Both the position numbers and the translations under genes were made by a program. A stretch of 64,000 bases of DNA, taken from assembly GCF_004799685.1 (NCBI RefSeq), contig NZ_CP031311.1:186001-250000 (forward strand). Direction: 5' to 3'. The DNA is from Halobellus limi (GTDB lineage Archaea; Halobacteriota; Halobacteria; Halobacteriales; Haloferacaceae). The notes under the pieces were generated by a model. The model ran no database searches and was not told the origin of the DNA. It saw only the letters and a list, made by a program, of their open reading frames with translations. Shown here in pieces: positions 1 through 64,000 of the stretch (positions within the stretch are counted from its first letter, which is position 1; each line of letters starts with the position of its first letter).

Positions 1-417
1 ACGAGCGAGTCGTCGTCGCCGCCGGAGACCGACTACGCGATCCGCGACCCCGAGCGCTCCCCGCTCGTCGACTACGGGACGGTGCTCGACGCGCTCGACG
101 ACGGGTCGACCGTCGTGGTCGACACGCGCGACCCCGGCGAGTACGCCGAGGGGCACCTCCCCGGCGCGGTCAACCTCGACTGGCGGGAACTCGTCGACGA
201 CGAGACGCGCGGGCTGAAAACCGAGTCGGAACTCACCGCAATCCTCGGCGACGTCGGCGTGACGCCCGACACGCGGGTGATCCTCTACTGCAACACCGCC
301 CGGCGGATCAGTCACACGTACGTCGTCCTGCGCTCGCTCGGGTACGACGACGTCGGCTTCTACGAGGGGAGCCTGACCGAGTGGACCGAACGCGGCGGGC
401 CGGTCGAGACGGCGTAG
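1..417 (+). CDS. Rhodanese-type sulfurtransferase (5' end outside window)
   Basis: The reading frame is open at the left edge, so only the C-terminal part is present (about 138 codons). It carries one rhodanese domain, with the core 'VVVDTRDPGEYAEGHLPGA' and an active-site loop CNTARR whose Cys would carry the persulfide. The length left of the domain suggests a two-domain thiosulfate sulfurtransferase, in which only the C-terminal domain is catalytic; that is inference because the start is missing. It probably acts in the cytoplasm in sulfane-sulfur transfer. The next gene is 177 bases away with its own TATA box, so they are probably not co-transcribed. Confidence 0.85.
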   Translation, partial: TSESSSPPETDYAIRDPERSPLVDYGTVLDALDDGSTVVVDTRDPGEYAEGHLPGAVNLDWRELVDDETRGLKTESELTAILGDVGVTPDTRVILYCNTARRISHTYVVLRSLGYDDVGFYEGSLTEWTERGGPVETA

Positions 418-449
418 GGACTCGGCTCGTCCACACTTCGTCCGCGTGT

Positions 450-560
450 CGTGACCACCGCCTGGCGGCCCCGACCGATCGTCGCCCGGCCGCCCCGACC
501 GATCGGCGATCGGCTGGAGACTCCTCGACGACCGACCGAGATCATCGGCGATCGGGTCGA
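450..560. repeat. Degenerate GATCGGC-rich intergenic duplications
   Basis: The spacer behind the rhodanese gene repeats the core 'gccccgaccgatcg' twice (near 468 and 492), and related 'gatcggcgatcgg' words recur up to about 556. It resembles the other short tandem duplications found at gene ends in this window. No gene is visible here. Confidence 0.5.
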
Positions 561-563
561 ATA

Positions 564-571
564 GTTTTATC
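564..571 (+). promoter_or_regulatory. TATA box of the zinc-finger gene at 595
   Basis: The sequence 'gttttatc' sits about 28 bases before the ATG at 595. That is the usual archaeal TATA distance for a leaderless transcript. Confidence 0.5.
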
Positions 572-594
572 CGCGCGCTCGCGGAGACACGACT

Positions 595-1494
595 ATGCCG
601 ATGCGCCAACTCCGCGCCTGCGACTTCTGCGGCGGCGACGCCGCGGGCGTCTACGAGGTGCTCCCGCCGGAACTGTCGCCGACGGAGGCCGAACAGCGCC
701 GGGTCGTGCTCTGTGCGGACTGCCTGGAGACGCTCGAAACCGTCGTCGATCCGCTCTTGAACCGGCTGGGGATCGACGGTGACGCGGACTCCGACCCGAC
801 CGCGACGCCGACGGAACGCGCCGGTGAGTCGACAGCGGAGCCGACGGCGCGGTCCGGTCAGTCGAGCGAGGAGCCGACGGTACGTCCCGAAGAGGCGTCC
901 TCGCCCGCCAACGCGGCGGCAGAAGACTCCGCTTCTGAGCCCGGCTCCGACGCTTCCGGAACGACCGACTCGCCCCGCAGCTCCGGTGGCTCCGGCAAAC
1001 CGAGCGCGTTCAACGCGCCGGAGGGGTTCACCGACATCGCCGAATCCGACGAGATCGATCTGGGCGGGTCCGACGATTCTCCCGCCGACTCGGACGCCAA
1101 CGGCGTCGCCGACGCCGCACAGGCGTCCGGTTCCTCGGACTCGCGAGAACGCACGCGTCGGGCGGAGGTCGCAGACGACGCGAGCGGGGAGTCGACCGGA
1201 TCGGACGACGCGAGCGGAGAGTCGACCGGACCGGACGAGACCGCCTCTCCGGACGCGTCGAATCGGGAGACGACGCTGGGCTCAGACCGGAACGCCGTCG
1301 GCGCGGAGCCCGACGACTTCCGGACAGTGATGCGGCTGCTCGGAAACCGGGAGTTCCCGATCCGCCGGGACGAGGTCGTCGACCTCGCGGCGGGCGCGTA
1401 CGACCTCGACGAGGCTCACGTCGAGCGGATCGTCGATCACGCGATCGACCGCGGCGTGCTCGCCGACGAGGACGGCACGCTCACGCGCTCCTGA
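595..1494 (+). CDS. Zinc-finger protein with long acidic linker and C-terminal helical domain
   Basis: This 299-aa protein has three parts. Residues 1-60 hold a CDFC and a CADC pair, a likely treble-clef or zinc-ribbon site. Residues 60-235 are a Ser/Asp/Glu/Thr/Pro-rich linker expected to be disordered, with two internal 'DDASGESTG' repeats near residue 200. Residues 235-299 form a compact domain ('FRTVMRLLGNREFP') that resembles a winged-helix-like fold. Similar architectures occur in haloarchaea without an assigned function, and no enzyme motif is visible. A DNA- or RNA-binding role is inference only. ATG codons at 595 and 601 are both possible; 595 fits the TATA spacing. Confidence 0.75.
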   Translation: MPMRQLRACDFCGGDAAGVYEVLPPELSPTEAEQRRVVLCADCLETLETVVDPLLNRLGIDGDADSDPTATPTERAGESTAEPTARSGQSSEEPTVRPEEASSPANAAAEDSASEPGSDASGTTDSPRSSGGSGKPSAFNAPEGFTDIAESDEIDLGGSDDSPADSDANGVADAAQASGSSDSRERTRRAEVADDASGESTGSDDASGESTGPDETASPDASNRETTLGSDRNAVGAEPDDFRTVMRLLGNREFPIRRDEVVDLAAGAYDLDEAHVERIVDHAIDRGVLADEDGTLTRS

Positions 1495-1541
1495 CACTGC
1501 CTGGAGAACGTCGGACCGGACGATCGGACCGGACTGCCGGG

Positions 1542-2237
1542 CTAGAGTTTCCCCTTCGTGCTCGGGGTGTCGCTCCGGCGCGGATCCACGCGGGTCGCGT
1601 CGTCGAGCGCGCGCGCGAGCGCCTTGAACAGCGCCTCGACCTCGTGGTGGGCGTTGACGCCCTCCACGTCCGCGTGCAGCGTCAGATCCGCGTTCATCGC
1701 GAGCGAGTACGCGAAGTGCCGGGCTATGTCGCTCGTGAAGTCGCCGATCGTCTCCTGGGAGAACTCCCCCTCGAAGTCGAAGTGCGGCCGGCCGCTGACG
1801 TCGACGACGACGCCCGCGACGGCCTCGTCGAGCGGGACCCGCCGGTCGGCGTAGCGGACGATGCCGCGCTTGTCGCCGAGGGCCTCCGCGAACGCCTCGC
1901 CGAGCACGATCGCGACGTCCTCGACGGTGTGGTGGTCGTCGATCTCCAGGTCGCCGTCGCACCGGACGGTCAGGTCGAACAGGCCGTGCTTGGCGAACGC
2001 TTCGAGCATGTGATCGAAGAAGCCGACCCCCGTCTCCACGGCGCTGTCGCCGTCGCCGTCGACAGAAAGCGCCACGTCGATCGTCGTCTCGGCGGTCTCG
2101 CGGGAGACGGCCGCGGTGCGGTCGGTTCCGGCGGCCTCGCCGCCGCGTTCCTCGCTCTCGGCGTCGCCGGACTCGTCGGTGGCGTCGACGGCCTCGTCGT
2201 TGGCACCCTCGGCGGCTTCCTCGTCGGCGTCGGTCAT
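1542..2237 (-). CDS. hisB: Imidazoleglycerol-phosphate dehydratase HisB
   Basis: HisB dehydrates imidazole-glycerol phosphate to imidazole-acetol phosphate, the sixth step of histidine synthesis. The 231-aa product shows the metal-binding signatures of the family, '[12 protein letters not shown]' and '[16 protein letters not shown]', and later '[18 protein letters not shown]'. The family core is about 195 aa. Here an extra acidic stretch of about 37 residues precedes the usual '[14 protein letters not shown]' beginning. No other ATG or GTG is available at the normal position, so the start at 2237 is the only good one. It is divergent from hisG at 2415, leaving a 177-bp shared control region. 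Confidence 0.95.
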
Positions 2238-2414
2238 ACCGGCGAGTCGACGCCCGCGCCTATGATCGTTGTGCCTCGGTACTCGGTAGTCGGGTGTCCG
2301 TCTCCCGACCGCGGCCCGCCTTCGGCGGCACCGCCGCGCCGGCCGACGCTCGTCAGCACTCCGCGTCCACGCCGCGAGCGAAAGTGGTACGTCCCGGGCG
2401 CGTGACGTCCCGGT

Positions 2415-3260
2415 ATGCGCATCGCCGTCCCCAACAAGGGCCGCCTGCACGATCCGAGCGTCGACCTGCTGGAACGGGCCGGACTCCACATCGAGAGCGC
2501 CGCCGACCGGAAGCTGTACGCCGACACCGTCGACCCCGACGTGAGCGTGCTGTTCGCCCGCGCGGCCGACATCCCCGAGTACGTCTGGGACGGGGCCGCC
2601 GCGGTCGGCATCACCGGCCGCGACCAGGTCGTCGAGTCCGGCCGCGACCTGGTCGAACTCGTCGACCTGGGCTTCGGCCGCTGCCGACTCGTCCTCGCCG
2701 CGCCCGAGGAGGGCGACATCGCCGACCCCGCCGACGTGGCGGGCAAGAGCGTCGCGACCGAGTTCCCGCGGATCACGCGGGAGTACCTGGAACGGGAGGG
2801 GATCGACGCCGACGTCGTCGAGGTCACGGGCGCGACCGAACTGACTCCCCACGTCGAGATGGCCGACGCCATCGTCGACATCACCTCGACGGGCACGACG
2901 CTGCGGATGAACCGCCTCGCGGTCGTCGACGAGGTGCTCGAATCCTCGGTCCGGCTGTACGCCCACCCCGACCACGCCGACGACCCGAAGGTCGACCAGC
3001 TGGTGACGGCCTTCGAGTCGGTCCTCGCCGCGGAGAACAAGCGCTACGTGATGATGAACGTCCCCCGAGAGCAACTCGACGAGGTCCGAGAGGTCATCCC
3101 CGGACTGGGCGGCCCGACGGTGATGGACGTCGCCGGCGACGACCACGTCGCGGTACACGTCGTCGTCGACGAGCGCGACGTCTTCGAGGTCGTCAACGAC
3201 CTGAAGGCCGTCGGCGCGTCCGGGATACTGGTCACCGAGATCGAACGGCTCGTCGAGTGA
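2415..3260 (+). CDS. hisG: ATP phosphoribosyltransferase HisG (long form)
   Basis: HisG catalyses the first committed step of histidine synthesis, joining ATP and PRPP. The 281-aa protein begins '[19 protein letters not shown]', as expected, and contains the PRPP-binding stretch '[15 protein letters not shown]'. The C-terminal third (from about residue 205, '[14 protein letters not shown]') is the regulatory ACT-like domain, so this is the HisZ-independent long form that is normally feedback-inhibited by histidine. It is divergent from hisB, and no other his gene follows directly. Confidence 0.95.
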
Positions 3261-3273
3261 GCAGACCCGGTCT

Positions 3274-3349
3274 TTCAGACGGGCGGATGTCCGAAAGCGT
3301 CAGACTGGCGGACGCCCGAAAGTGTCTGGCGCGCAGGCGTCAGAAAGCG
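3274..3349. repeat. Three degenerate ~25-bp tandem units between hisG and the next gene
   Basis: Three units of 25-26 bases start at 3274, 3300 and 3325. Each ends with a version of 'gaaagcg' or 'gaaagtg' and contains a 'cagacnggcgga'-like core. They end at the stop codon of the convergent membrane-protein gene. Confidence 0.6.
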
Positions 3350-3727
3350 TCAGGCGGGCGCGCTCGTCGCGAGCGCCCAGATCCCGAAGACGATCGTCCC
3401 CAGGATGACGCTGACGACGAAGTGGATCAGCGTGATGTAGGCGGACAGTTTCCGGGACTCCCCGTAGACGTACGCGATCGCGACGCCGTCGAGGACGAGC
3501 GCGACGAACAGGCCGCCGAACAGGACGGGGTCGCTCTCGGCGAACGTCGCGACCAGGATGCTGATCGCCGCGGGGACCGGTCCGACCAGAAACGCGTTGC
3601 GAACGGGGACGTCGCCGAGGACGTTCCGGGCGGCGATGAACGCCGTGATCGAGAGGAAGACGGCGAACGTCGCGAACGTGCCGGCGATGGCGAGCGGATT
3701 GGCGGCCGACTGTAGCGGGACCGACAT
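3350..3727 (-). CDS. Small four-helix membrane protein
   Basis: This 125-aa protein is nearly all membrane: hydrophobic segments cover about residues 10-30, 45-62, 67-85 and 97-118. It resembles a haloarchaeal family of uncharacterised membrane proteins; no functional residue is evident. It lies 21 bases behind tbp on the same strand. A T-rich run in the short gap could terminate the tbp message, so co-transcription is uncertain. Confidence 0.8.
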   Translation of the reverse strand: MSVPLQSAANPLAIAGTFATFAVFLSITAFIAARNVLGDVPVRNAFLVGPVPAAISILVATFAESDPVLFGGLFVALVLDGVAIAYVYGESRKLSAYITLIHFVVSVILGTIVFGIWALATSAPA

Positions 3728-3748
3728 TGATAAAAAGAGATCGACCCG

Positions 3749-4312
3749 TCAGTCGTCGAGGAGACCGAGATCGCTCAGCCGGGAGACGATCACGTCGACG
3801 GCTTCGCGGGCGTCGTCGGGGGCCTTCCCGCCGGTGATGACGAGCTTGCCGGACCCGAACAGGAGCGCGACGACGGAGGGCTCGTCGAGGCGGTAGACGA
3901 GACCGGGGAACTGCTCGGGTTCGTACTCGATGTTCTCTAATCCGAGCCCGATGGCGATGGCGTTGAGGTTGAGGTTCCGACCCAGGTCGGCGGAGGTGAC
4001 GATGTTCTGTACGGTGATCTCGGGATCGTCGTCCACGGGGATCTGCAGTTCGCGGAGCTTCTCGAAGACGATGTGGAGGCTCTCGTGGACGTCGTCGGTC
4101 GACTTCGCACCGGTGCAGACGATCTTGCCCGAGCGGAAGATGAGCGCCGCCGACTTCGGCTCCTGGGTCCGATAGACGAGGCCGGGAAACTGCTCGGGGT
4201 CGTAGTCGGCGCCCTCGAGGTCCATCGCCACGCTCTGGAGGTCGAGCTCCTGACCGATCCCGGTGGAGGCGACGACGTTCTCGATATTGATCGTGTCCTT
4301 GGGGTCGCTCAT
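3749..4312 (-). CDS. tbp: TATA-box-binding protein TBP
   Basis: TBP binds TATA boxes and recruits TFB and RNA polymerase. The 187-aa protein shows the two-fold pseudo-repeat: 'FPGLVYRTQEPKSAALIFRSGKIVCTGAKS' type blocks occur around residues 43-70 and again around 133-160 (second copy 'FPGLVYRLDEPSVVALLFGS'). Length and the acidic tail are normal for haloarchaeal TBP. Haloarchaea often carry several TBPs. This copy is chromosomal and is the canonical type by its complete motifs. Confidence 0.97.
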   Translation of the reverse strand: MSDPKDTINIENVVASTGIGQELDLQSVAMDLEGADYDPEQFPGLVYRTQEPKSAALIFRSGKIVCTGAKSTDDVHESLHIVFEKLRELQIPVDDDPEITVQNIVTSADLGRNLNLNAIAIGLGLENIEYEPEQFPGLVYRLDEPSVVALLFGSGKLVITGGKAPDDAREAVDVIVSRLSDLGLLDD

Positions 4313-4330
4313 ATATCGACTTAAACGACG

Positions 4331-4347
4331 TATTTAAGGTTTAAAAA
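4331..4347 (-). promoter_or_regulatory. tbp promoter (TATA region)
   Basis: Read on the minus strand, an AT-rich run with 'tttttaaacc' and 'cttaaata' lies 20-35 bases before the tbp ATG at 4312. It stands out against the GC-rich surroundings. Which of the two boxes is used cannot be decided by eye. Confidence 0.55.
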
Positions 4348-4452
4348 GGTTGGTGCGTTCGGTCGTCGATCGGTGCGCCCGGATTTCCCCCGCAGACGGC
4401 GACGCTCCACCCGATCCGACACGCTGATTTGCGACCCCCACGAGGTTCGGCC

Positions 4453-5451
4453 GTGTACTACCTGGAACTCGCGGGGGGAGCCGGCGACGAGGCGCTCGCC
4501 GCGCTCGAAGCCGAGCGCGCGGCCGGCTCGGCCGTCTCGCGCGTCGCGCCCGGACTCGCGACCGCCCGCGGCGTGCGGGCCGACCGCGTGCCGGCGCTCG
4601 CGTACACGCGGCACGTCTCCGAACTCGTCGGGCGGGCGGACGCGACCGTCTCCGACGCCGCGGCGGTCCTCACGGCCGCGTCCATCGACCGGACCGGCAG
4701 CGTCGCGGTCAGGGCCCGGAACGTCCGATCGACGGCCGACGCGAGCACGGCCGAGGCCGAACGCGAACTCGGCGGCGTGCTCGTCGACCGCGGATTCTCT
4801 GTCGACCTCGACGACCCCGATCACGAACTCCGGGTCTGCTTCTCCGAGGACGTCTGCCTCCTCGGGTGGGCCGTCGCCGAACGCGACGCGGCGTTCGGGT
4901 CGCGCACCCCCACGGACCGACCCTTCTTCCAACCCGGGAGTATGGCCCCGATGGACGCCCGGGCGTACGTCAACCTCGCGGCCGGCCCGTCGCTCCCGGA
5001 CGCGACGGTCCTCGATCCGATGTGCGGTACCGGCGGCCTCCTCATCGAGGCCGGCCTCGTCGGCGCCCGGGTCGTCGGCTCCGACGCCCAGTGGAAGATG
5101 ACCCGCGGCGCGGCCGAGAACCTCGATCACTACCTTCCCGACTCCCGCTGGGACGTCGTCCGCGGCGACGCCACGGAACTCCCCTTCGCCGACGACGTCG
5201 CCGACGCGGTCGTCTTCGATGCGCCGTACGGTCGGCAGTCGAAGATCGCCGGACACGAACTCGCCGACCTCGTCGGCGGCGCGCTCGCCGAGGCGGCGCG
5301 GGTCGCCCCCGCGTGCGTCCTCGTCGCCGACCGCTCCTGGGAGTCGCTGGCCGAAGACGCCGGCTGGACGGTACGAGAGCGGTTCGAGCGGCGGGTTCAC
5401 GGGTCGCTGGTGCGACACGTCCACGTGCTGGAACGGGTCCGGTCGGACTGA
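4453..5451 (+). CDS. tRNA (guanine-10-N2)-methyltransferase, THUMP + Rossmann methylase
   Basis: The 332-aa protein matches the archaeal Trm-G10/Trm11 family, which methylates G10 of tRNA. The N-terminal half contains the THUMP-like RNA-binding region. The C-terminal half is an SAM-dependent methylase with motif I 'DPMCGTGG' (about 188-195) and a catalytic DAPYG (about 256-260) in place of the common DPPYG. The GTG at 4453 gives the expected N-terminus 'MYYLELAGG'; an upstream TTG at 4429 is a weaker choice. It is divergent from tbp. Confidence 0.9.
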   Translation: MYYLELAGGAGDEALAALEAERAAGSAVSRVAPGLATARGVRADRVPALAYTRHVSELVGRADATVSDAAAVLTAASIDRTGSVAVRARNVRSTADASTAEAERELGGVLVDRGFSVDLDDPDHELRVCFSEDVCLLGWAVAERDAAFGSRTPTDRPFFQPGSMAPMDARAYVNLAAGPSLPDATVLDPMCGTGGLLIEAGLVGARVVGSDAQWKMTRGAAENLDHYLPDSRWDVVRGDATELPFADDVADAVVFDAPYGRQSKIAGHELADLVGGALAEAARVAPACVLVADRSWESLAEDAGWTVRERFERRVHGSLVRHVHVLERVRSD

Positions 5452-5474
5452 CGGCCGACGAGCGCGGCCGTGAC

Positions 5475-6590
5475 CTACTCGAAGCCGCTGAGAAGCGTCA
5501 CGACCCACTGGGCGGGGTCGTCGCGACGGCGAACTTCCACGCGATGGACCCACTTCACCCACTGGAAGCCGCGGCGGCCGGGGGCCACGAGACGCAGCGG
5601 TGCGCCGTGGCCGTGGCTGAGCCGCTCCCCGCCGACGTGCGTCGCGAGGAGCGCCTCGCGGGCCTCCTCGATCGGCAGCGACCACCGGTAGCCCGTCACC
5701 GACACGAACCGGACGAACCGCGCCCTCTCGCGGACACCCGCCGTTTCGAGGAGGTCGCCGACGCGCACGCCGCGCCACCGCTGGACGGTGTACCAGCCGC
5801 TCGTGCAGTCCAGGAGCGCCTCCTCGCTGTCGCCGGTGATGCCCGTCTCTCCGCTCTCGCCGGCGAGTTCGTCGTACGCGTACTCTGGCGACGTCTCCAC
5901 CTCGCCGGCGACGGTCAGCGTCCACCCGTCCCGATCGATCGGGTCGGGATCGTCGGCGACCCAGGAGGTGACCGGGAAGCTCCCGTTTCCCGCACCCTCC
6001 CGCGGCTGCGAGCCGGTGAACCGGCGGTCCTCCCCGCCGGTGTCGAGGACGCGGTTGGCGAGTTCCTGACTCCGGTAGGCCACCCCGCCGCCGAGCAGCA
6101 ACGCCGCGTACTTGAGCGTCGTTCGCCGTCCCTCGAAGTCCCGTCGTCGAGGGAGCCGGAACCGAGAGGCGAGGTGCCACGCGAGCAGCGGGAGGAGCGC
6201 CAGCCCGAACCCGACGTGCACGCTCAGGAGGGTCCAGTAGGCGAGTCGAACGTCGAGGCCGAACACCCAGGCGATCCCCGTCGCGAACGCTCCGACTGCC
6301 GCGAGGAGCGTGAGCACGGACACGACCGTGGACGCTCGCCACTCCGCGAGACGAGCGAGTCGATGCCGGACTCTGACGAGTTTGAAGCCCAGAAACGCCA
6401 GGAACGTCAGGCCGAGGATCCGGTGGAGCCAGAAGATCGGCCACCCCGACGGCGACCCGACGGTAAAGGAGACGAACCCGGTGACGGCTTCGAGTACGAC
6501 GACCGCGAGGAGCGACCAGTCGACGAGCCGCGGGGGCGGGCTGAGGGCGTCGAGCGCGCGTCCCGCGAGCGCGGCCGGTCCCGTTCCCAT
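5475..6590 (-). CDS. Membrane-anchored molybdopterin-dependent oxidoreductase
   Basis: The 371-aa protein joins two parts. Residues 20-145 contain four membrane helices with histidines (H56, H125, H139) placed like haem ligands of cytochrome b561-type domains. Residues 205-371 form a sulfite-oxidase/YedY-type molybdopterin domain with the conserved metal-ligand Cys at about 262 (DCTSGW), 'RGVRVGDLLETAGV' and a C-terminal 'GFQWVKWVHRVEV'. It could pass electrons between an exported Mo site and the quinone pool; substrate unknown. The ATG at 6590 is preferred because the codons before it read as shadow sequence. Confidence 0.85.
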   Translation of the reverse strand: MGTGPAALAGRALDALSPPPRLVDWSLLAVVVLEAVTGFVSFTVGSPSGWPIFWLHRILGLTFLAFLGFKLVRVRHRLARLAEWRASTVVSVLTLLAAVGAFATGIAWVFGLDVRLAYWTLLSVHVGFGLALLPLLAWHLASRFRLPRRRDFEGRRTTLKYAALLLGGGVAYRSQELANRVLDTGGEDRRFTGSQPREGAGNGSFPVTSWVADDPDPIDRDGWTLTVAGEVETSPEYAYDELAGESGETGITGDSEEALLDCTSGWYTVQRWRGVRVGDLLETAGVRERARFVRFVSVTGYRWSLPIEEAREALLATHVGGERLSHGHGAPLRLVAPGRRGFQWVKWVHRVEVRRRDDPAQWVVTLLSGFE

Positions 6591-6655
6591 AGTCGTGAGA
6601 CGGTCTCGCACGGCAAGAAGCGTTGCGGCCGCCGGACGCTCCCGGCCGACCGCGC

Positions 6656-7078
6656 TCACCGCGCGAGCACCCACCCGAACAGCAGCGGCGCGACGAGGAG
6701 CGTGAGCGGCACGAGGATCCACACCTGGCCGGCGAGGACGTCGTACTGCGCGACCGTCTCGCTGACCGTCGCGCCCTCGACGTAGCCGACGAGGAACTCG
6801 AAGCCGACGGTGAGAACCGTCCAGCCGACGCCGACGAGGAGCAACTCGGCCCGGGTGTACTCGATCGGCGTGTTCGCGAAGTACGCTCCCGAGACGAGGA
6901 GGATCGCGACGACGAGTAGCAGCGTGCTGAGCACGTGGCCCGCGTACTCGCCGATCCGGGGGATGACGACGACCTCTCTGAACGCGCCGTTCGCGACCGC
7001 GAGGACCGCCATCGCGACCCAGACGCCCAGCGGGTACAGGAACACGGACGGGCGGAGCGACGGAACGAGGAGTGACAT
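6656..7078 (-). CDS. Four-helix membrane protein of unknown function
   Basis: The 140-aa protein has hydrophobic segments around residues 13-30, 43-62, 75-92 and 112-135, with few charged residues between them. I do not recognise the family beyond a haloarchaeal hypothetical membrane protein. It sits upstream of the molybdopterin oxidoreductase on the same strand with a gap of about 65 bases, and downstream of pssD. Confidence 0.75.
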   Translation of the reverse strand: MSLLVPSLRPSVFLYPLGVWVAMAVLAVANGAFREVVVIPRIGEYAGHVLSTLLLVVAILLVSGAYFANTPIEYTRAELLLVGVGWTVLTVGFEFLVGYVEGATVSETVAQYDVLAGQVWILVPLTLLVAPLLFGWVLAR

Positions 7079-7124
7079 CGGTGTTCTCCGGCTCCAGCTA
7101 CCGCGGGTTCCGAGAAAAAACCGA

Positions 7125-7730
7125 CTACCGCTCCCGCGCGGCGACGATCGACTCGCCGGCGCGGACCGAATCGCCCGCCGCGACGAGGAGGTCCTCGCGG
7201 TCGTACGTCGGGGGCAGGAGGACGTCCGCCCGCGAACCGAAGTCGATGTGGCCGATCCGCTGGGCGCGGTCGAGGTCATCGCCCGCCTCGACGTAGGGGT
7301 GAATCCGACGGGCGAACGCGCCGGCGATGAGCGAGAGTTCGGCCGGCCCCTGGTCGGTCTCGACGTCGACGTCGACGCGCTCGTTGCGCTCCGATTCCTT
7401 CGAGAACGCCGGCAGGTGCTTGCCCGGCCGGTGGGTGACGCGCTCGACCCGGCCGTCGAACGGGGCGCGGTTCACGTGGACGTCGGTGACGTTCATGAAC
7501 ACGCCCACGCGGAGCTGGTCGCCCTCCTCGCGGACGACGGAGACGCGTCCGTCGGCCGGCGAGACGACGCCCGGGCCGGAGGGTCGGCGCTCGGGATCGC
7601 GGAAGAACCACGCGACGGAGCCGCCGAGTGCGAGCGCGCCGAGGGCAAGTGGGGGAGCGAGGACGGCCAGCACCGCGGCGGCCGCGAACGCCGGCACCGC
7701 GAACCGCCGGACGCCGGGCGCGAAGCGCAT
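7125..7730 (-). CDS. pssD: Archaetidylserine decarboxylase (PssD-type)
   Basis: The enzyme belongs to the phosphatidylserine decarboxylase family and converts archaetidylserine to archaetidylethanolamine in the membrane. The 201-aa protein has one or two N-terminal helices (10-40), the 'VVSPADGRVSVV' and 'NVTDVHVNRAPFDG' signatures, and a C-terminal DFGSR. The G165-S166 bond in DFGSR is the self-cleavage site that makes the pyruvoyl cofactor. In Haloferax the homologue PssD is needed for lipid anchoring of PGF-CTERM proteins by archaeosortase ArtA. The stop is followed on the minus strand by unrelated membrane genes, and its start abuts the RFC-like gene (1 base apart). Confidence 0.9.
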   Translation of the reverse strand: MRFAPGVRRFAVPAFAAAAVLAVLAPPLALGALALGGSVAWFFRDPERRPSGPGVVSPADGRVSVVREEGDQLRVGVFMNVTDVHVNRAPFDGRVERVTHRPGKHLPAFSKESERNERVDVDVETDQGPAELSLIAGAFARRIHPYVEAGDDLDRAQRIGHIDFGSRADVLLPPTYDREDLLVAAGDSVRAGESIVAARER

Positions 7731-7731
7731 C

Positions 7732-8826
7732 TCAGGCGAACGCCTCCCCGTCGAGTTCCGACTGGCCGCCGGCCCACGCCGCCAGCAGGTGCGTGAGGTG
7801 GAGTCGGCCGTCGTTGCCCTCCGCGAGGTCGAGATCGACGTTCCCGGCGAGTCGGTGCAGGCGGACCAGGTTCGCCTCGCCGAACTCCTCGGGGTAGGTG
7901 TCGGCGACGCGCAGCAGTTCCGAGAGCAGTTCCTGCCCGCCGAACCCCTCGTCGTCGAGCAGCGTCGTCAGCTGTTTTCGCGCGTCGCGGATCTCACCGG
8001 CCGCCGCCTCGTCGAGCACCTCTTTGATCTCGTCGTCGTGGCCGGCTTCCGAGAGCGCCGCCTGCGCGGCGTCGACGGTGATCGCGTCCTCGCCCTCGAC
8101 CGCGGCGTGCTGGGCGGCCAAGATCGCGTACCGGAGGTCGCCGTCGGCCTTCGAGGCGACGAGGTTCAGCGCCATCGGCTCGGTCTCGACGCCCTCGTCG
8201 TCGGCCACGTTCGACAGGACCGACTCGATCTCCTCGGTCGTCGGCGCGCGCACCGGAATCGGGAAGCACCGCGAGCGGATCGGCGGGATGAGCTTCGAGG
8301 GCTGCCGCGTCGTGATCACGAACTGGGTGCTCCGGTGGTACTGCTCCATCACGCGCCGCAGCGCCTGCTGGAAGTCCTCGCGGATCGTCTCGGCGTTGTC
8401 GAGCAGGACGGTCTTGTACGTCCCCGAGGCGGGCCGGTAGGACGAAAGCTCCTGCATCACGTGCGAGATCATATCGCGCTTGGACCACTCGCGCTTGTAC
8501 TTGTTCCCCTTCCCGCCGCGGCGGTACTGCTTCGAGAACTCCGTCTGGCCCTGGAGGAACCGGGCGAACCGGGGGTCCTCGCGGATCTCCTTCTTGCTCC
8601 GGTCGAAGAAGTCCGCGACGTTGATCTCGATCAGGTCGGCGTCGGGGTCCTCGTGCGCCTCGCGGGCCAGCGCGCGCACTGCGGCCGTCTTCCCGACGCC
8701 CGCCGGGCCCTGAACGACCAGGTTCATCGGCTCGTCGACCGTGCGACCGAGTCGCTCTCGGACCTCCGCTTGCGGCAGTTCCGCGAGCGACGGGGCGTGC
8801 TTCTCGGTCCACAGGGGCGCGTCCAT
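7732..8826 (-). CDS. RFC small-subunit-like clamp-loader ATPase, variant Walker B
   Basis: The 364-aa AAA+ protein is related to replication factor C small subunits, which load the PCNA clamp. Walker A is intact (GPAGVGKT, 40-47), the RFC box 'QQALRRVMEQY' is present near 153, and the sensor/arginine-finger SRC is at about 185-187. Walker B reads LLDNAE (141-146) instead of LxDEAD, so the catalytic Glu is an Asn. The region 72-130 also carries an insertion. It fits one of the divergent extra RFC subunits of haloarchaea, not the canonical RfcS. The downstream pssD start is 1 base from its stop, so they are likely co-transcribed. Confidence 0.88.
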   Translation of the reverse strand: MDAPLWTEKHAPSLAELPQAEVRERLGRTVDEPMNLVVQGPAGVGKTAAVRALAREAHEDPDADLIEINVADFFDRSKKEIREDPRFARFLQGQTEFSKQYRRGGKGNKYKREWSKRDMISHVMQELSSYRPASGTYKTVLLDNAETIREDFQQALRRVMEQYHRSTQFVITTRQPSKLIPPIRSRCFPIPVRAPTTEEIESVLSNVADDEGVETEPMALNLVASKADGDLRYAILAAQHAAVEGEDAITVDAAQAALSEAGHDDEIKEVLDEAAAGEIRDARKQLTTLLDDEGFGGQELLSELLRVADTYPEEFGEANLVRLHRLAGNVDLDLAEGNDGRLHLTHLLAAWAGGQSELDGEAFA

Positions 8827-8878
8827 TGCCGTCGGGTAATCGACCGGAGGGTAAGAAACTCTCCCTCTCCGTTCCGGA

Positions 8879-9394
8879 CTACCGCGAGCGCTCGCGCTCT
8901 CCGTCGTCGCGCTCGGCACCGCCTCCTGCGCGTCGGTCGGCTTCGCCATCCGTCCGTCGCCTCACCGCTCGCTCGCGGGCGTTCTCCGGCGTGTCGGTTT
9001 CGAGCAGGACTTCGAGCTTCCGCTCGAACTGCTCCTCGGAGAGGTCGCCGCGGGCGTACCGGTCGCGGAGGCGCTCGAGGGCCTCGTCGACGTCGTCGGA
9101 ATCGCTCCGTTCGAGGTCTGCGGTCTCCGACCGCGGTGAGCTTCGGTTCTCACGACGAGCGGAGTCTGGTCCCGCCTTCCGCCCCCGAAGGAGCGACACG
9201 AGCGGAACGACCACCGCGTAGCCGATGACGAAGACGACCCAGAAGTCGACTGCTTCGAGGATCGGGACGCCGAAGAGCGAGCCGAGGCCGGCACCGAGGA
9301 CTAAGAGCGCGACCGCGCCGACGACGGGGTCGTCCGAATCGGCGAGGTCCTCGTCCCACCAGCGATCGGATCGATCGTGCCGGCTGCCGTCCAT
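8879..9394 (-). CDS. SHOCT-domain membrane protein
   Basis: The 171-aa protein has two membrane helices (about residues 25-46 and 49-67). A charged linker follows, then a SHOCT motif around residues 105-135: 'ALERLRDRYARGDLSEEQFE' and the following 'RKLEVLL'. SHOCT domains mark many small prokaryotic membrane proteins and are thought to mediate oligomerisation. The tail is rich in Arg, Asp and Glu. The start at 9394 is the first ATG; a TTG lies 27 bases further upstream. It is divergent from the DtxR-type gene. Confidence 0.8.
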   Translation of the reverse strand: MDGSRHDRSDRWWDEDLADSDDPVVGAVALLVLGAGLGSLFGVPILEAVDFWVVFVIGYAVVVPLVSLLRGRKAGPDSARRENRSSPRSETADLERSDSDDVDEALERLRDRYARGDLSEEQFERKLEVLLETDTPENARERAVRRRTDGEADRRAGGGAERDDGERERSR

Positions 9395-9540
9395 ACCGAC
9401 GACCTCCGGCGCGAACGGCAAAAAGGTGCGCCGTCGTCCGAACGTGCGCGGGCACTCCGGACGCGCGTCGACGGCCAGCGGGGGCGGTGCGAACCGGTTC
9501 GGGGATCGGCTCTCGGGTCTCGGCGCCGAACCGATCGACG

Positions 9541-10023
9541 ATGGCTGCGACGACCTCCACGGCGACGCGCTGTGCGTGCTCGCACCCCAGAGACTGCGTC
9601 TCCCGCCGCGCCGGCCGGTATCTCACCGCGATTCACCGGCTCGCGGACGGGGGGAGGGACCGCGTCGGAACCGGCGAGATCAGCGCCCACCTGGACGTGT
9701 CGCCGGCGACGGTCACCGAGATGTTCGACCGGCTGGCGACGGACGCGCTCGTCGACTACGAGAAGCACGACGGCGTCCGATTGACGCACCGCGGGGCCGA
9801 GATCGCCCGCGAACTCGCCCGGCGGCAGTGCGTCGCTCGGGCGTTCTTCGCGACGGAACTGGACCTCGAATTCGACGCCGAGACGGGCTATCGGATCGGG
9901 TACGCTCTCCCCGCGAGCGGCGTCGAGACGCTGCGTGAACGCACCGATCACGCGACCGTCGAACCTGCCGGCATCGACCGCGGCTCACGGGAGAAGTGTC
10001 TATACGGCGCGACCGCGAACTGA
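9541..10023 (+). CDS. DtxR/MntR-type metal-dependent regulator
   Basis: The 160-aa protein contains a winged helix of the DtxR family: 'GRYLTAIHRLAD', then 'GTGEISAHLDVSPATVTEMF', then 'YEKHDGVRLTHRGAEIA' and the start of the dimerisation domain ('RRQCVARAFFATEL'). DtxR-type proteins repress metal uptake or sulfur genes in response to Fe or Mn. The N-terminus has an unusual Cys-rich stretch (CACSHPRDC) and the C-terminus is shorter than typical. An in-frame GTG at 9487 is an alternative start. Six bases separate its stop from the molybdopterin gene at 10030, so they are probably one operon. Confidence 0.8.
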   Translation: MAATTSTATRCACSHPRDCVSRRAGRYLTAIHRLADGGRDRVGTGEISAHLDVSPATVTEMFDRLATDALVDYEKHDGVRLTHRGAEIARELARRQCVARAFFATELDLEFDAETGYRIGYALPASGVETLRERTDHATVEPAGIDRGSREKCLYGATAN

Positions 10024-10029
10024 TCCACG

Positions 10030-10527
10030 ATGAGTGACCTCGAACCTCACGACGTGCCCGACGACGTCGACGCCGACGCGTGGGGACTCGGCGTCACCGG
10101 CGCCGTCGAGCGTGAGCTGACCGTCGACGTCGCCGGCTTGGAGGGACTCCCAACCGAAACGTTCACGGCCGACTTCGCGTGCGTGGAGGGGTGGGTCGCC
10201 GAGGACCTGACGTGGCGCGGCGTCCGCGTCGGCGACCTCCTCGAACGGGCGGAACCGGCCGCGTCGGCCACCCACGCGCTGGTCCGTGCGATGGACGGGG
10301 CGTACGCGTGCTCGTACCCGATCGAGCGCCTCTCGGAGGCCGTCCTGGCGATCGAACTCGACGGCGCTCCGCTTCCGGTCGAGCACGGCGGCCCGGCGCG
10401 GCTCGTCCCTACCGGCGAGGCGGACTGCTGGGAGAGCGTGAAGTGGGTCGCGGAGATCGAACTCGTCGACGCGCCGCCCGACGAGGAAGACACCGCGAAA
10501 GCCATCGCGCTCTCGCGGGTCGAGTGA
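10030..10527 (+). CDS. Stand-alone molybdopterin-binding oxidoreductase domain
   Basis: The 165-aa protein is only a sulfite-oxidase-type molybdopterin domain. It has the metal-ligand Cys at residue 51 (DFACVEGW), 'RGVRVGDLLERAEP', 'HGGPARLVP' and the closing 'CWESVKWVAEIEL'. There is no signal peptide, membrane helix or haem domain, so it should be cytoplasmic or part of a complex. It follows the DtxR-type regulator by 6 bases. Its substrate is unknown. The window's other molybdopterin protein (5475-6590) is membrane-fused. Confidence 0.85.
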   Translation: MSDLEPHDVPDDVDADAWGLGVTGAVERELTVDVAGLEGLPTETFTADFACVEGWVAEDLTWRGVRVGDLLERAEPAASATHALVRAMDGAYACSYPIERLSEAVLAIELDGAPLPVEHGGPARLVPTGEADCWESVKWVAEIELVDAPPDEEDTAKAIALSRVE

Positions 10528-10562
10528 TCCTCCCCCTCTCGCGGGTCGGGTGACCCTTCCCC
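10510..10562. repeat. 26-bp tandem duplication spanning a stop codon
   Basis: The unit 'ctctcgcgggtcgagtgatc' plus six bases occurs at 10510 and again, with a few changes, at 10536. The first copy encodes the last residues and stop codon of the molybdopterin gene; the second lies in the spacer and repeats a stop-like tga. Confidence 0.65.
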
Positions 10563-10614
10563 GCTCGGACGGCGCTTCCGACACGCGTTTACCCGACCGC
10601 CGCCCAGGACGGGT

Positions 10615-11550
10615 ATGTCGATGCGCGTGACGTTCCTCGGAACGGGCGGGGCCGTCCCGACGACCCAGCGTGGTCCGAGCGCGTTCCTCCTCGAACGCGA
10701 GGGAGAGCGGCTGCTGTTCGACTGCGGCGAGGGAACCCAGCGGCAGATGATGCGGTTCGGAACCGGCTTCTCTCTCTCCCACCTGTTCGTCACGCACCTC
10801 CACGGCGATCACGTCCTCGGGATTCCGGGACTGATCCAGACGATGGACTTCAACGACAGGTCGGAACCGCTCGCGGTCTACGGCCCGCCCGGATCGAAGG
10901 GGCACCTCACGAACCTCATCGAGGCCGGCGGCTACCGGCCGGACTTCCCGCTCACCGTCCGCGAGGTTCGGCCCGGCGCCGTCGCGCTCGACGGCGACGA
11001 CTACGAGGTCCGAACGTTCGCGACCGAACACCGGAACGTCAGCTCGGTCGGGTACGCGCTCGTCGAGGACGACAGGCGCGGGCGCTTCGACCGCGAGAAG
11101 GCCGAGGAGTTGGGCGTGCCCGTCGGGCCGAAGTTCGGCCGCCTCCACGACGGCGAGGCCGTCGAACTGGAGGACGGAACCGTCGTCGAGCCCGACGAGG
11201 TCGTCGGCGATCCCCGGCCCGGACGGCGATTCGTCTACACGGGCGACACGCGACCCGTCGACGCCACCGTCGACGTCGTCGACGCTCCCGACCTGCTCGT
11301 CCACGACGCCACGTTCGCCGAGGAGTGGGCCGACCGGGCGCGCGGGACCGGTCACTCGACGGGACGCGAGGCCGCCGAGATCGCGAACCGCGCCGGCGCG
11401 AGACGTCTCGCGCTCACCCACATCTCCTCGCGGTACGCCGCCGACGCCTCGCCGATCGAACGGGAGGCCAGAGGGGTCTTCGACGGCGAGGCGGCGTTCG
11501 TCCCCGACGACGGCCGGAAAGTCGACGTCCCGTACCCCGACGACGAGTGA
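10615..11550 (+). CDS. rnz: Ribonuclease Z
   Basis: RNase Z cuts the 3' trailer from tRNA precursors. The 311-aa metallo-beta-lactamase-fold enzyme begins 'MRVTFLGTGGAVPTTQRG' and carries HLHGDH (H61, H63, D65, H66) for the two zinc ions. It also has 'TEHRNVSSVGYAL', 'YTGDTRP' and a C-terminal 'LTHISSRY' that completes the metal site. Its length is normal. ATG codons exist at 10615 and 10621, and both are acceptable. The gene has its own spacer after the molybdopterin gene. Confidence 0.95.
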   Translation: MSMRVTFLGTGGAVPTTQRGPSAFLLEREGERLLFDCGEGTQRQMMRFGTGFSLSHLFVTHLHGDHVLGIPGLIQTMDFNDRSEPLAVYGPPGSKGHLTNLIEAGGYRPDFPLTVREVRPGAVALDGDDYEVRTFATEHRNVSSVGYALVEDDRRGRFDREKAEELGVPVGPKFGRLHDGEAVELEDGTVVEPDEVVGDPRPGRRFVYTGDTRPVDATVDVVDAPDLLVHDATFAEEWADRARGTGHSTGREAAEIANRAGARRLALTHISSRYAADASPIEREARGVFDGEAAFVPDDGRKVDVPYPDDE

Positions 11551-11601
11551 GGGTGTCGCCGCCGGGGTGAGCGGACCGCTCTGCGGACTGCGTACAGGGG
11601 C

Positions 11602-11757
11602 GAACAGTCGGCACCCGCTCGGGCCGGCCGCCAGTCGCTCGCTCGCTGGCGGACGACCGCGTTTCCCGCGTCGGTGTGCCGAGCAACCGCACGTCGACGC
11701 GGGGCGACTTTCAGATCACGCGGGCCCTGGCCGCCCGATCGTATATAAACGCTCGCC
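11602..11757 (+). promoter_or_regulatory. Promoter-like module, copy A (of three)
   Basis: The module has a left half-site tcggcac (11608-11614), a 61-base spacer, a right half-site gtgccga (11676-11682), a conserved block ('tcgacgcggggcgac', then 'ctggccgcccgatcg') and a TATA box tatataaa (11742-11749). The gap from right half-site to TATA is 59 bases, as in copies B (29836-29981) and C (53360-53477, minus strand). It points toward DUF460, whose start is about 157 bases past the TATA. Confidence 0.7.
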
Positions 11758-11803
11758 GGCGGAGCTCGCGCCGGTCGCTCTTCGACGGGCGTCGGCGTTG
11801 AGG

Positions 11804-11876
11804 TCTGCCGACGTCCCGGGGTGATAATCCGTCGACGTCCCCGGAGTGATAGTCCATCGACACCCCCGGCGTGGAA
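11804..11876. repeat. Three tandem 24-25-bp units next to a TATA box
   Basis: Units start at 11804, 11828 and 11853. Each holds a 'cgac(g/a)(t/c)ccc(c)gg' core followed by 'gtgata' or 'gtggaa'. The array ends on the TATA box of the DUF460 gene, where operator repeats would sit. Confidence 0.6.
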
Positions 11877-11883
11877 TATATAT
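11874..11883 (+). promoter_or_regulatory. Proximal TATA box of the DUF460 gene
   Basis: The AT run 'aatatatatt' lies about 25-32 bases before the GTG at 11906, which implies a leaderless or nearly leaderless message. Confidence 0.65.
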
Positions 11884-11905
11884 TCGCACACGACCAAACG
11901 GAGTT

Positions 11906-13885
11906 GTGAACGACCGGACGAGCGCCCTCGACTCCCTCGTCTTCGGCGTGGACATCCAGAGCGGTGACGTCCGCGGCGACGCGCCCTCCTACGCTCTCGT
12001 GGCCTTCGACGGCGAGCGCGTCGACCGCGACGTCGTCTCCCACCGGAAGCTCCGCCGGCTGCTCGACCGCGAGGAGCCCGCGATGCTGGCGACGGACAAC
12101 ATGTACGAACTCGCGGCCGACAAGGACGCGCTCGTCCACTTCCTCCGATCGCTCCCGGCGGCGACGAAACTGGTGCAGGTGACCGGCGCGGAGCGGCCGG
12201 AACCGCTCTCGCGGGTGGCCTCCAGACACGGCGTGCCATATGGCAAAAAGCCGATGAAGGAGGCCGAGGCGGCGGCGCGACTCGCGGCGGCCAACGTCGG
12301 CTACGAGGTGTCGGCCTTCGGCGACACGACGACGGTGAAGGTGTCCCGCGGGCGCTCGACCGGCAAGGGCGGCTGGAGCCAGGACCGCTACACCAGGCGG
12401 ATCCACGGCTCGGTGAAACGCCGGTCCCGGGAGGTGAAAGAGCGGCTGAAGCAGGCCGGCCTGGAGTTCGAGACCGACGTGACCGAGAAGTACGGCGGCT
12501 ACGCCAACGCCGTCTTCACCGTCGAGGCGCCGCCGGCGGACCTCCCCGTCTCGGAGGGCCGCTCCGGCGACACGCGGATCGAGATCGAGCGCGAGCGCTA
12601 CGACGGCATCGAGTTCGAACCGCTGGTCAAGCGCCGAGATCACGTCGTCGTTGGGATCGACCCCGGGACGACGACGGCCGCGGCGGTCGTGAGCCTCGAC
12701 GGGCAGGTCCTCGACGTCTACTCGACGCGGACGGCCGACACCGCCGACGTGATCGAGTGGTTGATCGAGCGCGGCCGGCCCGTGATCGTCGCGGCCGACG
12801 TGACGCCGATGCCCGAGACCGTCGAGAAGTTCCGGCGGAGCTTCGACGCCGCCGGCTGGACGCCGAACTCGGACCTCCCGGTCGACGAGAAACTCCACCG
12901 CACGCGCGAGGCGGCCTACGAGAACGACCACCAGCGCGACGCGCTCGCGGCGGCGCTCTTCGCCCTCGACGACCACGAGGACCAGATCGCGCGCATCTCA
13001 CAGAAGGTGCCGCCGGACGTCGAGCGCGGCGAGGTGATCGCCCGGGTCGTCGCCGGCGAGGAGTCCGTCGAGGCGGTGCTCCGCGACCTCGCTGACGACG
13101 AGGAGCGCGACGAGGACGAATCCGAGCACGAGGAGCGCGAACTCACGGAAGAGGAAGAGGAGATTCGCCGCCTGCGCGAGCGCGTCGAGCGCCTCGAATC
13201 GCACGTCGACGACCTCAACGAGACGATCGACGAGCGCGAGGAGACCATCGAGGAGTACGAGGAGAAGCTCTCCGACGCGAAGCGCGAGGAGCGCAGACAG
13301 GCCAGAGAGCGCCGCGAGGTCAAGCGGCTGGAACGCGAGAACGACCGGCTGGAGCGGCGCGTCGAATCGCTGGAGGACGAGAACGAGGAACTCGACGAGA
13401 AGCTGGAGCGGCTGAAACGCCTCTGGAAGCTCGATCACTCGAACTTCGCCGACGTCGACACCGACGGCGACCTCGTGTCCGTAAAGGTGATCGAGCAGTT
13501 CACCCGCGACGCCATCGAGACCGCCGACGAGGAGTACGGGCTGGCCGCCGGCGACGTGGTCTACCTCCGGGACGCCTCGGGGGCGGGTCGCTCGACGGCC
13601 GAGCGCCTCGCGGAGATCGACCCGCGGGTCGTCCTCCGCTCGGGCGGCAACCTCTCGGAGGTCGCAGACCGGATCCTCTTCGAGCACGACATCCCCGTCT
13701 CGCCGGCCGACGACGTCGCGATTCAGGAGGTGGACGAACTCGCCGTCGCCAGCGAGGCCGACGTCGAGGCGGCGATCGAAGACTGGGAGCGCCGCGCCGA
13801 GGAGCGACAGAAGGAGCGGAAGGCGTCGATGGTCGATCAGATCATCTCCGAGCACCGCGCGGAGTCGCGGGGAGAGGGTCGATAG
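11906..13885 (+). CDS. DUF460 protein: RNase H-fold domain plus long coiled coil
   Basis: The 659-aa protein belongs to archaeal DUF460. Residues about 10-260 form a conserved N-terminal region. An RNase H-like segment with 'VVVGIDPGTTTAAAVVSLDG' (about 245-270) and 'VAADVTPMP' follows. A highly charged coiled coil spans about 400-520 ('ERVERLESHVDDLNE' and similar heptads), and a C-terminal domain comes last. The acidic Asp in GIDPG and the later 'NDHQRDALAAALFA' resemble RuvC/YqgF-type active sites, so a nucleic-acid role is plausible but unproven. The GTG at 11906 was chosen because of the TATA spacing. Confidence 0.88.
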   Translation: MNDRTSALDSLVFGVDIQSGDVRGDAPSYALVAFDGERVDRDVVSHRKLRRLLDREEPAMLATDNMYELAADKDALVHFLRSLPAATKLVQVTGAERPEPLSRVASRHGVPYGKKPMKEAEAAARLAAANVGYEVSAFGDTTTVKVSRGRSTGKGGWSQDRYTRRIHGSVKRRSREVKERLKQAGLEFETDVTEKYGGYANAVFTVEAPPADLPVSEGRSGDTRIEIERERYDGIEFEPLVKRRDHVVVGIDPGTTTAAAVVSLDGQVLDVYSTRTADTADVIEWLIERGRPVIVAADVTPMPETVEKFRRSFDAAGWTPNSDLPVDEKLHRTREAAYENDHQRDALAAALFALDDHEDQIARISQKVPPDVERGEVIARVVAGEESVEAVLRDLADDEERDEDESEHEERELTEEEEEIRRLRERVERLESHVDDLNETIDEREETIEEYEEKLSDAKREERRQARERREVKRLERENDRLERRVESLEDENEELDEKLERLKRLWKLDHSNFADVDTDGDLVSVKVIEQFTRDAIETADEEYGLAAGDVVYLRDASGAGRSTAERLAEIDPRVVLRSGGNLSEVADRILFEHDIPVSPADDVAIQEVDELAVASEADVEAAIEDWERRAEERQKERKASMVDQIISEHRAESRGEGR

Positions 13886-14005
13886 AGCGGGGTTCTGATC
13901 CGCGCGCGGGAGTCACACAACGACTGGTTAGCGTGCGGAAACACGAGTCGAGTGTGATAGATTACGCTGCGCGTACCTGTCTCGGGCGGAGTAACGGGCG
14001 ACTAA

Positions 14006-14013
14006 CATAATAA
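14006..14013 (+). promoter_or_regulatory. TATA box of the PGF-CTERM gene
   Basis: The AT-rich 'cataataa' lies about 25 bases before the ATG at 14034, in a spacer of moderate GC. Confidence 0.5.
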
Positions 14014-14033
14014 CTCCAAAGCGACCACACTGT

Positions 14034-15248
14034 ATGAGAGCCCGGATTCTGGTGGCGCTGGCGGTGACCGGCCTTCTCCTGATCGGTCCGGCGGCGACGA
14101 CGGTGGCCGCGCAGTCGACCGGTCCGGTCACGCTGACCGTCTCGGTCGTCGATCAGAACGGCGAGACGATCAGCGACGCCGAGCTGACGGCGACCTGGGA
14201 GAACGGTTCGACGACCGAGACGACCGCGAGCAACGGCAGGGCGTTCATCGACGTGGAACGGGGGGCGAACGTCACAGTCTCGTTGTCACACCCGGAGTAT
14301 ATCCGCAACCGCCCGTTCGTCGTTCGCAACGCGACCGAGCGGGACGTCACGATCCCGGCGCACCGACGAGGTCAGTTGTCGGTCGCCGTCGCCGACGATA
14401 GCGGGGACGTCGCCGACGCGCGAGTCGTCCTCCGGCAGAACGGCCGGTTCGTGTCGCAGGCATCGACCGACGAGGACGGGGCGATCGCCTCGGGGCCCAT
14501 AGAGCAGGGAACGTACACTGTCGCCGTCGTAAAGCCGGGGTACTTCCGGAACACCACCACTGTGAAAGTCGGCGCGTCGACCCGGACGCGGATACCCATC
14601 GAACGCGGGACCGTCTCCCTGACCGTCGCAGTGCGGGACCCGCACTTCTCGCCGCCGCGTCCTGTCAGTAACGCCACGGTCAGTATCGCGTCGATCGGCC
14701 AACTTCAGACGCTCGCCGACGGAGGGGCACGCGTCAGCGTGCCGGTCAACACCGAACTGTCGATCACGGTCGGTAAGGAGGGGTACGACGACGTAACGGA
14801 GCGCGTGCGCGTCGAAGAGTCCGATCTCCGCGTGAACGTCTCGGCGAACCGGACGCCGTCGTTGCGGCTCGAATCGATCAACACGCGCGTCGTGGCGGGC
14901 GAACGGCTGGGCGTCAGCGTCGTCGACGAGTACTCCGAACCCGTCGAGGGCGCGACCGTCCTGCTCGACGGCGAGGCTGTCAGCTCCACCGACGCCGACG
15001 GCCGTGCGGCCGTGACCGTCGAGGAACCGGGCAATCACACGCTCGCCGCCGAGAAGGAGGGCGTGGACTCCTCACCGGTGACGATCCGCGCCATTCCCGA
15101 GGACGGGGAGACGGCGACGCCGACGCAGACGCCGACGGCGACCGAGGCCTCGCCCGGTTCCGGTTCCAGCACTCCGGGCTTCACGCCGCTCACTGCGATA
15201 CTCGCTCTCTCGGTGTCGCTGGCGATCTTGGCGCTCCGTCGTCGCTGA
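14034..15248 (+). CDS. Secreted PGF-CTERM surface protein with carboxypeptidase-regulatory-like repeats
   Basis: The 404-aa protein starts with a Sec signal peptide ('MRARILVALAVTGLLLIG', cleavage after about residue 26). Three or more beta-sandwich repeats of the carboxypeptidase-regulatory/PEGA type follow ('LTVSVVDQNGETISDAELTA', 'LSVAVADDSGDVADARVVL', 'VSVVDEYSEPVEGATVLLDG'), with several N-glycosylation sequons. A Thr/Pro linker comes next. The end is a PGF-CTERM sorting signal: PGF at about 380, a hydrophobic helix and a terminal RRR. Archaeosortase ArtA is expected to cleave it and anchor it to an archaetidylethanolamine-type lipid. The ligand or role is unknown. Confidence 0.88.
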   Translation: MRARILVALAVTGLLLIGPAATTVAAQSTGPVTLTVSVVDQNGETISDAELTATWENGSTTETTASNGRAFIDVERGANVTVSLSHPEYIRNRPFVVRNATERDVTIPAHRRGQLSVAVADDSGDVADARVVLRQNGRFVSQASTDEDGAIASGPIEQGTYTVAVVKPGYFRNTTTVKVGASTRTRIPIERGTVSLTVAVRDPHFSPPRPVSNATVSIASIGQLQTLADGGARVSVPVNTELSITVGKEGYDDVTERVRVEESDLRVNVSANRTPSLRLESINTRVVAGERLGVSVVDEYSEPVEGATVLLDGEAVSSTDADGRAAVTVEEPGNHTLAAEKEGVDSSPVTIRAIPEDGETATPTQTPTATEASPGSGSSTPGFTPLTAILALSVSLAILALRRR

Positions 15249-15332
15249 GTGCGGGTCGATGTCTCGTCGATCACGGGCGCCTCTGTCTGACGGACACACC
15301 GTGAACGCGTCCTCCGATCTCCTCCTCGGTAG

Positions 15333-15650
15333 TTACGGCGCCCCGGCGTTCGCGCCCGCCTCGTAGGGCGCGTCCGGTCGGCCCAGGAAGTAGTACGCGA
15401 CGAAGCCGACGAACGGGAGGAAAAAGCAGATCCCCGTCCAGCCGACCGCCGAGTCGCTCCCGCGGCCGGTCGCGTCGATGTAGACCCACCCCGGAAGCGC
15501 GACGTGGGCGACGAGGAAGTAGACCGCGAAGCCGGTGAAGTACGCGAACGTCGCGAGGTCGCTGACGGCGATCCACATCACCACGAGCGGGAGAAGCGCC
15601 ACCGCGACCAGTCCGACGAGGACGACGAACGGCGAGCGGGTCGTTGCCAT
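15333..15650 (-). CDS. Small membrane protein of the PLDc_N type
   Basis: The 105-aa protein has three hydrophobic segments (about 8-28, 33-55 and 68-90), with 'WVYIDATGRGSDSAVGWTG' between the last two. That loop resembles the phospholipase D N-terminal (PLDc_N) membrane module found alone in many prokaryotes. The ATG at 15650 is preferred; longer versions to 15797 lack any family feature. It is divergent from tyrS. Confidence 0.75.
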   Translation of the reverse strand: MATTRSPFVVLVGLVAVALLPLVVMWIAVSDLATFAYFTGFAVYFLVAHVALPGWVYIDATGRGSDSAVGWTGICFFLPFVGFVAYYFLGRPDAPYEAGANAGAP

Positions 15651-15800
15651 CGGTGGCGGTTGGAGCCGAGCGGGTTTGACGCTTTCCGGTTCGTCCCGTC
15701 GAGCCGGCGGGGCGTCGGTGACGCGTCGCGGGCGGAGCCCCGACCGCTCCCGCGGCGACATCCCAGAAGTCATATGCCGGAGTCGCGATTTCCCCACAGT

Positions 15801-16796
15801 ATGGACGCCTACGACCTGATCACCCGGAACGTCTCCGAGGTGGTCACAGAGGAGGAAGTGCGCGCGCTAGCCGAATCCCCCGACGGAAAGCGGGCGTACG
15901 TCGGCTACGAGCCCTCCGGCGTCCTCCACATCGGCCACATGCTGACCGCGAACAAGCTGATCGAACTGCAGGAGGCCGGCTTCGAGGTCGTCGTCCTCCT
16001 CGCGGACGTTCACGCCTACCTCAACGGCAAGGGGACGTTCGCGGAGATCCGCGAGACCGCCACGCGGATGCAGGAGCAGTTCGTCGCCTACGGTCTCGAG
16101 GAGTCCCAGACGGAGTTCGTCCTCGGCTCGGAGTTCCAGCTCGACGAGGAGTACGTCCTCGACCTGCACGCCTTAGAGCTGGAGACGTCGCTGTCGCGGG
16201 CCTCCCGCGCGATGGCCGAGATCGCGGGCGGCGACACCGCGACGGTCGCGCAGGCGGTCTACCCGCTTATGCAGGCGCTCGACATCGTCTACCTCGACGT
16301 CGATGTCGCGATCGGCGGGATGGAACAGCGGAAGGTCCACATGCTCGCCCGCGACACCCTGCCGAGCATCGACGCCGACTCGCCGACCTGTCTCCACACG
16401 CCGCTGATCGCCGATCTGACGACCGGCGTCGGCAAGATGTCGAGTTCCGAGGGACTCTCCATCTCGATGGAGGACTCGGAGTCCGAGATCGAGGCGAAAG
16501 TCGAGAAGGCGTACTGTCCCCCGACGGCCGACCCCGACCCGACCGACGAGGGCGAGGAGCGCGAGAACCCCGTCCTGCAGATCTTCGAGTACCACGTCTT
16601 CCCGCGGTTCGGCGAGGTGGTCGTCGAGCGTCCCGAGAAGTACGGCGGCGACCTGACCTACGGGAGCTACGAGGCTCTCGAAGCCGACCTCGAATCCGGC
16701 GAACTCCACCCCGCGGACGCGAAGGGCGCGCTCGCGACGTACCTGAACGACCTCATCGAACCCGGCCGCGAGAAGATCCGGCAGCAGCGGGACTGA
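15801..16796 (+). CDS. tyrS: Tyrosyl-tRNA synthetase
   Basis: The enzyme charges tRNA-Tyr. The 331-aa class I synthetase has HIGH at 43-46, KMSSS at 212-216 and the archaeal-type tyrosine pocket ('VGYEPSGVLHIGHM', 'DVDVAIGGMEQRK'). Like other archaeal TyrRS proteins it lacks the bacterial C-terminal S4 domain. The ATG at 15801 gives the normal N-terminus. Confidence 0.95.
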   Translation: MDAYDLITRNVSEVVTEEEVRALAESPDGKRAYVGYEPSGVLHIGHMLTANKLIELQEAGFEVVVLLADVHAYLNGKGTFAEIRETATRMQEQFVAYGLEESQTEFVLGSEFQLDEEYVLDLHALELETSLSRASRAMAEIAGGDTATVAQAVYPLMQALDIVYLDVDVAIGGMEQRKVHMLARDTLPSIDADSPTCLHTPLIADLTTGVGKMSSSEGLSISMEDSESEIEAKVEKAYCPPTADPDPTDEGEERENPVLQIFEYHVFPRFGEVVVERPEKYGGDLTYGSYEALEADLESGELHPADAKGALATYLNDLIEPGREKIRQQRD

Positions 16797-16918
16797 TCGA
16801 CGAGCGTCGGCGGCGGGCCGGCCGTCGTCTCGCGGGGGGCGAGACGGCGAGGTCCCGACGCTCCGTCTGACGACCGTCTTGCGGAGGTTGATACCGCTGC
16901 CGCGACGACGCGTGTACG

Positions 16919-17089
16919 ATGGGACTAAAGGGAATCGTACTCGGGGGGTACGCGCTCTGTCTCGGCGGGCTCTTCCTGTTCTCGGAGTCGGCCGTGACGA
17001 CCGGGTTCGGGGTCGCGCTCATCGCGATCACCTGGATCGCGGTCTTCTCTCGGTACCGGCTCAAACGCGCATCGCGGCAGCGAGGGTGA
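16919..17089 (+). CDS. 56-aa membrane microprotein overlapping hisA
   Basis: ATG at 16919 and TGA at 17087-17089 enclose 56 codons. The product begins 'MGLKGIVLGGYALCLGGLFL', has two membrane helices (about 4-22 and 29-47) and ends in a basic tail (YRLKRASRQRG). The pattern fits small haloarchaeal membrane proteins. Its last 29 bases overlap the 3' end of the convergent hisA. Function unknown. Confidence 0.65.
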   Translation: MGLKGIVLGGYALCLGGLFLFSESAVTTGFGVALIAITWIAVFSRYRLKRASRQRG

Positions 17090-17786
17090 ACGCCCCCTCG
17101 TAGAGCGCGGTGCCGACCACGACGGCCGCCGCGCCGGCGTCCCGCAGCGCCCGGACGTCGTCGAGCGAGGCGACGCCGCCGGAGGCGACCACCGGGACGT
17201 CGACCGCCTCGACGACGCGCCTCGTCACCTCGGTCTGGACGCCCTCCTGTTTCCCCTCGACGTCGACGTCGGTGAAGAGGATCGACCCCGCGCCCAGTTC
17301 TTCGTATCTGCTCGCGGCCTCGGCGGGGTCGAGGCCGGTCCCCTCGGTCCACCCGGAGACGACGACCTCGCCGTCTCTCGCGTCGAGGCTCACCATCACC
17401 CGCCCGGGGTAGCCCTCGGAGATCTCCGCGACGAGGTCCGGATTTTCGACCGCCGCCGTCCCGAGGATCACGCGCTCGACGCCGCGGTCGAGCAGGTCGG
17501 TCGCGTCGTCGGCGGTTCGGATCCCGCCGCCGAGTTGCACCGGGACGTCGACCGCCTCGACGACGGCCTCGACGGCGTCGGCGTTCCCCCGTTCGCCCTC
17601 GAAGGCCCCGTCGAGGTCGACGAGGTGCAGCGTCTCCGCGCCGGCGTCGACCCAGCGCTCGGCGGCCGCGACGGGGTCGCCGTAGCGCTTCTCGGTGCCG
17701 CGTTCGCCCTGCACGAGCTGGACTACCTCCCCGTCCTGCATATCGACGGCGGGGACGACCTCGAAGTCGGGAAACGGATCGCTCAT
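17061..17786 (-). CDS. hisA: ProFAR isomerase HisA
   Basis: HisA isomerises ProFAR to PRFAR, the fourth step of histidine synthesis. The 241-aa TIM barrel has the first catalytic Asp in 'VVPAVDMQDGEVVQL', phosphate-binding loops 'VQLGGGIRT' and 'VVASGGVASLDDV', and the second catalytic Asp in 'ILFTDVDVEG'. It is a single-copy gene apart from other his genes. Its 3' end overlaps the microprotein gene at 16919. Confidence 0.95.
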   Translation of the reverse strand: MSDPFPDFEVVPAVDMQDGEVVQLVQGERGTEKRYGDPVAAAERWVDAGAETLHLVDLDGAFEGERGNADAVEAVVEAVDVPVQLGGGIRTADDATDLLDRGVERVILGTAAVENPDLVAEISEGYPGRVMVSLDARDGEVVVSGWTEGTGLDPAEAASRYEELGAGSILFTDVDVEGKQEGVQTEVTRRVVEAVDVPVVASGGVASLDDVRALRDAGAAAVVVGTALYEGAFTLAAAMRV

Positions 17787-17858
17787 GGCCCACCGTCGGC
17801 GGCGACGCGGCCTAAAGTCTCCGGAGCGTCGCCGCGGAAGCGGGACGAACGACGTCCC

Positions 17859-18089
17859 TCACTCCGTCAGCGGTAGCAGGATCCCGAACACGAAGGGAGA
17901 GAGCAGTGCGAGGCCCACGCCGGCCCACTCTGCGTCCACGAGCAGCGCGTGTTCCCACGCCGGGACCGCCGTTCCGGTCGCCGCGAGCGCGAACTCCCCG
18001 AGCGCGCCCAGCGCGAACAGTCCGACCCCGAGGAGGAAACTCCGTTTCGTCAGCGTCGCATAGTCCACGTCGCCGTACCGTCCTGGCAT
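17859..18089 (-). CDS. 76-aa two-helix membrane protein
   Basis: The protein starts 'MPGRYGDVDYATLTKRSFLL'. It has two membrane segments (about 17-35 and 52-72) separated by 'GTAVPAWEHALLVDAEW'. It resembles a small conserved haloarchaeal membrane family of unknown function. The ATG at 18089 gives the expected compact protein; the longer open frame upstream is low-complexity shadow. It lies 72 bases from the start of hisA on the same strand. Confidence 0.7.
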   Translation of the reverse strand: MPGRYGDVDYATLTKRSFLLGVGLFALGALGEFALAATGTAVPAWEHALLVDAEWAGVGLALLSPFVFGILLPLTE

Positions 18090-18245
18090 ATTCCACGACG
18101 CGCCGGCGACGCCCAATACGATTTCGCTTGCGGAATCGACGACGGAGCGGGCGGTGAGCTGCGGATCCGACAGGTCGACCGGTTCCGGAGGGATCGCCCT
18201 CCGCCGACCGAAAGAACCACAACACTCCCTGGGATATCGCGGGCT

Positions 18246-18506
18246 ATGACAACGGCACTCCTCGAACTCCTCCCGGCGCTGCTCGAACTCTCCGTGTTCA
18301 GCCTGGGCGCGGTCGGACTCTCGCTCGTCGGCGCGTACGTCGAGCGCTTCGCCGTCGTGACCGCCCAGCACGGCCAACCGCTTTTGGCCCTCTGGGCGGC
18401 CGTGATGGGTGCTGTCGCGCTCTACTTCGCGTACTCGCTCGCGGTCGACAGGGTCGTGCCGACGCTCGCCGAACTCGTCGGGCGGCCGTCCTCGCCGACC
18501 GAGTGA
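18246..18506 (+). CDS. 86-aa two-helix membrane protein
   Basis: This small protein has an N-terminal helix (about 5-29) and a second helix (about 45-68), then a short charged tail. It resembles uncharacterised haloarchaeal membrane proteins. It is divergent from the 76-aa gene across a 156-bp spacer. No catalytic motif is visible. Confidence 0.65.
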   Translation: MTTALLELLPALLELSVFSLGAVGLSLVGAYVERFAVVTAQHGQPLLALWAAVMGAVALYFAYSLAVDRVVPTLAELVGRPSSPTE

Positions 18507-18604
18507 TCCACCTCTGAGGGCTGTACGCGCCCCCGCCCGACGCGACCGCGACGCCGTTCGGCGCTCGAAGTTACGCGGGGCGGTATCTGCCCACGGGAAC
18601 GTCT

Positions 18605-18658
18605 CCGGCCGTGTCGCAACCGCTTCCGGATCCGGCCGTGTCGCAACCGCTTTCACCC
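18605..18658. repeat. 27-bp direct duplication before glmM
   Basis: The word 'ccggccgtgtcgcaaccgct' plus one base occurs at 18605 and again at 18632, a perfect 21-base match with a 27-base period. The array ends about 22 bases before the glmM start. Confidence 0.7.
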
Positions 18659-18679
18659 CGGCCCGAAGAGAGGAACCTA

Positions 18680-20047
18680 ATGAAACTGTTCGGTTCGAGC
18701 GGCACTCGGGGGGTCGTCGGCGACAGCCTGACGCCCGAGTTCGTCCTCCGGATCGCCAAGGCGGCCGGGACGGTCTGGGAGGCCGACCGCGCCGTCGTCG
18801 CCCGGGACGCCCGCACGACCGGCGAGATGTTCGCGAACGCGGCCACGAGCGGACTCGAGAGCGTCGGCGTCGACGTCGACCGACTCGGCCCGACGCCGAC
18901 CCCCAGCGCCGTCCGCTACGCCGGCGAGACGGCGCGGCCGGCCATCGTGATCACGGCCTCGCACAACCCGCCGGAGTACAACGGCGTGAAACTCGTCGGG
19001 GCGGACGGCGTCGAACTCGGCGTCGACGACCTCGAAGAGATCGAATCGCACGTCCTCGAAGAGCGGTTCGCCACCGCCGCGTGGGACGCCGTCGGCGACT
19101 CCCGACGGGTCGAATCGGCGAACCGCGAGTACGTCGCGGACCTGCTCGACGCCGTCGACCGCGAGTCGATCGCGGCGGCGGACCTCACGGTCGCGCTCGA
19201 TCCCGGTCACGGTCCCGGCGCGCTGACGAGCCCCGAGTTCTTCCGAAAGCTCGGCTGTGAGGTCGTCACTGTCAACGCCAACGCCGACGGACACTTCCCC
19301 GGTCGCCCCTCCGAACCGGTCGAACCCAACCTGGGCGACCTCAAGTCGCTGGTCCGTGCCGCCGACGCCGACGTCGGCATCGCCCACGACGGCGACGCCG
19401 ACAGGGCGGTCTTCGTCGACGAGCGCGGCGAGTTCGTCGCGGGCGAGGCCTCCCTGGCCGCGCTCGCCGCCGCGGCGCTGGATACGGGCGACACCACCGT
19501 GGCCGCGGTGAACGTCTCTCAACGCCTGGTCGACGTCTGCGAGGACGCCGACGCGACGCTCGAACTCACCCCGATCGGCGCGACGAACATCATCACGCGG
19601 ATTCGGGAACTCCACGCGGCCGGCGAGCGCGTCCCGATCGCCGGCGAGGGCAACGGCGGGATCTTCTACCCCGAGTACCGGCTGGTCCGCGACGGCGCGT
19701 ACGTCGGCGCGAAGTTCCTCGAACTCGCCGCCGAGCGTCCGGTCTCGGAGATCGTCGCCCCCTACACCGACTACGAGAACGTCCGGATCAACCTCTCGTA
19801 CGACTCCGAGTCGGAACTCGCGGCGATGCTCGAAGCCGCCCGCGAGTTCGCCGAGTCGGCCGACGCCGAACCGAACACGATCGACGGCTACCGCCTCGAC
19901 TACGGCGACGCCTGGGTGCTCGTCCGCCCCTCCGGCACGGAACCGAAGGTGCGAGTCTACGCCGAGGCGGGCGACGCGGACCGCGCGGAGAGCCTCGCCG
20001 AGGCGGCGGCCGACCCGCTCCGCGACGCGCTCGCGGACCCGGGCTGA
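18680..20047 (+). CDS. glmM: Phosphoglucosamine/phosphohexomutase GlmM-type
   Basis: The 455-aa alpha-D-phosphohexomutase moves phosphate between C6 and C1, probably of glucosamine, on the way to UDP-GlcNAc for glycans. It shows the active-site Ser in ITASHNPPEYNG (Ser 94), the metal loop DGDADR (about 239-244), the sugar-binding 'GEGNGGIFYPEY', and the phosphate-binding 'RPSGTEPKVRVY' near the end. The start at 18680 gives 'MKLFGSSGTRG', the canonical beginning. Substrate choice among glucosamine, glucose and mannose cannot be fixed by sequence alone. Confidence 0.9.
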   Translation: MKLFGSSGTRGVVGDSLTPEFVLRIAKAAGTVWEADRAVVARDARTTGEMFANAATSGLESVGVDVDRLGPTPTPSAVRYAGETARPAIVITASHNPPEYNGVKLVGADGVELGVDDLEEIESHVLEERFATAAWDAVGDSRRVESANREYVADLLDAVDRESIAAADLTVALDPGHGPGALTSPEFFRKLGCEVVTVNANADGHFPGRPSEPVEPNLGDLKSLVRAADADVGIAHDGDADRAVFVDERGEFVAGEASLAALAAAALDTGDTTVAAVNVSQRLVDVCEDADATLELTPIGATNIITRIRELHAAGERVPIAGEGNGGIFYPEYRLVRDGAYVGAKFLELAAERPVSEIVAPYTDYENVRINLSYDSESELAAMLEAAREFAESADAEPNTIDGYRLDYGDAWVLVRPSGTEPKVRVYAEAGDADRAESLAEAAADPLRDALADPG

Positions 20048-20081
20048 CGGGTCCCCGCCCCGCCGACGCCCGCGACCGCCC

Positions 20082-20354
20082 TCAGAGGGCGAGTATCCCG
20101 AAAAGCAGACAGAGACCGCCCAGCGCCAGGAGGACGAACCCCCGCTCGATCGCGACGTCATCCGCGGGGTCGTCGGGTGGCTTCGCGGGGCTCGGCTCTG
20201 TTCGCCCGGACGACGCGTCGCTCCGCGCGCCCCGCTCGGGACGCGCGTCGCGTCGTCGCTTCAGCCGTCGGATCGCCCGTCTCGTCCGGAGATCGCGCTC
20301 GCCGTAGTACAGACACAGCGCCCCGGCGACGAACGCGACGGCCGAGACGATCAT
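20082..20354 (-). CDS. Small protein with two membrane helices and a charged loop
   Basis: The 90-aa protein has an N-terminal helix (about 2-16), a basic then acidic loop (20-70) and a C-terminal helix (72-89, 'FVLLALGGLCLLFGIL'). It starts two bases behind the stop of the DUF7118-like gene and is probably in one operon with it and hisI. Function unknown. Confidence 0.7.
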   Translation of the reverse strand: MIVSAVAFVAGALCLYYGERDLRTRRAIRRLKRRRDARPERGARSDASSGRTEPSPAKPPDDPADDVAIERGFVLLALGGLCLLFGILAL

Positions 20355-20356
20355 CG

Positions 20357-21550
20357 TCAGACGCGCGGTTCGTCGCCCGGTTCCGCCTCCCCGTGAAGCG
20401 TCGATTCGAGTCGCTCACGGGCGTCGCGGAGGCGGTCCAGTTCGGCCGCGGCCGCGCCCGAGTTGACCCGCTCGCGGGCCTCGGCGTCGAGTTCCTCGTG
20501 CGCGCGGGCGACGAACCGCAGGTCCTCGTAGTCGTCGCGACGGGTGAGATCCCGCACCCCTCTGAGGCGCGCGACCGTCTCCTCGCTCGCGAACCGGCCG
20601 AGTACCGACGTCGCCTCGCGGGCCCAGAGTCGGAGCGACTCGGCCGCCGGCGGCGGCAGTTCGACGGTCAGCGGCTCGGCGGAGAGCCGTTCGAGGAACG
20701 TGCGGTGGACCGCGACGGTCGTCTGCAGGAGCGCGGGGTCCTCGGCGTAGTGGTCCAGTTTCGACCCCGAGTAGTCGGCGTACTCCAGGAGCGTCGGGAT
20801 CGGTTCGTCGGCGTCGGGGCTCTCGCGGGCGAACTCTCTGAGATCTCGCGGCGGCGATCTGAACTCGACGAGGGGAAACGACTCCGCGCGCTCTAAGAGT
20901 CCGACGACGTCGGCCGCGGCGGCCGACTCGTAGAACTCATCGAACTCCTCGGTGACGGCGTCGTTGTACGCCCGGATCGGCTCGCGGAGTTCCTCGACCG
21001 GCGCGTCGAGGTCGGCGTCGGCGAAGGCCAGCGTCTCCTCGCGTCGCTCGATCTCCTCGTCGAGGTCGCGGAGACAGAGCCTCGCGTCCCGTCGGGCCTT
21101 CGAGACCGCCTCCTCGGCCGCCTCGCGCCGATCCAGGAGGTCGACGTAGTCGGCGGCGGGTTCGAGGTCGGCGCGTGCGCCCTCGAAGTCGTCCTCGCTC
21201 AGCCGACGTCGGTCCATCCGTTCGGCCGCGGCCTCGAAGGCGTCCTGCGCCGGAACGTCGTCGGAGAGTTCCTCTAAGAGGCCGAGGAACTTGTCCTGGA
21301 ACTCCACGTACGCCTGGAAATCGCCCGTGCCGGTCGCGGAGTCCTCGTAGCGGTCGAGCAGTCGGACGGCCTTCCGGTAGGTGTCGGCCGCGGCGACGAC
21401 GGCGTCCTCGCCGGCGTCGTCGATCTCGGCCTCGACCGCCTCGCGACGCTCCCGGGCCGCACGGAGGTCGTCGATGCGCGCCTCGGCGGTGTCGAGCAGT
21501 TCCCTCGTGGCTTCGGTCTCGCTCTCCCCGCTGGACGTTGATTCTGCCAT
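20357..21550 (-). CDS. Helical haloarchaeal protein of unknown function (DUF7118-like)
   Basis: The 397-aa protein is almost entirely acidic helix and coiled coil ('ELLDTAEARIDDLRAARERR', 'AEEAVSKARRDARLCLRDLD'). It has no membrane segment or enzyme motif. Similar proteins are found widely in haloarchaea. It follows hisI by 4 bases on the minus strand, so it is probably co-transcribed with hisI and the small membrane gene. A structural or cell-biology role is a guess. Confidence 0.75.
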   Translation of the reverse strand: MAESTSSGESETEATRELLDTAEARIDDLRAARERREAVEAEIDDAGEDAVVAAADTYRKAVRLLDRYEDSATGTGDFQAYVEFQDKFLGLLEELSDDVPAQDAFEAAAERMDRRRLSEDDFEGARADLEPAADYVDLLDRREAAEEAVSKARRDARLCLRDLDEEIERREETLAFADADLDAPVEELREPIRAYNDAVTEEFDEFYESAAAADVVGLLERAESFPLVEFRSPPRDLREFARESPDADEPIPTLLEYADYSGSKLDHYAEDPALLQTTVAVHRTFLERLSAEPLTVELPPPAAESLRLWAREATSVLGRFASEETVARLRGVRDLTRRDDYEDLRFVARAHEELDAEARERVNSGAAAAELDRLRDARERLESTLHGEAEPGDEPRV

Positions 21551-21554
21551 CGTC

Positions 21555-21923
21555 TCACTCGTAGACGTCGTCGGGGTCGAACACGCGCTCGCCGACGTGT
21601 TCCCCGTCGATGGTGCGGTAGAAGCACGACCGGTGTCCCGTGTGGCACGCGCCGCCGGTCTGCTCGACGAGGTACAGGAGGGTGTCGGCGTCGCAGTCGA
21701 CGCGGATCTCCTCGACCGACTGGGTGTGGCCGCTGCTGGCGCCCTTCTCCCAGAGTTCGTCGCGGCTGCGGGAGTAGTAGTGCGCCCGCCCGGTCTCGCG
21801 CGTCCGTTCGAGCGCCTCCCTCGAGACGTACGCCAGCATCAACACCTCGCCGGAGTCGGCGTCCTGCGCCACGGCGGGGACGAGTCCGTCCGCGCCGAAG
21901 TCGACCTCGACGTCCTCTGTCAT
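21555..21923 (-). CDS. hisI: Phosphoribosyl-AMP cyclohydrolase HisI
   Basis: HisI opens the purine ring of PR-AMP, the third step of histidine synthesis. The 122-aa protein has '[15 protein letters not shown]', '[17 protein letters not shown]', the metal site '[16 protein letters not shown]' and the zinc-ligand Cys residues in [13 protein letters not shown]. It is the single-function form, with no fused HisE. The ATG at 21923 gives the usual length. It heads a three-gene minus-strand group. Confidence 0.95.
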
Positions 21924-22050
21924 TGGTTCGACCGACGGGAGTCCGGCCGATAGGTCTTTTGCCCCCTCTTTTCCCGCCCCCGCGTTCGGCCGTCCGGGGC
22001 GGATACACCGGAACACCAGTCGTATTGCCCGGCCGCGTGAATCACGGGTG

Positions 22051-23048
22051 ATGACCTCGAAGCGGTGGCTGCAGCGACACCAGATCGCCGTCTACGCCGT
22101 CAGCGTCGCGCTCGCCGTCGCGGTCGGCGTCGGCGCCCCGTCGACCGCGCCGCTGGTTGAGGGGGCGATCACTCCGGTGCTGGCCGTGCTCCTGTACGTC
22201 ACGTTCCTCGAAATCCCCTTCGTCAGGTTCCGACGGGCCTTCACCGACGTCCGGTTCATGACGGCGGCGCTGGGGATGAACTTCCTCGTCGTCCCGGTCG
22301 TCGTCTTCGCGCTCACGCGCGTGCTCCCCGGGAACCCGCCGTCCTCGTCGGGGCGTTCCTGGTCCTCCTGACGCCGTGCATCGACTACGTCGTCGCGTTC
22401 ACCGACCTCGCCGACGGCAACGCCGAGCAGGTCACGGCCGCGACGCCCGCGCTGCTCCTCGTCCAGTTCGCGCTGCTCCCGGTCTATCTGTGGCTGTTCG
22501 TGGGACCCGGGATCGCGGACGTCATCAGCGCGCGGCCGTTCGTCGAGGCGTTCTCCCTCCTCATCGCGCTCCCGCTGGCGCTCGCGTGGCTCACCGAACT
22601 GTGGGCGACCCGCGCTCCGACCGGCCGGCGGTGGCAGTCGGCGATGGGCTGGCTCCCCGTCCCGACGATGGGGGCGACGCTGTTCGTCGTCGTCGCCTCG
22701 CAGTTCCCCCGCGTCGCGGACTCCCTCGGACAGGTGGTCGCGGTCGTTCCGGTCTACGTCGCCTTTCTCGTCGTGATGCCGCTCCTCGGACGCCTGGCGG
22801 CCGGCGCGTTTCGGATGGACGTCGGAAACGCCCGCGCGCTGGTGTTCACCTCGGTGACGCGGAACTCGCTGGTCGTCCTCCCGCTGGCGCTGGCGCTGCC
22901 CGCGGGCTACGAACTGGCACCGGCGGTCGTCGTCACGCAGACGATGGTCGAACTGGCGGGGATGGTGGTGCTCACGCGAGTCGTCCCGGACTGGCTCGTC
23001 CGGACGCCGCCGAGTTCGATTCCGTTCGCTGACCCTGGGAGCGATTGA
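22051..23048 (+). pseudogene. Frameshifted BASS/ACR3-type transporter
   Basis: The first half (22051-22371) encodes 'LYVTFLEIPFVRFRRAFTD' and two to three membrane helices, then runs into a stop in shadow sequence. The second half, in another frame from about 22335, continues 'VLVGAFLVLLTPCIDYVVAF', the hallmark of ACR3/bile-acid-symporter permeases, and carries on to 23048 with seven more helices. One missing G or C near 22335 in 'ggaacccgccgtcc' would restore a 332-aa protein. It may be a true pseudogene, a sequencing error, or a phase-variable tract. When intact the family exports arsenite or moves organic anions. Confidence 0.8.
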
Positions 23049-23054
23049 GCGATC

Positions 23055-23124
23055 GTCACCGACTGGGACCGAGTGGCCGGCACCGACTGGGACCGAGTGG
23101 TCGTCACCGACGGCGACTGGTCAT
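23055..23124. repeat. Three tandem ~23-bp units behind the transporter pseudogene
   Basis: The word 'caccgactgggaccgagtgg' occurs perfectly at 23058 and 23081, and a diverged third unit starts at 23105. The array fills the spacer between two convergent genes. Confidence 0.7.
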
Positions 23125-23155
23125 CGTCCCCGACGCCAACCGAGTCGCTGCCGGC

Positions 23156-24238
23156 TCACAACACGCTCAGTGCTTCGAGTGCGCCGAAGACGACGTCGCC
23201 GTACGTGAACGCCGCGAGCGTCCCGACGAATATCGGCACGAGAAACGGGATCCCCGGCGAGATCCAGATCTCCTCGCGCTCGGCGAGGACATCGAGGCCG
23301 CCGCGGAGCTTCTCCGGGCTGGTCCCGTACGCGCTCCCCTCGATGCTGTCGAGGAACGCCTCGGCCGCCCACGGATCGTCGGCGTCGGCCGCCGAGTCCG
23401 CGCTTCCACCGTCGCTCTCGCGTGCGACTCCGCCGTCGGACTCGACACCCGCGGCGTCGCCGCCGGGACTCGCGGAGCCGCCGCTCTCGCCGTCCCCCTG
23501 CTCCGCGGAGTCGACGCTGGCGTCGTCGCCCCCGACGTCGACCGCACCGTCCGTCGGGTCGTACGTCTCGCCGACGCTTCCGGGATCGCGGAACCGATCG
23601 GGGTCCGAACGCAGTTCGTCGAGGCTCAGCCCGCGCCAGCGGAGGTACATCCGCAGGGCGTCGATGTCGAGGCCGTTCCGCGAGAACCCCTCGGGCGTCT
23701 CGTAGAGGCGGCCGTGCGCCGTCGCGAGGTCCGCGACGCCGACCCGCGTGCCGAGGAACGACACCGGGAAGCGGACGTCGCCGTCGAGGACGTTCCGCAC
23801 GCCGAGCGCGAGCGGGTAGCCGGCGGCGAGGACGACGGTGTTCGTGAGGATCGTCATCGAGAAGACGCCGAGCGTCGTGACGACCTCCGGCAGCGTGAAC
23901 CCCATAAAGTAGTACGTCGGGAACGTCGGCAACAGGATCGCGATCGCGATGAGCGCCTTCGCGTCCGCGCCGCCGAAGCCGCCGATCCACCAGAAGCCGT
24001 AGGCGATCGGCGCGACGAGAAAGAGGCTGATCGCGACGCGGACGAAGAACAGCACGTCCGCGGAGGTCGCAAGCGAGAGGTGGCCGACGGACTCCCACGC
24101 GAGGAGCAGGAGGCCGAGGCCGACGAGGGGGTACCAGGTCCGGGTCGACACCCGCCTGGTCTCGATGTCCCGCCACGCCGCCCACCCGAGCACCGGGAGG
24201 ACGGCCAGTCGAAGCAGATCCGGAACGCTGGCGAACAT
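23156..24238 (-). CDS. A24 prepilin/preflagellin-type aspartic peptidase (PibD-like)
   Basis: The 360-aa membrane peptidase of the A24 family would cleave type III signal peptides of pilins and archaellins at the inner face of the membrane. Both catalytic aspartates are visible: D24 in WRDIETRRV and D92 in the GGFGGADAK motif. Six or more membrane helices surround a long acidic, Ser/Gly-rich insert (about 215-305). That insert is much longer than in PibD itself and may mark a paralogue with another substrate set. It is divergent from the helicase gene. Confidence 0.85.
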   Translation of the reverse strand: MFASVPDLLRLAVLPVLGWAAWRDIETRRVSTRTWYPLVGLGLLLLAWESVGHLSLATSADVLFFVRVAISLFLVAPIAYGFWWIGGFGGADAKALIAIAILLPTFPTYYFMGFTLPEVVTTLGVFSMTILTNTVVLAAGYPLALGVRNVLDGDVRFPVSFLGTRVGVADLATAHGRLYETPEGFSRNGLDIDALRMYLRWRGLSLDELRSDPDRFRDPGSVGETYDPTDGAVDVGGDDASVDSAEQGDGESGGSASPGGDAAGVESDGGVARESDGGSADSAADADDPWAAEAFLDSIEGSAYGTSPEKLRGGLDVLAEREEIWISPGIPFLVPIFVGTLAAFTYGDVVFGALEALSVL

Positions 24239-24546
24239 ATCGGGAAAGCGACCCCGGGGGAGTTGTAGTTTGCGTCTGTACCCTGGTTCTGTCGGTACTC
24301 ATTCCGGTTCGACTGCGACCGAGACGACTTCGGAAGCCCCCGCGCTCTCGACGGCTGCGACTCGTTGCGCTCCTCGCTCCGCTGCGGTGCTTACGTCGTC
24401 TCGCTCGTCGAGAGCGCGGCCCCTTCCAGTCCCGCCCGCGGTTGCTATCTCGTCGCAATCGCGTGCCCCGGTACGGGTCTTCTCAGGTCTCGCTCGTCGA
24501 GGGCCTGCGTCTGAAGGTTTTTACCCGAGAGCGGCCCAGGACGAGT
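24239..24546. other. 308-bp divergent spacer
   Basis: The spacer separates the peptidase and the helicase. Apart from the helicase TATA box at 24517-24524 I see nothing clear in it. There are loose repeats of 'ctcgctcgtcgag' at about 24400 and 24488, and no reading frame with family features. Confidence 0.5.
24517..24524 (+). promoter_or_regulatory. TATA box of the XPD-like helicase gene
   Basis: The box 'gtttttac' is about 27 bases before the GTG at 24547. This spacing decides the GTG start over the longer open frame. Confidence 0.6.
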
Positions 24547-26394
24547 GTGGACCCCGATCGGATTCCCTCGTCGTTTCCGGCCCCGAGCTACCGCGGCGCG
24601 CAGGAGGAGGCGCTCTCGGACATCCGCGACGCCTTCGCCGCCGGCAACGACGTCGTCCTCGTCCGCGCGCCGACGGGGAGCGGCAAGTCGCTCCTCGCGC
24701 GGGCGATCGCGGGCGCGGCGGCGACGACAGACGACGTCTCACCCGCCGAGGCGACCGACGCCTACTACACCACGCCGCAGGTCTCCCAGCTCGACGACGT
24801 CGCCGCCGACCCGCTCCTCGACGACCTGAACGTGATCCGGGGGAAGTCGAACTACACGTGCATCCTGAACGGCGAGACCGACACGCCGGTTGACCGCGCG
24901 CCGTGCGCCAGACAGGCGGGGTTCGACTGCTCGGTCCGACACCGCTGTCCGTACTTCTCCGACCGGGCGATCGCCTCGAACCGCCGCATCGCCGCGATGA
25001 CGCTGGCGTACTTCATGCAGACCGCCGGCTCCGAGGTCTTCCGCAAGCGCGACGTCGTCGTGATCGACGAGGCCCACGGCCTCGCCGAGTGGGCGGAGAT
25101 GTACGCGACCGTGGATCTGAACCCCCGGACGGTGCCGGTCTGGGACGACGTGGGGGTCCCGGACGTCGCCGCCGACGGCGACCCGCTCGAACGGACCGTC
25201 CGCTTCGCCGAGTCGCTCGCGGGCGTCGCCGAGCGGGCGAAAGACGAACTGCTCAGGAAGCCCGAACTGACGCCCGAGGAGGCGGCGCGCCGCGACCGCC
25301 TGCAGGAACTCCGCTCGGAGCTCCAGTGGTTCGTCGAGGACTACCGGAACCCCGAGAGCCCGACGACGTGGGTCGTCGACCAGCCCGACGGCGAGGGAAG
25401 CCCGATCACCATCAAGCCGCTCGACCCGGCGCGGTATCTCCATCACACCGTCTGGGACCGCGGCAACAAGTTCGCGCTCCTGTCGGCGACGATCCTGAAC
25501 AAAGAAGCGTTCTGTCGGGGCGTCGGTCTCGACCCCGCGGACGTCGCCCTCGTCGACGTCGAGCACACCTTCCCGGTCGAGAACCGCCCGCTGTACGACG
25601 TGACGCGGGGGAAGATGACCTACGACGAGCGCGAGGAGACGCTCCCGAAGGTGGCAAAGACGTTAGTCCGGATTATGGCGGCCCATCCCGACGAGAAAGG
25701 CCTCGTCCACTGTCACTCCTACGCGATCCAGTCCGAACTTCGAAAGCGACTCGCCCGGCTCGGCCTCGGCGGTCGCGTCCGGGCGCACGACCGGGAGAAC
25801 CGCGACGCCGAACTCGACTCCTGGAAGGCGACCGACGACCCCGACGTCTTCCTCTCGGTCAAGATGGAGGAGGCGCTCGACCTCGCCGGCGACCTCTGCC
25901 GCTGGCAGGTCGTCTGCAAGGCCCCCTATCTCAACACGAACGACTCGCGCGTCGCGCGCCGCCTCGAAGAGGGGCAGTGGGCGTGGTACCGACGCGCCGC
26001 GCTTCGGACCGTGATTCAGGCCTGCGGTCGCGTCGTCCGCGCGCCGGACGACTACGGCGCGACCTACCTCGCCGACTCGTCGCTGCTCGACCTGTTCGAG
26101 CGGACGCGGAGCGACATGCCCGGCTGGTTCCGCGAGCAGGTCGATCGACTGTCGGAGCCCGACCTCCCCGAGTTCGATCAGGTCGCCGCCGGCGGCGCGG
26201 CCGGATCGACGTCGAGCACGCACGGCTCGCAGTCGTCGACGACGAACCGCCGTCGGACGTCGAATCGGGAGGGTGGGGCGTCGACGACGGGGTCGTCTCG
26301 ACCCACCGGCTCGAACGCGGGCCGTTCGCCGTCCGGCGGATCCGACGACGATCGATCGGCTCACCCGCTCTCTGACGTCTGGGGCGACGGCTGA
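24547..26394 (+). CDS. XPD/Rad3-like superfamily 2 DNA helicase
   Basis: The 615-aa protein has Walker A APTGSGKS (41-48), DEAH in 'VVVIDEAHG', a motif III-like 'FALLSATIL', and a C-terminal helicase domain ending in 'QACGRVVRAPDDYGA'. Four cysteines between motifs Ia and II (C in NYTC, APC, FDC and HRC) match the Fe-S cluster position of XPD/DinG helicases, so it probably unwinds DNA 5' to 3' in repair. The last 70 residues are a Ser/Thr/Gly-rich tail likely to be disordered. The GTG start is supported by the upstream TATA. Confidence 0.9.
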   Translation: MDPDRIPSSFPAPSYRGAQEEALSDIRDAFAAGNDVVLVRAPTGSGKSLLARAIAGAAATTDDVSPAEATDAYYTTPQVSQLDDVAADPLLDDLNVIRGKSNYTCILNGETDTPVDRAPCARQAGFDCSVRHRCPYFSDRAIASNRRIAAMTLAYFMQTAGSEVFRKRDVVVIDEAHGLAEWAEMYATVDLNPRTVPVWDDVGVPDVAADGDPLERTVRFAESLAGVAERAKDELLRKPELTPEEAARRDRLQELRSELQWFVEDYRNPESPTTWVVDQPDGEGSPITIKPLDPARYLHHTVWDRGNKFALLSATILNKEAFCRGVGLDPADVALVDVEHTFPVENRPLYDVTRGKMTYDEREETLPKVAKTLVRIMAAHPDEKGLVHCHSYAIQSELRKRLARLGLGGRVRAHDRENRDAELDSWKATDDPDVFLSVKMEEALDLAGDLCRWQVVCKAPYLNTNDSRVARRLEEGQWAWYRRAALRTVIQACGRVVRAPDDYGATYLADSSLLDLFERTRSDMPGWFREQVDRLSEPDLPEFDQVAAGGAAGSTSSTHGSQSSTTNRRRTSNREGGASTTGSSRPTGSNAGRSPSGGSDDDRSAHPLSDVWGDG

Positions 26395-26452
26395 CGACCG
26401 TTACCGACAGGGGCCACCGCCGAGACCGGACTCCCGCGGTCGACGCGGCCGC

Positions 26453-26539
26453 TCAGAAGAGGAGCACCGCTCCGTAGGCGAACGAGGAGCCGACCATCAG
26501 AAGGACGAGTATCAGCGCGAGCACCTGCTGTCGATCCAT
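26453..26539 (-). CDS. 28-aa single-helix membrane microprotein
   Basis: The 29 codons on the minus strand read MDRQQVLALILVLLMVGSSF and end in YGAVLLF. This is one membrane helix with a short N-terminal polar head. Near-identical small proteins with the MDR(R/Q)Q start recur in haloarchaeal genomes as I remember them, but no function is known. It is too short for normal gene callers. Confidence 0.6.
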   Translation of the reverse strand: MDRQQVLALILVLLMVGSSFAYGAVLLF

Positions 26540-26639
26540 ACCCGGCGTTCGTCCTCCGCCGATTCAATTCTTTCGCCCCGGCGACGCGTTCCACGGGGTC
26601 GGTGTGCGACCTCACGGTGAATCCGCCCGATCCCGAAAC

Positions 26640-26795
26640 AAGTAATTAATGAATGTTAATTTAGGTTTAGAAAGAATATCTGAATCCGGAAAATACCGGA
26701 CGTTCGTTTTCTATAGTGGCTCTCTAATTGTTGTTTGAGACGGTATATCACAGAATACTTAACACTACTCACCTCGTGTAGACGAGTGTCCGGCA
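26640..26795 (+). promoter_or_regulatory. AT-rich island ahead of the small HTH gene
   Basis: This stretch is strikingly AT-rich compared with everything around it ('taattaatgaatgttaattt', later 'acttaacac' near 26757). The box near 26757-26765 could be the TATA of the gene at 26796, though it is about 35 bases away. It contains no reading frame with family features. Confidence 0.55.
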
Positions 26796-26984
26796 ATGTA
26801 TACCCACGGGCTGAACACGGCGATGACCCTGTACCGGAACGGAACACTGACGCTCTCGCAGGCGGCGTCACGCGCTGGCCGCTCGACGGACGCGTTCGCC
26901 ACGGCGCTCGTGCGGCACGGTATCACGGTCCGCGAGAAGCAGGCGGGATCGCGGACGGCGGAGGGGTCGGTTCGGGCCGACTGA
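26796..26984 (+). CDS. 62-aa helix-turn-helix-like haloarchaeal protein
   Basis: The product begins 'MYTHGLNTAMTLYRNGTLTL' and continues 'SQAASRAGRSTDAFATALVR', which reads as a small helix-turn-helix of the UPF0175/Fis-like kind seen in short haloarchaeal proteins. It has a basic tail. It may be a DNA-binding regulator, but this rests only on the helical pattern. It follows an AT-rich upstream region. Confidence 0.65.
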   Translation: MYTHGLNTAMTLYRNGTLTLSQAASRAGRSTDAFATALVRHGITVREKQAGSRTAEGSVRAD

Positions 26985-27039
26985 CCGGTTCTGTCGCATC
27001 GGCCGCTCGTTCACTGGGTCTCCGAGTCGACGTCGCCGC

Positions 27040-28158
27040 TTACTCGGCGCGCTCGTCGGAATCTGGGAGAATGTGCAGTCCGGCGCGGCTCTTCAACACC
27101 GACACGGTGTCGGCGTCGCTGTCGACGTACGACGGCCGTGAGACCGTCTTCGATTCGTACGTCTCGGGGTCGAGCACCTGGATCGCGTACTCGTCTTCGA
27201 CGGTCACGACCGTGGTCTCGGTCGCCTCGTCGGCGGTCCCGAGCAGTCTGGCGTCGGGGCTCTCGCCCTCCTCGAAGGCCGCTTCGTAGGGCTCGCCGGT
27301 GGTGAGCCGAACGCCCTTCAGGTTCCCGCGGACGCTCCTGACGAGCACCGGTCCCTCGTCGTCGTCGGGGTTCACCACGTCGCCGGGCGTGAACCTCGGA
27401 AGCCGCACGGCGTAGGTCACCCGGTAGACCTCGTTGCCGTCGCCGTCCTCGGTCACGAGCGTCGGGTACTCCTCGACGTTGCCGCCGAGCTCTCTGACGA
27501 TCCGTTTCGCGACCCCGCCGCCCATCTGGTTCGTCGAGATCTTGATGTCAGTACCGTCGTCGGTCTCTGTGATCTCGGAGATGAACGCCTCGCGGTCGCC
27601 GGTCGCCTCGCGCTCTGCGACGTACGATTCTGCGATCTCGACTGCCCGCTGTTCCTCTTCGGGCGTGGGCGTCCGTTCCTCGGCACGCACCTGGACGATG
27701 CTGGCGTAGTAACCGCCGGCGATCCGGCCGCAGCGGTCGCAGGTCTGCCGGGAGATGTAGACCGGGACCGTCACGGTCTCCTCGCGGTAGGTGTCGCGGA
27801 CGATCCCGCCGAAGGTGCAGTGCATCCGGATCGTGTTCTCGTCGATCTGTTCGGGCTCGACGCCCCAGCGGACGTCCTCGGCCTTCAGGTGGACGCCGAG
27901 GGCCTCGGTCACCTGCTCGATCGCGACGTCCGTGTAGTCTTCGGCGTCGACGTCGACCCAGCGGTTGCCCTTGTGGACCGCGCCGCACTGCGAACAGACG
28001 CGGACCTCGATCCGGTCGGGCGCGTCGACGAGGTCGAAGTCCTCGAAGTAACAGTCGTCACAGAGGACGGCGTCGCGCTCGCGGGGCTCGCCGGGAAGCG
28101 GGTCCGCGCGCTCCGGAACCGGATCCCCACAGCGAGGGCAGAAGTCTCCCGAACTCAT
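27040..28158 (-). CDS. NMD3-like zinc-ribbon protein
   Basis: The 372-aa protein resembles the archaeal NMD3 family, whose eukaryotic member exports the 60S ribosomal subunit. In archaea a ribosome-assembly or subunit role is assumed. It begins MSSGDFCPRCGD, has further CDDC, CSQC and CDRC pairs for at least two zinc ribbons (residues 5-170), then beta-rich domains with 'ISTNQMGGGVAKRIVRELG' near 205. The end matches the OB-like part. Starting at 28158 avoids a longer shadow. It is divergent from htpX. Confidence 0.85.
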   Translation of the reverse strand: MSSGDFCPRCGDPVPERADPLPGEPRERDAVLCDDCYFEDFDLVDAPDRIEVRVCSQCGAVHKGNRWVDVDAEDYTDVAIEQVTEALGVHLKAEDVRWGVEPEQIDENTIRMHCTFGGIVRDTYREETVTVPVYISRQTCDRCGRIAGGYYASIVQVRAEERTPTPEEEQRAVEIAESYVAEREATGDREAFISEITETDDGTDIKISTNQMGGGVAKRIVRELGGNVEEYPTLVTEDGDGNEVYRVTYAVRLPRFTPGDVVNPDDDEGPVLVRSVRGNLKGVRLTTGEPYEAAFEEGESPDARLLGTADEATETTVVTVEDEYAIQVLDPETYESKTVSRPSYVDSDADTVSVLKSRAGLHILPDSDERAE

Positions 28159-28257
28159 CGGTTCCCGTAGACGACCGAGGCGGTTAAGCGCGACGAAGCG
28201 AGCCGGACGCGGCAAGCCGTCTCTGGACGCCCGAACGGCCTCCGTTCCTGCAACACC

Positions 28258-28265
28258 GTTTATTA
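28258..28265 (+). promoter_or_regulatory. TATA box of htpX
   Basis: The box 'gtttatta' lies about 25 bases before the htpX ATG at 28287. Confidence 0.6.
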
Positions 28266-28286
28266 CCCCGAAGCCGTAGGTCGGGT

Positions 28287-29156
28287 ATGGAGTGGAAACC
28301 CGACTGGGGACTCAGGGGCCGGATGGTCCTCACGATGTTCCTGCTTTTCGCCCTCTATCTCGTCTTCGTGGGGGCGCTGTGGCAGACGAACTCGTTCGCC
28401 TTCCTCCCGCTGATGGGCGTGTTCGTCCTCGCGCAGTTCTTCTTCAGCGACAAACTGGCGCTGTACAGTATGGGCGCGAAGGAGGTCTCCGAGGAGGAGT
28501 ACCCGGAGCTTCACGCGACGGTGTCGCGGCTCAGCCAGCAGGCCGACCTGCCGAAGCCCACCGTCGCCGTCGCCGACTCGCGCGTCCCGAACGCGTTCGC
28601 GGCCGGGCGCTCACAGAAGAACTCGACGGTCTGCGTGACGACCGGTCTCCTCCGGACGCTCGACCGCGACGAACTGGAGGGCGTGATCGCGCACGAACTC
28701 GCCCACGTGAAGAACCGCGACGTGATGGTGATGACCATCGCGTCGTTCCTCTCGACGGTCGCGTTTATGATCGTCCGGATGGGCTTCTGGTTCGGCGGCG
28801 GGCGGAACCGGCAGGGCGGCGGCGGCTTCCTCGTCGCCATCGTCGCCTCGCTGGTCGTCTGGATCGTCTCGTTCTTCCTGATCCGCGCGCTCTCTCGGTA
28901 CCGCGAGTTCGCGGCCGACCGCGGCGGCGCGCTCATCACGGGGCGTCCCTCGGCGCTCGCCTCCGCGCTCCTGAAGATCGACGGCCGGATGGACAAGGTC
29001 CCGAAGGAGGACCTCCGCGAGCAGTCGGAGATGAACGCGTTCTTCATCGTCCCGCTGAAGAGCGACGTCATCGGGCGACTGTTCAGCACCCACCCGGCGA
29101 CGGAGAAGCGCGTCGACCGCCTGCGCGACCTCGAACGGGAACTGGAGTCACGCTGA
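28287..29156 (+). CDS. htpX: Membrane zinc metalloprotease HtpX (M48)
   Basis: The 289-aa M48 peptidase degrades or clips damaged membrane proteins. It has two N-terminal helices (15-33, 36-54), the zinc motif HELAH (136-140), two central helices (150-170, 185-205) and the downstream 'YREFAADRGGALIT' with the third zinc ligand Glu. The following pspAB gene, 27 bases later, is a usual partner in archaea and actinobacteria, so the pair probably works in envelope stress. Confidence 0.93.
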   Translation: MEWKPDWGLRGRMVLTMFLLFALYLVFVGALWQTNSFAFLPLMGVFVLAQFFFSDKLALYSMGAKEVSEEEYPELHATVSRLSQQADLPKPTVAVADSRVPNAFAAGRSQKNSTVCVTTGLLRTLDRDELEGVIAHELAHVKNRDVMVMTIASFLSTVAFMIVRMGFWFGGGRNRQGGGGFLVAIVASLVVWIVSFFLIRALSRYREFAADRGGALITGRPSALASALLKIDGRMDKVPKEDLREQSEMNAFFIVPLKSDVIGRLFSTHPATEKRVDRLRDLERELESR

Positions 29157-29183
29157 GATGTCGCTGACGGAGGGTACGCGCTG

Positions 29184-29825
29184 ATGGGCATCTTCGACGC
29201 GATCCGGTCGGTCCTCGGCACGAGCGCCGAGGCGGACGCGACCCGCGACGCCGACCCGGAGGATCTCTTCGGGATGAGCACCGCCTACGTCACGATGGAG
29301 GCCGACCTCGGATACACCTCCGTCGGGGCCGCGGCGCTCTGTTTCTCCGGCGTCGACAGCACCGACTTCGCCGAGACGGTCGAGGACGTCGAGGCGATCC
29401 TCCGCGCCGGCGAGGAGGAGACCGGCACGGCGTTCGAAGTCCGCGAGGACAGCCACGGCTGGGAGTGGGTGGTCCTCCGCGACGACGACCCCGAGGACCT
29501 GGTGACGAGCGTCCACTTCGCGGCCGACGAGTTCATCGAGCGGGGCTACGGCTCGCGGCTGCTCGCGGCGGTCTTCGGCTTCGAGCGCGCCGGAGCGGAC
29601 CGTAGCGGAGGCGGGAGCGGCGGAGACGCCGACCGCGCCTACTGGATCTACTCGTTCCGGCGGGGCGCGTACTACCCGTTCGCACCGCAGCGCGGCAAGG
29701 AGCGGAACCAGCGACTGGAGTTCAAGCTCGAATCGATGCTCGACGGCGAACTGGGCATCGAGGACGACGAGTCCTACTGGTACCCGATGTGGCCCGACCG
29801 CGACGGCGGCCACCCCTGGGAGTGA
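29184..29825 (+). CDS. pspAB: PspA-associated protein PspAB
   Basis: The 213-aa soluble protein starts 'MGIFDAIRSVLGTSAEADAT' and contains 'GYTSVGAAALCFSGVD', 'YGSRLLAAVFGFE' and 'RRGAYYPFAPQRGKERNQRL', which fit the PspAB family. The gene lies directly behind htpX in the same direction, as is typical. It probably helps the Psp/HtpX membrane-stress response; the biochemical role is unknown. A Gly/Ser insert near residue 140 is local to this lineage. Confidence 0.85.
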   Translation: MGIFDAIRSVLGTSAEADATRDADPEDLFGMSTAYVTMEADLGYTSVGAAALCFSGVDSTDFAETVEDVEAILRAGEEETGTAFEVREDSHGWEWVVLRDDDPEDLVTSVHFAADEFIERGYGSRLLAAVFGFERAGADRSGGGSGGDADRAYWIYSFRRGAYYPFAPQRGKERNQRLEFKLESMLDGELGIEDDESYWYPMWPDRDGGHPWE

Positions 29826-29835
29826 GCGATCTGGC

Positions 29836-29981
29836 GAACAGTCGGCACGACGGTTTCTGCCCGGACACTCCGGATTCGGACCGGTTCTCCCGCGCCGACG
29901 TGCCGAACGACCGCGGCTCGACGCGGGGCGATCTCCAGCGCACGCCGCGTCTGGCCGCCCGATCGCGTATAAACGCTCGCC
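29836..29981 (+). promoter_or_regulatory. Promoter-like module, copy B (of three)
   Basis: The left half-site tcggcac is at 29842-29848, the right half-site gtgccga at 29900-29906 (51 bases between them). The shared block with 'tcgacgcggggcga' and 'tctggccgcccgatcg' follows, then the TATA-like cgtataaa at 29966-29973. The right half-site to TATA gap is 59 bases. It points to the Tat lipoprotein gene at 30041. Confidence 0.7.
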
Positions 29982-30007
29982 GCGATCGGCGGTGGCCGTT
30001 CCCGTGG

Positions 30008-30016
30008 CTATTTTAT
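30008..30016 (+). promoter_or_regulatory. Proximal TATA box of the lipoprotein pair
   Basis: The box 'ctattttat' is about 29 bases before the ATG at 30041. It is separate from and downstream of module copy B. Confidence 0.6.
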
Positions 30017-30040
30017 TCTCCTCCCGAGTAGTTCCGGTCG

Positions 30041-30709
30041 ATGCCCTCCAACACGCCCTCCTCGAGTAGGCGACGCCTCCTCCAGTCGACGGCGGCGCTC
30101 CTCGGGGTCTCCGCGCTCGCCGGCTGCGGCGGCAGCGGTTCCGCTTCGGGAACCGCCCGCGCGGGGCCGAACGTCGAACCGCCCGAAGACGCTCTGACCG
30201 ACCCGACGCACGTCAGCCTCCGGAGCTCCGAACTGGCTCCGATCGTCGAGGAACCGGACTCGGAGACGGACGCGTCGGAGAGCGATTCCACCGGCACGCC
30301 GCGGTTCGACGATTGGCAACACGACCTCGTCGCTGACGCCGAACGGGCCGCGTCGCTCACGTTCGCGGACGTCGACGGCGCCGACGAGGCCCGCGCGCTC
30401 CTCGAGGAGACCGACTTCGAGTCGGAGTCGGTGTACGTCGAGGGCCACGTCGTGCCCGAGTGCTACGAGCGACGGCTCTGCTGGGTCCGGTGGACCGACT
30501 CCGAGATCGAGACCGACTACGCGCGGATCCTCCGCGACGCCGACGTCGCCTGCGAGGCCGACGCCGACGACTTCGTGACGAACCTCATCCGCATCCCGGC
30601 CGCGCTGAACCCCGACGACGTCCGGAGCTACGGATCCAGCAGCGGCGGCGGTCGCTGTCGGACGCCGACGGGTGAATCGATGGCGACCGGGGAGGGAGAA
30701 GGGGAGTGA
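30041..30709 (+). CDS. Tat-exported lipoprotein of unknown function (first of pair)
   Basis: The 222-aa protein begins with a twin-arginine signal (SSSRRRLLQSTAALLGVSAL) and a lipobox ALAGCG, so it is likely lipid-anchored outside the cell at Cys 29. The mature part is acidic. Two cysteines in 'VVPECYERRLCWVRW' suggest a disulfide. No domain is recognised. Its stop overlaps the GTG start of the next lipoprotein gene (GTGA), so the two are translationally coupled. Confidence 0.8.
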   Translation: MPSNTPSSSRRRLLQSTAALLGVSALAGCGGSGSASGTARAGPNVEPPEDALTDPTHVSLRSSELAPIVEEPDSETDASESDSTGTPRFDDWQHDLVADAERAASLTFADVDGADEARALLEETDFESESVYVEGHVVPECYERRLCWVRWTDSEIETDYARILRDADVACEADADDFVTNLIRIPAALNPDDVRSYGSSSGGGRCRTPTGESMATGEGEGE

Positions 30710-32061
30710 CCCGAACGCCTTCGGGATCCCGGCAAGACAGTCGTCTCGGCCGTCGAGAGGTACTCGCGCTCTCCGGCGCGCTGGGGCTCACGTCCCTCGC
30801 GGGGTGTCTCGATCAGCTCCCCGGATCGGGCCCCGAGACGATCGACGGCGACGCGCTCGCGGCCGTCGTCGACGGCGAGGCGCCCGAGATCTCCGAGACG
30901 CTCCCGGTCGACATCGATGCGTCGTTCGTCGCCGACCAGCGCGAGATCGCCGAGGGGAAACTCGACTCGGTGCCCGCGCCGTTCGACGAGAAGCAGATAC
31001 CGAACGGGGTGATCCGCGAACGGGCGAACGGGGAGTACGAGGCCGCACGCGAGGCGATCGGCGCGTCTTCGGGAGACGGGACGGCCTACGAGCGGCTCGA
31101 CCGCACGACCCGAGCCCGGGCGAGCGCACACGAGGTACAGACCGCCTGGCGCGCGATCGAGGGTGACGCGACCGTCGACGATCTCCGCGAGTCACGGAGG
31201 ACCGTCGACGCCGACGTCGACGCGTTGGCTTCCCGATGGGAGTACGTCGGCGACGACCCGGTGCGGGCGGCGGTCGTCCACGCGGAGATCGAACGCGAGA
31301 TCCGTGGCGCGCGGAACTGGCTGTCGTTCCGAGAGCGCGACCTCGAACACGCGGCGGAGCAGCCGCTCGACTTCGCGGACCTCGCGGTCGACGTCGAACG
31401 CGCACGGACTTCGGAAGCGGTCGCGTCGTACTACTTCGATCAGTTTCGCGAGGGCCTCGGGGAGGAGACGACCCTCCGCGAGCGGTTCGCGGCCGCCCGA
31501 GACACTCTCGACGAGCGCGTCCGAACGCGCGGCGAGTCGCTCCCCGAGGAAACCGACGATCCGACCTCCCTCGTGGATCGGGACGTCGGCCGGACCGCCG
31601 GCGTGATCGCACTCGACGACGTCCTCCGGAACGCGCGGTGGCGCACCGAGGACCGCGGCGACGGGCGGGAGGGGCCGTCGCCCGCGAGCGCTGCCCTCGC
31701 TGCGACGGAGACGCTCGTGTATCTCCGGGCGTTCGAGGCGCTCCGCGAACGAATCGAGGGGGGCGACGACGTCGCCGTCGACGAGGCGGACGACGTCGCC
31801 GACCTCCGTACCGACGCCGTCGACGCGATCAGCGCCGCGCGCGAGGCGGATCGGAACCGCCTCGTCGTCGACGCTGTCCTCCCGCGGTTCGCCCGGGAGT
31901 TGCGCTGGATCGACGATCGGATTTCCCGATACGAGGGCGACACGCGGGTCGACTTCGCCGAGCGCGAGGCGGCCGGGTACGTCGTCGTCGCCGAAACGTG
32001 CCGAGCGGTGCCGTCCGTAAGCGCCGACGTGGCGGCGGCACTCCGCGGCGGAGACGCGTGA
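30706..32061 (+). CDS. Tat-exported helical lipoprotein of unknown function (second of pair)
   Basis: The 451-aa protein has a Tat-type signal ('LGRREVLALSGALGLTSLAG') and lipobox LAGC, giving a lipid anchor near Cys 34. The rest is alpha-helical and acidic ('ERDLEHAAEQPLDFADLAVD', 'RTAGVIALDDVLRNARWRTE'), without membrane segments or catalytic motifs that I can recognise. The GTG start at 30706 overlaps the previous stop by four bases. Together they may form one surface complex; that is inference from coupling. Confidence 0.8.
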   Translation: MTRTPSGSRQDSRLGRREVLALSGALGLTSLAGCLDQLPGSGPETIDGDALAAVVDGEAPEISETLPVDIDASFVADQREIAEGKLDSVPAPFDEKQIPNGVIRERANGEYEAAREAIGASSGDGTAYERLDRTTRARASAHEVQTAWRAIEGDATVDDLRESRRTVDADVDALASRWEYVGDDPVRAAVVHAEIEREIRGARNWLSFRERDLEHAAEQPLDFADLAVDVERARTSEAVASYYFDQFREGLGEETTLRERFAAARDTLDERVRTRGESLPEETDDPTSLVDRDVGRTAGVIALDDVLRNARWRTEDRGDGREGPSPASAALAATETLVYLRAFEALRERIEGGDDVAVDEADDVADLRTDAVDAISAAREADRNRLVVDAVLPRFARELRWIDDRISRYEGDTRVDFAEREAAGYVVVAETCRAVPSVSADVAAALRGGDA

Positions 32062-32171
32062 CCCACGGCGACGACGCGTAGCTCGCGGCCTTCGGTTTGA
32101 AACTTCGCCGACCCGAACCGCGAACGGCCTCCCCGTCGCGCGCTTTCACTTTCACTTTGGTGTTAACGAGG

Positions 32172-32179
32172 GTTTATGT
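32172..32179 (+). promoter_or_regulatory. TATA box of radA
   Basis: The box 'gtttatgt' is about 27-34 bases before the radA ATG at 32206, after an unusual 'tttcactttcacttt' repeat. Confidence 0.5.
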
Positions 32180-32205
32180 GCGAGCCCGACCCAGAGGCGG
32201 ATACA

Positions 32206-33237
32206 ATGCCAGAAGACGACCTCGAGAGTCTTCCCGGAGTGGGCCCCGCGACAGCGGACAAGCTGACCGAATCGGGATTCGAGAGCTATCAGGCGATCGC
32301 CGTCGCGAGTCCGGGCGAGATGTCCAACACGGCCGACGTCGGCGAATCGACCGCGGCCGACATCATCAACGCCGCCCGCGACGCCGCCGACATCGGCGGC
32401 TTCGAGACGGGTGCGACCGTCCTCGAACGGCGCGAGAAGATCGGGAAGCTCTCGTGGCTGATCCCCGAGGTCGACGAGCTCCTCGGCGGCGGGATCGAGA
32501 CGCAGTCGATCACCGAGGTGTACGGCGAGTTCGGCGCGGGCAAGTCGCAGGTCACCCACCAGATGGCCGTCAACGTCCAACTCCCGGAGGAACACGGCGG
32601 TCTCGGCGGCTCCTGTATCTTCATCGACTCCGAGGACACGTTCCGCCCCGAGCGGATCGACGACATGATCCGCGGCCTCGACGACGAGATCATCGCCGAC
32701 GTCCTGGAGCGACGCGAGATCGAGGGGTCGCCCGGCGACGAGGAGACGATGAACGACCTCCTGGACAGCTTCCTCGATCACATCCACGTCGCGAAGGCGT
32801 TCAACTCCAACCACCAGATCCTCCTCGCTGAGAAGGCCAAGGAACTCGCCCGCGACAACGAGGAGGCCGAGTTCCCCGTCCGCCTGCTCTGCGTCGACTC
32901 GCTCACCGCACACTTCCGCGCGGAGTACGTCGGCCGCGGTGAACTCGCCGAACGCCAGCAGAAGCTCAACAAGCACCTCCACGACCTGATGCGCATCGGC
33001 GACCTCTACAACACGGCCGTGCTGGTAACGAACCAGGTCGCCTCCAACCCCGACTCGTACTTCGGCGACCCGACCCAGCCGATCGGCGGCAACATCCTCG
33101 GACACACTTCGACGTTCCGGATGTACCTCCGGAAGTCGAAGGGCGACAAGCGGATCGTCAAACTCGTCGACGCACCCAACCTCGCCGACGGCGAGGCCGT
33201 GATGCGCGTTCAGGACGGCGGCCTGAAGCCTGAATAA
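32206..33237 (+). CDS. radA: DNA repair and recombination protein RadA
   Basis: RadA is the archaeal RecA/Rad51 recombinase that forms filaments on single-stranded DNA and drives strand exchange. The 343-aa protein has an N-terminal helix-hairpin-helix domain (about 8-60, '[19 protein letters not shown]'), Walker A GEFGAGKS (107-114), Walker B '[12 protein letters not shown]', loop regions with '[14 protein letters not shown]' and '[20 protein letters not shown]'. There is no intein. It is followed immediately by a structured 3' module. Confidence 0.97.
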
Positions 33238-33358
33238 ACACCTACCTTTTTGTGCGGAGGGTTTCCTCGCTCACTTCGTTCGCTGCGGGAACCCTCCGCG
33301 CAAAAACCTAGAGGGAAAAATGCCGCCGACTTCACGGCCTTCGGCCGTTCGTCGGCGG
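33238..33358 (+). repeat. Stop-proximal structured 3' module, copy 1 (behind radA)
   Basis: The module begins at the radA stop with 'acacctacctttttgtgcgg'. A long stem pairs tttttg...gcggagggtt (33247-33263) with aaccctccgc.gcaaaaa (33290-33306), followed by 'cctagagggaaaaatg' and a second hairpin ccgccgac...gtcggcgg (33323-33358). It is likely a terminator or 3' UTR element. Copies 2 and 3 lie behind sufU and the DUF424 gene. Confidence 0.65.
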
Positions 33359-33432
33359 TGAACCGCTCGCTCACTTCGTTCGCGCGCGGATGCTCAACAC
33401 AGAAGACGTGCCTGTCGATCAGTACAGGGCAA

Positions 33433-33759
33433 TTACTCTACGACCATATGCACGCGGTACGTTTCGTTTTGGTATTTCACATATTCAGTCTCATACCAGA
33501 TACTGTAGTCTGCGCTTTCAGGTATTGGAGCGAGTCCATTTTCCGAATCTACCGCTGATCTAAATACTGATTGTTCGTCCTCGGACATATTCTCGTAACG
33601 GACGATATCCTTGTCAGTTGTATTATCAATATCATCAGGGTAAACTTGAAGCCCGCGAGCAGTACCATCTAAATGGTCGTAGAGTAACACGGCTCCAATA
33701 CCTGTAGACACAAGAAAAACAACCACCACGATACCGATCCAAAATTTCCTCACTCCCAT
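33433..33759 (-). CDS. Low-GC membrane-anchored protein of unknown function
   Basis: The 108-aa protein has an N-terminal membrane helix ('WIGIVVVVFLVSTGIGAVLL', about 7-27) and an exposed part with 'VRYENMSEDEQSVFRSAVDS', which resembles a haloarchaeal family with a VRYENLS motif. Base composition is clearly lower in GC than its neighbours. It lies between two structured 3' modules (33238-33358 and 33939-34036), so it may have arrived by transfer. Two or three N-glycosylation sequons fit an outside location. Confidence 0.75.
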   Translation of the reverse strand: MGVRKFWIGIVVVVFLVSTGIGAVLLYDHLDGTARGLQVYPDDIDNTTDKDIVRYENMSEDEQSVFRSAVDSENGLAPIPESADYSIWYETEYVKYQNETYRVHMVVE

Positions 33760-33938
33760 ACTCTTGCCTCAGCAATTTGGTGGCATATGTTTTCTGCTCG
33801 TCACTTCTTAAGCGCACTATTTTGCGAGCAAGAACCGAGATCAATTCGCACTGTCGACTCCTCGGCTAATCCATTGTAGCTGAGTTTGAAATCGATCCAG
33901 TCGACGAGTAATCCACTGGTGAGTCCTAGGACTCCTAC
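33760..33938. other. Spacer of lower GC without a gene
   Basis: This spacer carries the upstream region of the low-GC gene and then returns to normal composition. I see no family-like reading frame. An 'actcctaccgcgagcgagg' stretch leads into module copy 2. Confidence 0.5.
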
Positions 33939-34036
33939 CGCGAGCGAGGCCGGAGGCCGAGCGAGCGGCCTTTTTCCCTCCAGGTTTTTGCGCCGAGTGG
34001 TGCGCGGAGCGCACCCGAGGCGGAAAAAGGTGGTTG
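33939..34036 (-). repeat. Stop-proximal structured 3' module, copy 2 (behind sufU)
   Basis: Read on the minus strand, the sufU stop is followed by 'caaccaccttttt', then a ggtgcgc/gcgcacc hairpin, then 'gcaaaaacctggagggaaaa' and a second hairpin built from 'cgctcgctcggcc' and 'ggcctcgctcgcg'. The layout matches copies 1 and 3. Confidence 0.65.
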
Positions 34037-34456
34037 TTAGTCTTCCGTCGTCGTCTCGTCGATGTCGACGTCGCCCTCGTAGATCTTCGCGCCGTCCTGG
34101 GCCACCTGCCGGGCGAGCACGGCGCACTTGATCCGCATCGGCGAGATGTCGACGCCGAGCATATCCGTCACGTCGTCGGTGTCCATCGCGTCGAGTTCCG
34201 ACAGCGTCAGCCCGCGGAGTTTCTCCGAGAGCATACTCGCGGAGGCCTGACTGATCGCACAGCCGTCGCCCGTGAAAGTGACGTATTCGATGGTCTCGCC
34301 GTCGTCTTCGAGACTGACGTTCACCGTGATCGTGTCGCCGCAGGAGGGGTTCTCCCCGGTGTGTGAGAAGTCCGGATCCGACATCTCGCCCTTGTTCCGG
34401 GGGTTCTTGTAGTGATCCAGGATCTGCTGCCGATACATGTCCGATCCCATTCCCAT
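34037..34456 (-). CDS. sufU: Fe-S cluster assembly scaffold SufU/IscU
   Basis: The protein receives sulfur from SufS and helps build Fe-S clusters. The 139-aa product has the three conserved cysteines, C39 (NPSCGD), C66 (GDGCAIS) and C111 (RIKCAVLA), with Asp 41 after the first. The spacing between second and third Cys fits SufU. The partner sufS is 2.6 kb away on the same strand. The start MGMGSDMY at 34456 gives a normal N-terminus; an upstream TTG/GTG is less likely. Confidence 0.92.
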   Translation of the reverse strand: MGMGSDMYRQQILDHYKNPRNKGEMSDPDFSHTGENPSCGDTITVNVSLEDDGETIEYVTFTGDGCAISQASASMLSEKLRGLTLSELDAMDTDDVTDMLGVDISPMRIKCAVLARQVAQDGAKIYEGDVDIDETTTED

Positions 34457-34596
34457 TGTTGCCGGAGGTAGGCCTGTCTCGCGCAAAAGAGTTCCGCCGC
34501 CACGCACGCCGGTCGGGGCGGACGCTGCCGGGCGGTAGGTCCCGGCCGCCTCGAAGCACCGATATCTCTACAATTCTTCGGACGCAACGGAGACCG

Positions 34597-34926
34597 ATGG
34601 CGATCCCAACGTGGCTCAGCACCTCTGACGCGTCGGAGTCTCCGTCTCTCCGGACCGCCGAGATCGAGGGCGTCTCCGAGACGCTCGACGTGCTCGCGAA
34701 CCCGATCCGGCTCGAGATCCTCGCGACGCTCCACCGACGGACCGAAGACGTCCGGTACGCAGACCTGCGGGCGGACCTGTCGATCCGCGACAAGGGACGA
34801 TTGAACTACCACCTCCGGCAACTCGACGGGCTCGTCGCTCGCGACGACGGCCGGTACGCCCTCACCGACCGCGGGCGACGACTCGTCCGGCACGTCGCCT
34901 CCGAGGACGCCTGGAACGATCCGTAG
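34597..34926 (+). CDS. ArsR-type winged-helix regulator
   Basis: The 109-aa protein is a winged helix: 'VLANPIRLEILATLHRRTED' is the typical ArsR/haloarchaeal HTH start, followed by 'LNYHLRQLDGLVARDDGRYA' and a wing 'LTDRGRRLVRHVAS'. No metal-binding cysteines are present. It is divergent from sufU across a 140-bp region and precedes azlCD, so it might control either; the target is unknown. Confidence 0.85.
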   Translation: MAIPTWLSTSDASESPSLRTAEIEGVSETLDVLANPIRLEILATLHRRTEDVRYADLRADLSIRDKGRLNYHLRQLDGLVARDDGRYALTDRGRRLVRHVASEDAWNDP

Positions 34927-34995
34927 CCGGTCCTGAAAGGGGAGAAATTCGCTTCTCCGAGAGTTTACGAGCCCGAGCGGTCAAGGGTTCCGTCG

Positions 34996-35730
34996 ATGAG
35001 TCAGAAACGGGACGATCACGCGCCGGGCGCGCCCGGTGCGATCGAGTCGATGTCGTTTTCACTGGCGGGACTCCGCGCCGGCTTCGTCCGCTGTACGCCG
35101 ATCGCGCTCGGCGTCGCGGGCTACGGATTCGTGTTCGGTGTTCTCGCCGACCGCGCGGGCCTCAGCGCGGCCGAGGCGACACTGATGAGCGCGACCGTTC
35201 TGGCCGGGGCGGCCCAGCTCGTCGCGGTCGAGATCTGGACGGACCCGATCCCCGTCCTCGCGGTCGTGGGCACGACCCTCGTCGTGAACCTCAGGTATCT
35301 GCTGATGGGGGCGGCGCTCCGCCCCTGGTTCCGGCACCTCTCGCCGACGCGGGCGTACGCGAGCGTGTTCTTCACCGCCGACGAGAACTGGGCGCTCACG
35401 ATCGGCGAGCTGCGCTCCGGTAGTCGCCGGGGTGCCTTCCTGCTCGGAAGCGGCCTCGCGATCTGGGCGTTCTGGGTCCTCGCCACGGCGATCGGGGTCA
35501 CGGTCGGCGGAAGCGTCGAACGGCCCGCCCGATTCGGCCTGGATTTCGTCCTCACGGCGGTCTTTCTCGTCCTCGCGACCGAACTCTGGGAGGGTCGGTC
35601 CACCCTCCCCGCGTGGACCGTCGCCGCCGTGGTGGCCGTGGTGACCGCCCGCTTACTGCCCGGGTACTGGTACGTGCTGTGCGGCGGCCTGTCCGGAAGC
35701 CTCCTGCGGGCGGCGTGGTACGATGGTTGA
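34996..35730 (+). CDS. azlC: AzlC-family branched-chain amino acid exporter subunit
   Basis: The 244-aa membrane protein has six or seven helices and family words such as 'GFVRCTPIALGVAGYGFVFG' and 'LYLLMGAALRPW'-like 'NLRYLLMGAALRPWF'. Together with AzlD it exports branched-chain amino acids or analogues in bacteria. Substrate here is inferred. The ATG at 34996 precedes a short polar leader. Its 3' end overlaps azlD by 8 bases. Confidence 0.9.
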   Translation: MSQKRDDHAPGAPGAIESMSFSLAGLRAGFVRCTPIALGVAGYGFVFGVLADRAGLSAAEATLMSATVLAGAAQLVAVEIWTDPIPVLAVVGTTLVVNLRYLLMGAALRPWFRHLSPTRAYASVFFTADENWALTIGELRSGSRRGAFLLGSGLAIWAFWVLATAIGVTVGGSVERPARFGLDFVLTAVFLVLATELWEGRSTLPAWTVAAVVAVVTARLLPGYWYVLCGGLSGSLLRAAWYDG

Positions 35731-36028
35731 GCTCGATCCGACGGTCGTCGCCGTCGTCCTCGCGATGAGCGTCGCGACGTACGCGACGAAAGCGGGCGGG
35801 ATCTGGCTGCTCGGCCGGGTCGAACTCTCCGGACGGACCGAGGCGGCGCTCGATGCCCTCCCCGGTGCGGTCGTGATCTCGCTGCTCGTCCCGACACTCT
35901 CGGAGTTCGGGATCCCCGGGCTCGTCTCGGCGACCGCGGTCCTGATCGTCGCTCGACGGACCGACAGCGTTCTCTTGGCGCTCGGGACGGGAATGGTGGC
36001 CGTGATCTCGCTCAGGCGTCTGCTGTAG
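35723..36028 (+). CDS. azlD: AzlD-family small exporter subunit
   Basis: The 101-aa protein with four short membrane helices ('SVATYATKAGGIWLLGRVEL' near the start) fits AzlD, the small partner of AzlC. The start overlaps the end of azlC, so they are coupled. The last 17 bases overlap the 3' end of the convergent mscS gene. Confidence 0.88.
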   Translation: MVELDPTVVAVVLAMSVATYATKAGGIWLLGRVELSGRTEAALDALPGAVVISLLVPTLSEFGIPGLVSATAVLIVARRTDSVLLALGTGMVAVISLRRLL

Positions 36029-36584
36029 CGTCGTCGTCACCGACCAACCGCGTCCACTTCTTCTCGACGTCGCGGTTCGCGACGACGACGGTGTCGCCCT
36101 CCTCGTTTCTGAAGCGGGTCTTCCGGAGTTCGATCGCCTCTACGGTCCCAGTGACGGGATCGGATTTCACCTCGTCGCCGGGGTTGAAATCCGGATCGCG
36201 GAGCAGGTACACGCCCGCGACGGTGTCGGCGATCATGTTCGAGAGCGCGTAGGAGACGCCGAGCGCGACGAAGCCGGCGGCGGTGCCGAGGCTCGCGGCG
36301 ATCTCGCCCATCCCGAAGATGTTCAGGAGCGTCAGCCCGACGCCGAACCACAGGAAGACGCCGGCGACGGTCACGCCGAGGTCGACGATGAGGCGCTGTT
36401 CTGCGGGATAGACGGCGTCGAGCGCCCGGCGGACGACGCGCATAAGCAGCCGGATTCCCAGATACGCGATCGTGAGAAACACGAGTCCGGTCAGGATCTT
36501 CGGGGCGGCGTCCTGCAGCCCCACCGCGAACTCGTTGATCGTCCGCTGGATCGTCTCGATCAGGAACCGGCCGACTGTGGGCAT
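36012..36584 (-). CDS. MscS-type mechanosensitive channel
   Basis: The 190-aa protein has three membrane helices (about 15-45, 58-80, 88-110). The pore-like third segment is Gly/Ala-rich ('ASLGTAAGFVALGVSYALSN'), and a beta domain with 'FNPGDEVKSDPVTGTVEAIE' follows. It lacks the larger C-terminal alpha/beta domain of E. coli MscS and so is a short form. It protects the cell against osmotic downshock by releasing solutes. It is convergent with azlD. Confidence 0.88.
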   Translation of the reverse strand: MPTVGRFLIETIQRTINEFAVGLQDAAPKILTGLVFLTIAYLGIRLLMRVVRRALDAVYPAEQRLIVDLGVTVAGVFLWFGVGLTLLNIFGMGEIAASLGTAAGFVALGVSYALSNMIADTVAGVYLLRDPDFNPGDEVKSDPVTGTVEAIELRKTRFRNEEGDTVVVANRDVEKKWTRLVGDDDATADA

Positions 36585-36664
36585 CGATGCGGGAGGTCAC
36601 GCGTCAGCCACAAAGAGGTTCGGGCGAGGTGGGTCTGCGCCCCCCCGGAAACCGGGTGAGCGGA

Positions 36665-37942
36665 TCAGGCGAAGAGCTGCCGGGCGTCGTCGACGGCGTC
36701 GACGAGCGCGTCGATCTCGGACTTCTCGTTGTAGACGTAGAAGGACGCGCGGGTCGAGGCGGCCACGCCGAGCTTGTCGTGCAGCGGCTGGGTGCAGTGG
36801 TCGCCGGCGCGGATCGCGACGCCGTGGTCGTTGAGGATGCTGGAGAGATCGTGGGCGTGGACGCCGTCGAGGTTGAACGCGACGAGGCCGCCGCGGTCGT
36901 CGCCCGGCGGGCCGTAGATCTCGACGTCGTCGAACTCGCTCAACCGGTCGTAGGCGTACTCGGCGAGGAGTTCCTCGTGTTCTTGCACGCGGTCCATTCC
37001 GATCTCGTCGAGATAGTCGACCGCGGCGTGCAGGGCGATCCCCTGCGCGATGACCGGCGTGCCGGCCTCGAACTTCCAGGGGAGGTCTTCCCACGTCGAG
37101 TCCTCGTAGGTGACGCTCCGGATCATCTCGCCGCCGTAGAGGTACGGCTGCATCGCTTCGAGGATGTGCTCTTTCCCGTAGAGCACGCCGATACCCGTCG
37201 GACCGAGCATCTTGTGCCCCGAGAAGGCGAGGAAGTCCGCGTCGATCTCGCCGACGTCCACGGGACGGGTCGGAACCGACTGCGCGCCGTCGACGAAGAC
37301 GTACGCGTCGTGTTCGTGCGCCAGGTCCGCGAGGTCGGAAACGGGCACGACCGTCCCGAGCGTGTTCGAGACGTGGACGGACGAGACCATCGCGGTCGAG
37401 TCGTCGATCAGTTCGGCGGCGTGTTCCATATCCAGCCGTCCGTCGTCGTCGACCCGAATGTACTCGACGCTCGCACCGGTCTTCTTCGCGATCTGCTGCC
37501 AGGTGACCAAGGAGGCGTGGTGCTCCATCTCGGTCAGGACGACCGTGTCACCGGGGCCCAGCTCGGCGAGCCCCCACGCGTAGGCGACGAGGTTCAGCGC
37601 CTCGGTCGTGTTCTTCGTGAAGACGATCTCCTCTCTCCCCTCGGCGCCGATGAACTCCGCGACGCGGTCGTGGGCCGCCTCGTAGGCGACGGAGGCCTCC
37701 TGGCTCAGGTGGTGGATGCCGCGGTGGACGTTCGAGTTGTAGCCGTAGTAGTAGTCGACGATGGACTCGACGACGGGTTTCGGCGTCTGACTAGTCGCGG
37801 CGTTGTCGAGGTAGACGAGCGGGCGGGTGTCGTCGGGGCCCTCGCCGGGCGTCTCGATGTCGCCGCCGACCTGTCGATCGAGAATCGGGAAGTCCTCGCG
37901 GATGGCGTCGACGTCGATCGGATACTGTTCCTGCGTTCTCAT
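36665..37942 (-). CDS. sufS: Cysteine desulfurase SufS
   Basis: SufS takes sulfur from cysteine for Fe-S cluster assembly. The 425-aa PLP enzyme has the PLP lysine K244 (SGHKMLGP), the Asp in 'VFVDGAQSVPTRPVD', and the persulfide Cys C383 (AGDHCTQPLH). The N-terminal 'VYLDNAATSQTPKPVVES' is canonical. It is a group II enzyme that works with SufU (34037-34456). The spacer behind it separates it from mscS. Confidence 0.95.
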   Translation of the reverse strand: MRTQEQYPIDVDAIREDFPILDRQVGGDIETPGEGPDDTRPLVYLDNAATSQTPKPVVESIVDYYYGYNSNVHRGIHHLSQEASVAYEAAHDRVAEFIGAEGREEIVFTKNTTEALNLVAYAWGLAELGPGDTVVLTEMEHHASLVTWQQIAKKTGASVEYIRVDDDGRLDMEHAAELIDDSTAMVSSVHVSNTLGTVVPVSDLADLAHEHDAYVFVDGAQSVPTRPVDVGEIDADFLAFSGHKMLGPTGIGVLYGKEHILEAMQPYLYGGEMIRSVTYEDSTWEDLPWKFEAGTPVIAQGIALHAAVDYLDEIGMDRVQEHEELLAEYAYDRLSEFDDVEIYGPPGDDRGGLVAFNLDGVHAHDLSSILNDHGVAIRAGDHCTQPLHDKLGVAASTRASFYVYNEKSEIDALVDAVDDARQLFA

Positions 37943-38302
37943 TGGGGTCTGATAACGGCCGCAGCACTAACACGGCTTCGGTCTGGGCGGGAAAATGCAA
38001 CCGATGTTGGTTACAAGACCGTTCTTTCAGAAGGTGTGAGACGAACTATCTGCTCTGCAAGCATCGTCTATTTTTCAGCTGATCCGGGGAGCTGTAGAGT
38101 AGCTGTCTCGTCCTCTGTTTCCAGGATGTTCTTCCGCGAGCGAGGCCGAAGGCCGAGCGAGCGGCGTCTTTTTGGTCCAGCTTTTTGCAACGAGGGCGAG
38201 ACGGCAGAGCCGTCTCGCTTCCCCACGGGCGACCCGTGAGTCGCCCGTGGAGAGCGGTGCGCCGGAGGCGCACCCGAGTCAGCAAAAAGGTGGGGGTGTT
38301 TT
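37943..38302. other. 360-bp spacer between sufS and the DUF424 gene
   Basis: The right part (38135-38302) is module copy 3. The left part holds the sufS upstream region, with a short inverted repeat aacc(gatgtt)ggtt at about 38000-38013 and somewhat lower GC. A 17-codon minus-strand tail ending in 'TATLQLPGSAEK' at 38068 may be a gene remnant, but I cannot assign it. Confidence 0.5.
38135..38302 (-). repeat. Stop-proximal structured 3' module, copy 3 (behind the DUF424 gene)
   Basis: After the stop at 38303 (minus strand) comes 'aaaacacccccacctttttg', then hairpins ggtgcgc/gcgcacc, cacgggcgac/gtcgcccgtg and gcgagacggc/gccgtctcgc. 'gcaaaaagctggaccaaaaa' and the closing 'cgctcgctcggcc'/'ggcctcgctcgcg' hairpin follow. 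It is the longest copy, with two extra stems. Confidence 0.65.
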
Positions 38303-38602
38303 CTACATCCAGAGCAGTTGCGCGTGCAGGGTCCCGTCGACCGAGAGCACACGCTCCTCGTCGATGATGCCGGCGTCGATCGCGACGGAGACGGCGCGCT
38401 CGCCGACGAGGTTGGCGACGCTGGCGCGGGTGAGGCTGTCGACGACGGTCTCGGCGTCGGCTTCCCGGGCCTGGTCGCCGCCGTAGAACGCCTCGGTCAC
38501 GTCGAGTTCGATCTCGCCCTCGGTGTAGGTCTCGCCGAGGCACTCGGGGTCGCAGACGGAGACGAGCAGGCCGTCCGAGGTCTGTCGTTCGCGGAGGAGC
38601 AT
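38303..38602 (-). CDS. DUF424 family protein
   Basis: The 99-aa protein contains 'LVSVCDPECLGETYTEGEIE' and ends 'ERVLSVDGTLHAQLLWM', typical of archaeal DUF424. The family often sits next to translation genes, but its role is unknown. It follows the TPR gene by 5 bases on the minus strand, so the two are probably one operon. Confidence 0.85.
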   Translation of the reverse strand: MLLRERQTSDGLLVSVCDPECLGETYTEGEIELDVTEAFYGGDQAREADAETVVDSLTRASVANLVGERAVSVAIDAGIIDEERVLSVDGTLHAQLLWM

Positions 38603-38607
38603 CACCG

Positions 38608-39399
38608 TCACCGGCGCCGCTGACGGTCCTGCGGCCGCTGTTGTTGCCCCTGCTGTCCTTGCTGCTGTTGCAGCATCTCCTGTTCGCGTTCCTGTCGCAG
38701 TTCGTTCGCCTGCTGTTGGACCTCTTCGGCCTGTTCGTCCTCGCCGAGTTCCTCCAGCGCGGCGGCCTTCTCTTCGAGGACGTCGGCGGTGCGCATCCCC
38801 AGGCGGATGGCGTTGTCGAAGGCGTTGACGGCCTCCTCGTTGAGACCGCGTTCGGCGAGGAAGAACCCGCGGTTGTACCACGCCTGCGGGAAGCGCGGGT
38901 CGATCTCGACGGCGCGCTCGGCGTGGTGCAGCGCCGCCTCGATCTCGCCGGCGTTCCAGAGCGCGTACGCGAGGTTGGTCTCCGCCGACGCGGCGTGTTC
39001 GGACTCCTCGTTGGCGCGGAGCGCCTCCCGGTACGCGCCGATGGCCTCGTCCCACTCCTCTAATTCGGCGTGTGCAGCCCCTTTGTTCACCCACGCCTCC
39101 TGCGCTTCGAGCGACTCCTCCTCGGCGAAGCGCGCCGCCCGCTCGAAGGTCTCTGTGGCCTCCTCGAAGCGGTTGATCTGCATGTAGGAGAGCCCGACGT
39201 CGATCAGCTGCTCGACGTCGACCTCGTCGGAGGCGATGTTTCGCCGGTCGAGTTCGTCGGTGAGGACCCGCGTGTCGACGGGGTCGACCTTCGTCGGGTC
39301 GACCTTCAGCTCCGGCGGGTCGAGTGTGAACTCCTCGTAGTCCTCGTCGAAGCCCTGCCCCGAGGAGAACTCGTGGTCGTCTCGCTCGCCGTCTGTCAT
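38608..39399 (-). CDS. Tetratricopeptide repeat protein
   Basis: The 263-aa protein has an acidic N-terminus (1-65), then four to five TPR units with signatures such as 'GLSYMQINRFEEATETFERA', 'EEWDEAIGAYREALRAN' and 'PQAWYNRGFFLAERGLNEEA'. It ends in a Gln/Arg-rich tail. TPRs mediate protein contacts; the partner is unknown. It is coupled to the DUF424 gene. The ATG at 39399 is chosen because upstream sequence is shadow. Confidence 0.88.
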   Translation of the reverse strand: MTDGERDDHEFSSGQGFDEDYEEFTLDPPELKVDPTKVDPVDTRVLTDELDRRNIASDEVDVEQLIDVGLSYMQINRFEEATETFERAARFAEEESLEAQEAWVNKGAAHAELEEWDEAIGAYREALRANEESEHAASAETNLAYALWNAGEIEAALHHAERAVEIDPRFPQAWYNRGFFLAERGLNEEAVNAFDNAIRLGMRTADVLEEKAAALEELGEDEQAEEVQQQANELRQEREQEMLQQQQGQQGQQQRPQDRQRRR

Positions 39400-39477
39400 A
39401 CACCGCGATTGGGTATCGGCACGGTTAAGCACTGCGTCACGCGGTGATTTTACGTCTCGCGCGGTCCTGGCTCCGGT

Positions 39478-40038
39478 ATGCGACTGTTCGTCAGCATCGA
39501 CCTCCCGGACCGCCTCGCCGAGGGCGTCGCCGACGCCCAAGAGCGCTTCGCCGACGCCGAGGGGCTGCGCTTCGTCGACCCCACGCAGGCGCACCTGACG
39601 CTGTTCTTCCTCGGGGACACCGACCCGGATCGGGTGGGCGAGATCGAGTCCGCGCTGGAGCGCGCCGTCGCCGACGCCGGCGTCGACCCGTTCGAACTCC
39701 GGGTCGGCGGCTTCGGCGTCTTTCCCTCCCCGGAGTACATCAGCGTCCTCTGGGCCGGCGTCCGCGACGGCGGGGGCGCGGCGGAGACGACGCGGCTGCA
39801 CGAGCGTATCGAAGACGAACTGACGGCGATGGGGTTCGAGGCCGACGACCACGCGTTCACGCCGCACGTCACGCTCGCTCGGATGGACGACGCGCGCGGG
39901 AAGGACCTCGTCCAGCGGGTCGTCGGCGAGATCGATCCCGACATCGGCGCCTTTCGGGTCGAGGAGGTCCGGCTGACCGAGAGCACGCTGACCGAGGACG
40001 GCCCCGAGTACGAGACGGTCGCGTCGATCGGGCTGTGA
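39478..40038 (+). CDS. thpR: RNA 2',3'-cyclic phosphodiesterase ThpR (LigT)
   Basis: The 186-aa 2H phosphoesterase opens 2',3'-cyclic phosphates in RNA and acts in RNA repair or tRNA processing. Both HxTL motifs are present: HLTLFFLG (about 41-48) and HVTLARM (about 130-136). The start 'MRLFVSIDLPDRLAEGVADA' is typical. It is divergent from the TPR gene. Confidence 0.93.
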   Translation: MRLFVSIDLPDRLAEGVADAQERFADAEGLRFVDPTQAHLTLFFLGDTDPDRVGEIESALERAVADAGVDPFELRVGGFGVFPSPEYISVLWAGVRDGGGAAETTRLHERIEDELTAMGFEADDHAFTPHVTLARMDDARGKDLVQRVVGEIDPDIGAFRVEEVRLTESTLTEDGPEYETVASIGL

Positions 40039-40058
40039 GGCGGATCCGAGGAGTCGCT

Positions 40059-40129
40059 CACGACTGTCCTCGGTTCGGCCACCTCAGTTCGACCATCGTC
40101 ACGACTGCCCTCGGTTCGTCAGTTCGATC
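40059..40129. repeat. Imperfect ~36-bp tandem duplication behind thpR
   Basis: The unit starting 'cacgactgtcctcggttcgg' at 40059 returns at 40100 as 'cacgactgccctcggttcg', shortened by a small deletion. It fills the convergent spacer before the exporter gene. Confidence 0.65.
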
Positions 40130-40137
40130 GCCCCGCC

Positions 40138-41079
40138 TCAATCCGCACGCTGCGCCTGCGGAGCCGTGCCCCCGCGCCAGCGCCGAAGCGCGTTCCGGAC
40201 GGCCCCGCGCTTGACGAGGACGAACCCCGCGAAGATGATCGCGAACCCGAGCAGGGTCGTGGGCGCGAGCGCCTCGCCGAGGGCGAGCCACCCGACGACG
40301 GCGGCGACGACCGGGATCACGTACTCCAGGAGGCTCACCTCGACCGGGCCGACGCGGCGCAGGAGCCAGAAGTACAGCGCGAACCCGGCCGCGCCGGCGA
40401 CGACGGCGAGGTAGACGACGGCGAGGACCCCGTCGACGGTCCAGACGACGGCCGACAGCGACTCCCCGGGCAGGAGCGCGCTCGCCGCGTGGAGGACGAC
40501 CGCGCCGACGAGCATCATCCAGGCCTGCTCGGCCAGCGTCGGCATCGTGGCTTCCGTGTCGTGGGTCAGGACCGCACCGAACGCGAAGGCGAGCGCCGAT
40601 CCGAGGACGAGCGTGATACCCCGGAGATCCGATCCGACGAGGTTCGACGGATCGGGGTTCGCGATGGTGACGACGCCGAGAAACCCCAGACCGACGCCGA
40701 GGAGGCCGACCGGCGTGAGTCGCTTCCGGGCCGTCGACAGTCGCGTCAGCGCGGGCGTGACGATCGGAATGAGTCCGAGGAGCACGGCGGCGACGGCGCT
40801 CGGGACGTACTGCTGGCCGGCGAAGAGCAGCGCGTGGTGGACGCCGATCAGGAGGACGCCCCCGGTCAGAATCGGCCGCCACTCCCCGCGGCCGGCGGGG
40901 CGGAGTCGGTCTCCGCGCCACCCGGCGAGACCGAAGAGGAGGACCGCGGCCAGATCGAACCGGAGTGCCGCGAAGAGGGCCGGCGGCAGCGACCTGAGGC
41001 CGACCTCGGTCGCAGTGAATCCGGTCCCCCAGATCGCGGCGACGAGCAGGAAGACGAAGAGGGGCGTTCGGGTGCGCAT
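40138..41079 (-). CDS. DMT/EamA-family transporter
   Basis: The 313-aa membrane protein has ten helices arranged as two EamA halves: '[20 protein letters not shown]' at the start and '[20 protein letters not shown]' in the middle, with '[13 protein letters not shown]'-like '[20 protein letters not shown]' near the end. The family exports small metabolites such as amino acids or drugs; the substrate cannot be predicted. The ATG at 41079 gives the normal short N-terminus. Confidence 0.88.
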
Positions 41080-41300
41080 TCGACCGACGGGAGGCGCCCC
41101 GCCGTGTTGAACGTCTCGACTTCGCGCGCTCGGTCGACTCCGACGCGCTCGGGCCACCCCGTGGGTTTGGACCGGCTCCGACGCGCTCGGGCAGACTCGC
41201 ATCCGAGACGAGCGGAGCACGCGCAGTATTCGGGACGCGTGGAATGCACTCATCGGGAGAGTGGTACTCCCTCGCACGTCCGGCAGCCCCGAAGGAACAA

Positions 41301-41308
41301 GATTTTAT
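41301..41308 (+). promoter_or_regulatory. TATA box of the L39e operon
   Basis: The box 'gattttat' is about 27-30 bases before the ATG at 41335 and probably drives L39e, L31e and eIF6. Confidence 0.65.
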
Positions 41309-41334
41309 GCGGTCCGGGGGTAGAAGCGACCACT

Positions 41335-41487
41335 ATGGGTAAGAAATCGAAGGCCAAGAAGAAGCGCCTGGCCAAACTGGAGCGCCAGAACACGCGCGTT
41401 CCGGCCTGGGTGATGATGAAGACGGATATGGAAGTCACGCGAAACCCCAAGCGCCGCAACTGGCGTCGCAGTAACACGGACGAGTAA
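41335..41487 (+). CDS. rpl39e: Ribosomal protein L39e
   Basis: The 50-aa, very basic protein starts '[19 protein letters not shown]' and ends '[14 protein letters not shown]', the L39e pattern. It lines the exit tunnel of the large subunit. It is followed by L31e after 2 bases. Its basic charge contrasts with the acidic proteome around it. Confidence 0.97.
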
Positions 41488-41489
41488 GG

Positions 41490-41768
41490 ATGAGCGCCAG
41501 CGACTTCGAAGAGCGCGTCGTCACGGTACCGCTTCGGGACGTCAAGGCGGTTCCCGGCCACGAGCGCGCCGGACGAGCGATGTCCCTGATCCGAGAGCAC
41601 CTCGCGAAGCACTTCAAGGTGGACGAAGACGCCGTCCGCCTGGACCCCTCGCTCAACGAGACGGTGTGGGCCCGCGGCAAGCAGAAGCCGCCGAGCAAGC
41701 TCCGCGTCCGCGCCGCCCGGTTCGACGAGGACGGCGAGTCCATCGTCGAGGCGGAGATCGCAGAGTAG
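41490..41768 (+). CDS. rpl31e: Ribosomal protein L31e
   Basis: The 92-aa protein has '[20 protein letters not shown]' and '[20 protein letters not shown]', characteristic of L31e, which sits near the tunnel exit. It is coupled to L39e (2-base gap) and to eIF6 (1-base gap). Confidence 0.97.
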
Positions 41769-41769
41769 C

Positions 41770-42435
41770 GTGCTCCGCGCCTCCTTCGCCGGGTCGCCGT
41801 ACGTCGGCGTGTTCGCCCGCGCGACGGATCACGTCCTCATCGTCCGCTCGGACGCCGAGTCCGACGTCGTCGACGCGATGACCGAAGAGCTCGACGTCCC
41901 GGCAGTCGCGGCGACTGTCGGCGGCTCCGGGACCGTCGGCGCGCTCGCGACCGGCAACGAGAACGGGATTCTCGTGACGAGCCGCGCCACCGAGCGCGAG
42001 AAGGAGGCGATCGAATCGGCCGCGGAGGTGCCGGTCGCCGAACTCCCCGGTCGCATCAACGCCGCCGGAAACGTCGTCCTCGCGAACGACTACGGCGCGT
42101 ACGTCCACCCGGAACTCTCCGACGAGGCGGTCGACGTCGTCGAGTCGACGCTGGAGGTCCCCGTCGAGCACGGCTCGCTCGCGGACGTCCAGACCGTCGG
42201 GACGGCGGCCGTCGCGACCAACGAGGGCGCGCTCTGTCACCCGAAGTCCCGCGAACCGGAACTCGAGGCGCTCGAGGCGCACCTCGACGTCCGCGCGGAC
42301 ATCGGTACGATCAACTACGGCGCCCCGCTCGTCGGCTCGGGCCTCGTCGCCAACGAGGCCGGCTACGTCGCCGGCGAGGACACGACCGGCCCCGAGCTGA
42401 GCCGGATCGAGGACGCGCTCGGCTACCTCGAGTGA
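41770..42435 (+). CDS. eif6: Translation initiation factor eIF6
   Basis: eIF6 binds the large ribosomal subunit and blocks premature joining with the small one. The 221-aa protein has the five-fold pseudo-repeat with words such as '[20 protein letters not shown]' and '[20 protein letters not shown]'. The GTG start is one base behind L31e. The order L39e-L31e-eIF6 is conserved in archaea. Confidence 0.96.
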
Positions 42436-42571
42436 GCGCTCGGCGGTTCAGTTCTCTCCTCCGTCACCTCGGTCCGCGTCGCTCCGAGAGCCGTTCTCAC
42501 GGCGCGATTCCCGCCGAGCACGTGATTCCCGAGTAGGAAGATACTTCCCCGTCGCTCCGGAATCAAGCGGT

Positions 42572-42763
42572 ATGAGTCAGTTTACTGTGAGCGGCCGGTT
42601 CCAGAGCCGCGAGGGGTTCAGCGAGTTCACCACGAGCGTGGAGGCGCCCAACGAGGACGTCGCCCGCGAGCGCGTGTACGCGAACATCGGCAGCCAGCAC
42701 GGGCTGAAGCGCACGCAGATCGAACTCGACGAGGTCGCCGAGGCCGAGGAGGCCGCAGCATGA
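42572..42763 (+). CDS. rpl18a: Ribosomal protein L20a/L18Ae (LX)
   Basis: The 63-aa protein begins 'MSQFTVSGRFQSREGFSEFT' and contains 'RVYANIGSQHGLKRTQIELD', the pattern of archaeal LX/L18Ae, a large-subunit protein. Its stop overlaps the prefoldin start (ATGA), so they are translationally coupled. Confidence 0.93.
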   Translation: MSQFTVSGRFQSREGFSEFTTSVEAPNEDVARERVYANIGSQHGLKRTQIELDEVAEAEEAAA

Positions 42764-43224
42764 TGGGTGGCGGCGGTCAGCAGCAACTCCAGCAGCTCTC
42801 CCAGGAACTGCAGGCGATAGACGAGGAGATCGAGGAGCTGGAGTCCCAGGTCGAGGACCTCCAGACCGAACAGACCGAGATCGACGAGGCGATCGAGGCG
42901 ATCCGGACCCTCGAGAGCGGCTCGACGGTCCAGGTGCCCCTCGGCGGCGGCGCGTACGTCCGCGCGGAGGTCCAGGACATCGACGAGGTCATCGTCGGCC
43001 TCGGCGCCGACTTCGCGGCCGAGCAGTCCGCAGAGGACGCGGTCGACGCCCTCGAAACGAAGCAGGACGCGCTGGACGACCGCATCGAGGAGGTCCGAGA
43101 GGACATCGCCGAACTCGAATCCGAGAGTTCCGAACTCGAACAGCAGGCCCAGCAGATGCAACAGCAGATGCAGCAACAGCAGATGCAGCAGATGCAGCAG
43201 ATGGACGAAGGCGACGGCGAGTGA
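42760..43224 (+). CDS. pfdA: Prefoldin alpha subunit
   Basis: Prefoldin captures unfolded proteins and passes them to the thermosome. The 154-aa subunit has two long coiled coils (about 8-50 and 98-140) and the central beta part 'SGSTVQVPLGGGAYVRAEVQ'. The C-terminus is Gln/Met-rich (repeated MQQ). The overlap with L20a and the FtsY gene 35 bases later suggest a shared message. Confidence 0.93.
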   Translation: MMGGGGQQQLQQLSQELQAIDEEIEELESQVEDLQTEQTEIDEAIEAIRTLESGSTVQVPLGGGAYVRAEVQDIDEVIVGLGADFAAEQSAEDAVDALETKQDALDDRIEEVREDIAELESESSELEQQAQQMQQQMQQQQMQQMQQMDEGDGE

Positions 43225-43259
43225 GCCGACCCCGGTAGCACGCGAGAGAGCAGACACCA

Positions 43260-44621
43260 ATGTTTGACGGACTGAAAAAGAAACTCGACAGCTTCCGGGA
43301 GGACGTCGAGGAGACGGCCGAAGAGAACGCCGAGGAGGCCGCCCCCGACGACTCCGAGTCGGTAGCCTCTGACGAGGAGTCGGTCGCGTCGGACGAATCC
43401 GCCGCTTCCGACGCTCCCGCGGACGAGTCCGGGGACGTCTCCGCGGAAGAACCCGGAAACGCCTCCCAGGACGCTTCTGCGGCCGGATCACCGACCGGGT
43501 CGACGGGCCGGTCCGCGAGCGTCGACGCGGAAGCCGACGGCCCCGCGGACGGAGACGGCGACGCTTCCGAAGTCGAATCCGGCGCTACCGACGGGGAGAC
43601 CGCGAGCGACGACAGAGCGGCCGTCAGCGACAGCGACAGAGCGGCCGACAGCGACGACGCCGACACCGGTCCGCTCGCCTCCGAAGAGGCCGCGGCCGCG
43701 CTCCGAGAGGACGCGACGGACGACTCGGGTCCCGGTCGACTCAAGCGCGCGGCGGCGTTCGCCACGGGGAAGATCATCATCGAGGAGGAGGACCTCGAAG
43801 ACCCCCTGTGGGAACTGGAGATGGCCCTTCTGGAGAGCGACGTCGAGATGAACGTCGCCGAGGAGATCCTCGATACGATCCGCGAGAAGATGATCGGCGA
43901 GACGCGAGCGCAGGTCGAAACCACGGGCGAACTCGTCCAGACCGCCCTGCACGACGCCCTTTATGAGGTGATAAGCGTCGGACAGTTCGACTTCGACGAG
44001 CGCGTCGAAGAGAGTGAGAAGCCGGTGACGATCGTCTTCACCGGCGTCAACGGCGTCGGCAAGACGACGAGCATCGCGAAGATGGCGCGGTACTTCGAGC
44101 GCAAGGAGCTGTCGGTCGTGATGGCGAACGGCGACACCTACCGCGCCGGCGCGAACGAGCAGATCCAGAAACACGCCGACAACCTCGATACGAAGCTCAT
44201 CACCCACGAGCAGGGCGGCGACCCCGCGGCCGTGCTCTACGACGCCGTCGAGTACGCCGAGGCCCACGACGTCGACGTCGTCCTCGGCGACACCGCGGGT
44301 CGGCTCCACACCTCCAACGACCTGATGGCGCAGTTGGAGAAGATCGACCGCGTCGTCGACCCCGATATGACGCTGTTCGTCGACGAGGCGGTCGCGGGCC
44401 AGGACGCCGTCGAGCGCGCGAAGACGTTCAACGACGCCGCGGAAATCGACGGGGCCGTCCTCACGAAGGCCGACGCCGACTCCAACGGCGGCGCGGCCAT
44501 CTCCATCGCCTACGTCACGGGCAAGCCGATCCTCTTCTTAGGAACCGGCCAGGGCTACGACGACATCGAACGGTTCGATCCCGAGCGGATGGTCGAACGG
44601 CTCGTCGGCGAGGAGTCGTAG
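43260..44621 (+). CDS. ftsY: Signal recognition particle receptor FtsY
   Basis: FtsY is the membrane-side GTPase that docks SRP-ribosome complexes. The 453-aa protein has a long acidic, Ser-rich N-terminus (about 15-150), as in haloarchaea. The NG domain follows with G1 'GVNGVGKTTSIAKMARYFE', 'DTAGRLHTSNDLM' and 'TKADADSNGG'. The acidic region probably mediates membrane or translocon contact at high salt. It ends the L39e to FtsY gene run; srp54 is 1.6 kb downstream. Confidence 0.95.
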   Translation: MFDGLKKKLDSFREDVEETAEENAEEAAPDDSESVASDEESVASDESAASDAPADESGDVSAEEPGNASQDASAAGSPTGSTGRSASVDAEADGPADGDGDASEVESGATDGETASDDRAAVSDSDRAADSDDADTGPLASEEAAAALREDATDDSGPGRLKRAAAFATGKIIIEEEDLEDPLWELEMALLESDVEMNVAEEILDTIREKMIGETRAQVETTGELVQTALHDALYEVISVGQFDFDERVEESEKPVTIVFTGVNGVGKTTSIAKMARYFERKELSVVMANGDTYRAGANEQIQKHADNLDTKLITHEQGGDPAAVLYDAVEYAEAHDVDVVLGDTAGRLHTSNDLMAQLEKIDRVVDPDMTLFVDEAVAGQDAVERAKTFNDAAEIDGAVLTKADADSNGGAAISIAYVTGKPILFLGTGQGYDDIERFDPERMVERLVGEES

Positions 44622-44671
44622 CCGCGCGGTTCCTCGACAGTACCCCGAACCACTCGATCCCGTGGCGGTCG

Positions 44672-44749
44672 TACTGTCGGCTGTAAATCTGCGAGGCATT
44701 CCGCGACTCCGGGGTCGCGGACCTCTCGAAATAGTTACAGCCGACAGTA
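44672..44749. repeat. 78-bp element with perfect 15-bp terminal inverted repeats
   Basis: The ends tactgtcggctgtaa (44672-44686) and ttacagccgacagta (44735-44749) are exact reverse complements. Inside is a second perfect hairpin ccgcgac/gtcgcgg, so the whole element can fold. A partial end 'cgacagta' also lies at 44634. It sits between the convergent ftsY and acetyltransferase genes. It may be a miniature inverted-repeat element or a two-way terminator. Confidence 0.65.
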
Positions 44750-45340
44750 TCACCGTTCTGCCGGCGGTCGCTGTACCGCCTCCGCGATCGCGGCGTCCAG
44801 AGAGAGCTCCATCGAGAGGCCCATTCCCTTCCGCTCGGTGACCTCGAAGTCGACGTTACGGTAGACGGAGATGGCGCGGCGGTTCTCCTTCTCGACGTCC
44901 AGTTGAAGCGTCTTGTGACCTCTGTCGGCGGCGGAGGCGATGAGGTGTTTGATCAGTTCGGAGCCGACCCCGCGGTTCTGGTAGTCGTCGTGCACGAAGA
45001 TCACGAACTGGGGATCTTCGGTCGCGGCCGGGACGACGCCGACGTGTCCGACGACGCGGTCGTCGTCGACGGCGACCAGGTTCCAGCCGTTCTCGGTGAG
45101 CTTGGTCAGCCACTCTTCGAGCCGGTCTCGATTCGCCGGCGGCAGCCCCATCGTGCGGTTCTCCGGATCGAGGTCCTCGTACATCCTCACGACCGCGTCG
45201 AACTCGCTCTCCTCGTAGCGTCGGACGAGTAACGGGGTCTCCTCGCCGTCGACGAACCGTGGACACCGCGGCGGGCAGAACGGCGTTCCGGTGCACTCCG
45301 AGGGGTCCCAGTAGGTGCATCGACGGTCGGATTCGTTCAT
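44750..45340 (-). CDS. GNAT acetyltransferase with N-terminal four-Cys motif
   Basis: The 196-aa protein has a Cys-rich start (C8, C16, C22, C26 in 'CTYWDPSECTGTPFCPPRC') that could bind zinc. A GNAT fold from about residue 35 follows: 'LVAVDDDRVVGHVGVVP', the acetyl-CoA loop 'YQNRGVGSELIKHL' and 'KENRRAISVYRNVDF'. The substrate (amino acid, protein N-terminus or antibiotic) is unknown. Its stop is at the edge of the inverted-repeat element. Confidence 0.85.
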   Translation of the reverse strand: MNESDRRCTYWDPSECTGTPFCPPRCPRFVDGEETPLLVRRYEESEFDAVVRMYEDLDPENRTMGLPPANRDRLEEWLTKLTENGWNLVAVDDDRVVGHVGVVPAATEDPQFVIFVHDDYQNRGVGSELIKHLIASAADRGHKTLQLDVEKENRRAISVYRNVDFEVTERKGMGLSMELSLDAAIAEAVQRPPAER

Positions 45341-45564
45341 TATTTACCCTCCGTCACGACGCCCCGCGCGATCTTTTTCGCGTCTCTCCCGCGGAGCGGG
45401 AGCGACCGCCTCGGGGAGGACGCACGAGATCGACGACGCGCCCTGACGGCGTCGATAGACGGACCCTCGATGGGGCGATCACGCGGGAAAGACGATCGGA
45501 TCTCTGCCATTTCCTGCGGATACGTGGCCTGGGAACAATTATCTTACTTCGAAACCGCTCGCGA

Positions 45565-46209
45565 TCAGTCGACCGCCAGCGCCAGCCCCAGGGTGATCAT
45601 CGCGCCGCCGCCGAGCCAACTCAGCCGCGAGGTCGTGGTCGCCGAAGAGAGCGCGTCTCCCACGCGGCCGGACGCGACGGCGACGCCCGAGAGGTACACC
45701 GCCGTCAGCGCGGCGTAGGTCGCCCCGAGAAACAGCATCCGGACGGCGGCGTCGGGGCCGGACCCGGCGAACCCGGGGAGGAACGCGAGGAAGAACAGCG
45801 CCACCTTCGGGTTGAGCGCGTTGACGAGGACGCCGCGGCGGAAGCTCCCCGTCGCGTTCGCGGCCGCTCCGCCCCTCTCCCCCGCAGCGCCGAACTCGTC
45901 GTTCCTGATCGCCTGCACGCCGAGGTAGACGAGATAGACCGCGCCGGCGTACTTGACGATCCGGTAGGCGGCGGGGGCGGCGCGGAGGAGCGCGGCGAGA
46001 CCCAGGGCCGCCGCCGTCGTGTGGAAGAGGACGCCGGTGGAGACGCCGAACGCCGACCGGACGCCGGCGTCGCGGCTCTGGATCCCCCGCGCGAGGACGT
46101 ACATCGTGTCCGGGCCGGGCGTGAGGATGAGCGCGACGGCGGCCGCGCAGAAGGCGAGGTAGGTCGGGAGGTCCGGAACGAAGGAAACGACGTCGGAGAC
46201 GAGCGGCAC
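45565..46209 (-). CDS. LysE/RhtB-type amino acid exporter
   Basis: The 214-aa membrane protein has six helices and family words 'LILTPGPDTMYVLARGI', 'GVSTGVLFHTTAAALGLAAL' and 'NALNPKVALFFLAFLPGF', fitting LysE/RhtB exporters of amino acids such as homoserine or threonine. The GTG at 46209 gives the usual N-terminus, with a short 'PLVSDVVSFVPDLP' lead. It is divergent from srp54 with 63 bases between starts. Confidence 0.88.
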   Translation of the reverse strand: MPLVSDVVSFVPDLPTYLAFCAAAVALILTPGPDTMYVLARGIQSRDAGVRSAFGVSTGVLFHTTAAALGLAALLRAAPAAYRIVKYAGAVYLVYLGVQAIRNDEFGAAGERGGAAANATGSFRRGVLVNALNPKVALFFLAFLPGFAGSGPDAAVRMLFLGATYAALTAVYLSGVAVASGRVGDALSSATTTSRLSWLGGGAMITLGLALAVD

Positions 46210-46241
46210 GGGAGACCGATCGTCGGCGTCGCAGAAAAAGC

Positions 46242-46249
46242 CTTTACCC
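46242..46249 (+). promoter_or_regulatory. TATA box of srp54
   Basis: The box 'ctttaccc' is about 24-31 bases before the srp54 ATG at 46273. Confidence 0.5.
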
Positions 46250-46272
46250 GCGTGGTGGCGTAGAGAGCGGTA

Positions 46273-47685
46273 ATGGTACTCGATAATCTCGGGAGTTCCC
46301 TCCGAAGCAGTCTCGACAAGCTGCAGGGGAAGTCCCGCCTCGACGAGGAGGACGTCGAGGAGATCGTCAAGGAGATCCAGCGCTCGCTGCTCTCCGCCGA
46401 CGTCGAAGTCGATCTCGTGATGGACCTCTCCTCGTCGATCGAAGAGCGCGCGACCGAGGAGGAACCGCCCGCGGGGACGTCCGCGCGGGACCACGTCCTC
46501 AGGATCGTCTACGAGGAACTCGTCGACCTCGTCGGCGAGTCGACGGACCTCCCGCTGGAGTCCCAGACGATCCTCCTCGCCGGGCTCCAGGGGTCGGGCA
46601 AGACCACGAGCGCCGCGAAGATGGCGTGGTGGTTCTCGAAGAAGGGACTCCGTCCCGCCGTCATCCAGACGGACACCTTCCGCCCCGGCGCCTACGACCA
46701 GGCCAAGCAGATGTGCGAGCGCGCCGAGGTGGAGTTCTACGGCGATCCCGACGAGTCCGACCCCGTCACGATCGCCCGCGAGGGCCTCGAAGCCACCGAG
46801 GACGCCGACGTCCACATCGTCGACACCGCCGGTCGGCACGCCCTCGAAGACGACCTCATCGCCGAGATCGAGGAGATCGAGTCGGTCGTCGAGCCCGACC
46901 GCTCGCTCCTTGTGCTGGACGCCGCGATCGGCCAGGGCGCGAAGGAGCAGGCCCGCGAGTTCGACGACGCCATCGGCATCGGCGGCGTCGTCGTCACCAA
47001 ACTCGATGGGACGGCGAAGGGCGGGGGTGCGCTCACTGCCGTCAACGAGACCGGCTCCTCGATCGCCTTCCTGGGGACCGGCGAGACCGTCCAGGACATC
47101 GAGCGCTTCGAGCCCAACGGCTTCATCTCCCGACTGCTCGGGATGGGCGACCTCAAGCAGCTCTCCGAGCGCGTCGAGCGCGCGATGGCCGAGACGGGAG
47201 AGGAGGAAGACGACTGGGACCCCGAAGACATTATGGAGGGGTCGTTCACCCTCAAGGATATGCAGAAGCAGATGGAGGCGATGAACCGGATGGGGCCGCT
47301 CGATCAGGTCCTCGATATGATCCCGGGCCTCGGCGGCGGGTTCAAAGACCAGCTGCCGGACGACGCGATGGACGTCACCCAGGACCGGATGCGCGCCTTC
47401 GACGTCATTATGGACTCGATGACCGACGACGAACTGGAGAATCCCCGCTCGATCGGCGCGTCCCGGACCCGCCGGATCGCCCGCGGCTCCGGGAAGGACG
47501 AAGAGACCGTCCGCGAACTCCTCGAACAGCACAAGATGATGGAGCAGACCATCCAGCAGTTCCAGGGGATGGGCGACGGCGACATGCAGCGGATGATGAA
47601 GAAGCTCCAGAATCAGGGCGGCGGTGGCGGCGGGATGGGCGGCCTCGGCGGCGGTGGCGGTGGCGGCCTCGGGCCGTTCGGATAG
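46273..47685 (+). CDS. ffh: Signal recognition particle protein SRP54 (Ffh)
   Basis: SRP54 binds signal peptides and 7S RNA and delivers ribosomes to FtsY. The 470-aa protein has the N domain, G1 '[19 protein letters not shown]', '[20 protein letters not shown]', '[13 protein letters not shown]', and a Met-rich M domain (about 300-435) with '[19 protein letters not shown]'. The C-terminus ends in a Gly-rich tail. FtsY, its receptor, is upstream in the same window. Confidence 0.96.
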
Positions 47686-47795
47686 CGCTCTGATTTCGTG
47701 GTCGGCGGCCGCGACGCGTTCGGCGTCGATCGGAACGCGTTCGATGTCGGCCGCGACACGTCCGATTTTTGACCCCCGCGCCCGTCGGCCGTCGT

Positions 47796-48377
47796 ATGAC
47801 CGTCCGGGAGGTGGCTCGCGATGCCTACCGCGAGGCGCTCCCAGCGCTCGCTGCGAGCCTCGTCGGCGGCCTGTTCGCGGGCGTCGTTCTCAGCGGAATG
47901 CGCGCGGAACTGCGCGCGGTCCCCGGCCTGCTCGTTCTCGTCCCCGCGCTGCTCGCGACCCGCGGCAACGTCTACGGTTCGCTCGGGGCGCGCATCTCGA
48001 CCGCGCTCCACCAGGGGCTCGTGGAACCCCGAGTGCGCGGCGGCGACGAGCGCCTCCGCGCGGCGGTGGCGGCGGCCCTGGCGAACGGCCTGCTCGTGTC
48101 GTCGTTCGCGGCCGTCGCGGTGTTCGCGATCCTCACCGCACTCGGCGACACCGTCGCGCCGCTGCCCGTGCTCGTCGCGACCGCGGTCCTCTCGGGGCTG
48201 CTCTCGGGGGTCACGCTCGCGGGCGTCGTCGTCACCGCCGTCTTCGCAGGCTACCGCCGCGGCCGCGACCCCGACACGCTCGTTGGGCCGCTCGTGACGA
48301 CGACGGGCGACCTCTTCGGAATGTTGTTCCTGCTCGTGGCGGTCAGGCTCGTCCTGTCCGCCGCCGGGGTGATCTGA
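47796..48377 (+). CDS. MgtE-type divalent cation channel half, first
   Basis: The 193-aa membrane protein matches one MgtE integral-membrane domain: 'VPGLLVLVPALLATRGNVYG' and 'TGDLFGMLFLLVAVRLV' with five helices. Classical MgtE has one such domain behind cytoplasmic CBS parts. Here it stands alone, directly before a second domain. They probably work together in Mg2+ or related ion transport. The ATG at 47796 is preferred. Confidence 0.85.
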   Translation: MTVREVARDAYREALPALAASLVGGLFAGVVLSGMRAELRAVPGLLVLVPALLATRGNVYGSLGARISTALHQGLVEPRVRGGDERLRAAVAAALANGLLVSSFAAVAVFAILTALGDTVAPLPVLVATAVLSGLLSGVTLAGVVVTAVFAGYRRGRDPDTLVGPLVTTTGDLFGMLFLLVAVRLVLSAAGVI

Positions 48378-48935
48378 GTGGCGACCGACTGGACCGTCCG
48401 GGCGATCACGCGCGCGATGCTCCCGGTGCTTCTCGCCCTGACGCTCGTCGAGGTCGGCAGCGGCCTCGTACTCGGCCAGTTCGAGGCGCAACTCCTGCGG
48501 TATCCCACCCTGCTCGCGCTCGTGCCCGTGACGATCGGCACGGCGGGAAACCTCGGGAGCATCCTCGCCGCCCGGCTCTCGACATCGTTTCACCTCGGGA
48601 CGCTCTCGTTCGATCCGACGGACGAACACCTCGCCGGCAACGCCCTCGCGACGCTCGCGCTCGCGATCTCCATCTTCCCGATCGTGGGGATCGGCGCGTG
48701 GGGTCTCACCGCGGTGTTCGGCGGCGTTCGACTCGGTCCCGGGACGGTGGTCGCCGTCGCGCTCAGTTCGGGGATCGCCCTCGCCGTCCTCGCGGTCGCG
48801 GTGACGCTCTCGGTCACGTACGTCGCCTATCGGTTCAGTCTCGACCCCGACGACGTCGTCATCCCGGTCGTCACCAACACCTGCGACGTCCTCGGGGTCG
48901 TGGTGCTGTTCGCGACCGTGCAGGTGCTCCTCTAA
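48378..48935 (+). CDS. MgtE-type divalent cation channel half, second
   Basis: The 185-aa protein is a second MgtE membrane domain ('LLALVPVTIGTAGNLGSILA', 'VVIPVVTNTCDVLGVVVLFA'). Its GTG start follows the preceding stop with no gap, so the two genes are coupled and likely form a heteromeric pore. The CBS regulatory part of MgtE is absent from both. Confidence 0.85.
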   Translation: MATDWTVRAITRAMLPVLLALTLVEVGSGLVLGQFEAQLLRYPTLLALVPVTIGTAGNLGSILAARLSTSFHLGTLSFDPTDEHLAGNALATLALAISIFPIVGIGAWGLTAVFGGVRLGPGTVVAVALSSGIALAVLAVAVTLSVTYVAYRFSLDPDDVVIPVVTNTCDVLGVVVLFATVQVLL

Positions 48936-48987
48936 AGCGGGGACCAAACCAACGGCGACCTCGCTAGCGCGACGGTCCGCCGTATCG

Positions 48988-49059
48988 CAACGGACGCCGA
49001 TTGATCGACCCTCCGCAACCGACGCCGATTGATCGACCCTCCGCAACCGACGCCGATTA
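48988..49059. repeat. 28-bp tandem repeat, two and a half copies
   Basis: The unit 'gcaac(g/c)gacgccgattga' plus ten bases occurs at 48988 and 49016, and a 16-base partial copy at 49044. There is one mismatch between the full copies. It ends 25 bases before the Gate-domain gene. It is too regular in spacing-free tandem to be CRISPR. Confidence 0.8.
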
Positions 49060-49084
49060 GTCGGCGGCGCGCCAAGCGCCGCGC

Positions 49085-50158
49085 GTGCAACCCGCAGGGA
49101 TCGTCGCCTCGGCCTGGCTCGTCCTCGTCGAATCGGTCTGGCCCGTGCTCGTCGAGGTCGCCCCGCGAGTCGCCCGCATCGCCGTCTTCATCGCGGTCGG
49201 CGTCTTCCTCGCGAACGTCGCCGTCGGCTTCGGCCTCGTCGAGAAGATCGCGACCGTCTCGAAGTACCTCACCCGGCCGGCGAACCTCCCCGACGAGGTC
49301 GGGACCGCCATCGTCACGACCGCGGCGTCGACGACCGCGGGCTACGGGATGCTCGCGGACTTCCGGGAGTCGGGCCGACTCGACGACGTCGAGACGCTCA
49401 TCGCCGTCACGATGAACACCTTCTTCGGCTTCGTCCAGCACATCTTCACCTTCTACGCGCCGGTGTTGATCCCGATCCTCGGGCTCGAAGTCGGCCTGCT
49501 CTACGTCGGCGCGCGCGCCGCCGTCGCGCTCGGGATCACGATCGCCGGCGTCCTCGCGGGAACGGTGCTGCTCTCGGGCGACCGCGCTCCCGCCGCCGCG
49601 CCCCGCTCTGCCGGTTCCGAGAGCGCGACCGACGGCGGGCTTGCGGCCGACGGGGCGACCGAACGCGGCGATCCCGCGGTCGCCGCCGACGTCGACGACC
49701 CCGAACCGCCGCTCGAGGTCCTCCGCACCGCCGGCGAGAAGACGTGGCCGAAACTGAAGCGCATCGTCCCGCGGCTGGCGATCGTCTACGTGCTCGTCAC
49801 GCTCCTCGTCCGGACGTACGACCTGGAGTCGGCGACGGCGGTCGCCGAACCCCTGACGGCGCTCTTGGGCCTTCCCGGGGCGTCGCTGCCGGTCATCGCG
49901 GTGTTCGCCTTCGACACGACCGCCGGCGCGGCGACCATCGCGCCGATGATCGGGTCGACGTTCACCCCGCGGACGGCCGTGGCCACGATGCTGCTCGGCG
50001 GGATCGTCTCCTTCGCGGTCTCGACGTTCAAGCGCTCGATCCCCTTCCAGTACGGCATCTGGGGGCCGAAGTTCGGCTCGAAGGTGATCGTCGTCAACAC
50101 GGCGCTGAAGATCGTCTTCATCGCGGCGGCGCTGGTCCTGCTTCTCGCACCGGTGTGA
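49085..50158 (+). CDS. Nucleoside-recognition (Gate) domain membrane protein
   Basis: The 357-aa protein has two Gate-type halves. The first (about 15-160) includes 'GTAIVTTAASTTAGYGMLAD' and 'MNTFFGFVQHIFTFYAPVLI'. The second (about 225-357) includes 'AVFAFDTTAGAATIAPMIGS'. A polar loop (about 165-215) separates them. Such proteins resemble concentrative nucleoside or spore-maturation permeases, and many may transport nucleobases or ions. The GTG at 49085 is the chosen start. The substrate is unknown. Confidence 0.82.
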   Translation: MQPAGIVASAWLVLVESVWPVLVEVAPRVARIAVFIAVGVFLANVAVGFGLVEKIATVSKYLTRPANLPDEVGTAIVTTAASTTAGYGMLADFRESGRLDDVETLIAVTMNTFFGFVQHIFTFYAPVLIPILGLEVGLLYVGARAAVALGITIAGVLAGTVLLSGDRAPAAAPRSAGSESATDGGLAADGATERGDPAVAADVDDPEPPLEVLRTAGEKTWPKLKRIVPRLAIVYVLVTLLVRTYDLESATAVAEPLTALLGLPGASLPVIAVFAFDTTAGAATIAPMIGSTFTPRTAVATMLLGGIVSFAVSTFKRSIPFQYGIWGPKFGSKVIVVNTALKIVFIAAALVLLLAPV

Positions 50159-50186
50159 GCCGCGGACCGAACGTCTTTGCCGACCG

Positions 50187-50271
50187 CCCGTCGGGATCGC
50201 CCGGTCGCCGCTCTCGCCCGTTGGGGCTGCCCGGCCGCTACTCTCGCTCGTCGGGATCGACCGGCCGCCCG
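50187..50271. repeat. Three degenerate 30-bp units entering the UPF0201 gene
   Basis: Units start at 50187, 50217 and 50247 and share 'c(c/t)cgt(c/t)ggg(a/g)', then 'ccgg' and 'cgct(c/a)(t)ctcg' words. The third unit covers the stop and last codons of UPF0201 (50238-50657), so the array extends from the gene end into the spacer. Confidence 0.65.
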
Positions 50272-50657
50272 TCCTCCGTCGGCGGCGCGACGTGGTCGAT
50301 GTACGACTCGACGTCGGGCTCGTTGACCGTGACGTGCACCTGGATGTCCCCGAGTTCGTCGGGGTTCCCGACGGCGAAGTTGATCACGCCCTTGAACGCC
50401 GCCTGCTTCTTCAGCGCGAAGGAGAACCCCTCGTCGTCGGCGCGCTTGAAGAACTCCGTGCGGGCGGTTTCGAGGATCTCCTGCTCGTGGAGGCGCTCGG
50501 AGAAGCGCTCCAGCGAGTGGGTTTCACCCACCAACTCTCCCGGCCGGTGCTCGAACTCCACGTTCGGGAACAGGTTGCGGACCGCGTCCTCGACGCGGTC
50601 TGTCACCTCCGTGTCGCGGACCGGCGCGACGATCCGGGCGTCGACGCGGTAGATCAT
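50238..50657 (-). CDS. UPF0201 RNA-binding-like protein
   Basis: The 139-aa protein begins 'MIYRVDARIVAPVRDTEVTD' and has 'NLFPNVEFEHRPGELVGETH', typical of archaeal UPF0201. The family has an L5-like fold and is thought to bind RNA. It overlaps the next upstream gene (UPF0200) by four bases, a conserved pairing in archaea. The C-terminal tail lies in the repeat. Confidence 0.87.
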   Translation of the reverse strand: MIYRVDARIVAPVRDTEVTDRVEDAVRNLFPNVEFEHRPGELVGETHSLERFSERLHEQEILETARTEFFKRADDEGFSFALKKQAAFKGVINFAVGNPDELGDIQVHVTVNEPDVESYIDHVAPPTEDGRPVDPDERE

Positions 50658-51313
50658 CGCGACTCACCGGCGTCGGCCTCGGCGGTCGCGTCGGCGCGGT
50701 CCGCGGTCGAACCGGAGCCTTCGACGGCGGACTCGGCGACGTGCACGTGCTCGTCGTCAGCGAGGCTCGCGAACTCGCCGCCGAGGATCGCTCGGACCCG
50801 CTCGCGGAACGCCGACAGCGAGTCGGTGTTCTCGACGACGACGTCCGCGCGGTCCATCACCTCGCCCATCCCGAACCCGAGTTCGCGCTCCTCGCGCTCG
50901 CGAAGCGCCTCTCGGTCGACGTCGGAGTCGTCGCGGTCGCGTTCGAGCAGGCGTTCCGCGCGCGTCTCGAACGGCGCCTCGATGCTCACGAGCAGGAAGT
51001 CCTCGCCGAACGCCTCGCGGAAGCGGTCGAGTTCGACGTCCGAACGCAGGCCGTCGACGAGGACGACGTCGCTCGTCTCCAGTTCGGACTCGATCAGCGG
51101 GAGCGACTGCTCGGCGATGGCCGCGGGGCCGCCCTCCTCGCGGAGCGTCCGCGCCATCTCGCCGTGGTGCTCTGCGGGGTCGAAACCGCGGTCAAGACAG
51201 GCCTTCCGGATCACGTCGCCCATCGTGACGACCGGAACGTCCGCCTCGCGGGCGACGGCGGCGGCCTCGCCCTTGCCGCTGCCTGGAAGTCCGACGGTGC
51301 CGATGACCTTCAT
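50654..51313 (-). CDS. UPF0200 P-loop nucleotide kinase-like protein
   Basis: The 219-aa protein has a P-loop GLPGSGKG (8-15), 'VDGLRSDVELDRFREAFGED' and 'ERDRDDSDVDREALREREER', placing it among archaeal UPF0200 kinases related to dephospho-CoA and adenylate kinases. The substrate is not established. The C-terminal 35 residues are an acidic tail. The ATG at 51313 follows the expected MKVIGTVG start. It is coupled to UPF0201. Confidence 0.85.
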   Translation of the reverse strand: MKVIGTVGLPGSGKGEAAAVAREADVPVVTMGDVIRKACLDRGFDPAEHHGEMARTLREEGGPAAIAEQSLPLIESELETSDVVLVDGLRSDVELDRFREAFGEDFLLVSIEAPFETRAERLLERDRDDSDVDREALREREERELGFGMGEVMDRADVVVENTDSLSAFRERVRAILGGEFASLADDEHVHVAESAVEGSGSTADRADATAEADAGESR

Positions 51314-51423
51314 TACGCGTCGATTCACGGCACCCGACCTTACGCGTTGCGCTCGGCGGAGCGGCGTCGCCGGCGGACGACCGTCGTTCCGTGGTCGGAC
51401 CGTCCCCGATACCGAACCCGTAC

Positions 51424-51433
51424 TCCTTTTTAC
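51424..51433 (+). promoter_or_regulatory. TATA box of tRNA-Arg
   Basis: The box 'cctttttacc' lies about 27 bases before the tRNA 5' end. Confidence 0.55.
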
Positions 51434-51457
51434 CCGCGACCGATTTGACTGCGACGA

Positions 51458-51531
51458 GGGCGCGTAGCTCAGTCGGACAGAGCGTCGGACTTCTAATCCG
51501 ATGGTCGCGGGTTCGAATCCCGTCGCGCTCG
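51458..51531 (+). tRNA. tRNA-Arg (anticodon TCT)
   Basis: The 74-base cloverleaf closes fully: acceptor stem gggcgcg/cgcgctc with one G-T pair, D arm gctc/gagc, anticodon stem tcgga/tccga with loop CTTCTAA (TCT, reads AGA and AGG), and T arm gcggg-ttcgaat-cccgt. The discriminator is G. CCA is not encoded. There is no intron. Its 3' end is duplicated downstream (51614). Confidence 0.97.
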
Positions 51532-51907
51532 TGAAGATCGCCGAGCGAAGCGAGGCGTATCTGAACGTACCGGGCGGGATTCGAATCAGAGAGCGAACGG
51601 AGTGAGCGACCGTGGTTCGAATCCCGTCGCGCTCGTGAAATCGAAGATTTCACTCGCGCGACGACCTCCCACTCGCTTCGCTCGTGGGAGTCCCGTCGCG
51701 CCGCGAGATCAACGAACGAAGCGAGGCGTATCTGAACGCACCGGGCGGGATTCGAATCAGAGAGCGAACGGAGTGAGCGACCGTGAATCCCGCCGCGCGT
51801 TGCTCGCGGGAATCCTGCCGTCATCGCGAAATCACGGTCCGGCTCGTGCGAGGGCGGTTCACACTTCCGAAGCGTTTAATCGAACTCCGACGCCTTCTCT
51901 ACTCGAT
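51532..51907. other. 376-bp tRNA-flank region with duplications
   Basis: There is no credible gene. The region contains a copy of the tRNA 3' end (51614-51639), two 69-base direct repeats (51546-51614 and 51717-51785), several hairpins of the 'actcgcttcgctcgtg' type and finally the mdh promoter (TATA-like 'gtttaatc' at 51874). Confidence 0.7.
51546..51785. repeat. 69-bp direct repeat pair plus tRNA 3'-end copy
   Basis: The 69-base unit at 51546-51614 returns at 51717-51785 with one visible mismatch (a t/c change). It contains 'gggattcgaatc', a T-arm-like word. The 26 bases 'ggttcgaatcccgtcgcgct' plus 'cgtgaa' from the tRNA 3' end (51509-51534) recur at 51614-51639. These are typical traces of integration at a tRNA. 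Confidence 0.75.
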
Positions 51908-52822
51908 ATGACGAAAGTCAGCGTGGTCGGCGCCGCCGGAACGGTCGGTGCCGCCGCCGGGTACAACCTCGCCCTCAGGGACGTCGCCGACGAACTCGTC
52001 TTCGTCGACATCCCCGACAAGGAGGACGAGACGGTCGGACAGGCCGCGGACGCGAACCACGGCGTCGCCTACGACTCCAACACCGAGGTCGTCCAGGGCA
52101 CCTACGAGGACACCGCGGGATCGGACGTCGTCGTCATCACCGCGGGCATTCCGCGTCAGCCGGGCCAGACGCGGATCGACCTCGCCGGCGACAACGCGCC
52201 GATTATGGAGGACATCGGCTCCTCACTCGCCGAGCACAACGACGACTTCGTCTCCGTCACGACCTCGAACCCCGTCGACCTGCTGAACCGGCACCTCTAC
52301 GAATCGGGCGACCGCGACCGCCACAAGGTGATCGGCTTCGGCGGACGGCTCGACTCCGCGCGCTTCCGCTACGTGCTCAGCCAGCGCTTCGACGCGCCCG
52401 TGAAGAACGTCGAGGCGACGATCCTCGGCGAGCACGGCGACGCGCAGGTCCCGGTCTTCTCGAAAGTCCGCGTCGACGGCGCCGATCCCGAGTTCTCGCC
52501 CGACGAACGCGAGGAGATCCTCGGCGACCTCCAGGAGTCGGCGATGGACGTCATCGAGCGCAAGGGCGCGACGCAGTGGGGCCCCGCGACGGGCGTCGCT
52601 CACACCGTCGAGGCGATCCTCCGCGACACCGGCGAGGTGCTCCCGGGATCGATCGCGCTCGACGGCGAGTTCGGGTACGAGGACACCGCCTTCGGCGTCC
52701 CGCTGAAACTCGGTTCCGACGGCGCCGAGGCGGTCGTCGAGTGGGACCTCGACGAGTACGAGCGGGAACTGATGGACGAGGCCGCCGAGAAACTGTCCGA
52801 GCAGTACGAGAAGGTCGCCTGA
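51908..52822 (+). CDS. mdh: Malate dehydrogenase
   Basis: The 304-aa NAD-dependent enzyme interconverts malate and oxaloacetate in the citric acid cycle. It has the dinucleotide loop [15 protein letters not shown], the substrate arginines in PRQPGQTR and [10 protein letters not shown], and the catalytic His in LGEHGD. It resembles the well-studied halophilic LDH-like malate dehydrogenase of Haloarcula. The ATG at 51908 gives a normal start. Confidence 0.95.
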
Positions 52823-52841
52823 GGACGGCCCGTCACGACGA

Positions 52842-52850
52842 GCGTTTTTA
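52842..52850 (+). terminator. T-rich terminator behind mdh
   Basis: The run 'gtttttact' starts about 20 bases behind the mdh stop, between convergent genes. Archaeal termination at short T runs is expected, but no hairpin is needed or seen. Confidence 0.4.
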
Positions 52851-52871
52851 CTCTCGGGGCGAAACCGCCGA

Positions 52872-53270
52872 CTACGCGCTCGTCGCTCGGAGGTGAGAGA
52901 CGTACGACGCCAGGTCGGTCGTCGTCACCATCCCGATGACCGCGCCGTCGTCGTCGACGACCGGGACGTGGTGGATGCCGTGTTCGATCATCGATTCGGC
53001 GACCTGCGCGATCGGGACCTGCGCGGTCGTCGTCACCGCCGTGTCGGACATGTACGCCGAGACGGGCGTCCGGTCCTTCGGTTTCCGCTCGGCGACGATC
53101 TTCACGAAGTCGGTGTTGGTGAGGATGCCGACGAGTTGGCCGTCGTCGACGACGACGACCGACCCGATCTCTTCGTCCAGCATCTTCTGTGCGGCGTCCT
53201 CGACCAGCGTGTCCGGGGAGACGGTGTGCACCGGCGAGGACATCACGCGTGCGACGAAAATATCGTCCAT
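52872..53270 (-). CDS. CBS-domain pair protein
   Basis: The 132-aa protein is two CBS motifs: 'VARVMSSPVHTVSPDTLVED' to 'VGILTNTDFVKIV' and 'VSAYMSDTAVTTTAQVPIAQ' to 'VIGMVTTTDLASYV'. CBS pairs bind adenosine nucleotides and act as energy sensors. It has no fused output domain, so it must act on a partner. Upstream lies a near TATA (about 53297) and module copy C. Confidence 0.9.
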   Translation of the reverse strand: MDDIFVARVMSSPVHTVSPDTLVEDAAQKMLDEEIGSVVVVDDGQLVGILTNTDFVKIVAERKPKDRTPVSAYMSDTAVTTTAQVPIAQVAESMIEHGIHHVPVVDDDGAVIGMVTTTDLASYVSHLRATSA

Positions 53271-53359
53271 ACTACGACGTGGGGAATTATCGAATATTAA
53301 GGATTCGGCTCGCGGCGGGCGCGGACGCGACCCGACCGCGGCACGGCGGTCGTTCGCCC

Positions 53360-53477
53360 GCGTACCTTTATATACGATCGAGCGGCCAGACGCCGCGTGA
53401 CGTAGCAGTCGCCCTCGCGTCGAACGCGGTCGTTCGGCACGACGACGCGAGGGTCGAGGCCGCTCGTGCCGACTGTC
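53360..53477 (-). promoter_or_regulatory. Promoter-like module, copy C (of three)
   Basis: On the minus strand the order is left half-site tcggcac (53472-53466), a spacer of only 25 bases, right half-site gtgccga (53440-53434), the shared block ('tcgacgcgagggcgac', 'gtctggccgctcgatcg') and TATA tatataaa (53374-53367). The right half-site to TATA gap is again 59 bases. It points to the CBS gene, whose start is about 97 bases past the TATA. Confidence 0.7.
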
Positions 53478-53539
53478 AGCCACTCGTTGCGCATCCACAG
53501 TGCCGAAACCGACCGGACAATCCGCGCTCGACGCCGCGC

Positions 53540-55273
53540 TCACAGGCGTTCCTGTAGCCTCCGTGCCGTCCCCTCGCCGACGCCCGGAACGTCCGTCAGG
53601 TCCGAGGTCGACGCCGCCCGGACGTTCTCGACGCTCCCGAACCGCCTGAGGAGCGCACGCCGGGTCTGCTCGCCGACGCCCGGCACGTCTTCTAAGACCG
53701 TGTGGACGTCGTCCCGGAGGGTCTGGTGGTACTGGACGGCGAAGCGGTGGGCCTCGTCGCGGACGCGCTGGAGGAGGTGCAGCGCCGGATCGTCGCTGTC
53801 CCAGTCGCGGACGCCGTCGGGCGTGATCACGAGCTCCCGCTCCTTCGCGAGCGCGACGACCGGCACGCCCCAGCCGGTCTCCGCGAGCGCGTCCCGTGCG
53901 GCACCGAGTTGTCCCTCGCCGCCGTCGATCAGGAGGAGGTCGGGATCCGGTCGATCGTCGCGACCCTCGACGGCCCGCTCGGCCCGCCAGCGGACGAGTT
54001 CGCGCATCCGCGCGTAGTCGTCGTTGCCGTCGGCGAGTCGCTTCCGGCGGTAGTCGGACTTCTCGGCCGCCCCGTCGACGAAGCAGACGTCGCTGCCGAC
54101 GACCGCCGTGCCACCGGCGTGGCTCACGTCGAAGCCCTCGATTCGGGTGATCGAAGACAGCCCGAGCGCGTCGGCGAGCGCGCCCGTCCCGTCGCGGCGG
54201 TCCGAACCGGTTCGGGCGTTCTTGAGCGCGAGGTCGACGAGCTTCGACTCCCGGCCCGCGCCGGGGACGCGGACGTCGACCCCCTCGGCGTTCAGCCACG
54301 CGAGGATGTCCCCGTCGTCGGGTCGCTCCGAGCAGAGGATCGCGTCCGGCAGGTCGCGCTCGGCGTAGTACTGCGTGAGAAACGCCGAGAGCACCGCGGC
54401 CGAGCGCTCCCCGCCCTCGGGCGCGTCGAGGTGGTGACGCGAGCGGTCGACGAGCTGTCCGCGCTCGCTGTGGAGCCGCGCCACCGTCGCGCCGTCGCCC
54501 TCGACCGCGACGCCGAGGACGTCGACGGCGCGTTCGTCCGACTGCGCGGAGACGGCCTCCTCGCCGGCGCCGTGGAACGCCTCGACGGCGTCGAGGCGGT
54601 CCCGGAGGTTCGCGGCGCGCTCGAACTGCTCGGACTCCGCGGCCGTCTCCATCTTCCGACGGAGCGGATCGGCCAGCGCGCCCGTCTCGCCCTCGAAGAA
54701 CCGGACGGCGGACTCGACGTCATCGCGGTAGGCGTCGGCGTCGATCTCGCCGGTACAGGGCGCGGTGCACAGGCCCATCTCGTAGTCCAGGCAGGGCCGC
54801 TCGCGGTTCGCGTACTTGTGATCCGAACAGCCGCGGAGGCCGTACGTCTCCCGGAGCGCCTTCACCACGGTGTCGACGCGGCCCTTGTCGGTGAACGGAC
54901 CGAAGACCGTCGCACCCGGGTCGGGGTCGCGGGTCACCTCGATCCGCGGGACCGGGTGGTCCGTGAGTTGCACGAGCGGGTAGGACTTGTCGTCCTTCAG
55001 TCGGACGTTGTACCGCGGCTGGTGTCGCTTGATCAGGTTCGCCTCGAGCAGCAGCGCCTGCGTCTCGGTGTCCGTGACGGCGACGTCGATCGAGCCGGCC
55101 CGTTCGACCATCTGTCGGATGCGTTCCCCGCGCGGGTCGGCGTACGAGCGGACTCGGTCGCGGACGTCCACGGCCTTGCCGACGTAGAGGACGTCCTCGC
55201 CGTCGAGGAACTGATAGACGCCCGGATCGGTGGGCAACTCCGCGGCGCGCTCGCGAAGTTCGCTGCGCTCCAT
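53540..55273 (-). CDS. uvrC: UvrABC excinuclease subunit C
   Basis: UvrC makes both cuts around bulky DNA lesions in nucleotide excision repair. The 577-aa protein has the GIY-YIG domain ('[20 protein letters not shown]', about 18-37), a Cys cluster ([13 protein letters not shown], about 160-172), a UVR part, the RNase H-like nuclease with '[20 protein letters not shown]' and '[14 protein letters not shown]', and two helix-hairpin-helix motifs at the end ('[16 protein letters not shown]', '[15 protein letters not shown]'). It is of bacterial type, as in other haloarchaea. Confidence 0.95.
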
Positions 55274-55395
55274 CTGGTAGTCGTAATCGACCGAGCGGCT
55301 TGAGCGTGACGCGACGGCACGCCGGCGCGGGCGTGGTGAGGCGGACGGTCGACCCGGTGCGGCAGCTACAAACGCCTCGCCCGAAGAGGGGAAAT

Positions 55396-55740
55396 ATGAG
55401 CGACGTCGACGCCGACCCTTCAGAGGATCGTGCTGACGACCCCGAGAACCGCGCCGGCAACTCCGACGATTCGGGGGACGCCGTCCGCTGTTGGCTCGTC
55501 GAGCGGACCTACACCGACCGCGGGCTCGTCGACATGGTGTATGCGACCCCGGACGGCTCTCACGTCCGCCGCAAACAGATCTCGACGACGATCATGCGAC
55601 AGCGCGGCTCCGGAACGAGCGCCGCCGTCGACGTGGCCCGTGAGGACCTCGACCCCGTCGACGACGACGAAGTTCGAGACCGGTACGCGACGGAGGCCGC
55701 GCGGATGCGCGAGCAGTACGACCCCGACGACGAGGTGTGA
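55396..55740 (+). CDS. Small acidic haloarchaeal protein of unknown function
   Basis: The 114-aa protein has an acidic disordered N-terminus (1-30), then a compact domain '[20 protein letters not shown]' and '[20 protein letters not shown]', then '[20 protein letters not shown]'. Similar conserved proteins occur in haloarchaea without known function. The ATG at 55396 follows a 'gaaatatg' context. It is divergent from uvrC. Confidence 0.75.
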
Positions 55741-55842
55741 GTTCCGCTCCCGTGGACGCCGGGGACTGACAACAGGGCACGGACGGGGCGGCACGCCTGC
55801 CGGCCCGTCTCCGTGAGTCTCAGCGCTGATTACGCCACCAAA

Positions 55843-55850
55843 CGCTTTAT
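55843..55850 (+). promoter_or_regulatory. TATA box of the ABC exporter operon
   Basis: The box 'cgctttat' is about 25-32 bases before the ATG at 55875. Confidence 0.55.
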
Positions 55851-55874
55851 GAACGGACCTGACAACCCTCGCCT

Positions 55875-56909
55875 ATGACCGCTATCGAACTCGACGGGGT
55901 GACGAAGCGTTTCGAGGACGTCACCGCCGTCTCGAATCTCTCGTTGACCGTCGAGGAGGGTGAGGTCTTCGGGTTCCTCGGCCCCAACGGGGCCGGAAAA
56001 TCGACCACGATCAACGTCCTCCTCGACTTCGTCCGGCCCACCGAGGGTACCGTGACCGTCCTGGGTCACGACGCCCGCGAAGAGAGCGTCGCCGTCCGGG
56101 AGCGAACCGGCGTCCTCCCGGAAGGATTCGACGTGTATGATCGTTTGACAGGTCGCGCGCACGTCGAGTTCGCCGTCGACTCGAAGGAGGTCGACGCCGA
56201 CCCCGACGCCGTCTTAGAGCGCGTCGGCCTCGCGGACGCGGCCGACCGAAAGGCCGGCGGCTACTCGAAGGGGATGCGACAGCGCCTCGCACTCGCGATG
56301 GCGCTCGTCGGCGATCCGGACCTGCTCGTCCTCGACGAACCCTCCTCGGGGCTCGATCCCGCCGGCGCGAAGGAGATGCGCGAAATCGTCCTCTCGGAGG
56401 CCGAGCGCGGCACGACCGTGTTCTTCTCCAGCCACATCCTCGAACAGGTCGAGGCCGTCTGCGACCGCGTCGGCATCCTCCGCGGCGGTGAGCTCGTCGC
56501 CGTCGACTCCATCGACGGGCTGCGCCGAGCGACCGACGCCGACGCGACCCTCCGCGTCGCGGTCGGGGAGCCGGTCACCGACGAGGTGCTCGCGGAGGTC
56601 CGCGACCTCTCGGGGGTCCAGAGCGTCGACCGCGACGGCGACGACGCCCTCCGGGTGGCCTGCGACAGCGACGCCAAGACCACGGTCGTCACGGAACTGG
56701 AGGAACGCGGCGTCACCGTCACCGACTTCACGACCGAGGAGGCCTCTCTGGAGGACCTGTTCCTCGCCTACACCGAGGACGAAAGCGACGTCGCGGTCGA
56801 CGGCGCTGCGGCCGGATCGGCCGACGCGTCCGACTCTGCCGCCGTAGACGACGAGGGCGACGACGGGGAGTCAGAGGCGTCCGTCGAGGACACGGAGGTG
56901 GCGCGATGA
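55875..56909 (+). CDS. ABC transporter ATP-binding protein
   Basis: The 344-aa ATPase has Walker A GPNGAGKS (about 40-47), signature SKGMRQRL (about 135), Walker B 'LLVLDEPSSGLDP' and a switch His region 'VFFSSHILEQVEAVCDRVGI'. It then has the C-terminal domain common in CcmA/NatA-type exporters and an acidic tail. It overlaps the permease gene by 4 bases, so they form one exporter. The substrate is unknown. Confidence 0.92.
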   Translation: MTAIELDGVTKRFEDVTAVSNLSLTVEEGEVFGFLGPNGAGKSTTINVLLDFVRPTEGTVTVLGHDAREESVAVRERTGVLPEGFDVYDRLTGRAHVEFAVDSKEVDADPDAVLERVGLADAADRKAGGYSKGMRQRLALAMALVGDPDLLVLDEPSSGLDPAGAKEMREIVLSEAERGTTVFFSSHILEQVEAVCDRVGILRGGELVAVDSIDGLRRATDADATLRVAVGEPVTDEVLAEVRDLSGVQSVDRDGDDALRVACDSDAKTTVVTELEERGVTVTDFTTEEASLEDLFLAYTEDESDVAVDGAAAGSADASDSAAVDDEGDDGESEASVEDTEVAR

Positions 56910-57826
56910 GCTGGCAGGCCGTCGCCCGCAAGGAGTTCCGCGACGCGATCCGCTCGCGGTGGCTCCACGGCTCGACGCTGTTTTTCGTGCTGTTCCTCGG
57001 CGGGGCCGCGGCGCTCTTCTTCGGCGCGCTCTTGGGCCCGGACAGCCGGCAGGTGTCGAACCTCTTCGGCTTCTTCGCCAGCCTCGGCGTGTTCAGCTTC
57101 TCGTTCCCCGGGCTGCTCGCGCTCGTCCTCGGGTTCGTCGCGCTCTCGACGTCGTACGGGTCGATCACCGAGGAGCGCGAGTCGGGATCGATCAAACTGC
57201 TCCTGTCGCTGCCGAACTCGCGGCTCGACGCCGTCGTCGGGAAGCTCCTCGGCCGCTCGGGCGTCGTCGTCGCCGCGCTCCTCGTCGGCTTCTTCGCGAC
57301 GTTCGTCGTCCTCCTAGCGACGGGGACCCGGCTCGAACTCGGTTCGTTCGTCCCCCAGGTCGCGCTCACGGCGCTCCTGGGCGTCGCGTTCGTCTCGGTC
57401 GGGCTCAGCATCTCCGCTCTCGCCGACTCGAACCGCGAGGCGACGCTCGCGACGATGGGGCTGTATCTGGTCTTCGCGATCCTCTGGGGGTCGGTCTCGG
57501 AGGGGATCCCGAAGCTCCTGAACTACGCGGCCGAGCAGCTCGGTGGCGGCGGCGTCGCGGAACTCACGCGCGTCAAGATCGGCGTGTTCCTGAAGTATCT
57601 GAACCCGCTGAAGACCTACGAGACGCTCGCCGCGCAGCTGTACTACGGCCCGACCCAGGCGCGACTCGTCAGTACCACGTTCGGCGAACGCGCGATTCTC
57701 GCTCCGGTTCTCGAAGGATCGCCGCCGTTTTACTTCTCGGGCTGGTTCCTGTTCGTGATCCTGCTCGCGTGGATCGTTATTCCCGCGGTGGTCGGCTACT
57801 GGGCGTTCGAACGCGCCGATCTGTGA
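56906..57826 (+). CDS. ABC-2 type permease
   Basis: The 306-aa membrane protein has six helices. It has an N-terminal 'WQAVARKEFRDAIRSRW' coupling helix and the long extracellular loop after helix 1 typical of NatB/ABC-2 permeases ('SITEERESGSIKLLLSLPNS' follows helix 2). It works with the ATPase just upstream. Haloarchaeal members may export ions or peptides. Confidence 0.9.
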   Translation: MSWQAVARKEFRDAIRSRWLHGSTLFFVLFLGGAAALFFGALLGPDSRQVSNLFGFFASLGVFSFSFPGLLALVLGFVALSTSYGSITEERESGSIKLLLSLPNSRLDAVVGKLLGRSGVVVAALLVGFFATFVVLLATGTRLELGSFVPQVALTALLGVAFVSVGLSISALADSNREATLATMGLYLVFAILWGSVSEGIPKLLNYAAEQLGGGGVAELTRVKIGVFLKYLNPLKTYETLAAQLYYGPTQARLVSTTFGERAILAPVLEGSPPFYFSGWFLFVILLAWIVIPAVVGYWAFERADL

Positions 57827-57941
57827 GTACCGCCGGGCACGGATCCGGTGTCCAACGGATGGACTTCGGGGCGCCACGCGGCGGGCGAACCGTCCGCCCG
57901 CGACCGAAAAAGTGTCTATTATTATGAATGTGTCTGACTAA

Positions 57942-57949
57942 TATTTATG
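57942..57949 (+). promoter_or_regulatory. TATA box of the HalOD1 gene
   Basis: The box 'tatttatg' is about 24-31 bases before the ATG at 57973, in a short AT-rich stretch (57915-57955). Confidence 0.6.
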
Positions 57950-57972
57950 TTGTACCGTCGCACGGATAGCGT

Positions 57973-58227
57973 ATGGTGGAGACCACGGTGTCCGAACAGG
58001 TCGTCGAGCAGGTAGCGCGCGCTACTGGAACGGACCCGCTGGAGTTGCCGCCGCTCTACGATTCGATCGATCCGGACGCGCTCGACTCGCTCGCGAGAGG
58101 TCCCGGCGACGTCGAGGTTTCGTTCGAATACGCGGGCCAGGAGGTCTGCGTCGAGAGCGGCGGGGCGATCAGGGTCGGCGAGTGCTCCGATTCGACGTTC
58201 ACCGGCGAGGTCCCCGCAGACGACTGA
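57973..58227 (+). CDS. HalOD1 output-domain protein
   Basis: The 84-aa protein is a single HalOD1 domain ('VVEQVARATGTDPLELPPLY', 'DPDALDSLARGPGDVEVSF', 'EYAGQEVCVESGGAIRV'). HalOD1 is found alone or behind receiver domains in haloarchaea and is thought to be a signalling output. It probably acts as a small partner to a regulator elsewhere. The gene has its own promoter. Confidence 0.85.
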   Translation: MVETTVSEQVVEQVARATGTDPLELPPLYDSIDPDALDSLARGPGDVEVSFEYAGQEVCVESGGAIRVGECSDSTFTGEVPADD

Positions 58228-58536
58228 TACTGATTACGCTCGTCTCTTCCCGTCGAGCGCCACCCCCGTTGCCGGCGCTCGGCAGTAGCAACTGAGAGTA
58301 CTCCGTATGCGGGGACTGCTGCGGCCGCTTTCGGACCTCTGGAGACTCGACCGCCGCCGGGCGACGACGATCCGTGTGCCTGACGACAGTCGCCACCGCG
58401 ACTGACTCCGTCTCGGCTCCGGCGGCGCCGGTCCCCGGCCGTTGGCCGAGTCCTCCCCGTCGCGACGTTTTCCCTCGTTCCCGCGGCGTCGATTTTTCCG
58501 GCGCGACGCGCGCTGCTCGTGGCCGGTGGTCCCCTC
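58228..58536. other. 309-bp spacer between the HalOD1 gene and ligA
   Basis: I see no reading frame with family features, no repeat family and no clear promoter in this convergent spacer. A near-palindrome 'gccggcgctcggc' lies at about 58271. Confidence 0.5.
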
Positions 58537-60790
<2,254 letters not shown>

Positions 60791-60909
60791 CTGGGTGAGT
60801 GGACGCGTCGGCCGCGCCGGAAAACTCGAATTCGTGTGAATTCCCACGCGCGACCGCACTGTCGACGGAAACCCGTATCGCTTATCCCCCAGCGCCGCAA
60901 TCGCCGCGT

Positions 60910-62115
60910 ATGGAAGAGGACTTCCTGCTCCTCAACCCCGGTCCGGTGCCCGTCACCGACGAGGTGTCGGCGGCGATGGACGAGCCGATGGTCTCGCACC
61001 GATCCGCGGCGTTCGAGGCGGTCTACGAGCGTGCACAGGACGGTCTCGACTACATCTTCGAGCAGTCGACGCTCGACGGGTCCTCGACGGCGACTTCGGG
61101 CGGCGGGACCTCGCTGCTCCTCAACGGCACCGCCTCGATGGGGATGGAGGCGGCCGTCGCCAACCTGGTCGGGGACGGCGGCCACGTCGTCGCGCTCGTC
61201 AACGGGAAGTTCGGCCGCCGCTTCGCGCGGATCGCCGAGCGCTACGCCGACGTCACGCGCGTGGAGGTCCCGTGGGGCGAGTCGATCCCGCTGGCCGACG
61301 TCCGCGCCGTGGTGACCGAGGAGACCGACGTGGTGACGATGGTCCACAACGAGACCAGCACGGGACTCTTGAATCCCGTGGCCGGCGTGGGCGCGGTCGC
61401 CGACGAGTACGACGCCCGGTTCGTCGTCGACGGCGTCACCTCGATCGGCGGCGACGTCTTCGAACTCGACGCCTGGAACGTCGATATCGCGGTCACGGAT
61501 GCGCAGAAGGCGCTCGCGGCCCCGCCGGGCATCAGCGCGATGTATGTCACCGACGAAGTGAAAGACGACCTCGACGGCGAGTCCGCGCCGTTCTACGAGG
61601 ACTTAGAGTGGCACCTCCGAAAGTCCGAGTCCCACCAGACGCCCTTCACCAGCGCCGTGCCGCTGTTCCGCGCGATGGCGGTCGCCGTCGAGGACATCGT
61701 CGAGGAGACGATGCCGACGCGGATCGCCCGACACCGCCGGCAGGCCGCGGCGTTCCGCGCCGGCTTCACCGCAATGGGACTCGATCTCTTCGCCGACGCG
61801 ACCGGGGAGACGGAACTGTCGAACACCGTGACGTCGGTGTCGCTTCCGGACGCCGTCTCCGGCGACGACGCCGACGCGTTCTTCGACGGCGTCGACGCGC
61901 GCAACGTCAGCATCTCCGGCGGGCAGGGCCACCTCGGCGGGACGATCTTCCGCGTGAGCAATATGGGGGGGCTCCCCGATTCGGCCATCCTCCGGGGCGT
62001 CCGGACCGTCGGCGAGGCGATGGCCGACGCGGGCGTCGACGTCGACGTCGACGCCGGCATCGCGGCCGCCGAGGACGAACTCGACGTGACCGAGACGGCC
62101 TCCGCGGACGACTGA
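60910..62115 (+). CDS. Class V aminotransferase (alanine-glyoxylate/serine-pyruvate type)
   Basis: The 401-aa PLP enzyme starts 'MEEDFLLLNPGPVPVTDEVS' and has the PLP Lys K200 in VTDAQKAL, the Asp in 'RFVVDGVTSIGGDVFEL', and the C-terminal 'QGHLGGTIFRVSNMGG'. It fits the alanine-glyoxylate/serine-pyruvate aminotransferase group; its real amino donor is not fixed. A Ser/Thr/Gly insert at about 57-68 is unusual. The upstream region contains repeats but no clear TATA. Confidence 0.9.
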   Translation: MEEDFLLLNPGPVPVTDEVSAAMDEPMVSHRSAAFEAVYERAQDGLDYIFEQSTLDGSSTATSGGGTSLLLNGTASMGMEAAVANLVGDGGHVVALVNGKFGRRFARIAERYADVTRVEVPWGESIPLADVRAVVTEETDVVTMVHNETSTGLLNPVAGVGAVADEYDARFVVDGVTSIGGDVFELDAWNVDIAVTDAQKALAAPPGISAMYVTDEVKDDLDGESAPFYEDLEWHLRKSESHQTPFTSAVPLFRAMAVAVEDIVEETMPTRIARHRRQAAAFRAGFTAMGLDLFADATGETELSNTVTSVSLPDAVSGDDADAFFDGVDARNVSISGGQGHLGGTIFRVSNMGGLPDSAILRGVRTVGEAMADAGVDVDVDAGIAAAEDELDVTETASADD

Positions 62116-62137
62116 TACTGTCGAGCACGACGCAGGG

Positions 62138-62821
62138 TCACTCGCCTCCGCCCGCGGCCTCGTTCTCCAACCGGCGGACGCGAATCGCGAGCGCCAGAAA
62201 CGTCGCGAGTATGGTCAGACTGACGGCCGCGGCCGCGGCGACGTCGTGGGCGCGGGTGGCGTGGTCGCCGCCGACGACGAACTCCGGGCCGAAGTACGCG
62301 TGGTGGTAGTCGCCGACGACGGGGAGGAGGTAATCGACCACGTCGTTGAAGCCGAACCAGGCCGCGGCGAGGCCGACGCTCGGGACTGTGAACTCGGCGT
62401 ACCGGTAGATCACGAACGCCTGGAGCCCCATCCCGAGGTGACTGACGAACAGGAACCAGAGGTAGGGATCGCCGCTCGTGAGCACGTCGTTGATCGCGAG
62501 TTGGACGACGACCACCCAGAGGCCGTACTTCAGGTTCCCGACGAACGCCAGCGCGTGAATCCAGTCGCGGTCTCGGCCGAGCTTCCACGACCCGAGGCTC
62601 GCGGCCATGAGGACCGTCGCGAGGGGACTGTCGGGAACGACGGGCCACATCACGAGCGGCGTGTGCAGGAGCTGAAACCGGTAGTACCAGAAGCCGAACG
62701 CGGTGCCCGCGAGGTTGACGGCGACCACCACCCAGGCGAGGCGGAGCGTCGCCGTCTCGACCCGATCGGGCAGCGGCGCGAGGTACGCGGGGAGGTCGTC
62801 GCCGCGGGGAATCGACGCCAT
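62138..62821 (-). CDS. DUF1405 membrane protein
   Basis: The 227-aa protein has six to seven membrane helices with 'AVNLAGTAFGFWYYRFQLLH', 'LMAASLGSWKLGRDRDWIHA' and 'NDVVDYLLPVVGDYHHAYFG', matching DUF1405. His and Tyr residues near the membrane ends are conserved in the family; its function is unknown. The ATG at 62821 is chosen since upstream frame is shadow. It is convergent with the aminotransferase. Confidence 0.87.
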   Translation of the reverse strand: MASIPRGDDLPAYLAPLPDRVETATLRLAWVVVAVNLAGTAFGFWYYRFQLLHTPLVMWPVVPDSPLATVLMAASLGSWKLGRDRDWIHALAFVGNLKYGLWVVVVQLAINDVLTSGDPYLWFLFVSHLGMGLQAFVIYRYAEFTVPSVGLAAAWFGFNDVVDYLLPVVGDYHHAYFGPEFVVGGDHATRAHDVAAAAAVSLTILATFLALAIRVRRLENEAAGGGE

Positions 62822-63046
62822 CGTGCGTACCGTCTCGCCGCCAGCGACATAGGTATTTGTCGGGACCGCGGTCGCCGGCGGACGGTCGGACCGGTCCGTC
62901 GAGAGCGCGGCAGCGCGGTTCGTCCGCCGGGGGACGGCCGCCGTCGAACGCGACGCCGCTCTCGTCGGTAGCGAGACGACCGAGCCGCAGATCCGGGGAA
63001 CCGGGGTGCCGAAGGGACTCCCGCCGTGCCCCCGACCGTAACCGCT

Positions 63047-63056
63047 GGTTATAAGC
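63047..63056 (+). promoter_or_regulatory. TATA region of the sulfhydrylase gene
   Basis: The sequence 'ggttataagc' lies about 35 bases before the ATG at 63087; a second AT-rich word 'gcatataac' at 63071 is too close to be the TATA. The start may have a short leader. Confidence 0.45.
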
Positions 63057-63086
63057 CCTCGAACGAATATGCATATAACACATAGT

Positions 63087-64000
63087 ATGGTCGATGGGTT
63101 CCACACCCGGAGTCTGCACGCCGGCCAGGAGCCGGACGAGGTGACGGGCGCTCGCGCGCCGCCGATCTATCAGACCACCTCCTACGCCTTCGAGGACGCC
63201 GACCACGCCGCGGACCTCTACGCGTTGGAGGCCGACGGCGACGTCTACTCGCGGATCTCGAACCCGACGACGCGGGTCCTGGAGGACCGACTCGCCGCGC
63301 TGGAGGGCGGCGTCGCCGCGGTCGCGACCGCCTCGGGGATGGCCGCCCTGGACTCGGCGACGAGCGTCCTCGCAAGCGCCGGCGACAACGTCGTCGCGAG
63401 CGCCGATATGTACGGCGGCACCGCCACGTACCTCACGAAGATGGCGACGCGCCGCGGCGTCGACGTCCGGGTCGTGGACACCCTCGACTACGAGGCGTAC
63501 GCCGAAGAGATCGACGAGGACACCGCCTTCGTCCACGTCGAGACCATCGCCAACCCGTCGCTGAAGACGCCCGACTTCGAGCGGCTCGCGGACGTCGCCC
63601 ACGCCGAGGCCGCGCCGCTCGTCGTCGACAACACGTTCGCGACGCCGTACCTCTGCCGCCCGATCGAACACGGCGCGGATATCGTCTGGGAATCGACGAC
63701 GAAGTGGATCCACGGGTCGGGCACGACCGTCGGTGGCGTCCTCGTCGACGGCGGCACCTTCCCCTGGGAACACGCCGACTACGACGAGCTTTCCGGCGAG
63801 AACCCCGCGTTCGGCGTCGACTTCGTCGAGCGCTACGGCGACGCCGCCTTCGCCAACGTCGCCCGCCAGCGCGCGCTGCGGACGCTCGGAAACCAGCAGT
63901 CGCCCTTCGACGCCTGGCAGACGATCCAGGGGCTCGAAACCCTGCCGCTCCGGATGCAGCGTCACTGCGAGAACGCCCGCGCGGTCGCGGAGTTCCTCCG
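63087..64000 (+). CDS. O-acetylhomoserine sulfhydrylase/cystathionine synthase-type PLP enzyme (3' end outside window)
   Basis: The first 304 codons are present. The protein begins 'MVDGFHTRSLHAGQEPDEVT', has 'DVYSRISNPTTRVLEDRLAA', 'VDNTFATPYLCRPIEHGAD' and the PLP Lys K206 in STTKWIHG. The fold and words are those of the Cys/Met metabolism PLP family, and an insert after the Lys fits O-acetylhomoserine aminocarboxypropyltransferase (MetY type). It would make homocysteine from O-acetylhomoserine and sulfide. The choice between MetY and MetB types needs the missing end. Confidence 0.88.
   Translation, partial: MVDGFHTRSLHAGQEPDEVTGARAPPIYQTTSYAFEDADHAADLYALEADGDVYSRISNPTTRVLEDRLAALEGGVAAVATASGMAALDSATSVLASAGDNVVASADMYGGTATYLTKMATRRGVDVRVVDTLDYEAYAEEIDEDTAFVHVETIANPSLKTPDFERLADVAHAEAAPLVVDNTFATPYLCRPIEHGADIVWESTTKWIHGSGTTVGGVLVDGGTFPWEHADYDELSGENPAFGVDFVERYGDAAFANVARQRALRTLGNQQSPFDAWQTIQGLETLPLRMQRHCENARAVAEFL

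Follow-up and report, generated by a model that had tools for sequence, protein, structure and literature searches.

Small pseudoknot RNAs with a putative leaderless start-X-stop 5' end, dispersed in haloarchaeal genomes

In the toxic haloarchaeal small RNA CreT, a very short translated 5' ORF, leaderless in H. hubeiense, is followed by a stable structure; the ORF comprises 4-6 codons, two of them rare and in tandem, and CreA represses CreT together with the CRISPR effector Cascade (PMC8501985). Two-codon minigenes are also found in bacterial leaders, as exemplified by ATGactTAA in axe-txe, a start-X-stop whose translation matters and which lies in an mRNA leader, acting in cis on the next gene (PMC8708949). 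In Haloferax volcanii, ribosome-associated untranslated sRNAs display ribosome occupancy but no detectable protein, and some are conserved and structured; the main text of that study describes them as separate sRNAs, and no start-X-stop or pseudoknot family was found in it (PMC12482152).

Here we analysed a module repeated in a 64,000-nucleotide stretch of the Halobellus limi genome (NZ_CP031311.1, positions 186,001 to 250,000; hereafter the window). Its pattern of conservation indicates that it is almost certainly a small structured RNA gene. CreT is the closest functional parallel that we can propose by analogy. Unlike CreT, the RNA described here exists in dozens of copies and combines a covarying pseudoknot with a single, ordinary sense codon after the start, so the consecutive rare codons that characterise CreT are absent. 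Unlike the axe-txe minigene, it has no constant downstream gene. A search of Rfam 15 with the window returned only a tRNA at the gathering score, and four copy-bearing loci gave no match at E<=1, in agreement with the earlier note on this DNA, which knew of no named haloarchaeal element resembling the module. No published description of a matching RNA was found in the open-access literature. Apart from the copies of the module, the window yielded one RNA gene, a tRNA-Arg (TCT) at 51458-51531 on the plus strand.

An interleaved fold and its coding strand

The three copies reported previously in the window, with their half-sites, variable arm spacing and constant distance to a TATA box, were all present in the sequence. 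In copy A, tcggcac (11608-11614) and gtgccga (11676-11682) are separated by 61 bp, and TATATAAA at 11742-11749 lies 59 bp from the right arm. The arms are 51 bp apart in copy B and 25 bp apart in copy C, and the 59 bp interval is unchanged in both. The paired arms of copy C, used as a search pattern, had no counterpart when the window was shuffled 100 times, indicating that the arrangement did not arise by chance. The set of copies was first enlarged by a search with one conserved block, after which a covariance model (R1) was run; a second model (R2) was built from copies of other genera.

Read on the strand opposite to the one proposed previously (minus in copies A and B, plus in copy C; hereafter the minus strand of the module), the sequence forms an H-type pseudoknot. 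A helix of 9-11 bp, P2, is interleaved with a helix of 7 bp, P3, which corresponds to the split palindrome, and covariation supports both. The loop between P2 and P3 measures about 12 nt and ends in GCGGKYGY; a 2 nt junction follows the P3 5' strand, and the third loop, 7-9 nt long in many relatives, is enlarged and drifting in Halobellus. The RNA ends with a conserved single-stranded tail, CUGUUCGCC. Both unpaired elements, GCGGKYGY and CUGUUCGCC, are highly conserved. A hairpin P1 (GTGAC/GTCAC) was considered and rejected, being present in some copies and not retained across them. No T-run terminator was found after the tail, a point against this reading.

In copy A, the RNA gene (11599-11719, minus strand, 121 nt, from RUG to CGCC) is matched by both covariance models at C1:197660-197763 on the minus strand. 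Covariation places the P2 strands at 11695-11703 (5', CCCGCGTCG) and 11665-11673 (3', CGACGCGGG), an inverted repeat interleaved with the palindrome arms that had previously gone unremarked. The P3 5' strand TCGGCAC (11676-11682) is the former right arm and the 3' strand GTGCCGA (11608-11614) the former left arm, both again supported by covariation, and the latter adjoins the tail CTGTTCGCC (11599-11607). The RNA gene of copy B, found by the covariance models at 29833-29943 (minus strand, 111 nt), has its P2 strands at 29919-29927 (5') and 29889-29897 (3'), its P3 strands at 29900-29906 (5') and 29842-29848 (3') and its tail at 29833-29841. Copy C, on the plus strand, is likewise matched by the covariance models at 53397-53481 (85 nt). 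Its P2, read from the sequence, is formed by CCCTCGCGTCG (53412-53422) and CGACGCGAGGG (53443-53453), its P3 by TCGGCAC (53434-53440) and GTGCCGA (53466-53472), and its tail is CTGTCAGCC (53473-53481).

Pairing in P2 was found in 99.4% of cells in 53 copies from other genera, with 83 double-sided changes. The covariation score for this helix was 0.598, against 0.152+-0.017 for shuffled and at most 0.126 for slid alignments of the same copies. The alignment of these copies had been fitted to the helix, and checks free of such fitting therefore matter. In an ungapped alignment of the 15 best copies (104 columns, minus-strand reading with the TATA TTTATATA), 5 of the 9 P2 pairs showed double-sided changes. 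When P2 partners were shuffled between sequences, near-perfect helices dropped from 49 of 53 to 8-13. P3 was located by its flanking conserved motifs (score to the tail consensus), independently of pairing, and scored 0.408 against 0.156+-0.017 after shuffling.

The wobble pair of RNA is G.U, which is seen as A.C from the opposite strand, and a DNA palindrome would show no bias between the two. On the minus strand, P2 contained 24 G.U against 1 A.C in other genera (p=1.5e-6) and 36 against 7 in Halobellus (p=9e-6). For P3 the counts were 5 against 0 in the H. limi genome and 13 against 8 in other genera. This excess of G.U argues for an RNA made from the minus strand rather than for a DNA palindrome, and we regard this direction, opposite to that of the earlier proposal, as very nearly certain. 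The suggestion of a short non-coding RNA thus held as to its kind and failed as to its direction.

Promoter and start-X-stop 5' end

Upstream of the RNA, the minus strand carries in order a BRE (CGARSG), the TATA TTTATATA, the motif CGAnnnCGnGRCCA and a C-rich stretch. The distance from the TATA is fixed in the ungapped alignment, the RNA starting 30 nt past the first T. The constant 59 bp, previously taken as the gap between a palindrome and a plus-strand promoter, is in fact the stretch between the minus-strand TATA and the first strand of P3, with the transcript start inside it. In copy A, the BRE and TATA (CGAGCG-TTTATATA) occupy 11742-11755 on the minus strand and are kept over copies; the conserved -22 to -1 region, of the CGANNNCGNGRCCA type (11720-11741), is common to a few leaderless protein genes. 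The TATA boxes of copies B and C are TTTATACG (29966-29973, minus strand) and TTTATATA (53367-53374, plus strand), respectively.

The first nine letters of the RNA read RUG-NNN-stop, a feature of the minus strand on which the earlier note had not remarked. Copy comparison identifies it in copy A as GTG ATC TGA (11711-11719, minus strand), and copy C begins GTG ACG TAG. Of the 59 H. limi copies, 58 start with GTG (56) or ATG (2), and codon 3 is a stop in 58, the exception being copy B, with GTG CGC TGG at 29935-29943 on the minus strand. Its ortholog in H. rarus reads GTG CGC TAG, and the loss of the stop suggests that copy B may be degenerating. In a larger set of 156 partly redundant copies, nearly all had RTG and a stop at codon 3, with ATC or ACG replacing the expected RTG in three and TGG at codon 3 in only two. 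In a separate tally, codon 3 was TGA 123 times, TAG 23 times, TAA 13 times and TGG twice, and its letters were interdependent in the way that stops demand (Fisher p=1e-16). RTG-NNN-stop occurred elsewhere downstream in the same RNAs at 5 of 28,424 positions. Across genera, about 98% of the copies retain RUG. The stops TGA, TAG and TAA interchange between orthologs and codon 2 varies, with a stop preserved. Taken as sequence evidence, this pattern makes it very probable that the start-X-stop is under selection. Codon 2 is skewed to ATC, ACG and ACC, so that part of the 5' motif may serve another end, for example promoter or protein contacts. The variation of codon 3 between TGA, TAG and TAA also led us to reject a C/D box guide RNA (C box RUGAUGA, D box CUGA), RUGAUGA being unconserved.

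A search with the promoter motif gave many chance matches, among them a few leaderless protein genes. These genes (L306, at C1:45500-48500, L307, L309, L316 and L319, one of which encodes a NucS_N-domain protein with zinc ribbons) share the promoter, have their translation start at roughly the corresponding base and look leaderless. The promoter type thus appears to yield leaderless messages, and the RNAs differ from them by a stop after one sense codon. The protein genes and the RNAs are possibly under a common regulator. A common regulator, suggested before for the three copies, may exist; its likely site is CGAnnnCGnGRCCA, between the TATA and the transcript start, and not the palindrome.

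Distribution and genomic context

Model R2 detected 59 copies in the 3.75 Mb H. limi genome, all at E<=1.4e-11; R1 gave 61 matches, 59 of them with E<1e-8. Other Halobellus genomes mostly held 19-54 copies each. At least one copy was found in 136 of 170 genomes of the family and, in a sample of 243 Halobacteriales genomes, in 175, representing 54 of 77 genera. Among the matches listed in a phylum-wide sample, none lay outside Halobacteriales. No copies were detected in five genomes of the same genus (G001, G009, G010, G012 and G016), where first-look candidates were also far fewer; the model may miss divergent copies there, sensitivity possibly being lost if these genomes are AT-rich. The RNA is 78-208 nt long in the H. 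limi genome and 66-208 nt overall, and it is shorter in other genera, where the median is 80 nt against 116 nt.

In about 53 of the 59 copies the P2 and P3 sequences are near-identical. Copies L148 to L153 are unlike the rest in both helices and as sequence-diverse as those of other genera, and several occupy positions shared across genera. The near-identity of most copies beside a few diverse ones indicates that the genus underwent an expansion, and the diverse copies may represent an old set persisting alongside it, as their sequences suggest. Several of the diverse copies adjoin the same gene in other genera, and copy C shares its position, next to the same uvrC-like gene, with two loci from other genera. 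Such shared neighbours probably reflect vertical inheritance.

Gene context was derived from rough ORF calls on the stretches around the copies. All four arrangements of neighbouring genes occurred among the 59 copies, and by these rough calls the downstream gene lay on the strand of the RNA in 23 copies and on the opposite strand in 35. A regulatory minigene or cis leader was therefore rejected, there being no constant same-strand downstream gene. The neighbours inspected were ordinary (uvrC-like, RtcB, TGT, alpha-amylase, DUF460 and others), and those examined around nine copies were unrelated to CreA; no CRISPR link was noticed. Genes for RNA processing were seen near copies L098, L140, L152 and L153, namely those for RtcB, TGT, a PF01877 RNA-binding protein and a metallo-beta-lactamase protein.

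The flanks of 55 of the 59 copies matched stretches around H. rarus copies, and a locus-by-locus comparison covered 54 pairs from these two Halobellus species. In the 34 of the 54 pairs in which the arms could be placed in both species, from which the averages were taken, identity was 44% for the long loop and 43% for the flanks, versus 92-96% for P2/P3. The loop is as diverged as its surroundings, which argues against a guide, and a guide or seed role was rejected since the variable loop is not conserved locus by locus between orthologs. With an unconserved loop and no constant neighbour, action in trans by way of the common core is most likely, in preference to a guide or cis leader role.

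Possible function and alternatives

Overall, the data are best explained by independent pseudoknot RNA genes with a leaderless start-X-stop that engages ribosomes, to which we assign a probability of about 0.72. A frameshift-type pseudoknot encounters the mRNA entry of the ribosome when it lies 5-9 nt beyond the decoding site. Here, P2 starts at nucleotide 17, separated from the stop codon by a 7 nt spacer. From this geometry we propose that ribosomes are parked or recycled at the 5' end of the RNA. Initiation would take place at the 5'-terminal RUG, the stop would be reached after a single amino acid, and at stop decoding the pseudoknot would meet the mRNA entry. Either the RNA would stabilise itself, or initiating ribosomes would be tied up under the control of the shared promoter element. 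Going by the conserved 5' end, we infer that ribosomes likely engage the start-X-stop; that the purpose is ribosome capture in trans is a more tentative proposition. Counting against the ribosome step, 56 of 59 copies use GUG, a weaker start than AUG, and copy B lacks a stop. In a leaderless haloarchaeal mini-ORF, changing AUG to GUG largely inactivated its function (PMC8501985). Ribosome occupancy without protein, as reported for conserved H. volcanii sRNAs (PMC12482152), is what ribosome capture would predict.

Another use of the same RNA is conceivable, although we think it unlikely: the start-X-stop could be merely protective, with transcripts from a leaderless promoter starting at RUG by happenstance and the stop releasing ribosomes before they unwind a pseudoknot that functions, with its tail, in binding protein or RNA. 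The conserved unpaired GCGGKYGY and CUGUUCGCC resemble binding sites, and the same promoter type serves leaderless protein genes. However, a transcript starting with any other purine would evade ribosomes entirely, yet RUG is kept across genera. A toxic or tRNA-sequestering RNA like CreT is less plausible still. A leaderless mini-ORF with a stable structure behind it is a feature shared with H. hubeiense CreT (PMC8501985), and tRNA depletion by two-codon minigenes is possible (PMC8708949), but ATC, ACG and ACC predominate at codon 2 without tandem rare codons, and 59 scattered copies are hard to reconcile with it.

The genus-level expansion would also be expected had a MITE- or retro-like mobile element spread through Halobellus with its own promoter. 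Positions, however, are retained between species, stops and helices are retained at each locus, and no coding gene accompanies the copies, making this origin very improbable. The single match in a viral collection lies in what looks like coding sequence, lacks both promoter and fold, and was dismissed as chance; plasmid records gave only weak, unrelated matches. The operator envisaged by the earlier note, in which a regulator binds the palindrome as DNA and drives an alternative plus-strand promoter, is scarcely credible. The TATA is nearly symmetrical and, going by the rough ORF calls, 39 of the 59 copies are divergently oriented with respect to the adjacent gene, as such a promoter would have it. 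In the other 20 that gene is oncoming, so that the earlier observation on three copies, all pointing at a gene, does not hold genome-wide, and in about one third of the copies the proposed promoter would fire into its 3' end; nothing supports the alternative promoter. The arms instead pair with each other as an RNA helix: their spacing is free, they change jointly, and covariation together with the wobble asymmetry demands a minus-strand RNA.

Judged against Rfam and the open-access literature, this family of structured RNAs, which extends across Halobacteriales and reaches dozens of copies in a genome, seems to be undescribed. The novelty lies in the RNA class itself, for which no relative was found and whose combination of features matches no family found; the mechanism is one that we infer. 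Pseudoknot RNA genes of this kind may constitute a haloarchaeal class of ribosome-catching RNAs, each a one-codon leaderless minigene joined to a pseudoknot, in up to 59 copies per genome co-switched by a shared promoter element, which might tune leaderless translation or sense ribosome state; we put this forward with some reserve. Published Haloferax differential RNA-seq and ribosome profiling allow immediate testing. The family ties leaderless translation, the common start mode in haloarchaea, to non-coding RNA.
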